Assembly: GCA_027451865.1 (NCBI GenBank)
Contig: DAIDHW010000004.1
Location: 62,001 to 126,000 of the forward strand
DNA: 64,000 nucleotides
Reading direction: 5' to 3'
Source: Leptolyngbyaceae cyanobacterium clean351
Lineage (GTDB): Bacteria > Cyanobacteriota > Cyanobacteriia > DAIDHW01
Positions 1 through 64,000 of this stretch are shown in pieces. The notes beneath the pieces were generated by a model. That model saw only the letters and a list, made by a program, of their open reading frames with translations. It had not been told where the DNA came from and made no database searches. Position 1 is the stretch's first letter, and the number at the start of each line of letters is the position of its first letter. Position numbers and translations under genes: made by a program.

Positions 1-723
1 CTACAAGACTCCCTCTTGCTCAAGAGAGGCAATCATTTGTAAAGCTCGAGGATCCCCCAGGCGCAGCAGAGATGAGCGGGCATCCTCCCGCACGCCTAAG
101 TCAGGGTCCTCTACTAGGGCTTCTATCAGAGCATCCACGGCGGTGGCGTAGACCACATTCGAGGGTAGCTCTCGACACAGCTGCCCGAGCGACCAGGCAC
201 AATTGCTGCGCACGACCGGGACTGGGTCTTGGCGCAGGGCTTCAATTAAGGCTGGGAGAGAACCTAGCACGGCCTCATACCCCAACTCGCCCATCTGAGC
301 TAGGGAACTGGCTGCCCAGAGTCTCACCGCCGAAATATCGGTTTTGAGGGCATTAACTAAGGGGGCTAGGGAACGCGGGTCCCGACAGTTGCCCAGGGCC
401 CAAACAATTCCTTTACGCACGTACCCATTCCAATCCCGGCTCAGTTGATCAATCAGGGGTTCTACAGCCTCAGGGGCAGGATTACGGCCTAGGGCGTAGG
501 CGCTACTCACCCTTACCAAGGGACAGCCATCACGCAATAGATGCACCAAAGCCGGAATAGCTCGCGGGTCCTGCAGATCACAAAATGCCCGGCTAGCCTC
601 CATGCGGTCTTGCACCTCCGGGGATGTCAACAACTCCAGCATGACCACCGGGTCAACCACAAGCTGGGAGTCGGCCGTCAGGTCATCAAGGGGGCTGGCC
701 GTATCCGGCAAATAGTCATCCAT
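1..723 (-). CDS. HEAT-repeat protein, conserved in cyanobacteria
   Basis: A 240-residue protein built almost entirely of HEAT/PBS-lyase-type helical repeats. Recurrent units read like DPRAIPALVHLLRD, SSAYALGRNPAPEAVEPLI and DLGVREDARSSLLRLGDPRA. Such repeats form a superhelical scaffold for protein-protein contacts, and in cyanobacteria they occur in phycobilin lyases (CpcE type), NblB and several proteins of unknown role. There is no CpcE/F-specific feature I can point to, no signal peptide and no membrane segment. The gene is complete: its TAG stop occupies the first three bases of the window and the ATG is at 721-723. It diverges from nadD across a 120-bp gap. Function unknown; the HEAT assignment is secure. 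Confidence 0.85.
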   Translation of the reverse strand: MDDYLPDTASPLDDLTADSQLVVDPVVMLELLTSPEVQDRMEASRAFCDLQDPRAIPALVHLLRDGCPLVRVSSAYALGRNPAPEAVEPLIDQLSRDWNGYVRKGIVWALGNCRDPRSLAPLVNALKTDISAVRLWAASSLAQMGELGYEAVLGSLPALIEALRQDPVPVVRSNCAWSLGQLCRELPSNVVYATAVDALIEALVEDPDLGVREDARSSLLRLGDPRALQMIASLEQEGVL

Positions 724-843
724 GGTTAGCTTTCAACACCACAAACAACATTATTCCATGGCTCCTAACTCATGCTACGTTGGGCAAAGTGACTTTGCCG
801 GAAACATCGTTGGGCTTAGACCCCGGACTCACCTCAAATCTCA

Positions 844-1422
844 GTGCCAACCCCGCCCATGAACTCTTACTCGATCGCACTTTTTGGCACTAGTGCTGAC
901 CCACCAACCCAGGGACACGAGGCGATTGTAGTATATCTAGCTGCCCAGTTCGATCACGTAGCGGTCTGGGTTGCCCACAATCCCCTCAAGCAGCACCACG
1001 CCTCCCTAGAACAGCGAATGGCGATGATGCAGTTGCTGATTACCCCTCTTCCCTACCCAAATATTGGTTTTTACCCCTCCTTGAGTGACCCCCATACCCT
1101 AGTGACGGTCGAGCGGGCTCGGCAGCAGTGGCCGGCCGCCGATTTCACTCTGGTGGTCGGATCGGATGTTGTGTACCAACTACCCTACTGGCACCAAAGT
1201 CAAGCCCTCCTAGCCCAGGTAAAGCTTTTGGTAATCCCGCGGCCTGGCTGTCCCCTGGCGCCCGATACCTTAGCTGCCTTGGCCACCGAAGTTAAGGTGG
1301 CCGATTGGCAGGGGCCCCCTGGATCCTCCACCGCTAGTCGGGAGGGAAAAGACCTAGAGGTCCTTACCCCAGCAATCCGGGCCTACGCTCGCACTCACCA
1401 GTTATACAACTGGCCCAGGTAG
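844..1422 (+). CDS. nadD: Nicotinate-nucleotide adenylyltransferase
   Basis: Transfers AMP from ATP to nicotinate mononucleotide, making deamido-NAD in the cytoplasmic NAD pathway. The N-terminal nucleotidyltransferase motif GTSADPPTQGH (a variant of GxFxPxHxGH) and HNPLKQ are visible, as is a C-terminal SSTASREG segment matching the ISSTxIR-type ATP-binding motif. At 192 residues it has the usual size. The GTG at 844 begins the open frame, but an ATG at 859 (MNSYSIALFG) is an equally plausible start; neither has a strong ribosome binding site. It is followed 68 bp later by sasA on the same strand. The Synechocystis-type arrangement with nadE next to it is not seen here. Confidence 0.88.
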   Translation: MPTPPMNSYSIALFGTSADPPTQGHEAIVVYLAAQFDHVAVWVAHNPLKQHHASLEQRMAMMQLLITPLPYPNIGFYPSLSDPHTLVTVERARQQWPAADFTLVVGSDVVYQLPYWHQSQALLAQVKLLVIPRPGCPLAPDTLAALATEVKVADWQGPPGSSTASREGKDLEVLTPAIRAYARTHQLYNWPR

Positions 1423-1490
1423 CCTAGGGGCACGGGATAGGAACCAGAAATGGTAAAGTTTTTATTAAAAGCCTAACTACAGTTACCCTG

Positions 1491-2615
1491 GTGTCTGCTG
1501 AGACTGACCCGTCTGCTTCCCTTCAGCTGTTGTTGTTTGTCGACCGCCGTCCTACCTCACTGCCTCAAATCCAGCGGATCCGGTCTCGCCTGCAACACCT
1601 GCAAAGTCAATACTCCTTCCATCTGCAGACCATCGATATTACTGAGGAGCCATATTTGGCTGAGTATTTCAAGCTAGTTGCTTCCCCAGCCCTAGTTAAG
1701 ATTTGCCCTGAACCCCGCCAAATCCTCGCCGGCACAGAACTGATCACACAGCTAGAGACCTGCTGGCCGCGGTGGTTAGCAGCCGTTGACTCCAGCAATC
1801 CCCCCTCCTCTCCCCAAGTTCCGGTAGTCGACACCTCAGTCCTGATTCAATTCACCGATGAGATCTTTCGCCTCAAGCAGCGGCAGCAGGAGTTAGAAGA
1901 ACAGCTACAGTTCAAGAATCGCATGATTTCTGCCCTTGCCCACGATCTGCGCAATCCCCTGACTGCCACCTCAATTGCCTTAGAAACCATGGAGATGGGT
2001 CTTTACCCCCGTGCCCCAGGGGCTAGTCCCCTAAGTCCTGAAGTGATGGCGCAACTGCTGCACCACGCCCGAGTACAGACGGCCACCATTAACCGGATGA
2101 TCACCAGCATCCTGCAAAGTAATCCCAACAGTCAGCAGGCTCTGACCATGGAGCCACGACCCTTTGAGTTGGGGACCCTAGCCCAGGAGGTGTTAAACCT
2201 CCTGCAGGCACAGGGGGAGGCCAAGCACCTGCACTTCAAAACCGATCTACCCGCTGATCTGCCCCCGGTGTACGGTGATCCGGAACAGATCCGCCAGGTA
2301 TTGATGAATCTGCTAGACAACGCCATCAAATACACTCCTGCCCAGGGAATAGTGCAGATATACGCCGTTCATCGCACTACCCGTAAGATCCAAGTCAGCG
2401 TCCAGGATACGGGCCCTGGGATCCCCGCTGACCAGCAGCAGCGAATTTTTGAGGATCATGTTCGCCTAGACCGGGATAAGAATCAAACCGGTTACGGCAT
2501 CGGTCTGGCCCTGTGCCGGCGAATTGTCCAGAGCCACTACGGCCAAATCTGGGTAGACTCAGTCCTTGGTCAGGGGAGTTGTTTTCACTTCACCCTGCCT
2601 GTTCACCAAGAATAA
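1491..2615 (+). CDS. sasA: Adaptive-response sensor histidine kinase SasA
   Basis: Clock-output histidine kinase. In cyanobacteria SasA senses KaiC through an N-terminal KaiB-like thioredoxin-fold domain and phosphorylates the regulator RpaA. Residues 1-100 show the KaiB-like domain (LQLLLFVDRR, TIDITEEPYLAEYFKLVASPALVK). A linker and coiled coil follow at about 115-145, then the H-box with HDLRNPLT (His151), the N-box NLLDNAIKYTP and the ATP-lid motif DTGPGIP. The 374-residue length fits SasA, and there is no membrane segment. The start is GTG at 1491. The gene converges with relA/spoT, leaving 2 bp between the two stop codons. Its presence implies a KaiABC clock elsewhere in the genome. Confidence 0.92.
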   Translation: MSAETDPSASLQLLLFVDRRPTSLPQIQRIRSRLQHLQSQYSFHLQTIDITEEPYLAEYFKLVASPALVKICPEPRQILAGTELITQLETCWPRWLAAVDSSNPPSSPQVPVVDTSVLIQFTDEIFRLKQRQQELEEQLQFKNRMISALAHDLRNPLTATSIALETMEMGLYPRAPGASPLSPEVMAQLLHHARVQTATINRMITSILQSNPNSQQALTMEPRPFELGTLAQEVLNLLQAQGEAKHLHFKTDLPADLPPVYGDPEQIRQVLMNLLDNAIKYTPAQGIVQIYAVHRTTRKIQVSVQDTGPGIPADQQQRIFEDHVRLDRDKNQTGYGIGLALCRRIVQSHYGQIWVDSVLGQGSCFHFTLPVHQE

Positions 2616-2617
2616 AG

Positions 2618-4831
2618 CTAGGCTTCGCGGCAGACCCGGCGCACACTGAGGACGTCCTGAAGCTTACGGACTTGAGCGAAGGCGCGCTCTACCTGATCCC
2701 GGTCCTTCACCTCAATGCAAAGATCAATGGACACCAACTCCTCATTAAAGGTGAGGTTGACGTTGCGTACATTAATACTGCTATCAGCCAGGCGGGCCAG
2801 GACATCTTTGAGTATGCCTACTCGGTCAATAGCACTGACTTGGACATTGACTGGGTAGGTAAGGGGCCGCCCCCGGTTGGTGTCGTGATCGTTCCAGGTA
2901 ACAGGTAAGAGCCGGTCCCCAGGGATGGAGTGGAGATTTTCACAGCTCTGGCGGTGAATTGAGATGCCACGGTTTCCCAGGGTCACCACCCCAATAATTT
3001 CCTCTCCAGGAAGGGGGTTACAACACCCGGCCAGGTGGTATACCAGACCCTCTACCCCCAAAATCGGGGACTTAGGGCGCCAGACTTCCCCAGTTTCGCG
3101 CATGGGGCGCGGCATCTCCAAGGCAGAGCTCTCCGGCCGAGCCGCATCCCGTAACCGGTTAACCACCAGGCCCAGGGTTACCTCCCCGTAGCCCAGGGCC
3201 GCCAACAGGTCATCAACACTTTGGTAATTACATCGCTCAGCTACTGCTAGCAACCGGGGAGACTTACGGAGCGTTTCAAAGCCATTTTTACCTAATTCCC
3301 CCTCAAGGATTTCCCGCCCCCGGTTGATGTTCTCCTCACGACAGGATTTTTTGTACCACTGCCGGATTCGACTGCGCGCCGCCTCAGTACTGACGAAATC
3401 TAACCAATCTAGACTAGGATGGCTATTCTTTTGGGTGATTACTTGCACTATATCGCCGTTTTTAAGTTGGGTGTTCAGGGGCACCATGCGGCCGTTTATC
3501 CGCACCCCCGCGCAGTGATTACCAACTTCGGTGTGAATGCGGTAGGCAAAGTCCACCCCAGTTGACCCACGGGTGAGGGACACCACATCCCCCTTGGGGG
3601 TAAATACGTAGACATCCTCATCAAAGAGGCCCCCCTTAACCGTATCCAGGTACTCTTGGGCATCCTTGAGGTCACTTTGCCACTCCAGGAGCTGCCGCAA
3701 CCAGGTAAACTTCTCGTCGTCACCGCCAGGCTTGTTGCTTCCGCCCGATTCTTTATATTTCCAGTGGGCAGCGATCCCATACTCCGCCACCTGGTGCATC
3801 TCCAGAGTTCTGATTTGCACCTCTAAAGGGTAACCTGACTCCCCAATTACCACCGTGTGTAGGGACTGGTAGCAGTTGGGTTTCGGCAAGGCGATGTAAT
3901 CCTTGAAGCGACCAGGAATCGGCTTAAAGGAATCATGGACGACCGCTAGGACTGTATAGCAATCCCGCTCCCGGTCCGTATCAAGGATAATCCGAATTGC
4001 CGACAGGTCGTAGATGTCGCCAAACTCCTTATGCTGCCTTTGCATCTTCTGGTAGATGCTATACAAATGTTTGGGACGGCCGCTGATGTCGGCAATGGCT
4101 ACCCCGGCCTCCCCTAGCCGCTGACGGAAGGTCAGTACTGCCTGGTCCAAGTACAATTGGCGGTCTGAGCGTTTTTCCACCACCAGCTCTTGAATTTGGC
4201 GGTATTGCTCTGGCTCAAGGTATTTGAAGGCCAGGTCTTCCAATTCCCACTTAAATTGGCCGATCCCCAGGCGATTCGCCAGGGGAGCAAAGATTTCCCG
4301 GGTCTCCCGGGCGATTCGCCGCCGCTTGTCCTCCCCTAGGTGCTCTAGGGTGCGCATATTATGCAAGCGGTCAGCTAGTTTGACTACAATCACTCGGATG
4401 TCTTGGGCCATGGCTAAAAACATCCGCCGGAAGTTCTCCGCCTGTCGTTCGGTTTTGCTTGAGAAGTTAAACTTAGATAGCTTCGTCACTCCCTCTACCA
4501 GGGAGCGCACCCCCGGACCAAATTGCTGCTCCAGGTCCTCCAAGCTTGCCTGAGTATCCTCGACAATGTCGTGCAACAGTCCAGCTGCCAGCATCTCCGG
4601 TCCGGCCCCCAAACTGTGGAGGAGAGTAGCCACAGCGATGGGGTGGACGATATACTCTTCCCCAGAAGCCCGCTTCTGCTCCTTCTCCCTGTGGTGCTGA
4701 TGGGCAAACTCAAAGGCGGCTCGGATCAGAGCCTTCTCCTCCAGAGGGCCTGTGGTGGGCAAGGGAGTGGCAAGACACTCCCCCAGCCAGGTGGGAATCT
4801 CAATGGGCTGAAGGGCAGGGCTGGAGACCAT
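2618..4831 (-). CDS. relA: Bifunctional (p)ppGpp synthetase/hydrolase (RelA/SpoT, Rel type)
   Basis: Makes and degrades the alarmone (p)ppGpp in the stringent response. Domains in order are an HD hydrolase (HPIAVATLLHSLG, GLLHDIVEDT), the synthetase (RIILDTDRERDCY, FKDYIALPKPN), a TGS domain (DVYVFTPKGDVVSLTRGST) and a C-terminal ACT domain (VSAIDRVGILKDVLARL). The HD and synthetase residues look intact, so both activities are expected. The open frame reaches 4933, but I place the start at the internal ATG at 4831 (MVSSP, 737 residues). Homologous alignment begins just after it (IPTWLGECL), and the longer form would run into the divergent patD-like gene. No clear ribosome binding site is seen for either start. 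Confidence 0.9.
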   Translation of the reverse strand: MVSSPALQPIEIPTWLGECLATPLPTTGPLEEKALIRAAFEFAHQHHREKEQKRASGEEYIVHPIAVATLLHSLGAGPEMLAAGLLHDIVEDTQASLEDLEQQFGPGVRSLVEGVTKLSKFNFSSKTERQAENFRRMFLAMAQDIRVIVVKLADRLHNMRTLEHLGEDKRRRIARETREIFAPLANRLGIGQFKWELEDLAFKYLEPEQYRQIQELVVEKRSDRQLYLDQAVLTFRQRLGEAGVAIADISGRPKHLYSIYQKMQRQHKEFGDIYDLSAIRIILDTDRERDCYTVLAVVHDSFKPIPGRFKDYIALPKPNCYQSLHTVVIGESGYPLEVQIRTLEMHQVAEYGIAAHWKYKESGGSNKPGGDDEKFTWLRQLLEWQSDLKDAQEYLDTVKGGLFDEDVYVFTPKGDVVSLTRGSTGVDFAYRIHTEVGNHCAGVRINGRMVPLNTQLKNGDIVQVITQKNSHPSLDWLDFVSTEAARSRIRQWYKKSCREENINRGREILEGELGKNGFETLRKSPRLLAVAERCNYQSVDDLLAALGYGEVTLGLVVNRLRDAARPESSALEMPRPMRETGEVWRPKSPILGVEGLVYHLAGCCNPLPGEEIIGVVTLGNRGISIHRQSCENLHSIPGDRLLPVTWNDHDTNRGRPLTYPVNVQVSAIDRVGILKDVLARLADSSINVRNVNLTFNEELVSIDLCIEVKDRDQVERAFAQVRKLQDVLSVRRVCREA

Positions 4832-4889
4832 GGCAGCAGGCGGTGAGAGAGTTGATTGACCATTGTAACATTCACCCAGGAGAGATTCC

Positions 4890-5279
4890 TTGAGGGAGGC
4901 TACCTGCCCATACCAAGAGTTACTGGGGCACATCGAGGCCTTGACCAGGGATCTCCAGGGCCAGGGGGTCCCTGACCTAGAACAATTGCAAGGCTGCTTC
5001 CGAACCCGGATCCTTAACCAGGGGGCACAACCGGGTTGGCAGCAGCGATGTCACACAGAAATGCATCGGCGCCTGCAGTTGCTGGTCACGGAGGTCCAGT
5101 TTCTTAAGGTGATTCGGCAGCCAGCTAAAGGGCAGGCGGTCTGTCAGCGAGCCCTCACCCATCTGGCAGCCCTCGGGAACTACTGCCGGGCAGCAGCTCA
5201 GCTATCCCCGACTGAGCCAACTGATAGCCTCGCGAATCCAACCCTCAGCAGGAGTGGAGGGGGAGAGTTGGGAGCCTAG
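4890..5279 (+). CDS. patD: PatD-like protein (heterocyst frequency control family)
   Basis: A 129-residue, mostly helical protein. Its middle part (HTEMHRRLQLLVTEVQFLK, then RQPAKGQ and a final helix LAALGNYC) matches my recollection of the cyanobacterial PatD family, small cytoplasmic proteins linked in Anabaena to FtsZ and heterocyst frequency and also present in non-heterocystous species. The start is TTG at 4890, preceded by AGGAG with 7-nt spacing, which supports the choice. The gene diverges from relA and its 3' end overlaps the 3' end of ruvA by 78 bp on the opposite strand, so its last 25 or so residues are encoded antisense to ruvA. Family assignment is from recall; the cell-biological role here is inference. 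Confidence 0.7.
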   Translation: MREATCPYQELLGHIEALTRDLQGQGVPDLEQLQGCFRTRILNQGAQPGWQQRCHTEMHRRLQLLVTEVQFLKVIRQPAKGQAVCQRALTHLAALGNYCRAAAQLSPTEPTDSLANPTLSRSGGGELGA

Positions 5280-5798
5280 GACCTCTAGGGCCTCGGAGAC
5301 CTCCCGGGACTCGTAACCGAGGGCTTCTAGGGATATCTCCACCTCCGCACGCACTGAGTCTGGAATAGTCCCCCGGGCAGAGGGGAGGCGCAGCTTGCCT
5401 TTGAGCTCTAGAGCAATGCGCTGGGCGGTTTTCACGCCAACACCGGGGGCTCGGCTCAGGGACCTGGCATCACCGGTGACAATAGCCTGGACTAGGGCGG
5501 GCAGATCCCAGGTGTCTAACAGGGCCAGGCTGGCTTGGGGACCGACACCATTCACCGCCAACAGTTGCCGGAACAGGTCACGCTCCGAGGCACCGGCAAA
5601 CCCGTACAAAGTCAACTGGTCTTCCCGGGTTTGCAGGTGGGTAAAGACCTGGATTGGCTCCCCGAGGGGGAGAGCTCGGGCCATCCGGCCTGTGACCTGG
5701 AGTTCGTAGCCTACCTGCTGGACCTCTAGGACTAAAATAAAGCGGCCACTTCCGGCCGGCTCTAGGGTAATTGCAAGCCCCCGTAGGTAACCAATCAC
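5202..5798 (-). CDS. ruvA: Holliday junction branch migration complex subunit RuvA
   Basis: RuvA binds four-way DNA junctions as a tetramer and loads the RuvB motor for branch migration during recombinational repair. The protein starts with the family-typical MIGYLRG OB-fold. Two helix-hairpin-helix motifs follow (LLAVNGVGPQASLALL and LSRAPGVGVKTAQRIALEL), then a C-terminal domain near residues 150-198 that contacts RuvB. At 198 residues the length is normal. Its start overlaps the polA stop by 4 bp, so the two are probably cotranscribed, polA first. The 3' end overlaps the convergent patD-like gene. No ruvB or ruvC is in this window. Confidence 0.93.
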   Translation of the reverse strand: MIGYLRGLAITLEPAGSGRFILVLEVQQVGYELQVTGRMARALPLGEPIQVFTHLQTREDQLTLYGFAGASERDLFRQLLAVNGVGPQASLALLDTWDLPALVQAIVTGDARSLSRAPGVGVKTAQRIALELKGKLRLPSARGTIPDSVRAEVEISLEALGYESREVSEALEVLGSQLSPSTPAEGWIREAISWLSRG

Positions 5799-8596
5799 TT
5801 AGCCTCCATCCAGTTATGTCCCTGGTGGAGGTCCACTGGGAGGGGTACGGAGAGGGGGAAAACCGTTTCCATGATCTGCTTAATGCGCGGGGCAAGGTCC
5901 TCCCATTCTTCGGGGGGAGATTCAAATACCAATTCATCATGGACCTGCAGTAGCAGGCGGGTTTGGTAGCTCCCAAGCAGCTGATCGATTTGGATCATAG
6001 CTAGCTTAATTAGGTCGGCGCTAGACCCCTGGATGGGGGCATTGGCCGCTGAACGCAGCACAGCTGCATCATTCTGGTTGCGAATCTTGAGCCGCTCCAA
6101 GTCGATGGCCGCCGGCGAGGTCCCCTGGAGGTGACGGAGGCTATCGGTGGCGAATTGAAAGTAGCGGCGGCGCCCGAGGAGGGTCTCTACGTACCCTTGG
6201 GCAATGGCCTGCTGCTGCAGGAGCCTCAAGTACTCAAATACTCGATCGTAGCGCTGGTTGAAGCGGCGAATAAACTCCCGGGCCCTGGACACCTCCACCC
6301 CAGTTTGGCGGGCAAATTTCTGGGCACCCATCCCGTAGAGGACACCGAAGTTGATCACCTTGCCGAGCCGCCGCTCCTCGGCACTAATCTCCTCCTTGTC
6401 TAAGAGCACCTGGGCAGTCAAGATATGAACATCCTGACCCTGCTGGTAGGCCGCCATGAGCACCGGCTCCTGACTGAGGTGGGCTAGGATCCGCAACTCG
6501 ATTTGGGAATAGTCAGCACTGATTAAAAGCCAGCCAGGTTCGGGAATGAAGGCTCGGCGGACCTGCCGGGAAAAGGCGGTGCGGATGGGGATATTTTGGA
6601 GATTGGGGCGGGATGAGGAAAGGCGACCAGTGCTAGTGACTGCCTGGTTAAAGTCCGTATGGACGCGACCAGTGTCGGGGCGCACTAGTTGGGGGAGGCT
6701 ATCCACGTAGGTAGCCTTTAGTTTAGCCAGAGTACGATACTCCAGGACCGCATCCACTACCGGGTCTTCCCCTTGAAATTTTTCCAGGGTGGCAGCATCC
6801 GTAGAGTATCCCAGACTAGTACGGCGAGACTTGCGGTGGTCTAGGTGGCGTTGCTCAAACAGGAGGTCACTGAGTTGCTTGGGGGAACTAAGGTTAAAAT
6901 TCTGCCCGGCAGCGGCCCAGGCCCGGGCCTCAATCTGCCGCAGGTCCTGCTCCAGGCTGAGGGAAAATTGTTTGAGGTAGTCTAGATCCACCCGGACACC
7001 CCAGGACTCCATCTGGGCTAGCACTGGTTCTAGGGGTAACTCCACCCGGGTAAATAGTTCCTGGAGAGCGGGCAACCGGGCCAATTCGGCTTGCAGGGGT
7101 CCTACCAGCCGCCAGGTAGCGTGCACATCCATGGCACAGTACTGAGCCACTGCAGCAACCGATAGGTTAGCGATGGTCTGCCCCTTGGGCACTAAGTCTG
7201 TGTAGCTTTGACAGGTCAGTCCCAGGTATCTTCGGGCCAAGTCCTTGAGGCTGTGACCGGCATCGGGGTTGAGAACATAGCTAGCCAGCATGGTGTCAAA
7301 GACCACCCCCCCCAGGTTTATCCCCTGCACCTGGAGGATGCGGCGGTCAAATTTGGCGTTTTGGAGAGCCTTGGGGTACGCAGGGCTAGTGAGGATGGGC
7401 TTGAGGGCCTCCAGGACCTTTTCCACCTCCAAGTTAGGCCCCTGGTTGTGACCTAGGGGAATGTAGGCCATATCAGCACACCCCTGTCCCCACGCACAGC
7501 CTATACCCACTAGTCGAGCATCTTGGGGCTCAAGGGCCGTAGTCTCCGTATCCCAGGCAGTCAACTCGCCGGGGCGCAGATGGTTTATAAAGTCCCGCAG
7601 GGCTTCTGGGGTGCTGAGGATTTGGGGTTGGAGTTGAGGGAAGAGGGGCTCCTGTTGGTCCGCGGCACTGAAAAACCACACATCCTCTGGCTCCTCAACC
7701 GGTGCCCCTAACAGCGGGGCCACGGCCGGTAACTTCTCCAGCAGTGTGCGTAACTCTAATTGACTTAGAAGCGCCGCCGCCTCCTGGTAGTCAAACCCCC
7801 TCAAGACCAGATCCATAGGATCCACCTCTAGGGGCAAATCCAGGACTAGCTGAGCTAGGATCTGGGACTGCTGGGCTTCTTCTCGTCCCTGGATCAGTTT
7901 TTCCCGGGTGGCTCCCTTAATCTCATCGAGGTGGTCATAGACCCCCGTTAGGGAACCGTAGGTGTTAAGCAATTGCACCGCCGTCTTCGGTCCGATACCG
8001 CGCACCCCAGGGATCCGGTCAGAGTTGTCACCGCATAGGGCCTTGTAGTCGACCACCTGCTGGGGTTGAACACCTAATTTTTGTTGTACTTCCTCTGGGC
8101 CATAAACTTCCACCCCGCGGCCCCCTAGGTGGAGGATCTGAATATCTTGGCCAGGCCTAAGGAGCTGGAAGAGGTCTTGGTCACCGCTGAGAACCGCCAC
8201 ACGGTAGTCATGAGCCAGAGCACCGGTGGCCAAGGTACCAAGCACATCGTCCGCCTCAAAACCTGGCTTACTAACCATGGTCAGGCCCAGAGCCGCCAGG
8301 ACTGCCTGTAATTGCTCTAGGTCCTGGTAAAACTCCTCCGGCGCCTGGGTCCGACCCTGCTTGTAGTTACTGTCTAAGGCGTGACGAAAGGTCGGCCCCT
8401 CCAGATCAAAGGCCACCCCGAGGGCTCTGGGCGGGTAGGCCTGGACCACCTCGAATAGGGCCTTCAAAAAGCCGAAGCATACACTAGTCGGCAGACCAGA
8501 CTGGGTACGCAGGCCACCTGCCGAGTTTTTGGCATGGGCAAAATAGGAACGAAAGGCCAGGGAGTGACCGTCTACTAGTAACAGCAGGGGCTTCAT
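5795..8596 (-). CDS. polA: DNA polymerase I with 5' and 3' exonucleases
   Basis: Okazaki-fragment processing and repair polymerase, 933 residues. The N-terminal 5'-3' nuclease shows LLVDGHSLAFRSYFA, EADDVLG and the H3TH segment GVRGIGPKTA. The 3'-5' proofreading domain keeps its catalytic acids (AWDTETTALE and YCAMDVHATW), unlike some Pol I enzymes that have lost proofreading. The polymerase has motif A (DYSQIELRILAHLS), motif B (GKVINFGVLYGM) and motif C (QVHDELVFE). No intein interrupts it. The ATG at 8596 faces the 257-bp gap before htrA, and the stop overlaps ruvA by 4 bp. Confidence 0.96.
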   Translation of the reverse strand: MKPLLLLVDGHSLAFRSYFAHAKNSAGGLRTQSGLPTSVCFGFLKALFEVVQAYPPRALGVAFDLEGPTFRHALDSNYKQGRTQAPEEFYQDLEQLQAVLAALGLTMVSKPGFEADDVLGTLATGALAHDYRVAVLSGDQDLFQLLRPGQDIQILHLGGRGVEVYGPEEVQQKLGVQPQQVVDYKALCGDNSDRIPGVRGIGPKTAVQLLNTYGSLTGVYDHLDEIKGATREKLIQGREEAQQSQILAQLVLDLPLEVDPMDLVLRGFDYQEAAALLSQLELRTLLEKLPAVAPLLGAPVEEPEDVWFFSAADQQEPLFPQLQPQILSTPEALRDFINHLRPGELTAWDTETTALEPQDARLVGIGCAWGQGCADMAYIPLGHNQGPNLEVEKVLEALKPILTSPAYPKALQNAKFDRRILQVQGINLGGVVFDTMLASYVLNPDAGHSLKDLARRYLGLTCQSYTDLVPKGQTIANLSVAAVAQYCAMDVHATWRLVGPLQAELARLPALQELFTRVELPLEPVLAQMESWGVRVDLDYLKQFSLSLEQDLRQIEARAWAAAGQNFNLSSPKQLSDLLFEQRHLDHRKSRRTSLGYSTDAATLEKFQGEDPVVDAVLEYRTLAKLKATYVDSLPQLVRPDTGRVHTDFNQAVTSTGRLSSSRPNLQNIPIRTAFSRQVRRAFIPEPGWLLISADYSQIELRILAHLSQEPVLMAAYQQGQDVHILTAQVLLDKEEISAEERRLGKVINFGVLYGMGAQKFARQTGVEVSRAREFIRRFNQRYDRVFEYLRLLQQQAIAQGYVETLLGRRRYFQFATDSLRHLQGTSPAAIDLERLKIRNQNDAAVLRSAANAPIQGSSADLIKLAMIQIDQLLGSYQTRLLLQVHDELVFESPPEEWEDLAPRIKQIMETVFPLSVPLPVDLHQGHNWMEAK

Positions 8597-8744
8597 AGGC
8601 CTACCCTAGCACTTGTCGTAATTTTTACCCAATTGGGGTAGAGATGTCACGACCCTGCCACAAGCCCTAGCTAGAGTAGGATTGGGACAACTGAATAAAC
8701 ACTTCGACGAGATTCAGTAAGCTTTGTGAGGAGAAGAACGGCAG

Positions 8745-8827
8745 TCTCAGCCATGGTTGCGAAACTCAGCTAGCTGAGATTGCTGAGGGCGGCCAGGGGT
8801 CCAAAGGCTTCAGTACTCTGGCTGCCC
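8745..8827 (+). promoter_or_regulatory. Structured 5' leader of htrA (two predicted stem-loops)
   Basis: Two inverted repeats lie just upstream of htrA. The first pairs TCTCAGC (8745-8751) with GCTGAGA (8773-8779); inside it is the perfect palindrome CTCAGCTAGCTGAG (8765-8778). The second pairs GGCGGCCAG (8788-8796) with CTGGCTGCC (8818-8826), extendable to 11-12 pairs with G-U pairs. The htrA ribosome binding site AAGGAG (8841-8846) begins 14 nt after the second stem. This fits a structured mRNA leader that could tune translation of a stress protease. Pairing was read by eye, and a regulatory role is inference. Confidence 0.4.
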
Positions 8828-8853
8828 CGTACTAGTAGTAAAGGAGATTTTTC

Positions 8854-10080
8854 ATGAAGCTCAAACCGGTTGATCAACCCCACTCCCATTCCTTCCCCAA
8901 ACCCATCCTCTACATGGCTCTGCCCCTGGCAGGAGCCCTAGTGGCCTTGGGGGGCAGCCACGTTCTGTCCGCTAACGTTGCTCCCCAGATACCTCCTGCC
9001 CTAACAGCCCAAACCCCGCGCAATTCAGCGGCGACTTCTGCCCTTGTCAATCAAGACCAAAACTTTATCTCCCGAGTGGTGCAGAAGGTAGGGCCGGCGG
9101 TGGTGCGCATTGATTCAACTCGCACTATCACCACCGATGTGCCGAGCATTTTTAGTGACCCCTTCTTCCGCCACTTTTTCGGGGGTGAATTCCCCACCCC
9201 CCCCTCTAAGGAAATTGAGCGGGGGACTGGGTCCGGATTTATCATTGATAGCAACGGTACTATACTTACCAATGCCCACGTGGTGACTGGTACTCCGACC
9301 GTGAGGGTCACCCTTAAGGATGGGCGGGTTTTCAAGGGCCGGGTCCTAGGGGCAGACCCAGTCACTGACGTGGCAGTAGTCAAAATTGACGCCCATAATC
9401 TGCCCACTGTCACCCTAGGCAACTCAAACTTGATTGAGCCCGGGGAGTGGGCGATCGCCATTGGCAATCCCCTCGGGTTAGATAATACAGTCACAGCGGG
9501 AATTATTAGTGCCACCGGCCGCACCAGTGCCGAGATTGGTATCCCAGACAAACAAGTAAACTTCATTCAGACCGACGCGGCGATCAACCCGGGCAACTCG
9601 GGGGGGCCCTTGCTCAATGCCCAAGGAGAGGTAGTGGGCATCAACACAGCCATTATTGGGGGAGCCCAAGGCTTAGGATTTGCTATACCCATTAACACGG
9701 CCAGACGAATTGCTCGGGAACTGATCGCCCACGGCCATGTGGACCACCCTTTCCTGGGGATTGAAATGGCCACCCTTACCCCGGCTCTGCAAAAGCAGAT
9801 CAATAGTGACCCGAATAGTAACTTGACTGTCAAACAAGACCACGGCGTCCTTGTAGTCCGAGTCATGCTCAATTCCCCTGCCTCCCGGGGCGGTATCCGA
9901 GCCGGAGATGTGATCGTCAGTATCAACAAGCAGCCGATCAAGACTGCCCAGGAAGTGCAGCGGGCAGTGGAGAAAAGCACCGTCGGTGGTACCTTAGACG
10001 TTGAGGTGGAACGCAACAGTCAGCTGGTCAGCTTGACAGTCCATCCCGGTGCCTACCCTACTAGCCAAGCTCCCGAGTGA
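8854..10080 (+). CDS. htrA: HtrA/Deg-family serine protease with one PDZ domain
   Basis: Degrades or refolds damaged proteins in the periplasm or lumen. An N-terminal hydrophobic stretch (about residues 20-40, ILYMALPLAGALVALGG) acts as membrane anchor or signal. The chymotrypsin-like protease keeps its triad: His in LTNAHVV, Asp in VTDVAVVKI and Ser in GNSGGPLL. A single PDZ domain follows (HPFLGIEMATL, GVLVVRVMLNSPASRGG, GDVIVSI). At 408 residues it matches cyanobacterial HhoA/HhoB/HtrA, which I cannot tell apart here. The start ATG has AAGGAG 7 nt upstream. A GTG start of pheA overlaps its stop by 4 bp, suggesting cotranscription. Confidence 0.93.
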   Translation: MKLKPVDQPHSHSFPKPILYMALPLAGALVALGGSHVLSANVAPQIPPALTAQTPRNSAATSALVNQDQNFISRVVQKVGPAVVRIDSTRTITTDVPSIFSDPFFRHFFGGEFPTPPSKEIERGTGSGFIIDSNGTILTNAHVVTGTPTVRVTLKDGRVFKGRVLGADPVTDVAVVKIDAHNLPTVTLGNSNLIEPGEWAIAIGNPLGLDNTVTAGIISATGRTSAEIGIPDKQVNFIQTDAAINPGNSGGPLLNAQGEVVGINTAIIGGAQGLGFAIPINTARRIARELIAHGHVDHPFLGIEMATLTPALQKQINSDPNSNLTVKQDHGVLVVRVMLNSPASRGGIRAGDVIVSINKQPIKTAQEVQRAVEKSTVGGTLDVEVERNSQLVSLTVHPGAYPTSQAPE

Positions 10081-10919
10081 CCCTCCTCACCATTGCTCAC
10101 CTAGGACCTACTGGGACCAACACCGAATCAGCAGCCCTGGCCTACCAAAGTTGGCGGGGGGAAGCAGCCCAATTGTTGTGCTCCCCCACCATCTCTGAGA
10201 CCCTAAAAATGGTCGCCACTGGCCGGGCCGACCTGGGGGTTGTACCTGTGGAAAATTCCCTGGAAGGGGGAGTTGCGGCCACCCTCGACACCCTTTGGGA
10301 ACTAGAGGGTCTGCACATCCATTGGGCTCTGGTGATGCCGATCGTCCATGTCCTAGTCTCCGCCGCTGCTACCCTAGAGCACGTTCGGGAGGTCTACTCC
10401 CACCCCCAGGCCTTGGGCCAATGTCAACAATGGCTGGGAGCCTTTTTACCCCAGGCCTCCCTGGTGCCCACGGCCTCGACCACGGAGGTCCTTGGCCAAC
10501 TGCCCGCCCACTCGAGCTGGGGAGCGATTGTATCCCCCCGGGCGGCTCAACTTTATCAGCTGCCAGTCCTGGCGGGCCCCATTAATGACCGCTCTGGTAA
10601 CTACACCCGGTTCTGGGTGGTTGGGGGTGCTCCCCCGCTGACCGCCCAGCCCCAGGCTTCCCTAGCCTTTAGTCTGCCGCGCAATACCCCCGGGGCCTTG
10701 GTGCAAGCCCTAGAAATTTTTGCCCGCCGCCAAATTAACCTCAGGCGTATTGAGTCTCGGCCGACTAAACGCTCCCTAGGGGAGTACCTATTTTTCCTAG
10801 ACTTGACTACTGATGAGCAACCCCTTGAGGCCGCTCTGGAGGAACTGCAGGCAGTATCCGAACGAGTTAAGCTCCTCGGAGTCTATGGGGTAATTAAACT
10901 TGAAGGAGAGCTAGCCTAG
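10077..10919 (+). CDS. pheA: Prephenate dehydratase
   Basis: Converts prephenate to phenylpyruvate in phenylalanine synthesis. The periplasmic-binding-like catalytic domain starts IAHLGPTGTNTESAAL and has VPVENSLEGGV and the catalytic TRF segment (NYTRFWVV). The C-terminal ACT domain carries the ESRPTK motif that binds phenylalanine for feedback inhibition. The 280-residue length fits a monofunctional enzyme with no chorismate mutase domain. Translation begins at a GTG overlapping the htrA TGA, so translational coupling is likely. It is followed by glmM after 85 bp. Confidence 0.93.
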   Translation: MTLLTIAHLGPTGTNTESAALAYQSWRGEAAQLLCSPTISETLKMVATGRADLGVVPVENSLEGGVAATLDTLWELEGLHIHWALVMPIVHVLVSAAATLEHVREVYSHPQALGQCQQWLGAFLPQASLVPTASTTEVLGQLPAHSSWGAIVSPRAAQLYQLPVLAGPINDRSGNYTRFWVVGGAPPLTAQPQASLAFSLPRNTPGALVQALEIFARRQINLRRIESRPTKRSLGEYLFFLDLTTDEQPLEAALEELQAVSERVKLLGVYGVIKLEGELA

Positions 10920-11004
10920 GTCCCGGGGACACACCAACCAAGGGAAGTGATATCCTCGACAAGGTGTCGGATCAGCAAATAATCGCTAGCTTTATACCTA
11001 ACCA

Positions 11005-12381
11005 ATGGGACAGACCACCTGGCAGCCCCGGGACTTATCTCCAGGGACACTTTTTGGCACTGATGGGATTCGCGGGCAGGTGGGTTCCTTTCTCACGGCT
11101 CCCTTGGCCCTTGAGGTGGGATTTCGCACCGGAATCGCCCTAGGGGAAGGGACTGGTCCAGTGATTCTCGGCCAAGACTCCCGCAGCTCCAGCGATATGC
11201 TGGCCTTGGCCCTAGGGTCTGGTTTGACGGCAGCAGGACTGGAGGTTTGGTACCTAGGTTTGTGTCCAACCCCGGGGGTGGCCACCATTACCCACGACTC
11301 GGCAGCGGTCGGGGGGGTGATGATCTCCGCCAGCCATAATCCCCCGGGGGATAACGGGATTAAGATTTTCACTGCCCAGGGCACTAAGTTGGATTCGGAA
11401 CGCCAGGGGCAGATCGAGGCTGCTATGTCTCTCCCGTGGTCGGCAGACCTCATGCCCCGGGCCTGGGGTCGCTGGATTGAGCGCTCCGATCTGGTTCATC
11501 AGTACGGCTTGTCCTTGGCTGCCTCGGTGGGTTGTACCCTAGGCGGCCTGCGGGTAGTGCTAGACCTGGCCTGGGGGGCAGCTGCCCTGGTAGCTCCTGA
11601 GGTTTTCCGCGCCCTGGGGGCGGAGGTGATTCCCCTCCATGACCACCCGGACGGGGGTCGGATCAATGTGGATTGCGGCTCCACCCACCTAGCCCCCCTG
11701 CAACAGGCTGTAGTTGCGACCAGTGCCAATCTGGGCTTTGCTTTCGATGGGGATGCCGACCGGGTTCTGGCCGTCGATCACCGAGGCCGGGTAGTGAATG
11801 GGGACTACATACTTTACCTGTGGGCCAACCACTTGTATCACCAGGGACGGTTGCCGGGGGGGAGAATCGTTTCTACGGTCATGGCTAACCTAGGGTTTGA
11901 GCAGGCCTGGGTAGAGGCCGGGGGGGAGTTTATCCGCACCCCTGTGGGCGATCAGCACGTCCAGGCCGCCATGCTTTCCTCGGGCGCAATGTTAGGGGGA
12001 GAGCAGTCCGGTCACATTCTCTGTCGGCACTACGCCGTTAGTGGGGATGGGTTGCTAACTGCTCTACATCTGGCAGCGCTAGTGCAGGAGTCCGGTACTT
12101 CCCTGGCTGACCTGGTAGACGCTAGCTTTCAGACTTACCCCCAATTGCTGCAGAATGTGCGGGTAGAGGACCAGAACCGACGTTTAAACTGGAAAAATTG
12201 TCCTCCCTTAACAGCGAAAATCGCGGAGGCTGAGCTAGCCCTAGGTAACCAGGGTCGGGTGCTGGTCAGGGCCTCAGGCACCGAACCCCTAGTGAGAGTT
12301 ATGGTTGAGGCTCAGCAGGAGGCGTTGGCTACCTACTGGGCCCAGGCTCTGGTGCAGGAGGTCGAGAAACACCTAGCCTAG
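11005..12381 (+). CDS. glmM: Phosphoglucosamine mutase
   Basis: Interconverts glucosamine-6-phosphate and glucosamine-1-phosphate, feeding UDP-GlcNAc for peptidoglycan and outer-membrane glycans. It begins with a family-typical [11 protein letters not shown]. The phosphoserine loop is [14 protein letters not shown], the metal-binding loop [12 protein letters not shown], the sugar-binding loop GEQSGH and the C-terminal phosphate-binding loop [14 protein letters not shown]. At 458 residues it has the usual length, and GlmM is preferred over phosphomannomutase because of the GTDGIRG start and [10 protein letters not shown] form. It converges on modBC with 2 bp between stop codons. Confidence 0.93.
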
Positions 12382-12383
12382 GG

Positions 12384-14129
12384 TCAGTCAGCGTGCAGCA
12401 GCAGGAGGCGTTTGGGGTCTAGATACACTTGCCAGGGCAAAACTTGGGCGCGCAGGTCCTGCCACTGCCCTCGTTCAAGCTGGACTTCTAAGCGATGATC
12501 GTCGCCATTCGGGGAGTGGAGCTGCAGGTCCAAAGTCACCTGCCAAGGACTTTCCCGGACACTTTTAGGCCAGCCGGGAAAAGAATTTTGCGCCTGGGGC
12601 ACCCACCCGAGGGTCACGTCTAGGGGTCTAATGCCCACCCAACCGTAGCCCCCTCCCAACTCCAGGTCACAACCCCAGTCTAAGGCCCGTTGTCGGCCCC
12701 CCGGCAAGGGTTCGAGACGGGAGAAGTTACGGCAGCCCGTGAGCCTAGCCGCCGTCAGGGTACCCGGGTGGGCTAAGAGCTGTTCCTTGGGGGCAGCAGC
12801 GATCACCCGGCCTCGATCCATCACCAGGAGGTGGTCACAAAAGTGGTAAGCCTCCTCCAGGCTATGGGTCACAAGCAGGGTAACCCCGGCATAGGTTTTC
12901 AGCACATTGAGCAGCTCCTGCTCAAGTTGGTCCCTGAGATAACTATCTAGGGCCGAAAAGGGCTCATCTAGCAGCAGAATTTCCGGTTCACACACCAGAG
13001 CCCGGGCTAAGGCTACCCGCTGGCGTTGCCCCCCAGACAACTGGGAGGGCCTACGGTCAGCTAATCCTTCCAGATGTAGCTGCCTGAGTTGTTGGTCTAC
13101 CCGTCGCCGCTGCTCAGCGGCTGGCAACCCCTTCAACCCAAAGGCAATGTTTTGGCTAACGCTCAGATGGGGAAACAAGGCGTAGTCCTGAAACAAAAAC
13201 CCCACTTGTCGCTGGCCGCTGGTAGTATTAACGCCACCGCCGAACAATGCTCGTTCGCCTAGGTAGATATAGCCCTGGTCGGGGGTCTCTAGGCCGGCAA
13301 TGCACTTCAGGGTCATACTTTTACCCGCCCCCGAAGCCCCCAAGATCCCCACTACCCCGCTGGCTGTCCCGCTAGCCTGGAGGGTGAACGAGCCTAGCTG
13401 TTTAGTGAATTGCCAGGTCAAGCCCGGGGAGGGGCGGCGCTCCGGTAGGGGGAGCGGGGCCCTGCGAGGCCGCGGCAGCGCGGGGGGAAAACGCAGCCAG
13501 TGCACCAGCAGGATCATCCCTACGCCCATACCTAGGACTACGCTGGTCCAACGGGCAGCGGTATCTAAGTCCCCAGCACTGGCGGCAGCGAAAATGGCAA
13601 TGGGGATAGTCTCGGTCCGCCCGGGAATATCCCCCGCCAGCATCAGAGTGGCCCCAAACTCCCCCAGGGCCCGGGCAAAGGATAGGACCACTCCCGATAG
13701 GAGGCCTGGCCAGGCCAAGGGCACCATTAGCTGCCAAAACAGGGTCCAGCGGCCAGCCCCTAGGGTGAGGGCAGCCTGGACTAGGTTGGCATCTACCTGT
13801 TCAAAAGCCGCCAGAGCCGAGCGGTACATCAAGGGGAGAGACACTACCGCTGCCGTTATTACCCCGGCCTGCCAGGTGAAGATTAGGTTTAATCCCAGGT
13901 GCTGCAGGGTCCGGCCTAGGGGACTAGAACTCCCCAGAAGCAACAGCAACAAAAATCCGACTACGGTCGGGGGCAGTACTAAAGGGGCAATTAGGAGTGA
14001 ATCTACTAGTCCCCGGGTCCAACCCCGGCGCCCTAACATCCACCAGGCCGCCCCTGTCCCTAGGGCCGCAGCCAAGGGCGTACCGAGCAGGGCGCATTTG
14101 AGGGAAATAATCAGGGGAGACCAAGTCAT
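12384..14129 (-). CDS. modBC: Molybdate ABC transporter, fused permease and ATPase (ModBC)
   Basis: One 581-residue protein joins the inner-membrane permease and the ATPase of a molybdate importer. Residues 1-215 hold the ModB part with several membrane helices and the EAA-type loop (RALGEFGATLMLAG). Residues about 235-450 hold ModC with Walker A GASGAGKSMTLK, signature LSGGQRQRVALARAL, Walker B ILLLDEPFSALD and the H-loop (VTHSLEEA). A C-terminal segment resembles the molybdate/TOBE regulatory domain. ModB-ModC fusion is a known cyanobacterial arrangement. modA lies 20 bp upstream on the same strand, forming a two-gene operon. Tungstate could also be carried. Confidence 0.92.
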   Translation of the reverse strand: MTWSPLIISLKCALLGTPLAAALGTGAAWWMLGRRGWTRGLVDSLLIAPLVLPPTVVGFLLLLLLGSSSPLGRTLQHLGLNLIFTWQAGVITAAVVSLPLMYRSALAAFEQVDANLVQAALTLGAGRWTLFWQLMVPLAWPGLLSGVVLSFARALGEFGATLMLAGDIPGRTETIPIAIFAAASAGDLDTAARWTSVVLGMGVGMILLVHWLRFPPALPRPRRAPLPLPERRPSPGLTWQFTKQLGSFTLQASGTASGVVGILGASGAGKSMTLKCIAGLETPDQGYIYLGERALFGGGVNTTSGQRQVGFLFQDYALFPHLSVSQNIAFGLKGLPAAEQRRRVDQQLRQLHLEGLADRRPSQLSGGQRQRVALARALVCEPEILLLDEPFSALDSYLRDQLEQELLNVLKTYAGVTLLVTHSLEEAYHFCDHLLVMDRGRVIAAAPKEQLLAHPGTLTAARLTGCRNFSRLEPLPGGRQRALDWGCDLELGGGYGWVGIRPLDVTLGWVPQAQNSFPGWPKSVRESPWQVTLDLQLHSPNGDDHRLEVQLERGQWQDLRAQVLPWQVYLDPKRLLLLHAD

Positions 14130-14149
14130 CGGTGCTGCCGAGCCCCTAG

Positions 14150-14935
14150 CTACTTGAGGGGCAAAAGCTTAAAGCCAGCCTGGTCAAAGACCTTCCTAGC
14201 GGGGGGCTGGGTGAGAAAATCCAGAAAATCCTCAGCGGCCTGGGGATGGGAGCTAGAGTTGATCACCGCCCCCGGATAGATGATTGGCTGATGGGATTGG
14301 GGGGGAGCCACCGCCACCACCCTCACTTGGCTAGAGGTGCGAGCATCAGTCAAGTAGACAAGACCGGCATCCACATTGCCAGTTTCCACGTAACTGAGGA
14401 CCTGACGCACATCCTGACCGTAAACCAGCTTGGGCCGTAGCTGCTCGAGAAGACCGAAAAACTGCAGTACCTGCCGACCGTAGTCCCCAGCCGGCACGCT
14501 GCGGGGATCCCCCAGGGCGATCCGGTGTACACTTCCCTGGGTAAGGTCGCGAAAACTGTGAATGCTTGAGGCTGACCGAGGGGTGATGAGCACTAGGGTG
14601 TTACTGAGCAGGTCGCGGCGAGTGCCAGGCAGCAAAAGATGCTGTCGCTGCAGTAGGTCCATCTCCCTAGGGGAGGCAGCAAGGAAAATATCTACGGGGG
14701 CACCCTGGATAATCTGCTGCTCTAGGGCCCCGGAGCTACCAAAGTTATTTTGAATCTTCACCCCGGGTTTTAGGGGTTGGTAAATTCCCTCCACGGCCCC
14801 TAAAACGTCCTTGAGGCTAGCAGCAGCCGAGACGACTAGTGTCGTAGGCTCTTGGGCGGAACTAGGGTGTCCTACCGTCACCAACCCCAAAACAACCAGG
14901 GCTAGGATCAGCCATTTTCCCCAAGACTTGAGCAC
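14150..14935 (-). CDS. modA: Molybdate-binding periplasmic protein ModA
   Basis: Periplasmic receptor that delivers molybdate to ModBC. The open frame extends to 15034, but the GTG at 14935 is chosen because it has GGGAGGAG about 5 nt upstream and gives a proper signal peptide (VLKSWGKWLILALVVLGL, cleavage near SSAQE). The mature protein begins TTLVVSAAASLKDVLGAV, the usual ModA start whose serines bind the oxyanion. Other matches are NNFGSSGALEQQI, PVDIFLAAS and DAGLVYLTDA. That gives 261 residues. It diverges from the triple-repeat protein gene at 15068. Confidence 0.92.
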   Translation of the reverse strand: MLKSWGKWLILALVVLGLVTVGHPSSAQEPTTLVVSAAASLKDVLGAVEGIYQPLKPGVKIQNNFGSSGALEQQIIQGAPVDIFLAASPREMDLLQRQHLLLPGTRRDLLSNTLVLITPRSASSIHSFRDLTQGSVHRIALGDPRSVPAGDYGRQVLQFFGLLEQLRPKLVYGQDVRQVLSYVETGNVDAGLVYLTDARTSSQVRVVAVAPPQSHQPIIYPGAVINSSSHPQAAEDFLDFLTQPPARKVFDQAGFKLLPLK

Positions 14936-15067
14936 AGTTTCTCCTCCCAATTCCAGGTACATTCTAGCTGAGGGTAGTGGCAAGCTGACCCGAGTACCTG
15001 GGGATGAATCAAGGTATCTTGGCAACATAACCATAATCTCCCTCAGTCCTCAGCCAGGTCCTGCCTT

Positions 15068-16657
15068 ATGGCTAGTCCCTACCAAAGTAAGCTGCTCAGA
15101 CTGCTTTTAAGCCAATCTCGCCGCTGGCAAAACCAGGCAGCGGAAGCCTGGAATCGCGCCCGCCTAAGTCTCTACTGGGGGACTGAGATGATTCTGCGCT
15201 CAGTTGCCTGGTGGTTCCAACCTGCCCGAGTTGCTATTTCCTCTCGAGGGGTTGACCATGCCCTGGAGCGGGTGCTAGAGAGAATCAGCATTGTCCCGGA
15301 CCAGGGGGTGGTCATCAAGGCGCGCCCCTGGTGGCGCAGCCTCACCTGGAGTAACAAGCTTTCCCCGGGGGCCCGCGTCCAGGGGATCGCTTCCCTAGTA
15401 GCCGACCACCGGCTAGTTATTGTAGATACCCAGGGCCAGATTTTGGACCTCTTGACGGCCGATCAGCAGACCCAACTGCGCCGGTATCTGGAGGGAGAAT
15501 CAGCTGACCACCGGCTGAGAATTCCCCCCTTGAACTTACCCTGGGGGCGGCAAGCTTGGACCTCCCTAAATCTAGCCCTGGAGCAGGGGAAACTTCTGAT
15601 TCTCAAACCCCAGCCTGTGGACCGGGCAACGACCGCAATTTTGGCTCAAATCAAGCTCCTAGAGCTTCAGACAGTTGTGGTCACCCCAGGCTGGGCTATA
15701 CGAGCGGGGAGAGTGGCTGGCCTCGTGGCCTGGTGGGGCAGGTTAACCGGGCAAGCCCCACCCAAGTGGGCCAGTGCCCCACTCCAGGTAGCCGGCATTG
15801 CCTGCTTACTAACTGACCGGCGATTAGTGCTAATTGATCCTCACAACCAGATTCTCGATCTGCTGACCCCAACCCAGCAGGTCTGGCTCAGCCAAAGGTT
15901 AGCAAAGGAATTAGCTAGCCGTGAGGGCCGGTTTCCCTCGGTTGGGTGGGGATGGTTAACGGGAGGTCCAAGGTTAGTTCTCCCCCCCCAGGACACCCCC
16001 CTGGTGAGGACGCTAGCAAGTATTAGCCTCTCAGGTCCCCAAACGGCAGTGCTGGCAGCGCCCCCCCACCCTTGGCCCTGGTGGCAGTGGGGCTTCCTAG
16101 CCGGCCTTGGCGCCATCAAACCCCGGCAGATTACACCGCCAGCCCCAACCCGCCAAGTCCACGGCATCGCTTCCCTAGTCCTTGACCGGCGGTTGGTACT
16201 AATTGATGACCAAAATCAGATCCTGGATATCCTCACCCCAGCCCAACAGGCCCAACTTTGGCGGCGCCTAGTCTGGGAGATAGCTGACTACAGCCTCAGG
16301 TACCGGCGGTTTAGCCAGGGCAAAATCCTCAGGCTAGGACCAGCCGCCTTGCGAGTTCTAGCCCCAGCGCGCCGGGTCTATGGATTGCTCGCGGGAGGAG
16401 TGGACTCTCCGCGACTGGCAAGCTTCTCCCCACCCCTAACACCTTTGCCGAGTCCCCCCGCATCCCCCTGGGTGGTTATGGGGGCAGTTACCCCTGCCTG
16501 CACTGCGGTGGCCGAATCACCCTGGATTGAGGTATCCGCGATTCCCCTAGGCTACGTACCACATCCCCTGGCCCGGCTGCTCACTTGGATTGATCGGATT
16601 CTCGCCACCCTGGAAGCCTGGCTGGAGCGTCTGCAAGCCTGGTTTAGACGTGCCTGA
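15068..16657 (+). CDS. Triple-repeat protein of unknown function
   Basis: I do not recognise a function. The 529-residue protein carries three copies of an about 46-residue module at roughly residues 103-150, 239-286 and 362-410. Each reads like V-GIASLV-DRRLVLID--NQILDLLTP-QQ--L-RRL. Before each copy is a weaker segment (about 65-90, 173-210, 300-330) with a pattern like L--I-I---Q-VV, so the true unit may be about 130 residues. A basic N-terminal helix and tryptophan-rich stretches (WWRSLTW, PWPWWQWG) suggest membrane-surface contact. There is no signal peptide or clear transmembrane helix. The end (GYVPHPLARLLTWIDRIL) is amphipathic. It resembles, from memory, unassigned cyanobacterial proteins. 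psbI follows 63 bp downstream. Confidence 0.8.
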   Translation: MASPYQSKLLRLLLSQSRRWQNQAAEAWNRARLSLYWGTEMILRSVAWWFQPARVAISSRGVDHALERVLERISIVPDQGVVIKARPWWRSLTWSNKLSPGARVQGIASLVADHRLVIVDTQGQILDLLTADQQTQLRRYLEGESADHRLRIPPLNLPWGRQAWTSLNLALEQGKLLILKPQPVDRATTAILAQIKLLELQTVVVTPGWAIRAGRVAGLVAWWGRLTGQAPPKWASAPLQVAGIACLLTDRRLVLIDPHNQILDLLTPTQQVWLSQRLAKELASREGRFPSVGWGWLTGGPRLVLPPQDTPLVRTLASISLSGPQTAVLAAPPHPWPWWQWGFLAGLGAIKPRQITPPAPTRQVHGIASLVLDRRLVLIDDQNQILDILTPAQQAQLWRRLVWEIADYSLRYRRFSQGKILRLGPAALRVLAPARRVYGLLAGGVDSPRLASFSPPLTPLPSPPASPWVVMGAVTPACTAVAESPWIEVSAIPLGYVPHPLARLLTWIDRILATLEAWLERLQAWFRRA

Positions 16658-16720
16658 AGGATGGGAGGTGGTATGATCGTGTAGTTGATTATCCCCCCCC
16701 AGCGCGTCGGAGATATATTC

Positions 16721-16837
16721 ATGCTCACCCTTAAGATCGCTGTTTACACCGTTGTCACCTTCTTCGTCCTGCTATTTGTGTTTGGCTTTCTCTCCAGTGA
16801 CCCTTCCCGAAATCCCAAACGGCGGGATTTGGAATAG
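16721..16837 (+). CDS. psbI: Photosystem II reaction centre protein PsbI
   Basis: A 38-residue single-helix subunit of the photosystem II core that lies next to D1 and CP43 in the thylakoid membrane. The translation begins [19 protein letters not shown] and ends [16 protein letters not shown], an essentially complete match to the family, including the conserved SSDP-RNP tail. The ATG at 16721 and the TAG at 16835-16837 define it. It follows the triple-repeat gene and precedes the LptD-like gene on the same strand; a hairpin lies 21 bp downstream. Confidence 0.96.
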
Positions 16838-16858
16838 TTAGGCCTGGTATGATGGCAT

Positions 16859-16885
16859 TTTCCCTCTCTAGCCTGGGGAGGGAAA
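16859..16885. terminator. Hairpin between psbI and the LptD-like gene
   Basis: TTTCCCTC (16859-16866) pairs perfectly with GAGGGAAA (16878-16885), an 8-bp stem with an 11-nt loop. It begins 21 bp after the psbI stop. No T-run follows on the + strand, so it may act as an mRNA 3'-end stabiliser or a weak terminator and not as a classical Rho-independent one. It ends only 9 bp before the GTG proposed for the next gene, so it could also mask that gene's translation start. Confidence 0.45.
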
Positions 16886-16894
16886 TCGCCGTGG

Positions 16895-19021
16895 GTGCAG
16901 GATATGCCTTTCTCTCCTCCTCCTCAACTCCCGCCTGTCCTCCACCTACCCTCCGTATCCGTCCCTGCCACCCCCGCAGCGCCTGCCGTCCCCTCTCTCC
17001 CCAGTTCCTCCCCGGCAGAAGTTCCCAACTCAACAGCCCCGCCCCTGTTTGGTCAAGTATTAGAGCTGACCGCTGACCACCAGGACTACGACGCTGCCCA
17101 GCACATTTTCACTGCCTATGGTCATGTGGTAATGCGGATCGGGCAGACCCTCCTACAGGCTGACCGGATCCAAGTCAACACTGAAAACCATGTGGCTGTC
17201 GCCACCGGCAACGTCTCCCTTACCCAGGGCCAGCGCCTACTGCGGGGGAACGAGATCGAGTACGACTTTGTCAAGGGAACTGGCGTGATCACTAAAGCCT
17301 GGGGGGAGGTGAACCTGCGGCCGACCCCAGCCCCCGCGGGTGCTCAAACCCTTTACCCTAGTAGCCCGGTCGGACCGGGCGAAGACCAGGTGCTGCGCAG
17401 CCAGCCCCTTGTACCCACCCAGGATAGTTCCCTGTCCTTAGTGTTTGGTTTCGGGCGCAGTCTAGCGGGCTTAAGCAATGCCGGTAGCTTTCTCCCCCCC
17501 GCCGGCGGAGTAGTCAAACACCTACGCTACGAGGCAGACCGGATTGAGTTTACCCCCGAGAGTTGGGAGGCTACCAACCTACGTCTTACTAACGATCCTT
17601 TCTCCCCCCCCGAAACTGAGCTGCGCGCTAAGCGGGCTGAGTTTAAACCCTTGTCTCCCTTTGAAGACGAGTTAATTACCCACAACCCCCGGCTCGTACT
17701 AGACCAAAAGATTGTCCTTCCCCTATACCCATCACGGTTCACCCTTGGCCGGAACCGCCACACCCCTTCTTTACCCTTTCTGATTGGCTACGACGGGCCA
17801 GAAAGGGGGGGGCTTTATTTGTACCGACCGATCACGGTGCTGGCCAACTCCCGCATCAATTGGCAGATTTCGCCGGAATTCTATATTCAGCAGGCTTTCG
17901 CCTCGGAAAACTTTCAAAAGCGCCTGGGGATAGTACCACCCGCCCCGGCCGTGGGCAATCCTATCCCCAATACAAGTGGTCTGTTTCATTGGGCTAACTA
18001 CGGGGTCCACTCCACCCTCAGCGCCACCTTTACGCCCCAGGATACCCTTTCCGGGTATCTGCTCCTGAGTGGTCTCGACCTGCAGAATGTCCAGAACAAC
18101 CTCTACGCAAGTCTTAGGCTACACCACAGCTTCGGGCCCGACCGCTTACAGTATGCTTGCAGTTCCGCCGCCTGCGGCGCAACTCGGGACCTGGGCAACT
18201 ATGCCTTTGAGGCGGAGTATAGCTATCGTAACCTCCTGTTCAATGGCTCCTTAGGTTTCCAGACCGTCCAGCAAAGCATTGGGGGAGTGTTTACCTCGCC
18301 TTTGTTTCCCATTGGCAAACCTAGCAGCAACCTACTATTCTCCTACCAGGTCGGTGCTCAGTACGTGGAGGCGGCCACCGACCGCCAAAATTTGTTGCCG
18401 CCAGGGGCCGTAAATAACCTAGTTTTCCTGGGCCGGACCCAAGCTAGCGCTTTTTTAACCTGGACCCACTCCCTGTGGTACGGCAAGGCACTACCCCTGA
18501 CCGCCACTGAGGCCCTACGGTTTAGTCCCACCCCGGTGGTGCCAAACGTCGGCCTATTTGCCACTGCCACTGGGGTTATTAGTTATTACACCAGTGGTGA
18601 CACTCAGAACTCCCTCACCGGAACCCTGGGCTTGCAAGTCCAAATAGGCCACTTTAAGCGTCTGCTGCTAGACTACACCAACCTCACCTTCAGTTATACC
18701 CAAGTCGCCTTCAGCGGTCAGTCACCCTTTTTGTTTGACCGGATCGCCGACCAACGGTACGTATACTTCTCCATCACCCAACAGATTCTCGGTCCCTTGC
18801 TCGTAGGATTTGATACGGAGATTGACCTGCCGAGCGGCAACCGTATCAGTTCCGACTACATCATCGATTTCCAACGCCGCACCTATAGTGTGATCATCCG
18901 CTACAATCCTGTTCAACAAATTGGCTCTATAAACTTGCTTATCAACGACTTCAACTGGAACGGGGGTACAACCCCTTTCTCAGGGGAGCCCACAGGTAGG
19001 GAAGGCAGGGCACCGCAATGA
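16895..19021 (+). CDS. LptD/OstA-like outer-membrane protein (DUF3769)
   Basis: Probable outer-membrane beta-barrel of the lipopolysaccharide-export type. After a proline-rich leader (residues 1-50), a LptA/OstA-like beta-jellyroll is visible (LELTADHQDYDAAQHIFTAYG, then LLQADRIQVNTENHVAVATGN and LLRGNEIEYDF). The rest, about residues 200-708, is strand-rich with alternating residues and aromatic girdles, ending VIIRYNPVQQIGSINLLIND, typical of a barrel terminus. Cyanobacterial DUF3769 proteins are regarded as LptD homologues. The start is uncertain: GTG at 16895 or ATG at 16903, and no classical signal peptide is seen with either, which is odd for an exported protein. The stop overlaps the next ATG by 4 bp. 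Confidence 0.8.
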   Translation: MQDMPFSPPPQLPPVLHLPSVSVPATPAAPAVPSLPSSSPAEVPNSTAPPLFGQVLELTADHQDYDAAQHIFTAYGHVVMRIGQTLLQADRIQVNTENHVAVATGNVSLTQGQRLLRGNEIEYDFVKGTGVITKAWGEVNLRPTPAPAGAQTLYPSSPVGPGEDQVLRSQPLVPTQDSSLSLVFGFGRSLAGLSNAGSFLPPAGGVVKHLRYEADRIEFTPESWEATNLRLTNDPFSPPETELRAKRAEFKPLSPFEDELITHNPRLVLDQKIVLPLYPSRFTLGRNRHTPSLPFLIGYDGPERGGLYLYRPITVLANSRINWQISPEFYIQQAFASENFQKRLGIVPPAPAVGNPIPNTSGLFHWANYGVHSTLSATFTPQDTLSGYLLLSGLDLQNVQNNLYASLRLHHSFGPDRLQYACSSAACGATRDLGNYAFEAEYSYRNLLFNGSLGFQTVQQSIGGVFTSPLFPIGKPSSNLLFSYQVGAQYVEAATDRQNLLPPGAVNNLVFLGRTQASAFLTWTHSLWYGKALPLTATEALRFSPTPVVPNVGLFATATGVISYYTSGDTQNSLTGTLGLQVQIGHFKRLLLDYTNLTFSYTQVAFSGQSPFLFDRIADQRYVYFSITQQILGPLLVGFDTEIDLPSGNRISSDYIIDFQRRTYSVIIRYNPVQQIGSINLLINDFNWNGGTTPFSGEPTGREGRAPQ

Positions 19022-19422
19022 CTAATCAAGGCATGGACCAAGAGTTTAGCCCCCGTCCGGGGGTGAATCTAAGTCAAATGTTAACCTACTACGCCTTCGA
19101 TCTCGGGTCGGAACCCCTAGATTCCCTGGTGCGCACTTGGACGGACAATTATCCGGCGGCCTGGGTTTACCTCGCCATCGTGGAGGCTCTGTACCAAGGC
19201 CGCTATAAAGTTATTTCTGTCAGCCAACTGCTCCAGGGCTGGCAACGGCGAGGTAAACCCCTATACAAATTCAACCGGGATTTTGAGCGCCTAGTTAGTG
19301 GCCGTATTTCTCATCCCCCAGCTTTCCTTAACCAGGTCCCCCGAGACAGCAAAATCCCCCAGTTTGAGCCCCCAGCTGCCAGTTCAGGGTTCTTGGCCAA
19401 GCTCAGGGCGATGGCTTACTAA
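19018..19422 (+). CDS. Conserved cyanobacterial protein of unknown function
   Basis: A soluble 134-residue protein with no recognised domain. Its core ([18 protein letters not shown], then [20 protein letters not shown]) matches my memory of a widespread cyanobacterial family without assigned role. The C-terminus is low in order (proline-rich) followed by a short helix. ATG at 19018 overlaps the TGA of the LptD-like gene, so the two are probably translated together, which hints at an envelope-related role. The 3' end overlaps cpcS by 20 bp on the other strand. Confidence 0.8.
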
Positions 19423-19927
19423 CTCCCTGGCGAATTTCTGAGCAAAAGGAGGCCATACTGAATCCGCCAAAGCGCTTCAGAATACTGTGGCGCAGGCGCA
19501 CATTGGGGCTCTCAAACCAGATCCGCTCCTTAGAGTACATGCTCTCGTACTCCGTAGTAAGCACTAACTCATCGTCAACCATGGCGTAGCGACCAGCCAC
19601 AGGCGCTTTTTCCGCATAGCCCATATCCCGCAGCAGATACCCAGACCCCATCTGTTCCGGGATGGCTACCAACACCGAAGAGCCCGTATGCTTTTCTTTG
19701 TCCCACTCCATAGTCCCGTCCCAGGTGACTCGGGCACCGCACAGGGCCGCTGCTGGGTCGAACTGATACTGCTCACATAACTGGGCAACCTGGGGGTGGT
19801 CAGCAGCCAAGACCTCGATCACAATCTGGGACTTGCCCCCCTCCTGCTGTCTGAAGGCTAGGTGATGACTGGTGCGCTGGGATAACCACTTGCCGGCGCT
19901 CAACGCAAAAAACTCAACTATATCCAT
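19403..19927 (-). CDS. cpcS: Phycobiliprotein lyase, CpcS/CpeS family
   Basis: Attaches phycocyanobilin to a cysteine (usually position 84) of phycobiliprotein subunits. The 174-residue protein matches the CpcS lipocalin-like family: [20 protein letters not shown] at the start, then [38 protein letters not shown]-like [16 protein letters not shown] and [22 protein letters not shown]. This shows the organism makes phycobilisomes. Whether it is CpcS-I, CpeS or CpcS-III cannot be settled by eye. It ends convergently into the conserved gene at 19018 and lies downstream of a small membrane protein gene. Confidence 0.9.
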
Positions 19928-19950
19928 GAGCCAAAACCTTAGGCAACCCC

Positions 19951-20274
19951 TTACTTTGGCAAATAAATTGGTATCTGGCCCGTTTCCACCCGGTCCGTCA
20001 GTTGTTCCATCACGGACCGTTTTTTCTGAGGGTCTGTGTAGGTGTTCACCTGGGTTTTAAGAGCCTGCACCTGCTGAGTAGCGGCTACCACTTGGGCGTT
20101 TAGGGAGTGTAGGTAGGCGTGGTCAGCGAGAGTCTGCACCCCCAGACGTACAAGGGAAACCAGGGCGAATACCGCCAGGCAGCCGTTGACCACTAGCCGG
20201 GCAGTCAACTCCCGGGCGGCCTGCCGGTAGGGCTGCTCAAGGGGTTGAGGAGGACGGGATAGGGAGGTTTTCAT
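19951..20274 (-). CDS. Small membrane protein with coiled coil, unknown function
   Basis: A 107-residue protein with a basic N-terminal region, one transmembrane helix at about residues 27-47 ([19 protein letters not shown]), a coiled-coil stretch ([20 protein letters not shown]) and a C-terminal tail ending in IPIYLPK. This topology recalls FtsB/FtsL-like bitopic proteins, but there is no specific match I can defend. The open frame extends to 20307; the ATG at 20274 (MKTSLS) gives the more natural N-terminus. It sits 54 bp after psaM on the same strand and 23 bp before cpcS. Confidence 0.65.
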
Positions 20275-20328
20275 AACTAGTCTGTAAGGAGGCAGGGACT
20301 GGGCCACACCCCAGCCCCAGGGAAAGCG

Positions 20329-20424
20329 CTACTTGTATAGGGCAGTAGCCAAGCGAAAAGCCAGAATACCGGGAACCAGGGCAATGACCAGGGCGGTGAA
20401 AATCTGGGCATCGGTGAGGGCCAT
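20329..20424 (-). CDS. psaM: Photosystem I subunit PsaM
   Basis: A 31-residue single-helix subunit of photosystem I that helps the trimer contact. The translation begins MALTDAQIFTALVIALVPG and ends ILAFRLATALYK, a near-complete match to PsaM. It is too short for most gene finders. ATG is at 20422-20424 (minus strand) and TAG at 20329-20331. It diverges from terC across 183 bp, which should contain its promoter, and is followed by the small coiled-coil membrane protein. Confidence 0.95.
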   Translation of the reverse strand: MALTDAQIFTALVIALVPGILAFRLATALYK

Positions 20425-20607
20425 AGGGGGGTCTTCTCCAGACGAGTAGGTTTCCCATCCACTTTAGGGGATCAAAGCTCCCTTTGGACATCACCTTGTT
20501 ACATGATGCAACATTGCCAGAGGCTTTGTCACTCACCAGGAATGGGATAGGCTAAACACATAAGCCCCACCAGGGTTTATTAAGTTTCATCAAGCTGCCC
20601 TTCCCGA

Positions 20608-21384
20608 ATGCTGGATATATTTCTCGATGCTTCGCCCAGTTTGATTCTGGATACCCTGCTTTTGTTAGTGGTCCTGGTGGCCCTAGAGGGAGTCCTCTCC
20701 GCCGACAACGCCATTGCCCTTGCCTCCTTGGCCCAGGGACTCGAGGACACTCGCTTAGAGCAGCGGGCCTTGACAGTGGGCCTGGTCTTTGCCTTTATGC
20801 TGCGGGTGGGTCTGATTTTGGGAGCCGGGTGGGTCAACCGATTTTGGCAGTTTCAAGTGATGGGTTCTGCCTACCTGTTGTGGTTATCCCTGCGCTATTT
20901 CACGGCCAAGAACCAGCCTGCTGCCCCGGTGCACGGGCCGCGGTTTGCCTCCCTGTGGCAAGCTATTCCCCTGATCGCTGTTACCGACTTGGCTTTTTCC
21001 CTAGACAGCGTCACCACTGCCCTAGCTGTTTCCCAGGAGACTTGGCTAGTGATCGTCGGTGGGCTAATTGGGGTGATTGCCCTGCGATTTTTAGCCGGCC
21101 TGTTTGTGCGCTGGCTAGAGGAATTTTCCCACCTCCAGGATGCCGGCTACTGCACCGTCACCCTGGTGGGCCTGCGGCTGATGCTGCGGGTGGTGGCCCC
21201 AGGGCTTGTGCCCCCGGAATGGGCCATGTTCTTGCTCATGGGCATCTTCTTTGCCTGGGGCTTTTCCCAGCGTCAGGCCCAGGCCATGGGCACCCGGGAA
21301 CCCGAGGCCGACGCTACTCTACTAACCAGGGCCCCAGACACGGATCCCAGCTCGCCAGTTCTGCCGGTTGAAACCACAGACTGA
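20608..21384 (+). CDS. TerC-family integral membrane protein
   Basis: A 258-residue polytopic membrane protein with about seven helices. TerC-family acidic motifs are present: [12 protein letters not shown] in an early helix and [14 protein letters not shown] mid-protein, both conserved in the family that includes Alx/YgjT and metal (manganese) exporters. Family members handle metal-ion homeostasis; in plants a TerC protein is needed for thylakoid protein insertion. The substrate here is unknown. Start ATG at 20608. The last 24 codons overlap the 3' end of ndk on the other strand by 71 bp, and the tail (after residue 225) is low-complexity. Confidence 0.85.
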
Positions 21385-21763
21385 TTTCCTGCTGAGCGGT
21401 CTCTGGGGCATCAGAACCGTGGATCAGGTTGCGGCCAATACTGATCCCCAGGTCACCCCGAATCGTGCCTGGTTCTGCCTGGAGAGGATTGGTGGCGCCG
21501 ATCAGCTTGCGGGCAGAGGCCACGACCCCCTCACCCTGCCAGACCATGGCCACCACTGGCCCCGAGGTAATGAACTCGACTAGGCCGGCAAAAAAGGGCC
21601 GTTCCCGATGGACGCCGTAGTGTTCCTCGGCCAACTCCCGACTTACCCGCAGCATTTTTAAGCCGACCAGGGTAAAACCTTTAGCCTCAAAGCGGCGGAT
21701 GATTTCCCCCACCAGTCCGCGCTGGACTCCATCCGGCTTGACAGCCAAAAATGTCCTCTCCAC
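21314..21763 (-). CDS. ndk: Nucleoside diphosphate kinase
   Basis: Transfers the terminal phosphate between nucleoside triphosphates and diphosphates. The 149-residue protein starts [19 protein letters not shown] and has the active-site histidine in RNLIHGSDA plus [11 protein letters not shown] and [15 protein letters not shown]. Length is standard. Its 3' end is antisense to the last part of terC. The C-terminus ([10 protein letters not shown]) lies in that shared region and probably varies between species. Confidence 0.95.
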
Positions 21764-21934
21764 AACAAAAACCTCCTGGGTTGACGGCTTTGATTCTACC
21801 CTGCCCCGCGACTTGCAGTTACGGGTAGAGCTAGCTGGGCGGTAATCTCTGCTTGTCTGGGGGGCAAATACCGTACCTGGGGTCCCCTAGGCCCCCCCTA
21901 GAATAGTCCTAGTAGCGAGCTTGAGGCGGTAGCT

Positions 21935-24541
21935 GTGCAGCCCACTAACCCCAATCAGTTTACAGAAAAAGCCTGGGAAGCCATAGCCCGGACCCCGGAG
22001 GTAACTAAGCAGGCTCAACAGCAGCAGATCGAGTCCGAGCATTTGTTTAAGGCGCTCCTAGAGCAGGAGGGTCTAGCCCGGAGTATCCTCACTAGGGCGG
22101 GAGTAGATGTGCAGTTGTTCCGGGAGCGAACGGAGGAATTTATCCGCCGTCAACCGCGGGTCTCGGGGGGAGACTCGGTTTATTTGGGTAATTCCGTTGA
22201 TGCACTCCTTGACCGCGCCGAGAAGTGGCGCCAACAGTTCAAGGACGACTTCATTTCCGTAGAACATATAGCTTTGGCCTATAGTCAGGATGAACGGTTT
22301 GGTAAGGCTTTATACCGGGAGTTTAAGTTAGATGAAGCCAAGTTACGCCAAGTCATTCAACAGCTGCGCGGGAGTCAACGCGTGACCGACCAGTCGCCGG
22401 AAGGGAAGTACGAGGCCCTAGAAAAGTACGGTCGCGACCTAACCCTCCTCGCCCAGCAGGGCAAACTAGACCCGGTGATTGGCCGCGACGATGAGATTCG
22501 CCGCACCATCCAGATCCTGTCGCGACGCACCAAAAATAACCCTGTGCTGATCGGGGAACCAGGGGTGGGTAAAACCGCCATTGCCGAGGGTCTCTCTCAG
22601 CGGATCGTCAAGGGTGATGTACCCGAGTCCCTCCAGGGGCGCAAACTGATCGCTCTAGACATGGGGGCTTTAATCGCCGGGGCTAAATACCGGGGGGAGT
22701 TTGAGGAGCGCCTCAAGGCAGTCCTGAAGGAAGTCACTGACTCTCAGGGTCAGCTGATCCTGTTCATCGATGAGATTCACACCGTGGTGGGGGCGGGGGC
22801 AGTCCAAGGGGCTATGGACGCGGGCAACCTCCTCAAGCCAATGCTAGCCCGGGGGGAGCTGCGTTGTATTGGCGCTACCACCCTGGATGAATACCGCAAG
22901 TACATTGAAAAAGACGCCGCCCTAGAGCGACGCTTCCAACAGGTCTACGTGGACCAACCCAGCATCGAGGATACCATCTCGATCCTCCGGGGCTTGAAGG
23001 AGCGCTACGAAACTCACCACAACGTCAAGATCTCTGACTCGGCCCTGGTGGCTGCTGCGGTCCTGTCAACCCGTTACATCAGCGACCGGTTTTTACCGGA
23101 TAAGGCTATCGACCTGGTGGATGAGGCCGCCGCCAAGCTGAAAATGGAGAGCACCTCCAAGCCTGAGGAGTTGGATGAGATTGACCGCAAGATTCTCCAA
23201 CTTGAGATGGAGCGCATCTCTCTGCATCAGGAAAGTGACCCAGCTTCCCGGGAGCGCCTGCAGCGCCTAGACCGAGAGTTAGCAGACCTCAAGGAGCGTC
23301 AGAGCGCCCTTAACGCCCAGTGGCAAGGGGAAAAGGAAATTCTTGAGCAGCGCAAAACTATTAAGGAAACGATTAACCAAGTCAACATCGACATCCAGCA
23401 GGCAGAGCGGGATTACGACCTTAACCGTGCTGCTCAACTCAAGTACGGCCGGCTCAACGAACTGCAGCAACAGTTGGCCCAAACCGAGGCCAAGCTAACC
23501 CAAGGGGCCAGCCAATCCCTCCTGCGCGAAGAGGTGACCGAGGCAGACATTGCCGAGATTATCGGCAAGTGGACTGGTATCCCGGTCAGCAAACTAGTTG
23601 AATCGGAGCGGGAGCGCCTGCTGCACCTCGAGGAGGAGTTACATCGGCGGGTGGTCGGCCAGGCTGAGGCGGTGACGGCGGTGGCCGATGCCATCCAGCG
23701 CTCCCGGGCCGGCTTGTCTGATCCCAACCGGCCCGTGGCGAGTTTTATCTTCCTCGGACCAACAGGGGTAGGCAAAACGGAGCTGGCGAAGGCCCTGGCT
23801 GCTTACTTGTTCGACTCGGAATCAGCCCTGGTGCGCATCGACATGTCTGAGTATATGGAGAAGCACAACGTCTCTCGCCTGATTGGTGCCCCACCAGGCT
23901 ACGTGGGCTATGAGGAGGGGGGCCAGCTAACGGAGGCGATTCGCCGGCGGCCCTACGCGGTAATTCTGTTCGACGAGATCGAAAAGGCCCACCCAGAGGT
24001 CTTCAATGTGCTACTGCAGATCCTCGATGATGGCCGGGTGACAGATTCCCAGGGCCGGCTAGTGGACTTTAAGAACACGGTCTTGATTCTCACCAGCAAC
24101 ATTGGTTCCCAGGACATCCTAGACCTAGCGGGGGACCCCGGCCGCTACACTGAACTGCGCTCCCGAGTCCTGCAGGCCTTACAGCACAACTTCCGGCCCG
24201 AATTTCTCAATCGCATCGACGAGACGATCATTTTCCACGGCCTGCAAAGGGATGAACTGCGCCAAATCGTGCAAATCCAAGCCCGCCGCCTCAGTCAGAG
24301 ACTAGAGGACCGCAAAATCACTCTCGAACTGACCGCCAGTGCCCTAGACTTCCTGGCAGAGGTGGGCTACGACCCGATTTATGGGGCCCGGCCCCTGAAG
24401 CGGGCGATTCAGCGGGAATTAGAAACCCCTATTGCTAAACAGATCCTCCGGGGAGTGTTCCGGGAGGGAGACACGATCCGCGTAGCTGTAGCCAACGAAC
24501 GCTTGACCTTCGAGCGGGGGGCTGTGGCACAATCGGAGTAG
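21935..24541 (+). CDS. clpB: Chaperone ClpB (first copy)
   Basis: Hexameric AAA+ disaggregase that works with DnaK. The 868-residue protein has the N-domain ([20 protein letters not shown]), NBD1 with Walker [14 protein letters not shown], the coiled-coil middle domain (about residues 405-525) and NBD2 with [13 protein letters not shown]. The middle domain separates ClpB from ClpA/ClpC. The start is GTG at 21935 ([10 protein letters not shown]). A second paralogue (884 residues) lies at 47032-49686. In cyanobacteria one ClpB copy is often heat-induced and the other constitutive or essential; which is which cannot be read here. A small membrane-protein gene follows after 16 bp. Confidence 0.95.
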
Positions 24542-24557
24542 CCCCAGGGAGCAAGCC

Positions 24558-24746
24558 TTGCCCATGCGTGGGATCAATCCCTTCGACGTACTTTTCTGGT
24601 TTCTGCTCAGTTTCACCCTTCTAGTTTGGGTGCTGCGGGGTTTCGAGCTGCTGGGGTACATGCCAGGGATGGTGCTGTGGGTCTTGATATTTGCTACCAT
24701 CAGTGCCGGGGTACTGGCCCGCCTGAGCCGCTCGCAGCGGCGCTAG
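24558..24746 (+). CDS. Small membrane protein, unknown function
   Basis: Sixty-two residues with two hydrophobic helices (VLFWFLLSFTLLVWVLRG and MVLWVLIFATISAGVL) and a basic tail LARLSRSQRR, the signature of a small inner-membrane protein with the C-terminus inside. TTG at 24558 has GGGAG 6 nt upstream; an ATG two codons on is the alternative. It follows clpB by 16 bp and may be cotranscribed. Nothing further can be said of its role. Confidence 0.6.
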   Translation: MPMRGINPFDVLFWFLLSFTLLVWVLRGFELLGYMPGMVLWVLIFATISAGVLARLSRSQRR

Positions 24747-24883
24747 TCCTCTGGCTTGCCCCCTCAGCCCGATTCCTTCCCAGAACGTTACCATAGGCAA
24801 TGCTGCCCTATCCGATGGGAGGGTTAGATCTCTCTCCAGGCACCTTCTAGGTAAAGTAACCAAGTCTTCTTCATGGAGTAACA

Positions 24884-25090
24884 ATGTTTATTGGTGAAGT
24901 TTCCCCTATCCTCCAAGAGTTGATGGCTCAGCCCCTGGCCTTCCTGGGTGGATTTACCTCAGGGGTATTGCGGCTGAAGTTAGACGAGGACCCCCTCAAG
25001 AGTTGGCTTGAGTCTCAACAGGTATCCCCCCCGAGTTCCTCCAAGCCCCCGGAGCGGCCCTCGGGTCCCCAGTCAATCACCATTGACTAG
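24884..25090 (+). CDS. Small conserved cyanobacterial protein
   Basis: A 68-residue protein beginning MFIGEVSPILQELMAQPLAF, followed by LGGFTSGVLRLKLDEDPLKSWL and a disordered proline/serine-rich tail. The first 45 residues match my recollection of a small family present across cyanobacteria with no assigned function. The ATG has GGAG 5 nt upstream. It stands alone, with 137 bp before it and a strong hairpin (25119-25143) after it. Confidence 0.75.
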   Translation: MFIGEVSPILQELMAQPLAFLGGFTSGVLRLKLDEDPLKSWLESQQVSPPSSSKPPERPSGPQSITID

Positions 25091-25118
25091 TTATTGGGCG
25101 GCTAATTATTGACCGGTA

Positions 25119-25143
25119 GGACAAGGGGTCTTTCCCCTTGTCC
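25119..25143. terminator. Perfect 10-bp hairpin before tRNA-Val
   Basis: GGACAAGGGG (25119-25128) pairs without mismatch with CCCCTTGTCC (25134-25143) around a TCTTT loop. It lies 29 bp after the stop of the small gene and 9 bp before the tRNA. No T-run follows, so termination by a classical Rho-independent mechanism is not proved. A second short palindrome, CCCCATCTGGGG (25142-25153), overlaps the first two bases of the tRNA. Confidence 0.5.
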
Positions 25144-25151
25144 CCATCTGG

Positions 25152-25225
25152 GGACGCATAGCTCAGTTGGTTAGAGCACCACGTTGACATTGTGGGGGTC
25201 ACTGGTTCGAGTCCAGTTATCTCCA
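25152..25225 (+). tRNA. tRNA-Val (anticodon GAC), acceptor stem imperfect
   Basis: A cloverleaf is visible: D-stem GCTC/GAGC, anticodon stem CCACG/TGTGG with loop TTGACAT (anticodon GAC, valine) and T-arm ACTGG-TTCGAGT-CCAGT. No CCA is encoded. The acceptor stem pairs badly: GGACGCA against TATCTCC leaves two mismatches (C-C and C-A) and one G-U. The other arms are canonical. Either the gene is degenerate or the 3' strand differs from what I expect of cyanobacterial tRNA-Val(GAC), where I recall a G+C-rich complement. Confidence 0.8.
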
Positions 25226-25250
25226 TCACCGTGTCCCCCAAGGGGAAAAG

Positions 25251-26999
25251 CTAGTCCTCCAAACCCTGGTCGTCATTGCCTAAGTCTGGGGGCAGCAGGT
25301 CGGCAGGACCGCTGTTCAACCCTGGCGGGTAAGCTTCATCTAGATCCACTACCTGCCCCCGAAAAAACTCCGCCAGACTGGTGGCAGCCCGGCGCAACTC
25401 GTCTGCGGCAGGGGATTCAGGAGGGAGGGTAGTTACAGGGGGAGGGACGGGAGCCGGGGTTGGTTCTGAGGTGACCACAGCCTCCGGGGCGGCAACCACT
25501 AGATTGACCTTGAGGGGGCGCTTGAATACCACTGCAAATGCGGCTTCTAGGTTAGCTAGCTTAGACTGAGCCATTTTGAGCAGCGGCTCAGACCTGACCC
25601 CAACCCGCGCCTCCCGTTCCTGTAGGTCTACAAGGTAGCACTGTTGACTGACCATGATGCGAGTGGAGTAGGGCTCGATGGCACTGACTACCCGTTCCCA
25701 GTCGGTTGGTCTAGCAGGTGATGGGGTAACCCGGGCTGCCGGGGAAGCGCTAGCAGGTGATGGGGTAACCCGGGCTGCCGGGGGAGTGCTAGCGGGCGGG
25801 GGGGTAACCCGAGCCGCCGGGGAAGCGCTAGCAGGTGATGGGGTAACCCGGGCTGCCGGGGAAGCGCTAGCGGGCCGGGGGGGGGCCTGAACGCTAGAGG
25901 AACCCCCGGGGAGGAGGCCTAAGACCGCCACCTCTAACCAAAGGCGCGGCTGAGTAGTATTCTTGATTTGTCTTTCCGCCTGCTGCAGGTGTTGCTGAGC
26001 CGCCAGGAGGGTGGTCAGCTCCTGGTCTTGCACTAGGGTTTGGACCTGCTCCCAGGTGATGGCGCTCAGAGTTACCAGGTCCTGGCGCTGGGGGGCGGCC
26101 TTGGCGATCATCAGGTCGCGATAGAAGCCGGTCAGATGCTGGAGGATCCCTAGGGGTTCGCGCCCCTGGTCCAGGAGCACCCTGAGAGACTCAAGGACTT
26201 GGACTGGGTTGGCCTGGTTTATGGCCTGCAGCAGCTCGAGGAGCTCCAGTTCAGACACATCTCCCAGAAGGGAGTGCACTTGCTCAACTCCAACGGGCGG
26301 AGGAAAAAGAGCCAACTGATCCAAAAGACTTTCGGCATCCCGCAGCCCACCGAGAGAAACCTGGGCTACTCTGGTCAGGGCAGAAGGGGTAATATCAATG
26401 CCTTCTAGAGAGGCGATCTTTTGCAGGTGTTCCACCATGGCCGGTAGGGGAATGCGGCGAAAATCAAACCTTTGGCAGCGAGAGATGATCGTGGCCGGGA
26501 CCCGCTGGGGATCGGTAGTGGCAAGAATAAACACTACCCGCGGGGGGGGTTCTTCCAGGGTTTTGAGCAGGGCATTGAAGGCCGAAGTGCTCAGCATGTG
26601 GCACTCATCGATTATGTAGACCTTGTAGCGACTTTGAAAGGCGGCTAGGTCCGCCCGTTCGATCAGGTCCCGGATGTTGTCTACTCCAGTGTTACTGGCC
26701 GCATCCACCTCCAGCACATCCAAGGCATCCCCGAGGATAATTGCCTGGCAGACCTCGCACTCCCCACAGGGTTCATCCGTTAAGCCTTTGGTAAGGCAAT
26801 TTAAAGACTTGGCCAGAATTCGGGCACTGGAGGTTTTACCAGTGCCCCGGGGACCGGCAAACAAGTAGGCTGGGGAAATGCGCCCCTGGCGTAGAGCCTG
26901 GGTAAGGGTGGTGGAGATGGCTGGCTGACCTACTAGTTCCCCAAAGGTCTTGGGCCGGTACTTTTGCGGGAGGGGAATATAGCCGACTTGCTGATACAT
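25251..26999 (-). CDS. dnaX: DNA polymerase III subunit gamma/tau
   Basis: ATPase of the replicative clamp loader. It begins [19 protein letters not shown] and has Walker [11 protein letters not shown], zinc-binding cysteines ([17 protein letters not shown]), Walker [10 protein letters not shown], sensor SRC (ISRCQRF) and a domain III oligomerisation region to about residue 365. A low-complexity linker with four copies of a 13-residue repeat follows, then a C-terminal domain (WERVVSAI onward) expected to bind the polymerase or helicase. Total 582 residues, with no intein. Its start is only 11 bp from the divergent purL start. Confidence 0.94.
25711..25880 (-). repeat. 39-bp tandem repeat inside dnaX
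   Basis: About four in-frame copies of a 39-bp unit (on the + strand CTAGCAGGTGATGGGGTAAC and on) encode the 13-residue unit [13 protein letters not shown]. Copies 1, 2 and 4 are nearly identical, while copy 3 carries several changes (PPPASTPP). It forms a proline/alanine/serine-rich flexible linker between the clamp-loader core and the C-terminal domain of DnaX. Near-identity of copies suggests recent expansion, so copy number may vary between strains. Confidence 0.85.
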
Positions 27000-27010
27000 T
27001 TGAGGGTGAG

Positions 27011-29308
27011 TTGTTAGATGAACCCATGGAATTTGCCTTCTGCGACCAGGAAATCGCTGCCCACCGCCTGACTAAGGATGAGTACCGAGAAATCCTCCGG
27101 CGGTTGGGCCGCTCCCCCAACCGGGCGGAGTTAGGGATGTTCGGGGTGATGTGGTCTGAGCACTGCTGCTACAAGAACTCGCGGCCTCTACTTGGCCAAT
27201 TCCCCACCCAGGGGCCGCGGATCCTGGTCGGCCCGGGGGAGAATGCGGGGGTCGTAGACCTAGGGGAGGGACTGCGCTTAGCTTTTAAGATTGAGTCCCA
27301 CAACCATCCTTCAGCAGTGGAACCCTTCCAGGGTGCTGCCACGGGGGTGGGGGGGATCCTACGGGACATTTTCACCATGGGAGCCCGGCCCATTGCTCTC
27401 CTGAACTCCCTGCGCTTTGGTGACCTCGAGGACGGGCGCACCCGCACCCTGGCGGCGGGAGTAGTAGCCGGCATTGCCCACTACGGCAACTGTGTAGGGG
27501 TGCCGACGGTGGGGGGAGAGGTGTACTTTGATCCCCATTACCAGGGTAACCCCCTTGTGAATGTGATGGCCTTGGGTCTGATGGAAACTAAGGAAATCGT
27601 CAAGTCTGGCGCCCAAGGCATTGGCAACCCCGTATTATACGTCGGTTCTACCACGGGCCGTGATGGCATGGGGGGAGCGAGTTTTGCTAGTGCCGAACTC
27701 AGTGAGCAGTCGGCGGCGGACCGCCCCGCTGTACAGGTGGGAGACCCTTTCCTCGGTAAAGCTTTAATTGAAGCTTGCCTGGAGGCGTTCCAAACCGGGA
27801 TGGTGGTGGCAGCCCAGGACATGGGGGCGGCCGGCATCACTTGTTCTACCTCCGAGATGGCTGCCCGGGGGGGGGTAGGGATTGAATTTGACCTGGATCG
27901 GGTGCCCGCCCGGGAAACAGGTATGACTCCCCAGGAATACCTGCTATCGGAATCCCAGGAACGGATGCTGCTGGTGGTACAAGCTGGCAAGGAAGCACAG
28001 ATCAAGGAGATTTTCCATCGCTGGGGGCTCCAGGCGGTGGTGGCAGGCCGGGTGATCCCAGACCCGGTAGTGCGGATCCTCTTCCAGGGTCAGGTAGCGG
28101 CCCAAGTACCTACGGTGGCCTTGGTGGAAGACACTCCGGTCTACCACCGCCAGTTACTTGAGCAACCCCCGGCCTACGCCCAGAGTGCTTGGGCCTGGTG
28201 CGCTGCGGACCTACCCCCCTGTAGCGCCGCGGGACTAGGGCCTGAGCGCCCCTGGTCTCAGGTCCTCCAGCAGCTGCTCGGGGGCCCTAACCTGGCCACT
28301 AAGCAGTGGATCTATCGTCAGTACGATCACCAGGTGCAAAATAATACGGTCCTGTTACCCGGAGGGGCAGATGCTGCAGTAGTCAGACTGCGTACCCTCG
28401 GCCAGCCAGGTCCCCACCGGGGGGTGGCTGCCACCCTAGATGGCAATGGCCGGCTAGTATACCTTGACCCCTACCGCGGGGCGCAAGCGGCAGTGGCGGA
28501 GGCGGCCCGTAATCTCAGCTGTGTCGGTGCCGAGCCCCTGGCGGTAACCGACAACCTTAACTTTGGTAGCCCGGAAACCCCGGTGGGCTACTGGCAGTTG
28601 GCCACCGCCTGCCGGGGGATCGCCACCGCCTGTGCGGCGCTGGGGACGCCGGTCACCGGCGGCAATGTTTCCCTGTACAACGAGACTCTCGGTCCTGACG
28701 GTCAGCCCCAGGCCATCTACCCCACCCCAGTGATTGGGATGGTGGGCTTGGTGGAAGACTTGGAGCGCCTTTGTGGCCAGGGGTGGGTTAGGAAGGGAGA
28801 TCTAGTATATCTCCTTGGGACGGGCGCCCCAATCTCCCTGGGGGGGTCAGAGTACCTCGCCTCGGTCCATCACACCCTAGCCGGTCGGCCCCCGGCGGTG
28901 GATTTTGCCCGGGAACTCAAGGTCCAGACCGCCTGTCGCGGGGGAATCCGCCAGGGGTGGGTAGCCTCAGCCCACGACTGCGCCGAGGGGGGGTTAGGGG
29001 TGGCCTTGGCGGAAGCTTGTATTAGTGGCTGCCTGGGAGCCACCCTGACCATTTCCGGGGCAGGACGCTGGGATGAGGTCCTCTTCGGCGAGGGGGGGGG
29101 CCGCATCCTCACCAGTGTCAGCCCTTCCCACCAGGGTGCCTGGGAAGCCTACCTCACGGAGCATCTGGCGGGAGAGTGGCGCTGTCTGGGGGGGGTAGGG
29201 GGGGATACCCTGACGATCCACAGTCAGGACGGCTCGACCCTAATCCAGGTGTCCCTAGAGGACTTAACCCAGGCCTGGCAGCAGGGTCTGACCAGGTACC
29301 TAGCCTAG
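27011..29308 (+). CDS. purL: Phosphoribosylformylglycinamidine synthase subunit PurL
   Basis: Catalyses the fourth step of purine synthesis together with PurQ and PurS. The 765-residue length shows it is the small-type PurL. Visible motifs are [32 protein letters not shown] and TGVGGILRD in the ATP-binding region, and [13 protein letters not shown] near the C-terminus. TTG at 27011 has GAGGG 4 nt upstream and starts the frame; ATG at 27026 is the alternative. It diverges from dnaX and overlaps ispG convergently by 4 bp. Confidence 0.94.
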
Positions 29309-30525
29309 GGGTCTACCCAACGGCCGTCGGCTTTGATCAGAGCTACTAGTTCCTGGACCCCCTGGTCCGCAGGGACTTTTTTGATCTCCTCACGCCCACG
29401 GTACAGGGAGATGTAGCCCGCCTGCTTCCCCACGTAGCCGTAGTCGGCATCAGCCATTTCCCCGAGGCCATTGACAATACAGCCCATGACGGCGATGTCT
29501 AGGCCGGTCAGGTGACTGGTGGCCTGACGGACCTGCTGTAGCACCTCCTCTAGATTGAACAGGGTCCGCCCACAGGAGGGGCAAGCCACATACTCCACCA
29601 TGGTCTTGCGCAGCCCCAGGGCTTGCAGGATGCCGTAGCACACCGGGATTTCCTTCTCAGGGGCTTCCGTCAGGGAGACGCGGATTGTATCACCGATCCC
29701 ATCGGCCAGGAGGGTGGCGATCCCGGCCGTGGACTTGATCCGACCGTACTCCCCGTCTCCAGCCTCGGTTACCCCCAGGTGGAAGGGGTAGTTGGTCCCC
29801 AGTTCCTGCAGGCGTTTGGCCATCAGCCGATAGGCGGCAATCATCACCTGCACCCGGGCCGCCTTGAGGGATATGACCAGGTTCTGGTAGTCTAGGGACT
29901 CACAGATGCGGATAAACTCTAGGGCCGACTCCACCATTCCCTCGGGGGTATCCCCGTAGGTAAACAGCATCCGTTCCGCCAGGGAACCGTGATTGACGCC
30001 GATGCGCATCGCCTTACCCTGCTCCTTCAGGGACAACACCAGGGGTTTGAGGGTATCACGGATTTTGTCGCCGATTTCCGCAAACTCGGCTTCCGTATAC
30101 TCCGTCCGCTGGGGTTTGGGCTTCTCAAACACAAATAGGCCGGGATTGATCCGCACCTTATCGACGTGCTTGGCGACTTCTAGGGCAATCTTGAGACCAT
30201 TGTGATGGACATCGGCCACCAGGGGCACAGGCCTATAGGTGGCATGGAGCTGCTGGCGAATCTCCGCTAGGGCGTAGGCGTGCCCCAGGCTCGGTACTGT
30301 CACCCGGACAATTTCACAGCCGGCCTCGTGGAGGCGCCGAATCCCGGCCACGGCCCCGGCAATGTCCAGGGTGTCTTCGTTAATCATGGACTGCACAACC
30401 ACGGGGTGACCGCCACCGATGATCACGTCTCCCACCGCTACAGGGATTGTTTCCCGGCGGTGGTAAAGTCCGTAACCAGCATTGTCTGTGGGAGTTTGCG
30501 GGGCGGCAGGGAGGGAAGTCTGCAT
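29305..30525 (-). CDS. ispG: 4-hydroxy-3-methylbut-2-en-1-yl diphosphate synthase
   Basis: Iron-sulfur enzyme of the MEP isoprenoid pathway, which in cyanobacteria draws electrons from ferredoxin. TIM-barrel motifs include [19 protein letters not shown] and RINPGL. The 4Fe-4S ligands lie in ACPSCGRT and [11 protein letters not shown]. At 406 residues it is the two-domain bacterial/cyanobacterial form. Its product feeds carotenoid and chlorophyll side-chain synthesis; crtI is elsewhere in the window. ATG at 30525; the stop overlaps purL. Confidence 0.95.
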
Positions 30526-30665
30526 AGGGTAAGAGGGGTGCTGATGTTCAAGGGACCTCCCCTCCAGATTGCCATAAGTCAGGGAACATCGCTCATCAAC
30601 CCGGTCAGGCCGACTTAATTCCCAGTACTATAACTGGGTGCATCCCTAGGGTTGCTGGTGTCTTG

Positions 30666-31166
30666 ATGTTCTTTCTACTGCCGATCATGACTAGTGAAGA
30701 GTCTAGTGGACTATCCCCCCAGGTTGCCCTGGCGGTCATCTATGGCCCCGGCCACTTCTTGATGCAGTTGCGCGACGAGATTCCCGGGATCCTTTACCCT
30801 GGCCATTGGGGCTTCTTCGGCGGTCACATGGACCCGGGAGAAACCCCCAGGGCGGCTCTGGTAAGGGAACTAGCGGAAGAGATTAGTTATTGCCCCCCGG
30901 AGTTTGAGTTTTTTGGTCACTACCATAGCCTAGGGGTGTGGCGCCATGTGTTCGCCGTGCCCCTGACCGTAGATCTATCTGCCCTGGTGCTCGGGGAAGG
31001 CTGGGACCTCGGCCTAATGAACCTCGAGGAAGTTCGGCAAGGGCGACGTTACTCCGATAAGGCGGGCAAGGTGTGTCCCCTAGGAGCGATCCACCAACAG
31101 ATCCTGCTGGACTTTGCAGCCCACCCCCATTTCGGCCCCCGGATTTCACAGTACAAGCAAACCTAA
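30666..31166 (+). CDS. Nudix hydrolase
   Basis: Hydrolyses a nucleoside diphosphate linked to another group; the exact substrate is not predictable. The Nudix box is complete: GHMDPGETPRAALVRELAEE followed by ISY, with all metal-binding glutamates. Length about 166 residues. The start is uncertain: ATG at 30666, or ATG at 30687 (MTSEESS), from which the conserved part (QVALAVIYGPGHFLMQLRD) follows. It precedes ssb by 39 bp on the same strand, so the pair may be an operon. Confidence 0.85.
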   Translation: MFFLLPIMTSEESSGLSPQVALAVIYGPGHFLMQLRDEIPGILYPGHWGFFGGHMDPGETPRAALVRELAEEISYCPPEFEFFGHYHSLGVWRHVFAVPLTVDLSALVLGEGWDLGLMNLEEVRQGRRYSDKAGKVCPLGAIHQQILLDFAAHPHFGPRISQYKQT

Positions 31167-31205
31167 TGTGCTAGGATCAGTCTAGCTGCCCTAAGGAACC
31201 CTACA

Positions 31206-31601
31206 ATGAATAACTGCGTTTTGTCTGGCAAAATTCTCACCGAGCCCCAGTTGCGTTATACCCCCGAGCAACGCGCCATCACTGAGTTTTCCCTGGAGAT
31301 TTCCGGCCTACGGCCCGAGGATGCTAGCAGCACCGTCAAGGTGATTAGTTGGGGGAACATGGCAGAGGAGATCCAGAAGGCCTACCATGCCAGAGACGAG
31401 GTGATCATTGAGGGGCGCCTGGGAATGAATACGGTAGAGCATCCCCAGGGCTACAAGGAAAAGCGGGCTGAACTAACCGTGCAGCGGATCTTCCGGGCTG
31501 CCGTTCTCGAATCCACTACCGCTGCGGAACCCGCCCCCGCAGCTCCAGCTAGTCCCAGTGAACCTAGTCTAGCTACCTCTGAAGTGGTGATCCCCTTTTA
31601 G
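31206..31601 (+). CDS. ssb: Single-stranded DNA-binding protein (cyanobacterial Ssb)
   Basis: OB-fold protein of 131 residues. It begins MNNCVLSGKILTEPQLRYTP, then TVKVISWGNMAEEI, EVIIEGRLGMNTV and KEKRAELTVQRI, the pattern of the short cyanobacterial Ssb family. A proline/alanine-rich linker leads to a C-terminus EVVIPF, which keeps the IPF of the protein-binding tip but has hydrophobic residues in place of the usual acidic DD. The ATG has AAGGA upstream. A weak 6-bp hairpin (CTCCTA/TAGGAG) follows the stop. Confidence 0.85.
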   Translation: MNNCVLSGKILTEPQLRYTPEQRAITEFSLEISGLRPEDASSTVKVISWGNMAEEIQKAYHARDEVIIEGRLGMNTVEHPQGYKEKRAELTVQRIFRAAVLESTTAAEPAPAAPASPSEPSLATSEVVIPF

Positions 31602-31721
31602 AACTCCTAGCCCTTAGGAGAGCAAACCCCTGCTTTGCCGCCGCGGCCCAGAGAGAGGGGGGCTAAACAGCTGAATACCTTCAAACACAGGAAAAATTCC
31701 CTGGGCGCTCAGGAACCATTC

Positions 31722-32486
31722 TCAGGGATCAGTGCTTGGGGCCTGGGGCTCGCGGCCTGACTGGGCAAGGACTCCGTTGTAGACAAAACCGGCCAGAATT
31801 GCCCCGAGGATGGGGGCAAACCAGAACAACCAAACCTGACTGAGCAGCTCCGGACCAGCATACACTGCCACCCCCAGGCTGCGAGCGGGATTTACGGAGG
31901 TATTAGTGACGGGAATGCTAATCAGGTGAATCAAGGTCAGGGCCAACCCAATTGCGATACCGGCAAACTCCTGAGGAGCCCGAGCATCGGTTGAGCCAAG
32001 GATAATAATCAGGAAAAAGAAACTCAGGACCACCTCCGTCACCAAGGCGGCAAACAGGGAATACCCCCCGGGTGAGTGGGCCCCATAACCATTAGTAGCC
32101 AAGGGGTTAGGACCAGACAGGTCAAAGCCTGGTCTGCCACTAGCGATCAGATAAACTACCCCTCCGGCTAGGATTGCTCCCGCCACTTGGACAATGATGT
32201 AGGGAAGCAGCTGCGAAGCAGAGAATCGCTTGCCGGCCCACAGGCCAAAGGAAACCGCCGGATTGAAGTGACCGCCGGAAATGTGGCCCACAGCGTAGAC
32301 CATGGTCAAAACCGTCAGGCCAAAGGCAAGAGCCACCCCCGCAAAGGCGATCCCCAGTAGTAAAGGAGTCTTTTGGTCACCAAGATCGCTAACAAAGCCA
32401 GCGGCGATCACGGCACTGCCGCACCCCCCCAGGACGAGCCAAAAGGTCCCTAAGAATTCGGCAACCAATTTTTTTACCAAAGTCAT
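31722..32486 (-). CDS. aqpZ: Aquaporin Z-type water channel
   Basis: MIP-family channel in the inner membrane with six helices and the two half-helix motifs NPA ([15 protein letters not shown]) and NPAR ([14 protein letters not shown]). The selectivity positions and length (254 residues from ATG at 32486) fit AqpZ and not a glycerol facilitator. The ORF continues to 32513, but the ATG at 32486 ([15 protein letters not shown]) has AGGAG upstream and matches the family start. It is convergent to ssb and lies next to the accessory island. Confidence 0.9.
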
Positions 32487-32907
32487 GATTATCTGCGCTC
32501 CTAAGTACTCCACAATGTTGGCAAATCATGACCTAGCTGGCAAGCGCTGCGAACCTAAAGGCAAGCTGGGGAATAGGAGAGCTTATCGACCAATCGACCA
32601 AATGAACTGAATTGAGTAATCGGGCTCGAGGCCTAGCTAAGAGGAGTCAGGTAGCTGTAGGCCCGGCGAAAATTTGCCCTAGGCCTCACGGTCATACTCG
32701 CCCCAATCAAAACCATCTAACGGGTGCGATAGAGTTGACTTTTCCCCCTGAATTAACGCCGGCGTTGAAACCTCTTCCCCCTGAATGTACTTAATTCAGA
32801 CCCAGACCCTGGCCACCGGAATGATTTCCGGAGTTTTAAGGTAGCCATTTGTCGACCACCAGTCAAGTTAATTAGCGCTAAGCAACACTCCTCGGCACTA
32901 TCACTGC
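32487..32907. other. Non-coding gap with inverted repeats, left edge of the GTPase island
   Basis: No convincing gene is found in these 421 bp. It holds a 12-bp perfect palindrome AACGCCGGCGTT (32755-32766), a 9-bp inverted repeat CTGAATTAA (32748-32756) / TTAATTCAG (32791-32799), two copies of TTCCCCCTGAAT (from 32742 and 32775) and a hairpin CCGGAA-TGAT-TTCCGG (32817-32832). Together they suggest a mobile-element end or a structured 3' region for the GTPase operon, but no element can be named. Confidence 0.4.
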
Positions 32908-34629
32908 TTATACCTTCGATCCCCTGAATTCCTCTTGCACCTCCCGGATAATCGCTGTCAATTCTTGTCTGATCATGGCAATTTGTCCGATTTCTGCATG
33001 AGATGCAGCCATTGCTAAATCAGTTTCTTGTCGCGCTTTAGCAATGTTCTCCTCGAGCTGGACGTAGACCTGAGATTCAAATTCTTGCAGCTGGCCCTCG
33101 ATTTGTTGTTCTAGATCAACAGCAATCGTCTTGAATTGGCTGATAATATCGCGGCGCACGTCAGCCATCTTTCTCTCATACTCATGCTCTTTCTGCATTG
33201 CATGGTACTCCAAGCCTACAGATACAAGGGCAAGAGCTGGACCTAAAACCATAGCTGCATTGCTAATGTCTCTGGCAATTCCTACTGCCTGCCAAGGTTT
33301 AAAGCGGTAACCCATGAATTTCCCCAGACCATACACACCTTGATGGAGGCCACTACCTGCAACGCTCATTGGTTTCAGAAATCCTTGACCCACGGGAAAG
33401 GATAATGCCAGTGCAGTGGCAACCTCTTGCAGCCACCCAACTTGATCTTGCAGCTGCTGTTTGTTGGAATTGTTTAGGGGAGTGTGGCTAGGACCTTGGC
33501 CGTTAAAGTTGAGTCGGGCAACAAATGCTTGGGCCAAGTTACTTTGGAACTCGGCTTCAACTTCAAGACGAATAGATTCAATGGCACTCTTAATTGCGTC
33601 ATTAAGAGCATGTTCTGCTTTCTCATAGTGCTTACCGATGTTGGTTTCAGACTGTTTGCTCAAGCCTTCAAATCCTGAATTACCCACAGCCGAAGCAAGC
33701 CGCGAGCCTTCAGTGAAGATTGCCTGTGACATTGACAGGACAATGCCTTTAACCTTAGTGCGCAGGCGCTCCCGCTCTTTGTTAATGCGACGAGATAGCC
33801 GCAACAGAACCTCCAGAAACGCTGTATCTTCATTGGAGTTCCGGGCGAAGCCGATCTGAGCATCATCCAGACAACCCATCAAGATTCGTACCGGCGTGTC
33901 TAGACCTGTAAGGGATTTACGGCGTTCCACAAAACGATTGAGTTCAGTAATAAAAGTGTCAAAGTGGCTGACTTCGATTAGGAAATCATCACCCTCATCA
34001 ATCCCCTCGCAGTAGTCCTTAGCATCAATGAAGCAAATGGGAAACTCGTTGAGCACGTAGGGTTTAAGGGATTCGGCCAAACTATACTGGTAACTGGCAA
34101 TCTTTTGATCTTCTGCTCCTGCTGCTGCTGACATCTTATTGATCACCAGCATGATCTTCCAGCGGTAACCCTTGTCGTAAGCTAGCTTTTTGAAGTTCTC
34201 GACGGTGAGTGTATCAAAAAGCATGTGTGTCAGACAGAACACCAGCAGATCAGCTTTGGCGATTGCTTCATAGGTAATGTCATCGTGATCGGTACGGTCA
34301 GTAAATAGCCCAGGGGTATCAATTATTTTGATGCCGTTCCAGTCGTAGGGTGTTGTCGCATCCGTGGCAATATCAGCATCAATATAGATATCTCGCCGTC
34401 CAGTGAGTGCCGAAATAATAGTAGACTTGCCTGCACTGTACTGCCCAATGAAGGCAACGGTTAATACTCCTTGCTGCTTGTAGTTCTGTAACTCATCGTG
34501 GAGTTTTTGCCGGACTGTGGCGAGGTCCTTCGAGGTGGCTGATGCCAACAGAGTGTCAAATTGAACGCGGGCTGCTTCGAATCGCTTGCTTAGATCAGCT
34601 ATTTTGAATGTTTGGCTGCTTTGAGACAT
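32908..34629 (-). CDS. Dynamin-like large GTPase (LeoA-like), second gene of the pair
   Basis: A 573-residue GTPase of the bacterial dynamin class. G1/P-loop GQYSAGKST is at residues 62-70, the G2 threonine falls near TDATTPYD, G3 DTPG at 104-107 and G4 NKMS at 164-167. Long helical regions at about 270-370 and 475-573 would form the stalk, separated by two hydrophobic stretches (400-435 and 445-475) that could act as a membrane paddle. Size and layout match LeoA, a component of Leo/Eleos dynamin pairs. It starts 10 bp after its partner gene, so the two form an operon. Base composition is visibly more AT-rich than its neighbours, pointing to horizontal transfer. An anti-phage role is inference. 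Confidence 0.8.
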   Translation of the reverse strand: MSQSSQTFKIADLSKRFEAARVQFDTLLASATSKDLATVRQKLHDELQNYKQQGVLTVAFIGQYSAGKSTIISALTGRRDIYIDADIATDATTPYDWNGIKIIDTPGLFTDRTDHDDITYEAIAKADLLVFCLTHMLFDTLTVENFKKLAYDKGYRWKIMLVINKMSAAAGAEDQKIASYQYSLAESLKPYVLNEFPICFIDAKDYCEGIDEGDDFLIEVSHFDTFITELNRFVERRKSLTGLDTPVRILMGCLDDAQIGFARNSNEDTAFLEVLLRLSRRINKERERLRTKVKGIVLSMSQAIFTEGSRLASAVGNSGFEGLSKQSETNIGKHYEKAEHALNDAIKSAIESIRLEVEAEFQSNLAQAFVARLNFNGQGPSHTPLNNSNKQQLQDQVGWLQEVATALALSFPVGQGFLKPMSVAGSGLHQGVYGLGKFMGYRFKPWQAVGIARDISNAAMVLGPALALVSVGLEYHAMQKEHEYERKMADVRRDIISQFKTIAVDLEQQIEGQLQEFESQVYVQLEENIAKARQETDLAMAASHAEIGQIAMIRQELTAIIREVQEEFRGSKV

Positions 34630-34639
34630 GGTATAGCTC

Positions 34640-37183
34640 CTAGGTGAGCGTTAGGTGGTGTTGAATGGAGACGTGTTCCTGCAAGATGGTGCAGATTTCC
34701 TCTGGGGATTTGGTCAAGGGCAGGGCTAAGGTAGTCTGAATCTGGAGGGTGCGTCCAAAATCCCGATTTACTGCGTGGACTTTCTCGCTGATGGAAATAT
34801 CGTTCAGGGGTCCGGGTTGGTCTGTAGCCCAGTCAACTATTCGTTTAGCATAAGCACAGTTTAGGTAGTTAGCAGCATGGGCTAGTTTTTCTTGGGCAGT
34901 CTTGAGTTGACTGGCAATTGCTTCAACGCCTTGAATCAATTCTTCAAGGTAACTGTCAACAGCAGCAGCTATCGATTGGCAGTAGTTTTGGAAGCTTTCT
35001 TGGGACTGCTCAAGAGTTCTTGTCTGCTGTTTCTTCAACTGCTTCCGGAGAGAGGAGCTGATCTTAGCAACGGCTTTACGGCGCTGCTTATCCCGGGATT
35101 GGAATAGTCCGGCTAGGAAGCTTACGATACCTCCTGCAACACTCAGCAGACCCAAGGGTGGAAAGATAGATACTAGAGTTGTGCCTAAGGCCGCTACTAA
35201 TAGGCCTACAGTTCGAACAGAATCTCTGTCGAAAAAATCAATGAAACTACGGCTTTGCCCTGAGAATTGAAAACTCGAAACTTGTAGCTGGCTGATGATT
35301 TTGAACTCATCAGCAATTTCGCCGATCACTTCCCTCACTTCATCCTGAAAACGCTGAGCAGCATTTTCAGCCGCCGCTCGGAGCTGATTTTCAAACTCTA
35401 GTCCTCTCAGGACCTCTTTCCAGTCTTTTTTCATTTCAGACTCTTTTGCTTTCCAGTGCTCCTCTGCAAAAGGGTTCACTTGCTCAAACAGAGTCTGAAA
35501 CATTTCCCGAGTTTTTTGTTCTAGTTCCCTTCGGTAGTCTCCTTCAGCCCTTTTGAGTCGCTGGTCAAGACCTTGACGTGTCTCCCGGAGTTGCGCTCCT
35601 AGAGTATCGTAGGTCTTTGCCTGTTGGGTGATCCATTGGTGGGGGGTATTGATGGAGGCACCTGTCGATCCTAGGAGAGTTTGGGACCGTCGAATGGCCC
35701 CATGACTTATTAGTGATGTTCGAATAGAATCGAGGAAATTTTGAATCCGGCTAGCTGCAAAAAGTTGCTTAGAATATCTTTCAAACTCTGGTTCTTGTGC
35801 CAGCTGAGCTGCCAAAAGCATAACTGGAATAACTGTTAGATAATCATTAGGGTAGTGTTGCTGAGCGTAACGCTTAATCCGATTCAGGTGCCCACCAATA
35901 CCACTTTTACCTTCCTTAGCGAACCATCGCTCCGGATTTTTGAGGAAATACTCTAGCCGCTGCGGCTCTCGGAGATTGTACTGAATATTCAGCAGAATAA
36001 TCAGCGGTTTAGTTTTCTCCTTCAGCAATTTTAAAAAGGCGAACTCAGATTCTTGAATGCTGTCATCGGTTACCACATAGCAAATAACATCAGACTCCTC
36101 GACAATACTGCTGGCAACCTCCTCATCAGTTTTTCCCCCTCCCCCTGGTGCACCAATCCCGGGCGTGTCAATAACGCGGATATTTTTCCACTCATACACT
36201 CGGTTATAACGGGTTGTGCGCTGTTTACCAATGCCAATGGACTCCCAACCTCCCCTGGTAATTACTGCATGGAGAGTACTCTTTCCTGCTTTTGTGCGCC
36301 CCATAAAGGCGATACTGAAATGATTAAGTGACCTTTCTTTTGCCCGTAGTGCCTCGCGTACAGATTCCAAATCTCGTAGAATTTCAGCTGAAAGTTTTTG
36401 TTGAGTTTGCTCGAGCTGATTAGCTACCTCTTGCGCTGTTTGGTGTTCTCCCTTGCCAACGGTTTTACCTTTTATAGTATCAATTACGTGCTGAAGTCCA
36501 TGGCGCAACTCCTGGAGGGATGAGAAGACCATTCTCAATGATTGGTCAGCATATCTAAAATCTTCTCTGGCAACCTTGGCACACCTCTGGATTGCACCGT
36601 CGTACTCTGGCCCAGATAGTAGAATTTCACGCCGAACCTGCTCAATTTTCTCCTCAAGCCCTGGAGTTAGCTGACCTATTTTATTTATAAGCCGCCTTGA
36701 CAGCATGGACTCGGCGGTCTTGAGGAATCGTGCCCTCACTGAAAGCTCAGTTTTGTTATGACTAACAGCGCGGTTATTGATACGCGGAGCATCCTTAATC
36801 ATATGTTCAATTTGATACTTATCAATGCCCCAGACTTGAGCGATTTGGTTAACAATTTCTCGTTCTAGTCCAGAAAAGTAACCGTCAACCTGAGCAACCA
36901 TCAGTATCTTCTTTAGGACTTCACTTCGCTCACCTATAGGGACATTCTGAGCAGACTTTTCTAGAGGTATTTGGGTGTCATCCCGCTCTAGAATCTTCTT
37001 CATTTCTGCAAGTGTCAACTCACGGACATGTGACCGCTCAACAAGATCCTCTAGGAATCGTAATTCTTGGTCGTGGAGTTGCTGGTCAGCACAAATAACA
37101 TGGGCCAGCAGCAGAAAACTATAATCTAAGGTTTCACGGTGCTCTAAGGATTCCCTACCTATCATTCTCAAAACTCTCGCCAA
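34640..37183 (-). CDS. TerB-domain dynamin-like GTPase (LeoBC-like), first gene of the pair
   Basis: An 847-residue GTPase. Residues 15-125 look like a TerB-type helical domain (FLLLAHVICADQQLHDQE, then ILMVAQVDGYFSGLERE). A helical linker follows, then the GTPase: P-loop GRTKAGKST at 295-303 and G3 DTPG at 339-342. The G4 position reads NIQYN (399-403) instead of NKxD, so nucleotide specificity may be altered. Residues 530-640 are coiled-coil, 658-694 form a hydrophobic hairpin (LLVAALGTTLVSIFPPLGLL) suited to membrane insertion, and a second coiled-coil follows. The architecture fits LeoBC of Eleos-type systems. It heads the operon with the smaller GTPase and is AT-rich relative to its surroundings. 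Confidence 0.8.
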   Translation of the reverse strand: MARVLRMIGRESLEHRETLDYSFLLLAHVICADQQLHDQELRFLEDLVERSHVRELTLAEMKKILERDDTQIPLEKSAQNVPIGERSEVLKKILMVAQVDGYFSGLEREIVNQIAQVWGIDKYQIEHMIKDAPRINNRAVSHNKTELSVRARFLKTAESMLSRRLINKIGQLTPGLEEKIEQVRREILLSGPEYDGAIQRCAKVAREDFRYADQSLRMVFSSLQELRHGLQHVIDTIKGKTVGKGEHQTAQEVANQLEQTQQKLSAEILRDLESVREALRAKERSLNHFSIAFMGRTKAGKSTLHAVITRGGWESIGIGKQRTTRYNRVYEWKNIRVIDTPGIGAPGGGGKTDEEVASSIVEESDVICYVVTDDSIQESEFAFLKLLKEKTKPLIILLNIQYNLREPQRLEYFLKNPERWFAKEGKSGIGGHLNRIKRYAQQHYPNDYLTVIPVMLLAAQLAQEPEFERYSKQLFAASRIQNFLDSIRTSLISHGAIRRSQTLLGSTGASINTPHQWITQQAKTYDTLGAQLRETRQGLDQRLKRAEGDYRRELEQKTREMFQTLFEQVNPFAEEHWKAKESEMKKDWKEVLRGLEFENQLRAAAENAAQRFQDEVREVIGEIADEFKIISQLQVSSFQFSGQSRSFIDFFDRDSVRTVGLLVAALGTTLVSIFPPLGLLSVAGGIVSFLAGLFQSRDKQRRKAVAKISSSLRKQLKKQQTRTLEQSQESFQNYCQSIAAAVDSYLEELIQGVEAIASQLKTAQEKLAHAANYLNCAYAKRIVDWATDQPGPLNDISISEKVHAVNRDFGRTLQIQTTLALPLTKSPEEICTILQEHVSIQHHLTLT

Positions 37184-37554
37184 ATATTGCTGCCGAGCAA
37201 ATACTTACAATATCCCTAGTCTGGAAATGTAACCGATTTTGGACCCCAGCATGGTACCCAGCGTGCCATCTATTCGCTAAAATCTGCGCTTCCCACGGCT
37301 GTCAAGTGAGGTGCCGGGTTAGACGCTAGAGCTGCCGTGAATAACCCCGCAGCAGTGCAGAGTTATCATAGCCGAAGGCCCTCAAAAAATCAACACCTCA
37401 GAGGATGTCAATTAAATCCTCGATTGCCCTACATTCCCCCACGTCAAGATGCCCTCGAACAGGAACAACATCTGCTCTACCGTCAGTGCCACCCGGGCCC
37501 GGGACCTAGCCCTGCTAGCGTGGGCACCGGAGGCGTTTCCTAGGAGAGGTCGAA
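37184..37554. promoter_or_regulatory. Non-coding gap upstream of the GTPase pair
   Basis: These 371 bp contain no convincing gene. On the minus strand a perfect -35 box TTGACA (37300-37305) stands 17 bp from a poor -10 (TTTTAG, 37277-37282), about 95 bp upstream of the first GTPase gene; it is a candidate promoter. The stretch next to the tRNA is G+C-rich, like the core genome, while the stretch near the GTPases is AT-richer, so the island border probably lies inside this gap. Confidence 0.3.
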
Positions 37555-37627
37555 AGCTGGTGACAGGATTTGAACCTGCGACCGGCTGATTACAAATCAG
37601 CTGCTCTACCGGCTGAGCTACACCAGC
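37555..37627 (-). tRNA. tRNA-Thr (anticodon TGT)
   Basis: The minus strand folds into a full cloverleaf: acceptor GCTGGTG/CACCAGC, D-stem GCTC/GAGC, anticodon stem GCTGA/TCAGC with loop TTTGTAA (anticodon TGT, threonine) and T-arm GCAGG-TTCAAAT-CCTGT. The discriminator base is T; no CCA is encoded. Its 3' end points toward the GTPase pair, the usual side for tRNA-targeted insertions. It lies 49 bp downstream of psbK on the same strand. Confidence 0.95.
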
Positions 37628-37676
37628 AAGGGAAAGCCTAGACAATCGACCGATCCCCTAGGCTTCCTCCGAGCGC

Positions 37677-37814
37677 CTAACGGAAGCCGATGGCCGCTTG
37701 CCAAACAAAGGCCAACAGGAGGAAGAAAACCGGGATCAAGGGCAAAACATCCACCAGGGGATCGAAAATAGCATAGGCCTCGGGTAGTTTGGCCAGCAGA
37801 AGAGCTGTTTCCAT
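37677..37814 (-). CDS. psbK: Photosystem II protein PsbK
   Basis: A 45-residue PSII core subunit with one transmembrane helix near CP43. The translation starts [20 protein letters not shown] and continues [20 protein letters not shown], then AIGFR. The mature part ([17 protein letters not shown]) is almost invariant in the family; the first eight residues are a short leader that is removed. ATG is at 37812-37814 and the stop at 37677-37679. Together with psbI and psaM it confirms both photosystems. Confidence 0.96.
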
Positions 37815-37885
37815 GAATAAACCTGCCTCTTAATATATATAGGGTCAACAATCTTATAGGTTATCAAAAAAATGGGTCTAAAACC

Positions 37886-37901
37886 CTGTCCTTCAGGACG
37901 G
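37886..37901. repeat. Hairpin typical of IS200/IS605-type element ends
   Basis: CTGTCC-TTCA-GGACGG forms a short stem-loop (with one G-U pair) immediately before the TnpB remnant. Such CCTTCAGG-centred hairpins are common at the ends of IS200/IS605 and IS1341-like elements in cyanobacteria. Here it probably marks the surviving end of a decayed element. Confidence 0.4.
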
Positions 37902-37905
37902 CTTC

Positions 37906-38074
37906 TTGTTCTGTATTAAGATAGGCTCGTCGGGAAAAGTCGCCGGAGGTCATTCGGAGACTCTAAACGGACGTGGAGGAAGATGTAAGACTACCTCGGT
38001 AGCTGCATCTGGTGAAGCGTTAACCCACCAGAAATTAGTTCAGCTGTATCTGTTTGCTTGGTATGAATCTCTGG
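37906..38074 (+). pseudogene. TnpB/IS605 OrfB C-terminal remnant
   Basis: Only the tail of a transposon-encoded TnpB-like protein remains. The frame reads GHSETLNGRGGRCKTTS, then VAASGEALTHQKLVQLYLF, resembling the disordered C-terminus of cyanobacterial TnpB proteins after the last catalytic region (GHTETLNGRGG and similar). The RuvC-like catalytic domain and the zinc finger are missing, and the upstream DNA is psbK, so it cannot be active. The frame runs on into the tgt gene without its own stop, which marks truncation. Confidence 0.5.
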
Positions 38075-38077
38075 CCT

Positions 38078-39672
<1,595 letters not shown>

Positions 39673-39785
39673 GGAAGAAGTGCTCGAACTGAAAATGTTC
39701 CCTAGGGCCAGATCTTAACGTAGCCCGGTGGCAAATGTCAGACCTGCCAACTCAAGTTAAATTGTTTTAGAGCAGTCAATACCCC

Positions 39786-40583
39786 ATGGAACTGAAGCCG
39801 TTTTTTAACTTCGTCACGGTCCAGACCCCGGAAAGCGTAGGGTTAGAGTTCACCCTAGCCGGTATTGGTAATCGCGCCTTGGCCTTAGCCATCGACTACT
39901 GCTGTTGGGGTCTCCTAATAACCCTAGTCAACTTTTCCTGGTTCCTGGTCACAACCGACCTGTACTTAGTCAAGGGGTTGGGGGATCCAAAAGCTTTACA
40001 GCCCTGGATTATTGGGGTGGTCATAGCGGTCAACTTTGCCATCTATGTTGGTTACTTTGTTTTTTTTGAGACCCTTTGGCAGGGACAAACCCCCGGTAAG
40101 CGGCTGATGCATCTTCGAGTCATCAGGGACGATGGCCGGCGGGTAGGGGTTACCCAGGCTACCCTCCGGTCCCTACTGCGTCCTGTAGATGACGCCCTCT
40201 TTTTTATCGGAGCCTGGTTAATTATTTTGCACCCCCGCGAGAAACGCCTGGGGGATTGGGTCGCAGGTACCCTGGTAATTCAAGAGGAAACCGGCCGCCC
40301 GCGGGGCCGGCTGCGATTCTCCCCCCAGTCTAGTGCCGTCAGTAGCCAGTTGCGGACAATCGGCCAGTGGCAGAACTTCCAGCCAGAAGAATTTTTAACC
40401 CTCCAGGAGTATCTATACCGGCGCAGCCAACTCACTCCCGAAGCCCACAGTCGGGTCAGTCTCCAGCTAGCTCGGCAGGTGCGGGAGCGGTTGGAGGTGC
40501 CCCCTTCCCCCTCTGACCCAGACTTGTTTTTGGAGGGGGTGTACCTGGCCTATCAAGACCTAAGCTGTCAGGGTTACCTGTGA
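39786..40583 (+). CDS. RDD-family membrane protein
   Basis: A 265-residue protein with an N-terminal RDD domain: the family arginine in GIGNRALALAIDYCCWGLL, then two or three membrane helices (IIGVVIAVNFAIYVGYFVFF) and the second part WQGQTPGKRLMHLRVIRDDGRR. The C-terminal 80 residues (QNFQPEEFLTLQEYLYRR) form a soluble helical extension. RDD proteins are poorly understood; ion antiport has been proposed for some. Start ATG at 39786. Stop overlaps the next GTG by 4 bp. Confidence 0.88.
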   Translation: MELKPFFNFVTVQTPESVGLEFTLAGIGNRALALAIDYCCWGLLITLVNFSWFLVTTDLYLVKGLGDPKALQPWIIGVVIAVNFAIYVGYFVFFETLWQGQTPGKRLMHLRVIRDDGRRVGVTQATLRSLLRPVDDALFFIGAWLIILHPREKRLGDWVAGTLVIQEETGRPRGRLRFSPQSSAVSSQLRTIGQWQNFQPEEFLTLQEYLYRRSQLTPEAHSRVSLQLARQVRERLEVPPSPSDPDLFLEGVYLAYQDLSCQGYL

Positions 40584-41296
40584 CGGTCGGCCGGCTTATC
40601 CCCCACCTGCGCGCCCCAGGATGGGTGCAAATGGCCCTAGACGAGTGGCTCCTGCACCAGTACCAACAGGGCAATTCCCCCCCAGTCTTACGGTTTTATA
40701 CCTGGGACCCCGTGGCTGTCTCCCTTGGCTTCCATCAGCACTCCTGGGCTCCCGCTACCCCTCACCTAGGCTTGGACATGGTGCGGCGCCCCTCCGGGGG
40801 GGGAGCCGTACTCCACCAGGGGGACCTTAGTTACGCCCTAGTCAGCGAGTCCCCCACTGGCAAGCGCCATCAGGATTATAGATATCTGTGTAGGTTCCTG
40901 ATCCAGGGGTGGGAACATCTGGGTATTCCCCTTACCTACGGCCAGGGGGAGTATACCCGAGGAGCTAACTGCTTTGCTAGGGCTACGGCAGCGGATCTAG
41001 TGCACGGGGACCAGAAACTGATCGGCAGTGCCCAACTGCGCCGAGGCCGGGCACTCCTGCAGCACGGTTCCATGCGCCTTAGACCTGATCGGGACCTAGA
41101 GCAGGCGGTTCTGGGCCTAGCCTTGCCTGCCGCACCCCCCGTACCCCCCCTACCCACCGTCGAATCAACCCTGGTAGAGGCAGCCAGGGAGTGCTACGGC
41201 ATCACCTGGGTTATCCAGGGCCTAGAGGCCTGGGAATGGGCTCAGATTGATCCAGGCCAGCGCTTCCTTCGCGGCCTAGGAGAGGGCCACCACTGA
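40580..41296 (+). CDS. Lipoate/octanoate-protein ligase family (LplA/LipM-like)
   Basis: A 238-residue member of the biotin/lipoate A/B ligase fold. Typical motifs are VSLGFHQHS, RRPSGGGAVLHQGDLSYAL and GDQKLIGSAQLRRGRALLQHGSM, the last carrying the catalytic lysine. It either attaches lipoate to 2-oxoacid dehydrogenases or transfers octanoate (LipM). Starts at GTG overlapping the RDD gene stop, so the two are cotranslated. Its 3' end overlaps mrp convergently by 21 bp. Confidence 0.85.
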   Translation: MTVGRLIPHLRAPGWVQMALDEWLLHQYQQGNSPPVLRFYTWDPVAVSLGFHQHSWAPATPHLGLDMVRRPSGGGAVLHQGDLSYALVSESPTGKRHQDYRYLCRFLIQGWEHLGIPLTYGQGEYTRGANCFARATAADLVHGDQKLIGSAQLRRGRALLQHGSMRLRPDRDLEQAVLGLALPAAPPVPPLPTVESTLVEAARECYGITWVIQGLEAWEWAQIDPGQRFLRGLGEGHH

Positions 41297-42349
41297 GACC
41301 TGGGCGGCGATGGCCTGGGCCGCCTGCTGTAAAGCCTTAGCGGCAGCGGAGGCCGGATAAGCATGGCAAATGGGCACCCCCTGGTCTCCCCCCTGGCGGA
41401 CGGGGATTTCTAGGGGTACACAGCCGAGGAGGGGTACCCCCAGTTCCCGAGCAGCCTTACTCCCCCCTTCAGAGCCAAAAATATCGTAGGAGTGCCCTGG
41501 TAAGTCAGGGGGGACAAAGTAGCTCATGTTCTCCACCACCCCGAGGATCTTGACTCCCATCTGCTGGAACATTTTCAGGCTGCGGCGGGCATCGAGGAGA
41601 GCCACCCGCTGGGGGGTAGTGACGATCACTGCTCCGGCCATGGGTACGGCTTGGGCCATGGTCAGTTGGGCATCGCCAGTCCCGGGAGGCATATCCACCA
41701 ACAGGTAGTCTAGCTCCCCCCAATCTACCTGGTAGAGGAACTGGCGGATGATCCCATTGAGCATTGGACCACGCCAGATCACGGGCTGGTCCTCATCGAT
41801 CAGAAAGCCCATGGAGACCACCTTCACCCCGTAGTTGAAGGCCGGCTCCAGGATGTCCCCCTGGGGACCCTGGCGGACCATGACAGAACTTTGACTTAGA
41901 CCGAGCATGGTGGGCACATTAGGACCGTAGATGTCCGCGTCGATCAGGCCCACCCTAGCCCCCATAGCCGCTAGGGCTACGGCCACATTTACCGCCACGG
42001 TGCTCTTGCCGACCCCACCCTTACCGCTAGAGACCGCCAAAATATTCTTGACCCCCGTAATCCCAGTGCGGTCCGGCAGGGATTTTTGACTGGGAGTTTC
42101 CGCCGTTACATCCACAATCACCTCCCTCACAGGGACTAAGGCTCGGACTGCCTTTTCACACTCCTCCACGATCATCTGCCGCAGAGGACAGGCGGGGGTC
42201 GTCAGCACCAGGGAAAATCTTACCCGCCCGTCTTCTACCTTGATATGGCGAATCATGTTTAGTTCAACCAGGCTTTTGCCTAGTTCCGGGTCCTGAACTG
42301 GGCGCAGGGCCTCGAGAATAGCATTGGTATCCAGCATAGGTGGGAGCAT
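41276..42349 (-). CDS. mrp: Mrp/ApbC iron-sulfur cluster carrier ATPase
   Basis: P-loop NTPase of the Mrp/NBP35 family that carries iron-sulfur clusters to target proteins. The N-terminal DUF59/MIP18 domain (LEALRPVQDPELGKSLVEL) is followed by Walker A SSGKGGVGKSTVAVN, switch I DADIYGPNVPT and switch II VDMPPGTGD. The CxxC seen in E. coli Mrp-type proteins near VENMSYF is replaced by VPPDLPGHSYDIFG, a form I recall from cyanobacteria. Length 357 residues is normal. ATG at 42349; it runs convergently into the lipoate ligase gene. Confidence 0.92.
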   Translation of the reverse strand: MLPPMLDTNAILEALRPVQDPELGKSLVELNMIRHIKVEDGRVRFSLVLTTPACPLRQMIVEECEKAVRALVPVREVIVDVTAETPSQKSLPDRTGITGVKNILAVSSGKGGVGKSTVAVNVAVALAAMGARVGLIDADIYGPNVPTMLGLSQSSVMVRQGPQGDILEPAFNYGVKVVSMGFLIDEDQPVIWRGPMLNGIIRQFLYQVDWGELDYLLVDMPPGTGDAQLTMAQAVPMAGAVIVTTPQRVALLDARRSLKMFQQMGVKILGVVENMSYFVPPDLPGHSYDIFGSEGGSKAARELGVPLLGCVPLEIPVRQGGDQGVPICHAYPASAAAKALQQAAQAIAAQVSVVALS

Positions 42350-42412
42350 ATTGTTCTCAAGCTACACTTTAACCTGAGCCCTAGGACTGGGGACCAGACT
42401 CCCTAGTCCAGG

Positions 42413-43090
42413 CTAAGCCTCGGGGGGAGGAGGGCCCTCCAGGTGTTTGAGGGCCAGGACAGCGGCCTGGGTGCGGTCCTTCACCGCCAGCTTCTGGAGA
42501 ATAAAGTGCACATGGACGCGGACTGTACCCGGGGAGATATATAGGGCTCGGGCAATTTCCTGATTGGTTTTACCCTTGGCAATTAGGCCGAGGATCTCTT
42601 GCTCCCGCTTGGTTAAGGGCAGATCCACAACGCGGGGGGGGTCTGCCCCCCGGGGTCCCTGGTCAAAGGCGGCACGAATCTGGGTGGTGGCGCTCGCATG
42701 CCACCAAGAGGCCCCGGCGGCCACGGAGTAAATAGCCAGGATCAGGGTCCTTGCCGGCACCCCCTTGAGACAGTAACCCTGGGCGCCCCCTTCGATCAAG
42801 CGACTGACTAGGGATTTTTCCGGATGCGAAGTTAGTACCAGAACTGGCAGACTAGGGCACTCCCGCCTGATCTGGCGGCAAGCCTCCACTCCCCCAATCC
42901 CCGGTAGCCCAATATCCAGGACCACCACATTTAGAGGCTGAGCCTTAGCGATCTCTAGGGCAGTCTCGCCGTCCTCAGCCTCCGCCACCACCTGGAAACC
43001 TGGCTCCCGCTCGAGTCTGGTGCGCAGACCGAGGCGGAACAGCTCATCATCCTCAACTAGCAAAATCCGATGGGTAGGTAAGGCAGCCAT
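42413..43090 (-). CDS. rre1: NarL-type response regulator Rre1 (Ycf29 homologue)
   Basis: Two-component response regulator of 225 residues. The receiver has ILLVEDDELFRLGLRTRL, the phospho-Asp in VVLDIGLPGIGG and the Lys in YCLKGVPA. The C-terminal LuxR-type helix-turn-helix reads LTKREQEILGLIAKGKTNQEIA. The whole pattern, including AAGASWW, matches cyanobacterial Rre1 (plastid Ycf29), which mediates stress responses with kinase Hik34/Hik2. ATG at 43090 (MAALPTH) is preferred to the upstream ATG at 43168 because it lies just after the ycf34 stop (10 bp). Operon with ycf34. Confidence 0.85.
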   Translation of the reverse strand: MAALPTHRILLVEDDELFRLGLRTRLEREPGFQVVAEAEDGETALEIAKAQPLNVVVLDIGLPGIGGVEACRQIRRECPSLPVLVLTSHPEKSLVSRLIEGGAQGYCLKGVPARTLILAIYSVAAGASWWHASATTQIRAAFDQGPRGADPPRVVDLPLTKREQEILGLIAKGKTNQEIARALYISPGTVRVHVHFILQKLAVKDRTQAAVLALKHLEGPPPPEA

Positions 43091-43100
43091 CAAGGGGGGC

Positions 43101-43349
43101 CTAGGTGGGTAATAACTCCCCGGGCCGCAGGCGGGCCCATTTCCCCCATTCCGGGTAGAAGCTCTCACAACCTACCACATCCCACTCCATTTGGATCTCA
43201 GTGTCGTGGGTCCGGATGTTAACGTTGATCGTCGGCTTGGTCGGCTCAAAGTCTGGATGTTCGGTCAGGTGGGGCTGCTGGTGTTGCGCCTCCACCGCGT
43301 GATAAGTAGTACAAGCATCAACGTGCTGACAGTCTATGCAAATACACAT
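43101..43349 (-). CDS. ycf34: Ycf34 family iron-sulfur protein
   Basis: An 82-residue protein matching Ycf34 throughout: MCICIDCQHVDACTTYHAVE, QHQQPHLTE, PTINVNIRTHDTE, EWDVVGCESF and a C-terminal LRPGELLPT. Cysteines at positions 2, 4, 7, 13 and 61 can hold an iron-sulfur cluster. Ycf34 is shared by cyanobacteria and some algal plastids; in Synechocystis it is linked to photosynthetic electron transfer. It is the first gene of the pair with rre1. Confidence 0.92.
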   Translation of the reverse strand: MCICIDCQHVDACTTYHAVEAQHQQPHLTEHPDFEPTKPTINVNIRTHDTEIQMEWDVVGCESFYPEWGKWARLRPGELLPT

Positions 43350-43466
43350 AACTGGACCTCAGCGCAGATTCCTCCCTCTAGTGTGGCACAGGTGGGTGGT
43401 GGCTCCCAGGAGTGGGAAAATGGGAATGGAATTTTTCTCTAGGGCCCACCGCACCCCTGGCCTCCC

Positions 43467-44687
43467 TTGAATGACTCCCTAACCACTACCCTGGGGATAG
43501 ACCGCTGGCCCTTTAGCCCCCTGGAGTTACCCCCTCATACCTATCTGGTGGGTGGGGCGGTGCGCGATGCTCTGCTGCACCGAGATACCCAGCGGCTAGA
43601 CTTGGATTTTGTCACCCCCACCGGGGCAATTGCCACTGCTGCCGCCCTTGCCCGCACCCACCAGGCAGGCTTTGTAGTCCTCGACCCCAAGCGCCACATT
43701 GCCCGGGTCGTTTTTCCCCAAGCGACAGTAGACATCGCTGAGCAGAGTGGGCCGGACCTAGGGGCTGACCTGAGTCGCCGGGATTTCACGGTCAATGCCC
43801 TGGCCTACAATCTGAGGCAGGCAGCCCTACAGGACCCCCTCGGGGGACTCAGGGACCTGAGGGCAGCTCAGCTAAGGATGATTTCCCCCCTCAACCTCCA
43901 GGAGGACCCCCTGAGACTCCTGCGGGCCTACCGGCTAGCTGCCCAGCTGGACTTTACCCTCGAGCCCCACACCCGGACGACTATCGCTCAGCTAGCCCCG
44001 GGCCTGGGGAGGGTGGCCGCGGAACGGGTGCTGACGGAAATCCTCTACCTCCTGGCCACCCCCGCAGGCCATCTCTGGCTCAGGCGGGCCTGGGGAGATG
44101 GGCTATTGAAGAGCTGGTTACCAGGGGCAACCAGGGGGGGGTTTGCTAAGCTCCCCTGGGTAGACCGGGCGGCAACGGCCATCGCATCCCGTTTCAGCAT
44201 CCCCCTCCCCGAGCTGCCCTTGGTCCGCTTGGCCTGTCTAGTAGACCAGCCCCAGGTAGAGTTAACCCACCTCAAGTGCTCCCGCCAGCAAATCCGCACC
44301 GTCCACATTATCCTAGAGTTGCTGCCCCAGGCTCTCAAGGCTGATCCAAGGCCCGCTGCTCTATACCAACTTTTCCAGGCCGCCGGTAGTAGGTTGCCCC
44401 TCGTGGCTACCCTGGCTTTGGCTCATGGGGGTCCCCAGGAATACCTACAGGCTCTCGTGGAGCGCTTTCTCGACCCGGGAGACCCCCTGGCCCATCCAGT
44501 CCCCCTTCTGCGGGGGGAGGATTTGCACCCTCTGGTATCCCCAGGTCCCGTCCTGGGGAAACTTTTGGCAGACTTGATGATAGCCCAGGTGGAGGGGCGG
44601 GTAAGTAGCCGGCCGGCGGCCTGGGAGTTCGCCCAGGGTTGGCTAGCCGAGCGGGGTAATTTAAGTAAAAATACTCCCCCCAAGTAG
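43467..44687 (+). CDS. cca: tRNA nucleotidyltransferase / poly(A) polymerase family
   Basis: Class II nucleotidyltransferase that repairs or adds CCA at tRNA 3' ends. The head motif VGGAVRDALLHR, the metal-binding DLDFVTP, RRDFTVNALAYN and DPLRLLRAYRLAAQL are present. The neck and body extend to residue 406. Because both tRNAs in this window lack an encoded CCA, the enzyme is essential. Some cyanobacteria split the task into CC- and A-adding enzymes, and this could be either. Start at TTG 43467 is the only in-frame option nearby. The 3' end overlaps recG by 27 bp convergently. Confidence 0.88.
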   Translation: MNDSLTTTLGIDRWPFSPLELPPHTYLVGGAVRDALLHRDTQRLDLDFVTPTGAIATAAALARTHQAGFVVLDPKRHIARVVFPQATVDIAEQSGPDLGADLSRRDFTVNALAYNLRQAALQDPLGGLRDLRAAQLRMISPLNLQEDPLRLLRAYRLAAQLDFTLEPHTRTTIAQLAPGLGRVAAERVLTEILYLLATPAGHLWLRRAWGDGLLKSWLPGATRGGFAKLPWVDRAATAIASRFSIPLPELPLVRLACLVDQPQVELTHLKCSRQQIRTVHIILELLPQALKADPRPAALYQLFQAAGSRLPLVATLALAHGGPQEYLQALVERFLDPGDPLAHPVPLLRGEDLHPLVSPGPVLGKLLADLMIAQVEGRVSSRPAAWEFAQGWLAERGNLSKNTPPK

Positions 44688-47031
44688 TTGCCGGTAGCGC
44701 TGCTTAAGTTCCTGGACTAGGCCTAGCCACCGCTGCAAACTGGGGTCTTCAGTCATCAGGGTTTCGGCAGCCGTGCGCGCTAGCTCTAGGACCGGTTGGT
44801 CTTGCACCAGATGGGCCAAGACAAAATCCGGCAACCCAGACTGACGAGTACCCAAGACTTGACCCGGACCCCGGAACCGCAGGTCCATCTCGGCAATGAG
44901 GAACCCATCCTGGGACTGCTCTAGGACCTTGAGGCGCTGCTGGACCGGATCAGCGGTAGAACTACTGAGGATCAGACAGTAGGATTGGTCGGCCCCCCGG
45001 CCTACCCGGCCCCGCAGCTGATGCAGCTGGGCTAGGCCAAACCGTTCCCCGTGTTCCACTAGCATCACCGTGGCGTTGGGCATGTCTACCCCCACCTCCA
45101 CTACTGTTGTGGATACCAGAATTTGACTTAAGCCTAAGCGGAATTCCTCCAGGGCGGCCTGCTTTTGGCTCGGGTGAAGACGGCCGTGGAGCAGGCCCAG
45201 GCGGTAGTCGGGGAATACCTCTGTTTGGAGGCGTTGGTGTTCCGCGACGGCGGACTTGAGGTCTAGTTTTTCCGACTCCTCCACGAGGGGCAGGACGATA
45301 TAGGCCTGGTGGCCCTGGCGCACCTGCTCGTGAATCAAGTTGTAGGCTTGAGAGCGCTGGCGGTTGGTATAAACCTTGGTGGTGATCCGTTGACGGCCAG
45401 GGGGCAGCTCGTCAATTTGGCTGGTGTCTAAGTCCCCATGGATGGTCAGGGCTAGGGTCCGGGGAATGGGGGTGGCCGTGAGGGTAAGGACGTGGGGCTG
45501 GATGCCCTTTTGTTGCAACCGGGCCCGTTGCTCCACCCCAAAACGGTGCTGCTCATCGATCACCACTAGACCCAGGGACCGGAAGCAGACCGGGTCCTCG
45601 ATCAGGGCGTGGGTACCCACCACTAGGGGAAGTTCACCGGTGCTGAGCTGCTGCAGTACTTCCCGGCGTTTTTTCACCCCCGTAGACCCCGTCAGCAGCT
45701 CCACCGGCAGGTGCAGCAGGTTAAACCAACTTAAGAGCTTCTGGTAGTGCTGGGCCGCTAGGACCTCCGTGGGTACCATCATGGCAGCCTGGTGGCCGGC
45801 TTGAATGGTGGCCAAGATGGCGGCGACCGCTACTACTGTCTTACCGGAACCCACATCCCCCTGGACCAGGCGATTCATCGGCACCCCTTGGCGCAGGTCA
45901 GCCAGAATTTCCGCGATCACCCGACTTTGGGCCCCCGTGAGGGGAAAGGGCAAGACTCGATAAAATTCTCCTAGCAGTTCCTCCGTGGGAGCCACTAGGG
46001 CAGGGGATAACTCCTGGCGCCGCTCCTGGCGCCGCTGCAGTAGACCTAGCTGGAGGTAGAAGAATTCATCAAAGACTAGGCGCTGACGAGCTGCCTGTAG
46101 CTGGGATTGGTCCTGGGGTTGGTGAATGTGCAGCAGAGCGGTGGACAACCCTAGGAGCTGGTGCTGCTGGAGGATTACTGCGGGCAGGGGGTCGGGGAGG
46201 CGGTGGACTTGGGTTAAGACCAAAGGGATTGTCCGCCGCAGTAGCTCGGCGCCTACCCCCTCAACCAAGGGGTACACCGGGAGAATTTGGCCTGAAGCGG
46301 GGCCCTCACCCCCCTCGAGAACTTCTAACTCTAGGTTGTCTAGGGTCAACCCCTGTTTACCCCGTTTCACTAGGCCGGAGGCTGCCACTTGCACCCCCGG
46401 GGCGTAGGTGCGCCGTTGTCGCTCCTGCCAGGCCCGGTTACTGTAGCGACTACCTCGCAGGAATCGATTCAGACGAATCTGCCCACTGCTGTCGCGCAGC
46501 AGCAGCTCTAAAATGGTCAATTGGCGGTCCCGGGGGCTAGAGAAGCAAGTACAACGCCGCACGGTCCCGACAATGGTAACCGTGGCGCCCGGGGTGAGCT
46601 CCCGAATCTTCACCCGGTGAGAATAGTCTAGGTAGTCCCGGGGGAAGTAGTATAATAGGTCCCTAAGGGTAGATAGCCCCAGGCTGGCTAGCTTTTCCAC
46701 TGATTTGGCCCCGATCCCCGGCCAGTACAGCAGAGAACAGGCTAGGTCTAGGGGTGGCTCGGGGCGATGACTGTTGGTGAGGGTCTGTAGGAAGCTGCGC
46801 ACCTCCCCGAGGAGTTTTTGGCGCTGGGTAGTGTCCAGGGTTGAGTAGGACGCACTGCGGCGATGCAGATTTTGCCAATGGGCGCGATGATTGGCACCTA
46901 GGCAGTCGGGGACTGTCCTGAGATTAAGCTGCAGGAATTCGCTGAAGCGGTACTGGTGGCCCTGAAGATCGGGGAAGCCGTGGTCGGCCTCCACCTCCAG
47001 GGCTCTAGTCAAACGAGCCCAGTCCGGCAGA

Positions 47032-47045
<14 letters not shown>
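44661..47045 (-). CDS. recG: ATP-dependent DNA helicase RecG
   Basis: Remodels stalled replication forks and recombination intermediates. The 794-residue protein has an N-terminal wedge OB-fold (VKIRELTPGATVTIVGTVRR), Walker A GDVGSGKTVVA, Walker B VIDEQHRFGVEQR, motif III TATPIPRTLAL, motif V/VI (STTVVEVGVDMPNAT and QLRGRVGRG). An extended N-terminal region of about 100 residues precedes the wedge, common in cyanobacteria. Overlaps the 3' end of the second clpB by 14 bp on the same strand, so it is probably cotranscribed with it. Confidence 0.94.
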
Positions 47046-49686
<2,641 letters not shown>

Positions 49687-49856
49687 TTTTTAATTAATAC
49701 CTGAGCAAAATAGGGACTTTTTGATGTATCAGTTAGGAACGGAGCGCTAAACTAGACGGCATTTCGCCCTGGGGGGAAAACCCCAAACTAATAGTCATAC
49801 CTCTAATATAAAGTGTGTGGCAATCCTGATTCTGGCATTGCGGTGAGGAGTCAATC

Positions 49857-50450
49857 ATGCGTTATCGTTCGGCGGCCGTTTTAGTTGGGTTAGTGACGTT
49901 CACCCTGGCCGGGTGTACCTCGAGTCCGAATACCGTTGCCCAAAGCCCGGCGCCGGCATCCCCAGCGCCCGCGAGTCCCCCAGCCGTAGCTCAGAACCCA
50001 TCACCTACTCCCACGCCTAGTCCTTCCCAGTCCTTATCGCCTACGCCGGTAGGCAATCTCATCCCCTCTACTAACCCTGCAGTCGAGCTAGCCCGGACCC
50101 GTGCCGGCCGTCAGGACCCTTTCTCCATCGTGCAGCTACCCCTTAAGGTTACTCTGCCCGCAAGTGCCACTCCGGTCCCGGTCCGGCCCAAGCCCGTGAA
50201 ACCCCTACCCCCCCAGCCCGACCTGGCGCGGGCCGTCCAGGTCACAGGCGTAGTCGACATAGACGGCTCCCTACAGGCCATAGTCAAAGCGCCAGAAGAG
50301 CGGACCAGTCGCACGGTGGTGGCTGGAGACACCCTAGCCGACGGTCAGGTCCAGGTAACTCGGATCTTCCTTAGTGGAGACACACCGGTAGTGGTCCTGA
50401 CCCAGTTCGGCATTCAGGTGTTCAAAACCGTTAGTGGGCCGACGGCCTAG
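49857..50450 (+). CDS. Lipoprotein with PilP-like C-terminus
   Basis: An exported lipoprotein of 197 residues: signal peptide with lipobox LAGC (about residues 17-20), then a long proline/serine/alanine-rich tether. The C-terminal 75 residues (VTGVVDIDGSLQAIVKAPEE, then VVAGDTLADGQVQVTRIF and VVLTQFGIQVF) form a small beta-domain reminiscent of PilP/GspC-type HR domains in type IV pilus machinery. The lipoprotein call is firm; the pilus link is inference. The start is ATG at 49857. Its stop overlaps the ycf23 stop by 4 bp convergently. Confidence 0.8.
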   Translation: MRYRSAAVLVGLVTFTLAGCTSSPNTVAQSPAPASPAPASPPAVAQNPSPTPTPSPSQSLSPTPVGNLIPSTNPAVELARTRAGRQDPFSIVQLPLKVTLPASATPVPVRPKPVKPLPPQPDLARAVQVTGVVDIDGSLQAIVKAPEERTSRTVVAGDTLADGQVQVTRIFLSGDTPVVVLTQFGIQVFKTVSGPTA

Positions 50451-51184
50451 TGAATTTGGGGGACCCGCAGCTCTAGGGCTTCTACCAGGCGGCGCACTGC
50501 GGCCACCATGGCCACTTGGCTGTTGAGTTGATTGACCGCCGAGCCCACGCCTACCCCCGCGGCCCCGGCGCCGATGGCCAGGGGGATGGTGACGTCAGAA
50601 AGGCCAGAGGCACACAACACCGGCACCTTGACCGCCCGGGAGATCTCGTAGGCAGCAGCTATGGTAGGGGCTGCCTTCTCCACTAGACCCAAGGTGCCCC
50701 CGTGGGCCGGTTTGGCACTTGTGCCTCCTTCGGTCTGGATCAGGTCTACCCCTAGTTCCTCTAGGGCCTCCGCCAGCTGCACCTGTTGGTCTAGGGGGAG
50801 GTGATGGGGGACAGTCACTGAAAGGGTGATAGTGGGAAGTAACTGACGAGTCTGGCAAGTCAAGTCAAGCACCTCTGGGGCGCTGAACAAACGGCCCTGG
50901 GCGTAGAAGCTATCGAAGTTACCAATTTCGATCAGGTGAGCCCCGGCGGCCACGGCGGGCAAGAATTGGGCAGGTTCAACGGCTGAAACGCAAACTGGTA
51001 ACCGAGTCAGGGAAAGGGCCATACTCACCAGCTGAGGGTCAGCGGCAATGTCCACGTAGGTGGCGCCCCCCTGGTCAGCGGCTTGGACGACTGCCGCCAC
51101 TTGGTCCCGGTTAAAGTTATTAAGACCGCTGATAATCTTCAGGGCTCGCCGCTGCTGAAGGGCTTGGTGGAGAACTGGATGCAT
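50447..51184 (-). CDS. ycf23: Ycf23/DUF561 TIM-barrel protein
   Basis: A 245-residue protein of the Ycf23 family, predicted to be a TIM barrel related to phosphate-binding synthases. Matches include ALKIISGLNNFNRDQV, GGATYVDIAADPQLV, HLIEIGNFDSFYAQG, DLIQTEGGTSAKP and VLCASGLSDVTIPLAIGAGA. Family function is unknown, although links to nitrogen-responsive regulation have been made. I choose ATG at 51184 (MHPVLHQAL); the longer frame starts at 51205 but lacks conserved residues. Confidence 0.88.
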   Translation of the reverse strand: MHPVLHQALQQRRALKIISGLNNFNRDQVAAVVQAADQGGATYVDIAADPQLVSMALSLTRLPVCVSAVEPAQFLPAVAAGAHLIEIGNFDSFYAQGRLFSAPEVLDLTCQTRQLLPTITLSVTVPHHLPLDQQVQLAEALEELGVDLIQTEGGTSAKPAHGGTLGLVEKAAPTIAAAYEISRAVKVPVLCASGLSDVTIPLAIGAGAAGVGVGSAVNQLNSQVAMVAAVRRLVEALELRVPQIH

Positions 51185-51417
51185 ACTGTGCCTCGAAAAA
51201 AACATTTGGTGGTTGATGGTATTTTCCCTCGGGAAAGGCAGGGGGCAAAACTCTTCCCCCGGACCTACCTGGAGCTAGCTCCGGTAGGCGGTCGCCTGTC
51301 TCCCCAAGGGGGCGACCTTAGATTGCCGCGCACATGGCGACCAAGATAGCATATCAGCCCCGCTGCCCTGGTTTGCCTGGACCCACCCACCCGCTAGGCA
51401 ACCGGGGTAAACTTGAG

Positions 51418-51447
51418 TTGCACAGATCTGGCGCTTAAAACTATACT
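51418..51447 (+). promoter_or_regulatory. Candidate sigma-70-type promoter for the STAS gene
   Basis: TTGCAC (51418-51423) and TATACT (51442-51447) are 18 bp apart and match the -35 (4 of 6) and -10 (5 of 6) consensus. Transcription would begin near 51455, leaving a leader of about 25 nt that contains the GGAGG ribosome binding site of the next gene. Confidence 0.5.
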
Positions 51448-51479
51448 AGAGCGTTGAACACGCACCGTAGGAGGGTTCT

Positions 51480-51842
51480 ATTCCTGAATCACTCACCCTA
51501 ACCGTCAGCCTGCGAGGCACACGGGAAGTTAAGGACAACTACCAACTTTTTCGTCTGACTGGTCTACTAGATGCCTTTTCAGAACCTACCTTTCGTAAGG
51601 TTCTGAGCAAATCCCTGGAGGGGGGACCCCATAACCTGGTCCTGGACCTTTCTAGTATTGAATTCGTCGACAGTTCCGGCTTGGGGGCCCTCGTGCAATT
51701 GGCGAAGAAAGCCCAGGGAGAGGGGGGCAGTCTGCAGATTGTCACCAATCCCCGGGTTACCCAAACGGTGAAGCTAGTCCGCCTGCAGAACTTTCTCTCT
51801 CTCCAACCTTCCCTGGAGGCCGCCCTAGCTAACCTAGGTTAG
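51480..51842 (+). CDS. STAS-domain anti-sigma factor antagonist, probable ATT start
   Basis: A 120-residue STAS protein. Its core is [40 protein letters not shown] with the phosphorylatable serine in DSSGLG, then [13 protein letters not shown] and [13 protein letters not shown]. It matches a well-conserved cyanobacterial family that may counter an anti-sigma factor. No ATG, GTG or TTG precedes the conserved region: an in-frame TAG lies at 51468-51470, and the codons after it are GAG, GGT, TCT, then ATT. GGAGG stands 5 nt before that ATT, the ideal spacing, so ATT is the likely start. Overlaps clpP convergently by 4 bp. Confidence 0.85.
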
Positions 51843-52450
51843 ACTGCCGCCGCTAGGAGAGGGTGGCCTGCCGTCGGGCGGCGGCTAATTACCTGGTCGA
51901 TCAGCCCGTACTCGACTGCTTCCTGGGCAGACATGAAAAAGTCCCGCTCCGTATCCTCCGCAATCTTATCTAGGGGCTGTCCGGTTTGCTCAGCTAGCCA
52001 GTGGTTCAACCTTTCCTTATGGTAAAGAATTTCCCGCGCCTGAATTTCGATGTCCGTAGCTTGCCCTTGGGCTCCTCCTAGGGGTTGATGAATCATCAAC
52101 CGAGAGTGGGGCAGGCTCAACCGCTTGCCCTTGACCCCCGAACTGAGGAGGAAAGCCCCCATACTTGCGGCCAAGCCCACGCAAATGGTTGACACGTCAG
52201 GGCGGATCTGATTCATGGTATCGAAAATGGCCATGCCAGCGGTTACGGAACCGCCGGGGGAGTTGATGTACAGGTAGATGTCTCGTTCGGGGTCTTCAGC
52301 TTCCAGGAACAGCAGTTGAGCCACCACTAGGTTAGCTAGTTCGTTGTCGATAGCCTGTCCCAGGAAGACAATCCTCTCCCTTAACAGGCGAGAGTAGATG
52401 TCGAAGGCCCGCTCTCCCCGGCCTGACTGCTCAATAACGATGGGAATCAT
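51839..52450 (-). CDS. clpP: ATP-dependent Clp protease proteolytic subunit
   Basis: Serine protease that forms the 14-subunit chamber fed by ClpC or ClpX. Catalytic Ser in [14 protein letters not shown], catalytic His in [11 protein letters not shown] and Asp further on ([14 protein letters not shown]) are present, along with [15 protein letters not shown]. It is 203 residues, one of several ClpP paralogues expected in cyanobacteria. It starts at ATG 52450 ([20 protein letters not shown]), the standard N-terminus. Confidence 0.95.
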
Positions 52451-52563
52451 AGCTTGGCCTTATCTTGATTGCTGTTCCTATTTTACCGGTCTGGCCGCTG
52501 GAGATGGGCCGGGAGAATGGGCGATAATCTGATTGAGAGCACAACTTTGGAGCCATTTACCCC

Positions 52564-53394
52564 ATGAAATCTGCTAGCCCCCTGCCGGGTATTGGCGTCT
52601 ACTTGGTTTTCACCCTAGCTCTGATCCTGCTGCTAGTTAGCACTTTCCTTAAGCCCTTTGTCATCGTTAACGCCGGAGAGCGGGGGGTAGTGATGGAGTT
52701 TGGTCAGGTGCAAGACCAGGTGTTGGGAGAGGGTCTCCACGCCATTTTGCCAATCGTGACCACCGTAGAAAAACTGAGTGTCCGGGTCCAGAAGCATCAA
52801 ATCCCTGCCCAGGCTGCCTCCCGGGACCTGCAGGATGTGTTTACGGATGTGGCCCTCAACTGGCACATTATGGCGGATAAGGCTAACCTGGTATTCCAAC
52901 AGATTGGTGGCAGCGAACAGGTAGTGCAAAGAATTATCAACCCGGCCGTAGAGGAAGTTCTCAAGGCAGTGATGGCCAAGTACACCGCCGAAGAGATTAT
53001 CACCAAGCGGGGCGAGGTCAAATCCGATGTGGATCTGGCCTTGACGGAACGGTTGCGGGTCTACAACATCGCCGTAGATGATATTTCCCTAGTGAATGTC
53101 CATTTTTCGGAACGGTTTAGCGAGGCGGTAGAGGCTAAACAGATTGCCGAACAGGAAGCCAAGCGGGCTGAGTTTGTGGCTCAACGAGCGGCGGTGGAGG
53201 CGCAGGCGGCAGTTAATCTAGCCCGGGGCCAAGCCGAATCCCAACGCCTAGTGCGAGAAACGCTCACCCCTCAGCTCCTGCAGAAGTTGGCCATTGAGAA
53301 ATGGGACGGTAAGTTCCCCATGGTCCTAGGGGGGGATGGGGCCTTGCCCTTGCTGAACCTGGATATCAAGGACAAGACTTCCCATGGCCAATAA
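52564..53394 (+). CDS. phb: Prohibitin-family (SPFH/Band 7) membrane protein
   Basis: A 276-residue membrane-anchored scaffold. A single N-terminal helix ([17 protein letters not shown]) precedes the SPFH domain ([49 protein letters not shown]), then a coiled coil rich in [15 protein letters not shown]. Prohibitins form large ring assemblies in membranes and modulate FtsH proteases; cyanobacterial Phb proteins are found in thylakoid or plasma membranes. Its stop overlaps the rlmB start by 11 bp. Confidence 0.92.
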
Positions 53395-54247
53395 AGACCG
53401 TCCTATCCTGCCCAAGCGGCGGCCTGCCCGACAGCCGGTCCTCAAAGGCACCGTTAAGACCAACCCGGAGCCAGCCCCGGAGGGAGCCGAGGAGCCAGAC
53501 TTGATCTATGGTCGCCACCCGGTGCTCAGCGCCCTGGAACAGCACCAGGGACTGAATCGGGTTTGGATCCTCAGTCGTCTGCGCTACGATCCCCGGTTCC
53601 ACTCCCTGCTAACGGAGGCTAAGGCCCAAGGTACAGTCATCGATGAGGTGGAGCCCCAGCGCCTGCACCAGATCACCCAGGGGGCCAATCACCAGGGGGT
53701 GGCTGCCCAGGTAGCTCCCTACACCTACCTGGAGTTGGCAGACCTCATCCGCCATGCCAAGGGAGTCTCAGACCGCCCGGTCCTCCTGGTAGCAGAAGGC
53801 CTCAAGGACCCCCATAACCTGGGGGCAATCATCCGCACTGCCGAAGCCCTAGGGGCCCAAGGGCTAGTCATCCCCCAACGGCGAGCGGTGGGGATTACCT
53901 CCACGGTTGCTAAAGTGGCGGCGGGGTCCCTGGGCGTCTTTCGCGTCTCTCGGGTGGTTAACTTGAGTCGCGCCCTCGAGACCCTAAAAAGTGAGGGATT
54001 CTGGATCTACGGTACTGATGCTGCAGCTGGAGTGCCTGTACACCAAGTGGATTTCCGAGGTCCGACGGTGCTAGTGATTGGCTCCGAATCTGAGGGCCTG
54101 AACCTGCTGACTCAACGCTGCTGCGACCAAATGGTTTCTATCCCCTTGGGGGGGCAGACCCCTAGCCTGAATGCCTCCGTGGCTGCTGGGATGGTCCTGT
54201 ACGAAGTGTTCCGTCAGCGTTGGCTACAGGTTTTGCACCTAGAATGA
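53384..54247 (+). CDS. rlmB: 23S rRNA (guanosine-2'-O)-methyltransferase, SpoU/TrmH family
   Basis: SPOUT methyltransferase with the TrmH knot. The substrate-binding N-terminal part shows [15 protein letters not shown]; the catalytic knot has [19 protein letters not shown] (motif 1), [12 protein letters not shown] (motif 2) and [19 protein letters not shown] (motif 3). A basic, disordered N-terminus precedes it. Length 287 residues matches RlmB. A related tRNA or other rRNA target cannot be excluded. Confidence 0.88.
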
Positions 54248-54286
54248 AATGGTGGTTCCGTACCTTAAGACTCCTGGAATGCTGCC

Positions 54287-54541
54287 GTGAGTCGTCCAGA
54301 AACCGTCGCCCATATCTGCATCCACCGGCACTCCTGGTTTGAGGGCCAAATGAACGGTCAAGTGCGGGCAAGCCAATTTGAGTGGCAGTTCACCTGGTGG
54401 TTTCGCCGGGGGTCTCTAGTGATCGAGCCGGCCTTGGGGCGCGCCCTCATCCAAGAGCCCCTGGGGCGGTTTCTTGAGCAGCACGACTACCAACTAGAAC
54501 CCGGGGGAGAGTACCGCTTTCAAATCCGGGCTAAATTGTGA
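54287..54541 (+). CDS. DUF3146 family protein
   Basis: An 84-residue soluble protein matching the small cyanobacterial family DUF3146: HICIHRHSWFEGQMNGQVRA, SQFEWQFTWWFRRGSLVIE, GRALIQEPLGRFLEQHDYQL, EPGGEYRFQIRAKL. Function unknown. GTG start at 54287, with ftsY beginning 19 bp after its stop. Confidence 0.85.
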   Translation: MSRPETVAHICIHRHSWFEGQMNGQVRASQFEWQFTWWFRRGSLVIEPALGRALIQEPLGRFLEQHDYQLEPGGEYRFQIRAKL

Positions 54542-54560
54542 CCCTCCATCTCACCTGACC

Positions 54561-55952
54561 ATGGCTTTCAACTGGTTCCGCCGCCGCTTCGAAGACTCTG
54601 ACCAGACTCCCCAGGACCCGCCCCCGGCGGAATCTGTACTCCCAGCTGAGACCCCGGAGCCGGGGGTACAGGTAGACTTTGACCGACTGGCCTTTGCCAA
54701 GGCTGCCCTCCAGAATATTCAGCGGCGCCAGGAGCTTCCAGAAGAACCCTCCCAGGAGGAATCTATCCCTGCACCAACCCTTGAGGCTGACACCGCAGAA
54801 GGGGCGGCGGCTCCGGTTGCTCCCCCAGATTTGCCTCTGTGGGCCCGGGACTCCCAGGAGGTACAGGAGCGTCTAGCTGCTCTCCAGGCAGCAGCCAGCC
54901 CCTCCCCAGCCACGCCAGTATTGTCGGAGGAACCGGTTGAGGAGCAGGTTAGCCCCCAGCTTAACGAGAATTTTCTCTGGTCAGCCGAGATCCTCGCCGC
55001 CCAAGGCCGCCTCCCGGAGCAGGTTTCCTGGGAGGAGATTACCTGGCTGCAGAAGCTGCGTCAGGGCTTGGGGAAAACCCGCCGCAATCTCCTGAACCAA
55101 CTGAAAGCGATTGTGGGCCAGGGCCCCCTCAACCAGGAGGGCGTAGCGGCCATTGAGGCTCTCCTGTTGCAAGCAGACGTGGGGGTTGCAGCCACAGACT
55201 ACATCGTGGAGACCCTCCAGCAAAAACTGCGCCAAGAGGCTCTGCCTCCGGACCAGGCAGTACAGTACCTCAAGCAGATCCTCCGGGAAATCCTGGAGCA
55301 ATCCCACAACCCCTCCTTTGCCCCCCAAAAGGGCACCCTAAATATTTGGCTGGTCACGGGGGTCAACGGTGCTGGCAAAACCACCACCATCGGCAAACTT
55401 GCCCACATTGCCCAAAAGTCTGGCTATCGCTGCCTAGTAGCCGCCGGGGACACCTTCCGGGCCGCAGCAGTGCAACAACTGCAGATATGGGCTCAGCGTA
55501 GTGGGATTGAGGTGGTGGCCAATACTGGCCAAAACACTGATCCGGCCGCGGTAGTGTTTGACGCCATTAATGCGGCCCAAGCCCGGGAGATTGACCTGCT
55601 CTTGGTAGATACCGCCGGCCGCCTGCAAAACAAAAAGAACTTGATGGAGGAGTTGAGCAAAATCCGCCGTACCATCAGCAGGAAAGCCCCTACTGCCCAC
55701 GTGGAATCCCTATTAGTCTTAGATGCCACCCTGGGACAGAATGGTCTGCGCCAGGCCCAGGTGTTTGCCGAGGCAGCCCAGCTGTCGGGGGTGGTCTTGA
55801 CTAAACTAGACGGCAGCGCCCGGGGGGGAGTGGCTTTGGCGGTGGTGCAGGAGTTGGGGTTACCAATCCGCTTTATCGGCGCGGGAGAGGGGATTGAAGA
55901 CCTGCGGCCTTTTTCTAGCTACGAGTTTGTCGAGGCGCTCCTGAGCAGCTAG
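54561..55952 (+). CDS. ftsY: Signal recognition particle receptor FtsY
   Basis: GTPase that docks ribosome-SRP complexes at the membrane. An acidic, proline-rich A-domain covers about residues 15-150. The NG domain follows with P-loop VNGAGKTTTIGKLA, DTAGRLQNKKNLMEEL, TKLDGSARGGVAL and the final IRFIGAGEGIEDLRPF. The 463-residue length is typical. It overlaps the thioesterase 3' end by 4 bp convergently. Confidence 0.95.
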   Translation: MAFNWFRRRFEDSDQTPQDPPPAESVLPAETPEPGVQVDFDRLAFAKAALQNIQRRQELPEEPSQEESIPAPTLEADTAEGAAAPVAPPDLPLWARDSQEVQERLAALQAAASPSPATPVLSEEPVEEQVSPQLNENFLWSAEILAAQGRLPEQVSWEEITWLQKLRQGLGKTRRNLLNQLKAIVGQGPLNQEGVAAIEALLLQADVGVAATDYIVETLQQKLRQEALPPDQAVQYLKQILREILEQSHNPSFAPQKGTLNIWLVTGVNGAGKTTTIGKLAHIAQKSGYRCLVAAGDTFRAAAVQQLQIWAQRSGIEVVANTGQNTDPAAVVFDAINAAQAREIDLLLVDTAGRLQNKKNLMEELSKIRRTISRKAPTAHVESLLVLDATLGQNGLRQAQVFAEAAQLSGVVLTKLDGSARGGVALAVVQELGLPIRFIGAGEGIEDLRPFSSYEFVEALLSS

Positions 55953-56392
55953 GGGCGCGCCAAGGCCGAGTGAATTGGGGCCGGCAGTCGCCGGAGGATC
56001 CGGCCTTTTTCCCGGTCTACTGCCACCAACACCACCCGGCCGGTGACGTAAAGCGCTTCCCCCTGGGGAGCTTGGATCTGGTAGTCCCAGTTGATGCGCA
56101 CTCCGAGGAGCTCGGCTAACCGGGTCTTGACCACGGCCGATTGCCCGAGGCGCAAGGACCGGTGGTAGCGTAGGTTCAGGTCAACTACCGGTAGATCACA
56201 GCCTAAGGCCACCAGTTTAGCAAACTCCAAGCCCAAGGAGCGCAGAAACTCCACCCGGGCTTCTTCTAGCCAAGTTAGGTAGGCGCCGTGCCAGACCACC
56301 CCTGCGTAGTCCGTGTGGTGGGGATGAACCCGGACCGGATACTCAAACCAATCTTCTCCCCGGCCGGGGGAGATGAGGGCATTAGGAAACAT
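55949..56392 (-). CDS. Hotdog-fold acyl-CoA thioesterase (YbgC/4HBT type)
   Basis: A 147-residue hotdog thioesterase. The active-site Asp is in HHTDYAGVVWHGAYLTWLEEARVEFL, the 4-hydroxybenzoyl-CoA thioesterase signature. The rest, with DLNLRYHRSLRLGQSAVVKT and YVTGRVVLVAVDREKGRILR, is typical. It probably hydrolyses a short-chain or aromatic acyl-CoA; it does not look like the Slr0204-type DHNA-CoA thioesterase, so phylloquinone synthesis is unlikely. It lies between ftsY and mutS2. Confidence 0.85.
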   Translation of the reverse strand: MFPNALISPGRGEDWFEYPVRVHPHHTDYAGVVWHGAYLTWLEEARVEFLRSLGLEFAKLVALGCDLPVVDLNLRYHRSLRLGQSAVVKTRLAELLGVRINWDYQIQAPQGEALYVTGRVVLVAVDREKGRILRRLPAPIHSALARP

Positions 56393-56422
56393 AGGTCTAG
56401 ACCGCTCTTATCGAAGTCTATT

Positions 56423-58510
56423 TTAGGTCCCCCGCGGCAGGAGTTCCACCTCCGAAGGGCTGACGGTGATCTTCATCATCCCCAGTTGTACCTGTACTTC
56501 TCCGTCGGCCACCCGGAGCACCTGGGCAGTCTGGCCCAGGCGGGGGATGCGCACCCGGTCGCCCACCCGGGGTTGTAGGGCCTGGGCCACCTCAGGGGAT
56601 GGGGGTAAAGAGGCGGCAGCAATTCCCCGCAGGGCCTGGTTAGCCCGGCTGGCCGCCTGGGCAGTAACCGGGCCGCGCTGGAGTTTGCGGATCACCTCGG
56701 CTACCTGGGCTTGGGCTTGGCTAATCGCCTCCTGAACTGCCTGTTCCTGCTGAAGGCGCAGGTGGGCCTCTCGGGCTTGGAGGTGTCTTACCTGCCGGTG
56801 GAGTTGGTCGTGCAGTTGCTCAGCGTCCCGAACGATCTGCCGGGCCACCTGTAGCCGCTGCTCCTGTTGGCGCCGCTGTTCCTCCAGGCCTGCAATCACT
56901 TGATTCAGGTCGTCAGCCCGTTGGCCTAGGTGGGTTTGAGCCCCCTCGACGATCTCCGGGTCAAGACCAAGGCGCAGGGCAATAGCCAGGGCTTGGGAGC
57001 GGCCCGGGATCCCCCACAGGAGCCGATAGGTAGGGGCAAGACTCTCTAGATCAAACTCCACGGAGGCATTCTCAAACCGCGGGTCCTGGTACTTGAGGGC
57101 CTTTAACTCACGGAAGTGGGTGGTAGCCACCGTCAGCCAAGCCTGGTCCGCCAGATAATTTAAGAGGGCCACCGCTAGGGCACTCCCCTCCCCCGGGTCT
57201 GTGCCTGCCCCCACCTCGTCTAGGAGGACAAGATTTACCCCCTCTGGCTGCGCCTTGAGGGCGGCGAGAATGGCAATAATCCGGCGCAGGTGGCCAGAGA
57301 AGGTGGAGAGGTTTTGGGCAATAGACTGCTCATCCCCAATATCCGCTAGCACCTGGTCAAACCAAGGCAGCTGTGCCGGGGCTAGGGCCGGTACAAAAAG
57401 CCCTGCCTTGGCCATTAGGGCCACCAGCCCTAAGGTCTTGAGGGTGACAGTTTTACCCCCCGTGTTCGGCCCAGTGATCGCTACCACCCGCAGGGGCGGT
57501 TGGATCTGCAGGTCAATGGGCACTACCGGGTGGCCCTGCTCGTGGGCATGCTGCCAAACTAGTAGGGGATGACGCAGCTGCCGCAGGTTGACCCGGGGTC
57601 CAAACTGGGGCGGGTTCCCCTGCAGCCACAGGCCGTAGCGAGCCTTAGCTAAAGCTAAATCCAGGGCGGTGACCGTCTCCAGGAGCCTGATCAGGTCCGG
57701 CACCACCAGGGTGACCTGTTGACTGAGGCGGGCCCGGACTGCCTCGGCAGCGGCTTGCTCTTGCCGGTACAGTTGCCGCAGATGGTTATTCAAGGAGACC
57801 GTGACTTGGGGCTCTAGGTAAAGGGTAGCCCCGCTAGCGGAGGTGTCGTGGACAATCCCCCGGATCACCTCCCGGGCGCTGGCCTTGACCGGCAGGACGT
57901 AGCGGTCCCCCCGTTGGGTAATCAGGGGTTCCTGGAGGGCATAGCCATAGCGCTGGATTAGGCTGTGGAGGACCTGGTGAATTTGCTCCCGTTGGTGACG
58001 CCCGCGGTGGCGCACATCAGCCAACTGGGGACAGGCCCGGTCGAGGACCTCCCCCTGGTCATCGATGCAGTGGTAAATTTCCTGCTCTAACTCAGGGTAG
58101 GTGGGCAGATCGGCGATCAGCTGGTTGAGGACTACTAATTCCGGTTGCTGGCGCAGGCGGCGGCCTAGCTGACGTGTCCCCCCCAAGGTGGTGGCTAGGC
58201 CGAATAGCTCTAGGCCACTGAGAGTACCCTGGTGAGCCGCCCGGGCTAAACTGGGGCCGAGGTCGACGATGCCAGCAAAGTCCAAGTCGGAGTGCTCCTG
58301 AGCCTGGACCATTTCTCTAGTCTGGGCCAACAGGTGCCGGCTCTCGGCTTCGCTAGTGGGAATGGCGTGGCCGAGGGCGGCGCTCAAACCTAATTTGGTG
58401 GCAGCAAAGGTAGCCAGGTGCTGACAGAGGCGGGACCATTCGAGGAGGTCCTGGGCAGTGGTTTCCAAGGGCGGGGGGACAAAAGCTCCTATAATGAATC
58501 CTAGGATCAA
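56423..58510 (-). CDS. mutS2: MutS2 family DNA-binding ATPase lacking an Smr domain
   Basis: Suppressor of recombination or ribosome-rescue ATPase. The core has MutS clamp helices, Walker A TGPNTGGKTVTLKTLGL, Walker B VLLDEVGAGTDPGEGSALA and a coiled coil (QEQRLQVARQIVRDAEQLHD). It ends after a KOW-like segment (VGDRVRIPRLGQTAQVLRV) and EVELLPRGT. Full-length MutS2 has about 780-820 residues with a C-terminal Smr nuclease; here the protein stops at about 695, so Smr appears absent. The start is unclear: TTG at 58510, or TTG at 58468 (LETTAQDLL). Confidence 0.9.
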   Translation of the reverse strand: MILGFIIGAFVPPPLETTAQDLLEWSRLCQHLATFAATKLGLSAALGHAIPTSEAESRHLLAQTREMVQAQEHSDLDFAGIVDLGPSLARAAHQGTLSGLELFGLATTLGGTRQLGRRLRQQPELVVLNQLIADLPTYPELEQEIYHCIDDQGEVLDRACPQLADVRHRGRHQREQIHQVLHSLIQRYGYALQEPLITQRGDRYVLPVKASAREVIRGIVHDTSASGATLYLEPQVTVSLNNHLRQLYRQEQAAAEAVRARLSQQVTLVVPDLIRLLETVTALDLALAKARYGLWLQGNPPQFGPRVNLRQLRHPLLVWQHAHEQGHPVVPIDLQIQPPLRVVAITGPNTGGKTVTLKTLGLVALMAKAGLFVPALAPAQLPWFDQVLADIGDEQSIAQNLSTFSGHLRRIIAILAALKAQPEGVNLVLLDEVGAGTDPGEGSALAVALLNYLADQAWLTVATTHFRELKALKYQDPRFENASVEFDLESLAPTYRLLWGIPGRSQALAIALRLGLDPEIVEGAQTHLGQRADDLNQVIAGLEEQRRQQEQRLQVARQIVRDAEQLHDQLHRQVRHLQAREAHLRLQQEQAVQEAISQAQAQVAEVIRKLQRGPVTAQAASRANQALRGIAAASLPPSPEVAQALQPRVGDRVRIPRLGQTAQVLRVADGEVQVQLGMMKITVSPSEVELLPRGT

Positions 58511-58534
58511 AAACTTAACAATTCGGGCAGCGTA

Positions 58535-60016
58535 ATGAAAATTGTAGTGATTGGTAGCGGTTTTGGGGGTCTCTCAGCGGCAATTAGATTGCAAGCCCAG
58601 GGGCACCAGGTCACTATCCTCGAAAAGCGCGACAAACCCGGGGGCAGGGCCTACGTCTACGAACAGGATGGCTTCATGTTTGATGGCGGCCCGACCATCA
58701 TCACCGCCCCCTGGTTGATCCGGGAGTTGTTTGACCTGAGCCAGCGCCGCCAGGAGGACTACGTTAAGTTAATTCAGATCGACCCCTTCTACAACATCCG
58801 TTTCGAAGATGGCTCAGTATTTCACTACAATGCCGACCAGGAAAATATCCGCGCCCAGATCCTCAAGTTCAACCCCGCGGACTTAGCTGGATACCAGCAG
58901 TTCCTCGCCGCCACCACCGACATCTACCAGGTGGGCATGGCCCTGATTGACCAGCCCTTCAGTCAGTTCACGGATATGCTCAAGGTCCTCCCCCAGATGG
59001 TGCGCTTACAGTCCTACAAGTCCGTCGCCCAGTTTGTTAACCAGTACATCCAAGACGACCGCCTGCGCCAGGTGTTCAGTTTTCATCCCCTGCTCATCGG
59101 CGGCAATCCCTTCCAAAGCACCTCCATCTACGCCATGATCCACAAGCTAGAGCAGGATTCAGGGGTCTGGTTTGCCATGGGGGGGACTGGGGCACTGGTG
59201 AAGGGGCTAACTCAGCTTTTCCTTGACCAGGGGGGACAGCTACACCTAAATACCGAAGTAGCCACGGTTCTGATTGATGAGCACAGCCGCCGGGCCACGG
59301 GGGTGAAAACCAAAACGGGGGAAGTTATCCCTGCCGAAACCGTTGTCAGCAATGCCGATGTGGCCTTCACGTACCTAAATCTAGTGCCGGCTCAATTTCG
59401 CCGCAAGTTCACGGACCGGAGGATTAAGCGCAGCCGCTACTCCATGTCCTTGTTTGTCCTTTACTTTGGCACTGACCGGCGCTACGAAGACATCGCCCAC
59501 CACGAGATCCTCATGGGGCCGCGCTACCGGGGCCTGATTGAAGACATCTTTGTGCGCAAGCACCTAGCGGAAGACTTTTCCCTTTACCTCCATCGGCCCA
59601 CCGCCACTGACCCCTCCTTGGCTCCCCCGGGATGCGACTCCTGGTATGTCCTCTCCCCCGTCCCTCACCTCGGGGGAGATGTGGACTGGCGCACCACCGC
59701 CAAGCCCTACCGGGATGCTATTGTTAGCTATCTGGAGCAGCGTTACCTACCCGACCTGTCCCGCCACATCGTCAGTGAGTGTTACATCGACCCCCTCCAC
59801 TTCCAGGACACCCTCAATAGCTACCTGGGCAGCGCCTTTTCCGTCGAGCCAATCCTGACCCAATCCGCTTGGTTTCGCCCCCATAACCAGAGCGAAGACA
59901 TCCCTAACCTCTACTTCACCGGCGCAGGTACCCACCCGGGAGCGGGGCTACCAGGGGTGATCAGTTCAGGCAAGATCGTCGCCGAGATGATTGGCAAGGC
60001 CCCGGCCCTCGTTTAG
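58535..60016 (+). CDS. crtI: CrtI-type phytoene desaturase
   Basis: FAD-dependent desaturase of 493 residues. The N-terminal dinucleotide-binding fold is IVVIGSGFGGLSAAIRLQAQ, followed by EKRDKPGGRAYV and FDGGPTII. The C-terminal CrtI signature is NLYFTGAGTHPGAGLPGVIS. The CrtI architecture (with SMSLFVLYFGTDRRY) is clear and differs from plant-type CrtP. In most bacteria CrtI converts phytoene to lycopene or neurosporene. The overall match could also be a related desaturase or isomerase such as CrtD or CrtN, but the end motif favours CrtI. ATG at 58535; a LapA-like gene follows. Confidence 0.85.
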   Translation: MKIVVIGSGFGGLSAAIRLQAQGHQVTILEKRDKPGGRAYVYEQDGFMFDGGPTIITAPWLIRELFDLSQRRQEDYVKLIQIDPFYNIRFEDGSVFHYNADQENIRAQILKFNPADLAGYQQFLAATTDIYQVGMALIDQPFSQFTDMLKVLPQMVRLQSYKSVAQFVNQYIQDDRLRQVFSFHPLLIGGNPFQSTSIYAMIHKLEQDSGVWFAMGGTGALVKGLTQLFLDQGGQLHLNTEVATVLIDEHSRRATGVKTKTGEVIPAETVVSNADVAFTYLNLVPAQFRRKFTDRRIKRSRYSMSLFVLYFGTDRRYEDIAHHEILMGPRYRGLIEDIFVRKHLAEDFSLYLHRPTATDPSLAPPGCDSWYVLSPVPHLGGDVDWRTTAKPYRDAIVSYLEQRYLPDLSRHIVSECYIDPLHFQDTLNSYLGSAFSVEPILTQSAWFRPHNQSEDIPNLYFTGAGTHPGAGLPGVISSGKIVAEMIGKAPALV

Positions 60017-60029
60017 GAGCCCCAGACCC

Positions 60030-60428
60030 ATGGCACTGATCCAGCGGCTACTGTTGTTGCTCCTGTTGGGTAGTCTTGCGGTCTTGATCGCCCAGAATAA
60101 TGCTCCACCGGTGGCCCTAGTGGTCTTTGGCCAAAAGACCCAAACTCTGAGCTTGGGAGCTTGGATGGTCATAGCCACGGGGGTGGGGGTGGGAGTGGCC
60201 GGGATAGTAGTGCTGCTGTTTTGGCTTAGTAATATCTTGGCTCCCCAGGTTCTGGCGGCTGTTGATTCTCCCCCCCCAGTAACTCCCCCTCCAACCCCTC
60301 CACCGGCCACACCCTCCCCGGAGCCGAAGACCAAGTTAACTAACCCCGTAGTGGACGCCGACTACCGAGTAATTGACAGTACCCGAGAGGAGTGGCAGGA
60401 CCAGGAGCCGGAGGATTGGGACTTTTGA
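60030..60428 (+). CDS. LapA/DUF1049-like membrane protein
   Basis: A 132-residue protein with two transmembrane helices (ALIQRLLLLLLLGSLAVLI and LSLGAWMVIATGVGVGVAGI) and a cytoplasmic proline-rich, acidic tail (EEWQDQEPEDWDF). The NNAPPVALVVFGQK region between helices is typical of the LapA domain (DUF1049). ATG at 60030 has AGGAG 10 nt upstream and is preferred to the longer frame that would start inside crtI. E. coli LapA tunes LPS assembly; a role here is inference. Confidence 0.75.
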   Translation: MALIQRLLLLLLLGSLAVLIAQNNAPPVALVVFGQKTQTLSLGAWMVIATGVGVGVAGIVVLLFWLSNILAPQVLAAVDSPPPVTPPPTPPPATPSPEPKTKLTNPVVDADYRVIDSTREEWQDQEPEDWDF

Positions 60429-60534
60429 GGGGATAGGCAGCGCTGGACTCTGATTCTTCTAGAATAAAACCTGAGTATAGGGGTGAGCCCCCTCAGCTGG
60501 TCCAACCTCCACCGCCACTTACCCCCGTCTTCCC

Positions 60535-62271
60535 ATGAAGCCACTGTCTGCCCTGCAATACCTCCAACCTCTGGCCAACTCTAGTTGGTTTGCCTACCTC
60601 ACAATCTTGCTGCTGGAGTTGAAGCGGGTTTGGCGGATGTGGGACTACCTAGACCTCACCTTCGGCGACACCTCTAGCTACTACCAGGATGCCTACAGCT
60701 GGTTTAGTCAAGGGATGAATGATATTGCCTGGTCACCGCTGTACACCGCTTACTTCGGCACTTTCTTGCATGTATTTAGCGATGCGACGGCGGTGACCGT
60801 TGCCCACCGCTTGGTGATCGTCTTTACCTCGACAGGCTTGTTTTTGGCGGTGGCCCGCCGCCTGCTGCCCCCGGGCATAGCCTGGCTGATGAGTTGCTGG
60901 TGGGTCCTGTGCCCCAACAACTTTGATGCCGACTATGAAGTACATATGTTTGCAGTACTGCCAGTTTTGGCCGCCGCCGCCCTGGTTCTGTACTGGCAGA
61001 GCCCCTGGGGCCGGGGGGCTTCCCTGGGGATGTTGGTTTTGTCAACGGTCCTGGTGCGCAATGAAACCATTGTGGCCATCCCGGTCTTGTTAGTAGTCTA
61101 TGGGCTTTGGGAGGTCAAGCACCGGACTGCCCTGAAGCAATGTTTGTGGGGTTACGTCACACCTTTGGTTCTGGTCCTAGCCTTGGTGGGCTTTTTTTAC
61201 CTGCGTTCCTACGACAAGTTTCCGATGGTTGAGAATGAACTCCTAGCCAAGGATACAGTCAACATCTGTCAGGTGTATGCCATCAGCTACCAGCAGCGCC
61301 ATCCCCAGGACCCCTTCAGCCAACTGAGCCCGTGGACCCAGTGCGATGGGCTAATGAAACGGCAGTTTGGCCAGCCCTATCCCAGCCTGTTTCAAGCCAT
61401 CGCAGCTAATCCCGGTGCCATGGCGGAGCATTTTCTGTGGAACTCAAGCCTGACCCTCAATGGCCTGCAAATTGCCCTGTTTGGGGCCACCTCCGGCAAG
61501 ATTGGGCCTGGATTCTCCGCAGTACAACCCCAAACCTGGGTGGTGGTTCCCACCTTAGGGGTGGGGATGGTACTGATCGCTGGGGTAATGGTGGGCCTGC
61601 GGGAGGGAAAATTTTGGTGGCGGGAGTACCTACAGGGGCGGATCCTCGGCTGGGCGGTGCTCGGGTCCTGCGCTGCCATCACTCTCTTGATTATGATCCC
61701 GGTGGAGCGGCCCCGGCCCGAGTATCTTTATAACTTGACTTTGTTTCTAACGATGCTTACGGGCATGAGCCTCCACGTATTGGGCTCCCATGTCCGGCCG
61801 TTACAACGGGGGGCAGCCCTGATGCCCGTGGTGATCGCCTTGGTAATCCTTTTTACCCCCAACTACTACGCTCCGGGGGAGCGGCCCCTAGCGGACCTGT
61901 ACCATACCTTTTTGCCCTACCAAAGTGCCTTTGCCAACCCCCAGACCTACTTTTTGAGTCGGTCTTTCCCCAGTGAGTTGTGTAGCTATCTCGGGCACGG
62001 CCACAACCAAAGCTGTAATGGGGTTGACTACTACTACGACCAGAATAGTGACGACGTGTTGTACGGGGGGGCTAACGCCAAAGTGCCGATTCCGGAACTC
62101 CTCGAGCGCCTGCAAGTTACCCTAGCCTACTTTGACTTTCCAATTTGGTCTCAACTAAGCCGAGACCCCCGGGGCCAGGAGTTTTTGGATCACCTAGACA
62201 AGTACGGCTGGTCAGTAGTGCTTAGCCAGGAAATTCCCAACAATCACTGGGTCCTGCTCGGCAAGAGCTAG
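60535..62271 (+). CDS. GT-C-like polytopic membrane protein
   Basis: A 578-residue protein with about ten transmembrane helices (LLPPGIAWLMSCWWVLCP, AVLPVLAAAALVLYWQ, VLVLALVGFFYLRS) and soluble ends. The first loop has an acidic motif (DLTFGDTSSYYQDA) and WSPLYTAYFG, as in GT-C glycosyltransferases that use polyprenyl-linked sugars. A long C-terminal loop with cysteines (ELCSYLGHGHNQSCNG) is probably periplasmic. I cannot name the sugar or acceptor. The adjacent GT2-methyltransferase suggests a surface glycan locus. Confidence 0.7.
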   Translation: MKPLSALQYLQPLANSSWFAYLTILLLELKRVWRMWDYLDLTFGDTSSYYQDAYSWFSQGMNDIAWSPLYTAYFGTFLHVFSDATAVTVAHRLVIVFTSTGLFLAVARRLLPPGIAWLMSCWWVLCPNNFDADYEVHMFAVLPVLAAAALVLYWQSPWGRGASLGMLVLSTVLVRNETIVAIPVLLVVYGLWEVKHRTALKQCLWGYVTPLVLVLALVGFFYLRSYDKFPMVENELLAKDTVNICQVYAISYQQRHPQDPFSQLSPWTQCDGLMKRQFGQPYPSLFQAIAANPGAMAEHFLWNSSLTLNGLQIALFGATSGKIGPGFSAVQPQTWVVVPTLGVGMVLIAGVMVGLREGKFWWREYLQGRILGWAVLGSCAAITLLIMIPVERPRPEYLYNLTLFLTMLTGMSLHVLGSHVRPLQRGAALMPVVIALVILFTPNYYAPGERPLADLYHTFLPYQSAFANPQTYFLSRSFPSELCSYLGHGHNQSCNGVDYYYDQNSDDVLYGGANAKVPIPELLERLQVTLAYFDFPIWSQLSRDPRGQEFLDHLDKYGWSVVLSQEIPNNHWVLLGKS

Positions 62272-62445
62272 CTAGTTAGGGCATTTTAGGGTAATCTGAC
62301 CTCAGTCAATGACTTTGATGTGCCTAGGGATAGGGACCGCTCACCATCCTTAACTTGCCCCCTGGCATAGGACCAAGGGGAGTTGGATCCACTGCCCCCG
62401 ATTTACAGGCGCTCCACCACACTCAATAACTCCCCGGGAGGTTCT

Positions 62446-63969
62446 ATGGGGCTTACCACCACTAAAACGCCCACTGCCCAACCAGCCGAAATCTGTGTAG
62501 ATGCTCAGGGCAAAAGGATCGGAGTCCTAATTGTCGCCTACAATGCCGTAACCACTCTAGCTTCGGTTTTGCGCCGGATCCCGGCCGACGTGTGGGAGAA
62601 CGTGGAGGAGGTAGTCGTCTTTGACGACGCCAGCCATGACGACACCTACGAGCTGGCGATGGGGTATAAGTTGCTGTCCAAGATCAAACACTTAAACGTA
62701 TTTAAAAACCAAAATAACCTCGGCTACGGTGGCAATCAGAAGCTAGGCTACTCCTATTTTATAGACAAGGGTTTTGACGTGGTAGTCCTCCTGCACGGGG
62801 ATGGACAGTACGCCCCGGAGGTCCTTGCTCACCTCTACCAACCCATTGTCGCCGGTGAAGCTAGCGCCGTGTTTGGTTCTCGGATGATGATGGACTACGG
62901 GGGGCCCTTGAAGGGGGGGATGCCCCTATACAAGTACGTGGGCAACCGCATTTTGACCTTCTTTGAGAACCGGGCCCTAGGGATGAACTTGACTGAGTTC
63001 CACAGTGGCTACCGGGCCTATAGTCTCCATGCCCTCAAGGAAATCAACTTTGCCCACATGACTGATAACTTCCATTTTGATACGGAAATTATCATCAAAC
63101 TTCACCACCAGGGTTTTGTGATCAAGGAGGTGCCCATCCCCACCTATTACGGGAATGAGGTTTGTTACGTCAACGGCATGAAGTATGCTCGGGACGTATT
63201 CCGCTCAGTAATTCGTTATCAGCAGACCATTCAATCGGTGCGAGTCTATCCCGAGTACCAGGAATACTACGTCCACTACCCCCTCAAACACAGCCGCTTT
63301 TCCAGCCACTACTACTTTCGCCAACTGGTCAACCAGGGCTACGATGTCCTAGATGTGGGGTGTGGTCAGGGTTTCTTTGCCGCCACCATTGCCGAGGGGA
63401 ATCGGATTGTCGGTATTGACTCTTTACCCCAGGTGGAAAATGCCGGGGTCTTTGAGCACTTTTACAGTGCCAATCTGGAAAACGGTCTGCAGGAGGTTCT
63501 GCCAGCTCTGGGGGGCCGCCAATTCGATAAGGTCCTGCTCCAGGATGTGCTAGAGCACTTGAGCACCCCCGATCGCCTCCTCCAGGATTGCCATGGGGTC
63601 CTCAAACCTAATGGCCTACTGCTAGTATCCGTCCCCAACGTGGCCAATATTACGATCCGGTTAGCCCTGCTGTTTGGGCGCTGGAACTACACCGAGCGGG
63701 GCATCCTCGACAAGACTCACCTACGCTTTTTCACCCGCCACAGTGCCCGGGTGCTGCTGGAGAAAAATGGCTACCGGGTGATGAAAACCATGTCCACGGT
63801 CATGCCCATAGAACTGGCCTTGGGCCTCCCTTCCCACAACCCTCTGATGAGGACCCTCAACCGCCTCCTGGCGGTCCTGACCTGGATGATGCCGGGCTTA
63901 TTAGGCTATCAAAGCATCTTTGTGGTCCGGTCAGTAATTGCCAAGGCTGAGTTATCCCCAACTAACTGA
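62446..63969 (+). CDS. Glycosyltransferase family 2 fused to a SAM methyltransferase
   Basis: A 507-residue two-domain protein. The N-terminal part (about 25-230) is a GT2/DPM1-like glycosyltransferase: IGVLIVAYNAVTTLASVLRR, VVFDDASHDDT, VVLLHGDGQYAPEVLAHLY and FHFDTEIIIKL. The C-terminal part (about 300-420) is a class I methyltransferase: DVLDVGCGQGFFA at about 300-312, then LLQDVLEHLSTPDRLL, VSVPNVANI and ILDKTHLRFF. The start ATG at 62446 has GGGAGG 4-5 nt upstream; the longer frame begins at TTG 62383 with poor spacing. It follows the GT-C-like gene. Confidence 0.88.
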   Translation: MGLTTTKTPTAQPAEICVDAQGKRIGVLIVAYNAVTTLASVLRRIPADVWENVEEVVVFDDASHDDTYELAMGYKLLSKIKHLNVFKNQNNLGYGGNQKLGYSYFIDKGFDVVVLLHGDGQYAPEVLAHLYQPIVAGEASAVFGSRMMMDYGGPLKGGMPLYKYVGNRILTFFENRALGMNLTEFHSGYRAYSLHALKEINFAHMTDNFHFDTEIIIKLHHQGFVIKEVPIPTYYGNEVCYVNGMKYARDVFRSVIRYQQTIQSVRVYPEYQEYYVHYPLKHSRFSSHYYFRQLVNQGYDVLDVGCGQGFFAATIAEGNRIVGIDSLPQVENAGVFEHFYSANLENGLQEVLPALGGRQFDKVLLQDVLEHLSTPDRLLQDCHGVLKPNGLLLVSVPNVANITIRLALLFGRWNYTERGILDKTHLRFFTRHSARVLLEKNGYRVMKTMSTVMPIELALGLPSHNPLMRTLNRLLAVLTWMMPGLLGYQSIFVVRSVIAKAELSPTN

Positions 63970-64000
63970 AATCTACCCCTGGGTGCTGGTCTAACCATAG

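Follow-up and report, generated by a model that had tools for sequence, protein, structure and literature searches.

Architecture of the locus

The window analysed here, a 64,000-nucleotide stretch of the genome of Leptolyngbyaceae cyanobacterium clean351, carries an open reading frame (15068–16657, +) that begins with an ATG at 15068, ends with a stop codon closing at 16657 and, on the basis of the ORF call and an alignment to 17 orthologues, encodes a three-module protein of 529 amino acids. Its N-terminal conserved region (residues 1–72; 15068–15283, +) comprises a YQS box and one long predicted helix, and its start, MASPYQSK, is compatible in the alignment with the family start MxxxGxYQS. 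Three copies of a central motif follow: copy 1 (residues 104–147; 15377–15508, +), copy 2 (residues 241–283; 15788–15916, +) and copy 3 (residues 364–408; 16157–16291, +), which match a motif profile at 50.7, 62.3 and 69.4 bits, respectively. The C-terminal region (residues 483–529; 16514–16654, +) combines a conserved box with an amphipathic helix in the pattern WIE..A...GYVxHPL...LxWxDR...xLE; the family's GYVKHPLExxLEWLD box is recognizable here, with P for K and A for the following E. The gene is present in a single copy, and no paralogue was found in its own genome.

An earlier note on this DNA had placed the gene directly upstream of psbI (16721–16837, +; PF02532, 84 bits), and indeed the Met codon of psbI at 16721 lies 63 bases beyond the stop codon. 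The third gene of this conserved block encodes an LptD-like outer-membrane protein (DUF3769; 16895–19021, +; PF12600, 508.8 bits). A scan between the genes gave no promoter-like site, and a terminator scan gave one terminator-like site, inside the ORF, which is fewer than in shuffled sequences. On the opposite strand, a 581-amino-acid frame (12384–14129, −) fuses a BPD_transp_1 permease domain to an ABC ATPase domain, presumably forming a ModB–ModC-like fused transporter for molybdate, and is adjoined by a solute-binding protein gene (14150–15034). Between the DUF3769 gene and a CpeS-type lyase gene lies a small gene (19018–19422, +) without a Pfam match; 15 of the 80 named loci of the family have a related gene downstream.

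Both ends of the protein are helical in prediction. The N-terminal helix is amphipathic and partly hydrophobic (hydrophobic moment 0.56), and its best 19-residue hydropathy is only 0.68, against 1.5–1.6 in some relatives, so it is no typical membrane span. The earlier note was right to call the C-terminal end amphipathic (hydrophobic moment 0.55). No signal peptide is visible by eye in the window protein. Confidence is low overall in the two AlphaFold2 models, both of whole proteins (mean pLDDT 69.3 and 62.2); the model of the window protein contains one helix at residues 8–72, mostly above pLDDT 80, and another at residues 500–528. Good local confidence is found in the N-terminal helix, in the motif, which is predicted to fold as strand-strand-strand-helix (copy 1 in the window model), and in the C-terminal helix.

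A clear likeness to a known fold or enzyme family, which the earlier note had said would count against its reading, did not emerge. On the window protein, all Pfam and NCBIfam models stay below their cut-offs, and scans of 49 family members returned scattered weak matches to family models only. No PDB sequence matches the window protein, and none confidently matches the family profile. With the low-confidence models as queries, Foldseek found nothing below E 0.001, and a second aligner, VIA, gave best Z scores of 4.4 and 5.0, a level that its own notes call common. Tudor/SH3-like, Rad50/PtuA and FERM chains were listed by these fold searches at chance-level scores only. In the open-licence literature, we found papers on the neighbours and none on a protein of the family.

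Among the weak matches are those to the Spy/CpxP (LTXXQ, PF07813) periplasmic chaperones, of which the window protein might accordingly be a relative: the CpxP model scores 25.1 bits and the LTXXQ Pfam model 14.2 bits, and the motif profile picks up a Spy chain at E 0.005. These scores fall short of the curated thresholds, which are 24.3 bits in Pfam and 160 in NCBIfam, and the likeness is confined to about 23 residues around a shared ILTPEQ-type stretch. Spy and CpxP form an all-helical cradle, whereas the models of the window protein, at low overall confidence, place strands rather than helices before the ILTPEQ box; a signal peptide is likewise not apparent by eye. This kinship is largely refuted, and we give it almost no credence.

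Copy number across a cyanobacterial family

The motif profile was built from 16 single-motif relatives, with the window protein and L020 left out, and it detects exactly three domains in the window protein. When the window protein was shuffled, 43 of 1,000 sequences gave any match, the best at 4.5 bits, and the pairwise scores between the copies were reached by none of 2,000 shuffles per pair. The claim of three copies of one motif, made in the earlier note, is thus confirmed by an independent profile. The copies share the central motif IxGIAxxLxxRxLVLVxxxNQILDILTPxQQ and are 43–45 residues long, not quite the 46 that had been claimed; they begin at intervals of 137 and 123 residues, in keeping with the spacing of 120–137 given there. 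The weaker conserved segment said to precede each copy stands in part: shuffling supports it between copies 1 and 3 (p = 0.0075) and between copies 1 and 2 (p = 0.048), but not between copies 2 and 3 (p = 0.25). With its positions 86–239, the family profile aligns to copy 3 and the segment that precedes it.

Three tandem units, one of two arrangements envisaged earlier, are borne out by the profile and the shuffles. The other, a continuous solenoid whose three modules pack into one binding surface, would suit the near-regular spacing of the copies. Most relatives, however, have a single copy, so the module must be able to fold alone, and the stretches between modules are mostly modelled at pLDDT below 50, which is inconclusive, with the copies unevenly covered in the modelling alignment. 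We consider such a solenoid improbable.

The window protein as query matched 24 of 39 genomes in an initial search, and a profile search matched 242 of 338 genomes of the class Cyanobacteriia; the remaining 96 lack a family match, so the function of the family is dispensable. Of 146 genomes drawn from the phylum, 55 had a match, every one in this same photosynthetic class, and no match listed from the draw lay outside it. Among phages, plasmids and viruses, no relative could be confirmed. By sequence comparison, the window protein is a divergent orthologue in an uncharacterised family that is confined to Cyanobacteriia in these searches.

The motif profile matched 195 of the 338 class genomes; in our reading of its table, 171 have one copy, 23 have two and the window's genome alone has three. 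Synechococcus elongatus PCC 7942 has a single-copy orthologue before psbI, with a length of 269 amino acids in G030, a genome of S. elongatus size. Far from being peculiar to this protein, which the earlier note would have taken as evidence against itself, the motif is conserved well beyond it. Two-motif members fall in genus group g28, to which G029 belongs, and in several f15 genomes; G029, where one of the two copies is weak, and the f15 genomes G072, G148 and G303 are the four in which both copies were confirmed to share one frame. In G262 two copies with equal scores occupy separate short frames and may reflect an assembly duplication. Two other loci depart from a single frame. A contig labelled Chloroflexaceae bacterium (L105; JAAUTE010000108.1) carries a family gene spread over three frames and is probably a misbinned cyanobacterial contig; in L002 (G007:C20), the N-terminal part and the remainder occupy different frames, either because the gene is split or through a draft error.

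Whole proteins were compared in several alignments. One (A1) holds 17 loci: of the 19 found besides the window's in the initial search, the incomplete L002 and L006 were dropped. From the 80 named loci, nine were dropped for a split frame or for want of an ATG near the YxS box, and of the 71 that remain, 65 entered A4 and 48 entered A5; A6 holds 34 loci and the three window copies. Relatives follow a common order of N-terminal YQS box and long helix, motif, LPPVR..LMAWVQTGPVA box, long variable linker and C-terminal box (WIE..A...GYVKHPLE..LEWLD...WLE). Across 66 aligned rows, eleven positions are invariant (M1, Y5 and S7; G495, Y496, V497, H499, P500, L501, D509 and E516), eight of them in the C-terminal box. 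Alignments and models agree that the ends are conserved and that the middles are disordered and variable in length. Single-motif orthologues, such as those of Leptolyngbya sp. DLM2.Bin15 (L128) and Scytolyngbya (L070), share with the window protein the YQS helix, the motif, the GYVKHPLE helix and, in part of the family, the psbI neighbour. They differ in having one motif instead of three and in possessing the LPPVR..LMAWVQTGPVA box and a longer disordered linker, both only faint in the window protein, which keeps mere remnants (GRQAWTSLNLALEQGKLLIL and similar) of the full LPPVRxFxxLMAWVQTGPVAIAxNLF pattern.

The window copies are 52–64% identical to one another and 41–48% identical to the median relative, while their best single outside matches reach 52–62%. 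As the copies differ from one another by 36–48% in sequence, an assembly artefact is unlikely. These comparisons support an origin of the three copies by internal duplication of a module that relatives have once or twice, and we read the central module as having been duplicated twice within the gene in the window's lineage. A quick tree groups the window copies with one copy from S. elongatus at a support of 0.125, which is too weak for the duplications to be dated. The two-motif members have the same module internally duplicated, and their two copies do not group with those of the window in this weakly supported tree; the duplications were probably separate events.

Linkage to psbI and the photosystem II question

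In 109 comparable genomes, a non-random sample in which both genes are among the matches listed, strongest first, psbI follows the family gene immediately and in the same orientation in 48; 7 more have it at a distance of up to 8 kb, 18 have it far off along the same contig, and in the other 36 the two genes sit on different contigs. In 37 further genomes the family gene is listed and psbI is not among the matches listed. Among the 80 named loci, with neighbouring genes called by longest frames, psbI is directly downstream in 18, DUF3769 is nearby in 30 and a GH38 alpha-mannosidase gene is divergently upstream in 43. The linkage to psbI is therefore conserved beyond the window. The linkage between psbI and DUF3769 is an old one that recurs among widely differing cyanobacteria, whether or not the family gene is there, and the two are close together with no family gene found beside them in, for example, G013 and G001. 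The order psbI then DUF3769 is seen in the window (16721–19021) and in L131, L133, L134, L135, L136, L137, L139, L140, L143, L144, L145 and L150. In one of these loci (L135, genome G012), the GH38 mannosidase gene and psbI adjoin divergently with no family gene between them, an arrangement that looks like a clean loss of the family gene. Co-occurrence is uninformative about the GH38 mannosidase as a partner, as this enzyme is present in 291 of the 338 genomes.

The earlier note had proposed a thylakoid-surface role for the protein, with photosystem II (PSII) assembly in mind, and a PSII factor in the same operon as psbI would account for the adjacency, which recurs in at least 11 families in our reading of the matches listed. 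All matches listed come from the photosynthetic class, and there is no family match in G013, whose genome is of Gloeobacter size; Gloeobacter is a genus without thylakoids. Yet psbI is also joined to DUF3769 where the family gene is missing, so proximity to psbI may be inherited gene order, and the f2 genomes listed have psbI and no family match.

The spheroid bodies of Rhopalodia gibberula (L077) and Epithemia turgida (L081) bear on this proposal, since an accessory protein of PSII would be lost together with it. Neither spheroid body can photosynthesise, according to PMC5638926. The D1/D2 family has no match in the R. gibberula spheroid-body genome and is represented by fragments only, some with stops, in that of E. 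turgida; the free-living SU2 and PCC 7105 genomes yielded full-length D1/D2, and a Microcystis draft (L112) yielded short fragments only, mostly at contig ends. psbI is intact in the former spheroid body and has an in-frame stop in the latter. Both spheroid bodies have an intact family gene (551 and 530 amino acids) and an intact DUF3769 gene.

Between the two spheroid bodies, dN/dS of the family gene is 0.51 overall; the motif region has 0.19 and the linker 0.57, and the ratio means nothing for the N-terminal 75 codons, where dS is only 0.02. For five neighbouring gene families that are also retained, the values are 0.05–0.28, which indicates that constraint on the family gene is relaxed but present. 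Neutral simulations left none of 500 sequences stop-free at each of three divergence levels. Elsewhere in the family, two pairs are under constraint, with dN/dS of 0.13 and 0.17; a Hormoscilla pair that has diverged very little gave 0.83.

An intact family gene despite the loss of D1/D2 argues against a dedicated role in PSII. Of the two cases, only that of E. turgida is strong evidence: in PMC5638926, the R. gibberula spheroid body is described as retaining most chlorophyll-synthesis genes intact, and retention of the family gene alongside other useless photosynthesis genes weighs little. The family protein is probably not dedicated to PSII; the proposed thylakoid-surface or PSII-assembly role is weakened, and we now regard it as unlikely. 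A cell-division role, suggested by a coiled-coil gene upstream in the spheroid bodies, found no supporting family match.

A possible adaptor at the membrane

The neighbours also suggest an envelope protein that would work with the LptD-like protein encoded two genes downstream, for example in lipopolysaccharide or envelope glycan traffic. DUF3769 is described as the cyanobacterial LptD in PMC4365693, it and GH38 recur around the family gene in the frequencies given above, and both spheroid bodies keep the family gene and DUF3769 intact even where psbI is broken. Against this, many genomes that lack the family gene do have DUF3769 and GH38, the window protein has no signal peptide recognizable by eye, and gene linkage does not equal physical interaction. 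We hold this partnership to be as doubtful as a PSII factor.

We tentatively favour a cytoplasm-facing peripheral-membrane adaptor, not dedicated to PSII, whose module was triplicated in the window's lineage. This is suggested by the ends that the family shares, the N-terminal helix and the GYVKHPLE..LEWLD helix, which would hold the protein to a membrane or to a membrane protein; association with a membrane surface is plausible from the amphipathicity of both. The small strand-strand-strand-helix domain between them may bind a partner, and the long variable linkers would give this binding module reach. Duplicated twice inside the gene, the central module would provide three binding modules in the window protein. 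A likelier workplace than PSII would be the cell envelope or the inner membrane in general. A broader version of this adaptor reading is possible, though we lean on it less: the family would be an undescribed class of adaptors, its module copied one, two or three times by lineage, that serves the envelope and not photosynthesis and was retained by organelle-like N2-fixing endosymbionts after the loss of PSII.

Judged from its sequence, the window gene belongs to a widespread, uncharacterised cyanobacterial family, of which it is a variant with three modules, and its architecture is real and unusual. The family occurs in almost three-quarters of the class genomes searched, yet we found no family model, solved structure or open-licence paper for it. 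Adjacency to psbI invites a PSII label, against which the endosymbiont evidence warns, directing attention instead to the envelope and inner membrane. The three-copy form may serve as a natural experiment on the effect of module number.

What the first reader, a model, noticed from the sequence alone, without database searches (positions are those of the whole stretch)
32908..37183. Two-gene dynamin-like GTPase operon, likely Eleos-type (LeoA/LeoBC) defence pair
Sequence shows two GTPases 10 bp apart on one strand. The 847-residue protein has a TerB-like N-terminal domain, P-loop GRTKAGKST, DTPG, coiled coils and a hydrophobic hairpin. The 573-residue protein has P-loop GQYSAGKST, DTPG, NKMS and two hydrophobic stretches. 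Established: LeoA/LeoBC dynamin pairs occur in bacteria and the Eleos system was reported as anti-phage. Inference: this pair is that system in a cyanobacterium. The DNA is AT-richer than its neighbours and sits next to a tRNA, both expected of a mobile defence island.
Basis: partly seen in the sequence, partly recalled or inferred. Interest (0 to 1): 0.7.

Follow-up and report, generated by a model that had tools for sequence, protein, structure and literature searches.

The report
TerB-bearing Eleos-type dynamin pair
A cyanobacterium carries a laterally acquired pair of membrane-remodelling (dynamin-like) GTPase genes that match the known bacterial anti-phage system Eleos, and the comparison shows that one protein of the pair carries, in most relatives checked across phyla, an extra TerB-like domain in front that could be its sensor.

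Summary
Two adjacent minus-strand genes, 10 bp apart, encode dynamin-like GTPases. PADLOC identifies them as LeoBC (E=2.4e-110) and LeoA (1.6e-122), the two parts of Eleos. The predicted LeoBC structure matches bacterial dynamins, including LeoA (4AUR). The pair is foreign to this genome: GC3 is 0.43/0.48 against 0.67±0.03 for 38 neighbouring genes. It is patchy (23 of 390 same-class genomes at E<1e-100; 4 of 26 and 1 of 27 in two well-sampled genera), sits among different genes elsewhere, is plasmid-borne once, and is often broken. Adjacency to tRNA-Thr is real, but no attachment repeat or neighbouring defence cluster was found, so "mobile module" is supported and "defence island" is not.

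It lies outside PADLOC's LeoBC model. Two cyanobacterial genomes encode LeoBC and LeoA as one polypeptide; in one of these, TerB is replaced by TPR repeats. The two proteins co-diverge (r=0.97).

Likely mechanism: a TerB-gated hetero-dynamin that assembles on the inner membrane during infection. Defence was not tested. A new member of a known kind.

The parts
34640..37165 (-). leoBC: TerB-like domain + dynamin-like GTPase, probably 841 aa from ATG at 37165 (ORF is open from a TTG at 37183, 847 aa)
36806..37114 (-). TerB-like domain (residues 24-126 of the 847-aa reading), with D33, E40, D100 and invariant E107
   Evidence: Pfam TerB; PDB 2OU3 and 2JXU matches; residue counts
35987..36313 (-). 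GTPase domain core of LeoBC (residues 291-399): G1 GRTKAGKST, switch QRTTR, G3 DTPG, G4 position N399 without the usual NKxD
   Evidence: Pfam MMR_HSR1 1.1e-12; invariance in 48 pairs
35093..35221 (-). hydrophobic paddle of LeoBC (residues 655-697), between long helical arms in the model
32908..34629 (-). leoA: dynamin-like GTPase, 573 aa
   Evidence: PADLOC LeoA 1.6e-122; 4AUR 2e-11
33196..33270 (-). hydrophobic tip of LeoA (residues 454-478)
37555..37627 (-). tRNA-Thr(TGT), neighbour; no second copy of its 3' end in the window, so not shown to be an integration site

Best explanation
The two genes are a horizontally acquired Eleos-type system. LeoBC and LeoA form an obligate hetero-complex of two dynamin-like GTPases (inferred from conserved pairing, co-divergence and natural fusions). 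At rest it is cytosolic or loosely membrane-bound. The N-terminal TerB-like domain of LeoBC, a small helical domain with two conserved acid motifs, most likely senses the trigger (an ion change or membrane damage caused by a phage) or docks the complex at the inner membrane. GTP-driven pairing of the two G domains then unfolds the long helical arms, inserts the hydrophobic paddles, and builds an assembly that alters the inner membrane of the infected cell, so that progeny release fails or is delayed. Shown here: gene pair, domains, motifs, fold class, foreign composition, patchiness, pair co-divergence. Inferred: heteromer, TerB sensing, membrane assembly, anti-phage outcome.
For: PADLOC full-length matches. 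AlphaFold model (pLDDT 79, pTM 0.75) matches BDLP, IniA, LeoA 4AUR and the Campylobacter dynamin pair 5OXF/5OWV. 48 pairs, nearly all with LeoBC immediately upstream (median gap 11.5 bp); distance matrices correlate r=0.966, r=0.81 within cyanobacteria, 0 of 2000 permutations. Single-ORF LeoBC-LeoA fusions in two genomes. TerB in 22 of 26 N-termini from several phyla with E107 48/48, D100 45/48, D33 41/48; TPR repeats replace it in one fusion, as expected of a sensor or docking module. Foreign composition; patchy; different neighbours; plasmid copy in Pseudanabaena galeata; broken copies. Precedent: B. subtilis DynA forms membrane clusters and delays phage lysis (PMC8844932); a TerB-like protein is part of anti-phage Shango (PMC10250203).
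Against: No activity data for this pair or any cyanobacterial homologue. No defence-gene cluster around it. Identity to non-cyanobacterial TerB-LeoBC is only about 25-37%, and the experimentally tested Eleos proteins could not be compared directly. Some cyanobacterial LeoBC-like proteins lack TerB (L129; L063, L066 and L064 groups), so TerB is not essential to the family. LeoA of ETEC was implicated in vesicle release rather than defence (PMC4159319).
Confidence: 0.8

Rival explanations
1. A membrane-maintenance or vesicle-forming dynamin pair (like the proposed role of ETEC LeoABC in vesicle release, or cyanobacterial SynDLP/NosDLP-type membrane remodelling) rather than a defence system; acquired laterally for an envelope-stress benefit.
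For: ETEC leoA/leoB deletions halve vesicle-associated protein (PMC4159319). Cyanobacteria carry many dynamin-like proteins, including tandem pairs (PMC5827413). Top structural match is Nostoc BDLP. TerB domains are also linked to metal and stress responses (general knowledge).
Against: Patchy even within genera, foreign composition, variable neighbourhood, repeated decay and plasmid carriage fit a dispensable conflict system better; best profile matches are the Eleos models. The ETEC role and a defence role are not mutually exclusive.
Confidence: 0.14
2. An acquired but decaying or silent gene pair in this genome, with no current function.
For: Composition not ameliorated; several relatives have broken copies; no convincing promoter above chance.
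Against: Both reading frames are intact with all nucleotide-binding motifs.
Confidence: 0.06

Closest known systems
Eleos (LeoBC + LeoA; PADLOC models PDLC03841 and PDLC03839)
   Same: Two adjacent dynamin-like GTPase genes in the order LeoBC-LeoA, full-length profile matches to both models.
   Different: LeoBC has about 190 extra N-terminal residues with a TerB-like domain outside the PADLOC model (which matches from residue 198); the same extra front part occurs in Bacillus, Treponema, Bacteroidota and others. Activity untested.
ETEC LeoA/LeoB/LeoC (PDB 4AUR for LeoA; PMC4159319)
   Same: Same gene order (LeoC-LeoB upstream of LeoA); LeoA sequence match 2e-11, profile 5.8e-17.
   Different: LeoBC is one gene here, not split; ETEC LeoC has a predicted membrane anchor at the N-terminus, here there is a TerB-like domain and no such anchor (hydropathy).
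Bacillus subtilis DynA (PMC8844932)
   Same: Dynamin-like protein with two GTPase modules; reported to delay phage lysis from the membrane.
   Different: DynA is a single chain with two dynamin modules of another family; in most Leo systems the two are separate, but the fusions found here (L076, L077, L078) have the same general layout.
TerB (PF05099; PDB 2OU3, 2JXU)
   Same: N-terminal domain of LeoBC matches by Pfam and PDB profile searches.
   Different: Fused to a dynamin GTPase; not part of a tellurite-resistance operon.
Campylobacter dynamin pair (5OWV/5OXF) and Nostoc BDLP (2J69)
   Same: Fold class of the LeoBC model; a tandem dynamin pair in the Campylobacter case.
   Different: Sequence identity 10-12%; different families; no TerB.

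Membership tests
Eleos | LeoA-family GTPase (full length) | tested here: met
   PADLOC LeoA 1.6e-122, residues 1-566, model 1-556 of 559
Eleos | LeoBC-family GTPase (or LeoB + LeoC) | tested here: met
   PADLOC LeoBC 2.4e-110, residues 198-812, model 11-583 of 601
Eleos | the two genes adjacent on one strand, LeoBC upstream | tested here: met
   10 bp apart here; median gap 11.5 bp in 48 pairs
Eleos | dynamin-like fold with hydrophobic membrane paddle | tested here: met
   LeoBC model matches BDLP, IniA, LeoA; hydrophobic segments 655-697 and 454-478. LeoA was not modelled; its match is by sequence
Eleos | protects against phage | not testable with these tools
   needs an infection assay
LeoA/HP0731 family, NCBIfam NF041922 | curated cut-off of 325 bits | tested here: not met
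   104.6 bits: related to that subfamily but not a member by its cut-off
TerB domain (PF05099) | Pfam gathering score 24.4 bits | tested here: met
   26.4 bits for the N-terminal stretch from the ATG at 37165; 23.9 bits, just below, in the 847-aa TTG-started ORF; 22 of 26 LeoBC N-termini match TerB at E<=0.01
TerB domain (PF05099) | conserved acidic residues of the two halves | tested here: met
   D33 41/48, E40 38/48, D100 45/48, E107 48/48; metal binding itself not tested
Defence island | clustered with other defence genes | tested here: not met
   38 other window genes give only scattered PADLOC matches, one of them to a PolA-type model, and the window has polA at 5795-8596; no cluster
tRNA-integrated mobile island | repeat of the tRNA 3' end at the far edge, or an integrase | tested here: not met
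   no second copy in 64 kb, no suitable repeat pair; no integrase among the ten window genes scanned with Pfam
Housekeeping cyanobacterial dynamin | present in most relatives at a conserved locus | tested here: not met
   23 of 390 genomes at E<1e-100 against 382 of 390 for PolA; neighbours differ from locus to locus

The most novel reading that the evidence does not exclude
The TerB-like domain is the general trigger sensor of the main lineage of Eleos systems across bacterial phyla, exchangeable for other sensor modules such as TPR repeats, so that Eleos is a modular 'sensor + two-part dynamin' immune machine, with natural single-chain versions in cyanobacteria.
Probability: 0.35. Interest if true: 0.65.

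Novelty: new member of a known kind. Interest (0 to 1): 0.38.

Why it matters
How Eleos senses a phage and what its two dynamins do to the membrane is, as far as could be found here, open. A TerB-like front domain in most LeoBC N-termini examined, with an invariant glutamate, gives a concrete, mutable candidate sensor, and natural LeoBC-LeoA fusions give a single-chain form suited to structural work. The case also places Eleos in a deep-branching cyanobacterium as a lateral acquisition.

Tried and rejected
Attachment-site search for tRNA-Thr integration: no repeat. tRNA next to tgt as a conserved context: no tRNA within about 1.5 kb of tgt in 11 of 12 relatives; the other has tRNA-Leu. Defence-island idea: not supported in the window; in relatives, 114 flanking proteins gave only scattered PADLOC families, with no matched control set from other loci. 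Phage carriage: no match in 50,697 phage records. Promoter/terminator scans: at chance level. A fold downstream of leoA was not significant (z -0.61). The first AlphaFold run with 15 sequences was poor (pLDDT 67) and was replaced by the 53-sequence run. The Eleos discovery paper and the 2012 TerB survey are not held, so I cannot say whether a TerB-LeoBC link has already been described; searches of the open library found no paper stating it. The empty site could not be shown: no genome closer than the same class is held, and PolA is at most 64% identical to any sampled.

Full report
Observation. The window is G000:C4:62001-126000 of a 2.48-Mb genome. Two ORFs on the minus strand, 34640-37183 (847 aa from TTG) and 32908-34629 (573 aa from ATG), lie 10 bp apart. 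Homologues begin at or just after a downstream ATG in the first ORF, so the likely start is 37165 and the protein has 841 residues; residue numbers below follow the 847-aa reading.

Identity. PADLOC gives LeoBC 2.4e-110 for the first protein (residues 198-812) and LeoA 1.6e-122 for the second (residues 1-566, nearly the whole model). These are the two parts of Eleos. Pfam gives a GTPase domain in both, TerB in the first, DLP_helical and Dynamin_N in the second. NCBIfam's LeoA/HP0731 model reaches only 104.6 bits of the required 325, so the second protein is a relative of, not a member of, that curated subfamily. The ETEC LeoA crystal structure 4AUR is the best PDB sequence match of the second protein (2e-11; 5.8e-17 with a profile).

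Structure. AlphaFold2 with 53 homologues gives pLDDT 79, pTM 0.75: a helical N-terminal domain, a long helix pair, a GTPase domain, long helical arms interrupted by a poorly predicted hydrophobic segment (the paddle, residues 655-697), and a small alpha/beta C-terminus. Foldseek's best matches are Nostoc BDLP (7e-9), IniA, LeoA 4AUR (1.8e-7) and the Campylobacter dynamin pair. Global TM-scores are low (0.2-0.4), as expected for hinge-rich dynamins in different conformations, so the match is at the level of fold class. LeoA was not modelled.

The TerB domain. For the N-terminal stretch from the ATG, TerB scores 26.4 bits (cut-off 24.4); in the longer TTG-started ORF it was 23.9. Of 26 LeoBC N-termini from Cyanobacteria, Bacillota, Bacteroidota, Spirochaetota, Pseudomonadota and others, 22 match TerB. 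Profiles match the TerB structures 2OU3 (8.9e-6) and 2JXU (5e-4). In 48 LeoBC proteins E107 is invariant, D100 is kept in 45 and D33 in 41. PADLOC's LeoBC model starts after this domain: its matches begin at residue 198 here and at 192-214 in other TerB-bearing members. TerB is not universal: a Calothrix LeoBC (L129) lacks it, some cyanobacterial LeoBC-like proteins have other fronts (L063; L066 with an extra GTPase domain), and one LeoBC-LeoA fusion (L078) has TPR repeats in its place. I could not read the Eleos discovery paper or the 2012 TerB survey, so whether this link is already published is open.

The two proteins work together. In 48 pairs from several phyla LeoBC lies upstream of LeoA with a median gap of 11.5 bp; their distance matrices correlate at r=0.966 (0.81 within cyanobacteria; 0 of 2000 permutations). 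The first figure partly reflects shared phylogeny; the second is the more telling. In two genomes LeoBC and LeoA are one ORF: L076 (1415 aa), and L077 (1398 aa) and L078 (1711 aa) in a second genome. I take these as real fusions, but raw reads were not seen. Both proteins keep the P-loop lysine and DTPG in all 48; LeoBC has N399 but not the NKxD of standard GTPases, and LeoA has NKM(S).

Origin and mobility. GC3 is 0.435 and 0.479 against 0.666 +/- 0.032 for 38 window genes, and codon-usage distance is about double that of the other large genes. Among 390 same-class genomes 23 carry LeoBC at E<1e-100 (34 at 1e-30), against 382 for PolA. Within genera it is patchy: 4 of 26, 1 of 27, 1 of 7, 1 of 8. 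Gene neighbours differ between loci and are mostly ordinary genes. One copy lies on a Pseudanabaena galeata plasmid. Several copies are broken by stops or frameshifts, though most of these are draft or metagenome assemblies. A LeoBC tree joins the window with Shackletoniella antarctica (99/98) inside a cyanobacterial clade, so transfer seems to run mostly within the phylum. LeoBC of Leptolyngbya DLM2.Bin15 is 68-69% identical to the window's while its PolA is 60%; genomes with PolA at a similar distance have LeoBC of 45-46% (G223, G128), which fits lateral transfer. No attachment repeat, integrase or defence cluster was found, and tRNA-Thr adjacency may be coincidence.

Mechanism. Best explanation, at 0.8 for the Eleos identity and a membrane-acting defence role: a TerB-gated hetero-dynamin. 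Within that, whether the outcome is delayed lysis, as reported for DynA (PMC8844932), or membrane damage with abortive infection cannot be decided; I lean slightly to the second because decay and patchiness suggest a cost of carriage. TerB as sensor rather than anchor is a guess supported by its replacement by TPR repeats in one fusion and by a TerB-like protein in the anti-phage system Shango (PMC10250203).

Verdict. The window itself is a new member of a known kind. The added value is the conserved TerB front domain, its replacement in one case, and the natural fusions.

Noticed in passing
L076:6458-10705 (-), L077:8060-12256 (+), L078:7520-12655 (+): LeoBC and LeoA encoded as a single polypeptide of 1415, 1398 and 1711 aa in two cyanobacterial genomes; two different versions in one genome (G149).
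   Followed up: partly
L078:7520-12655 (+): TPR repeats replace the TerB domain at the front of a LeoBC-LeoA fusion.
   Followed up: partly
L066:805-3258 (+), L068:811-3228 (+): LeoBC-like proteins with an additional small GTPase domain fused at the N-terminus, followed by a LeoA-like gene.
   Followed up: partly
L121:7932-10940, L123:7235-10168, L165:10515-13355: LeoBC with long extra C-terminal parts of unknown nature (977-1002 aa; in L165 a 946-aa ORF of which only the first ~386 aa match).
   Followed up: no
L161:2972-5728 and L161:5768-7504: An uncultured bacterium with about 100 extra residues at the front of both LeoBC and LeoA.
   Followed up: no
plasmids CP067932, NZ_CP054968, NZ_CP116215: Klebsiella plasmids carry a distant LeoBC-like GTPase (27% identity, no TerB region matched).
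   Followed up: no
L045, L047, L059/L079, L087, L116, L122, L139: LeoBC or LeoA genes broken by stops or frameshifts, suggesting repeated loss (draft-assembly errors not excluded).
   Followed up: partly
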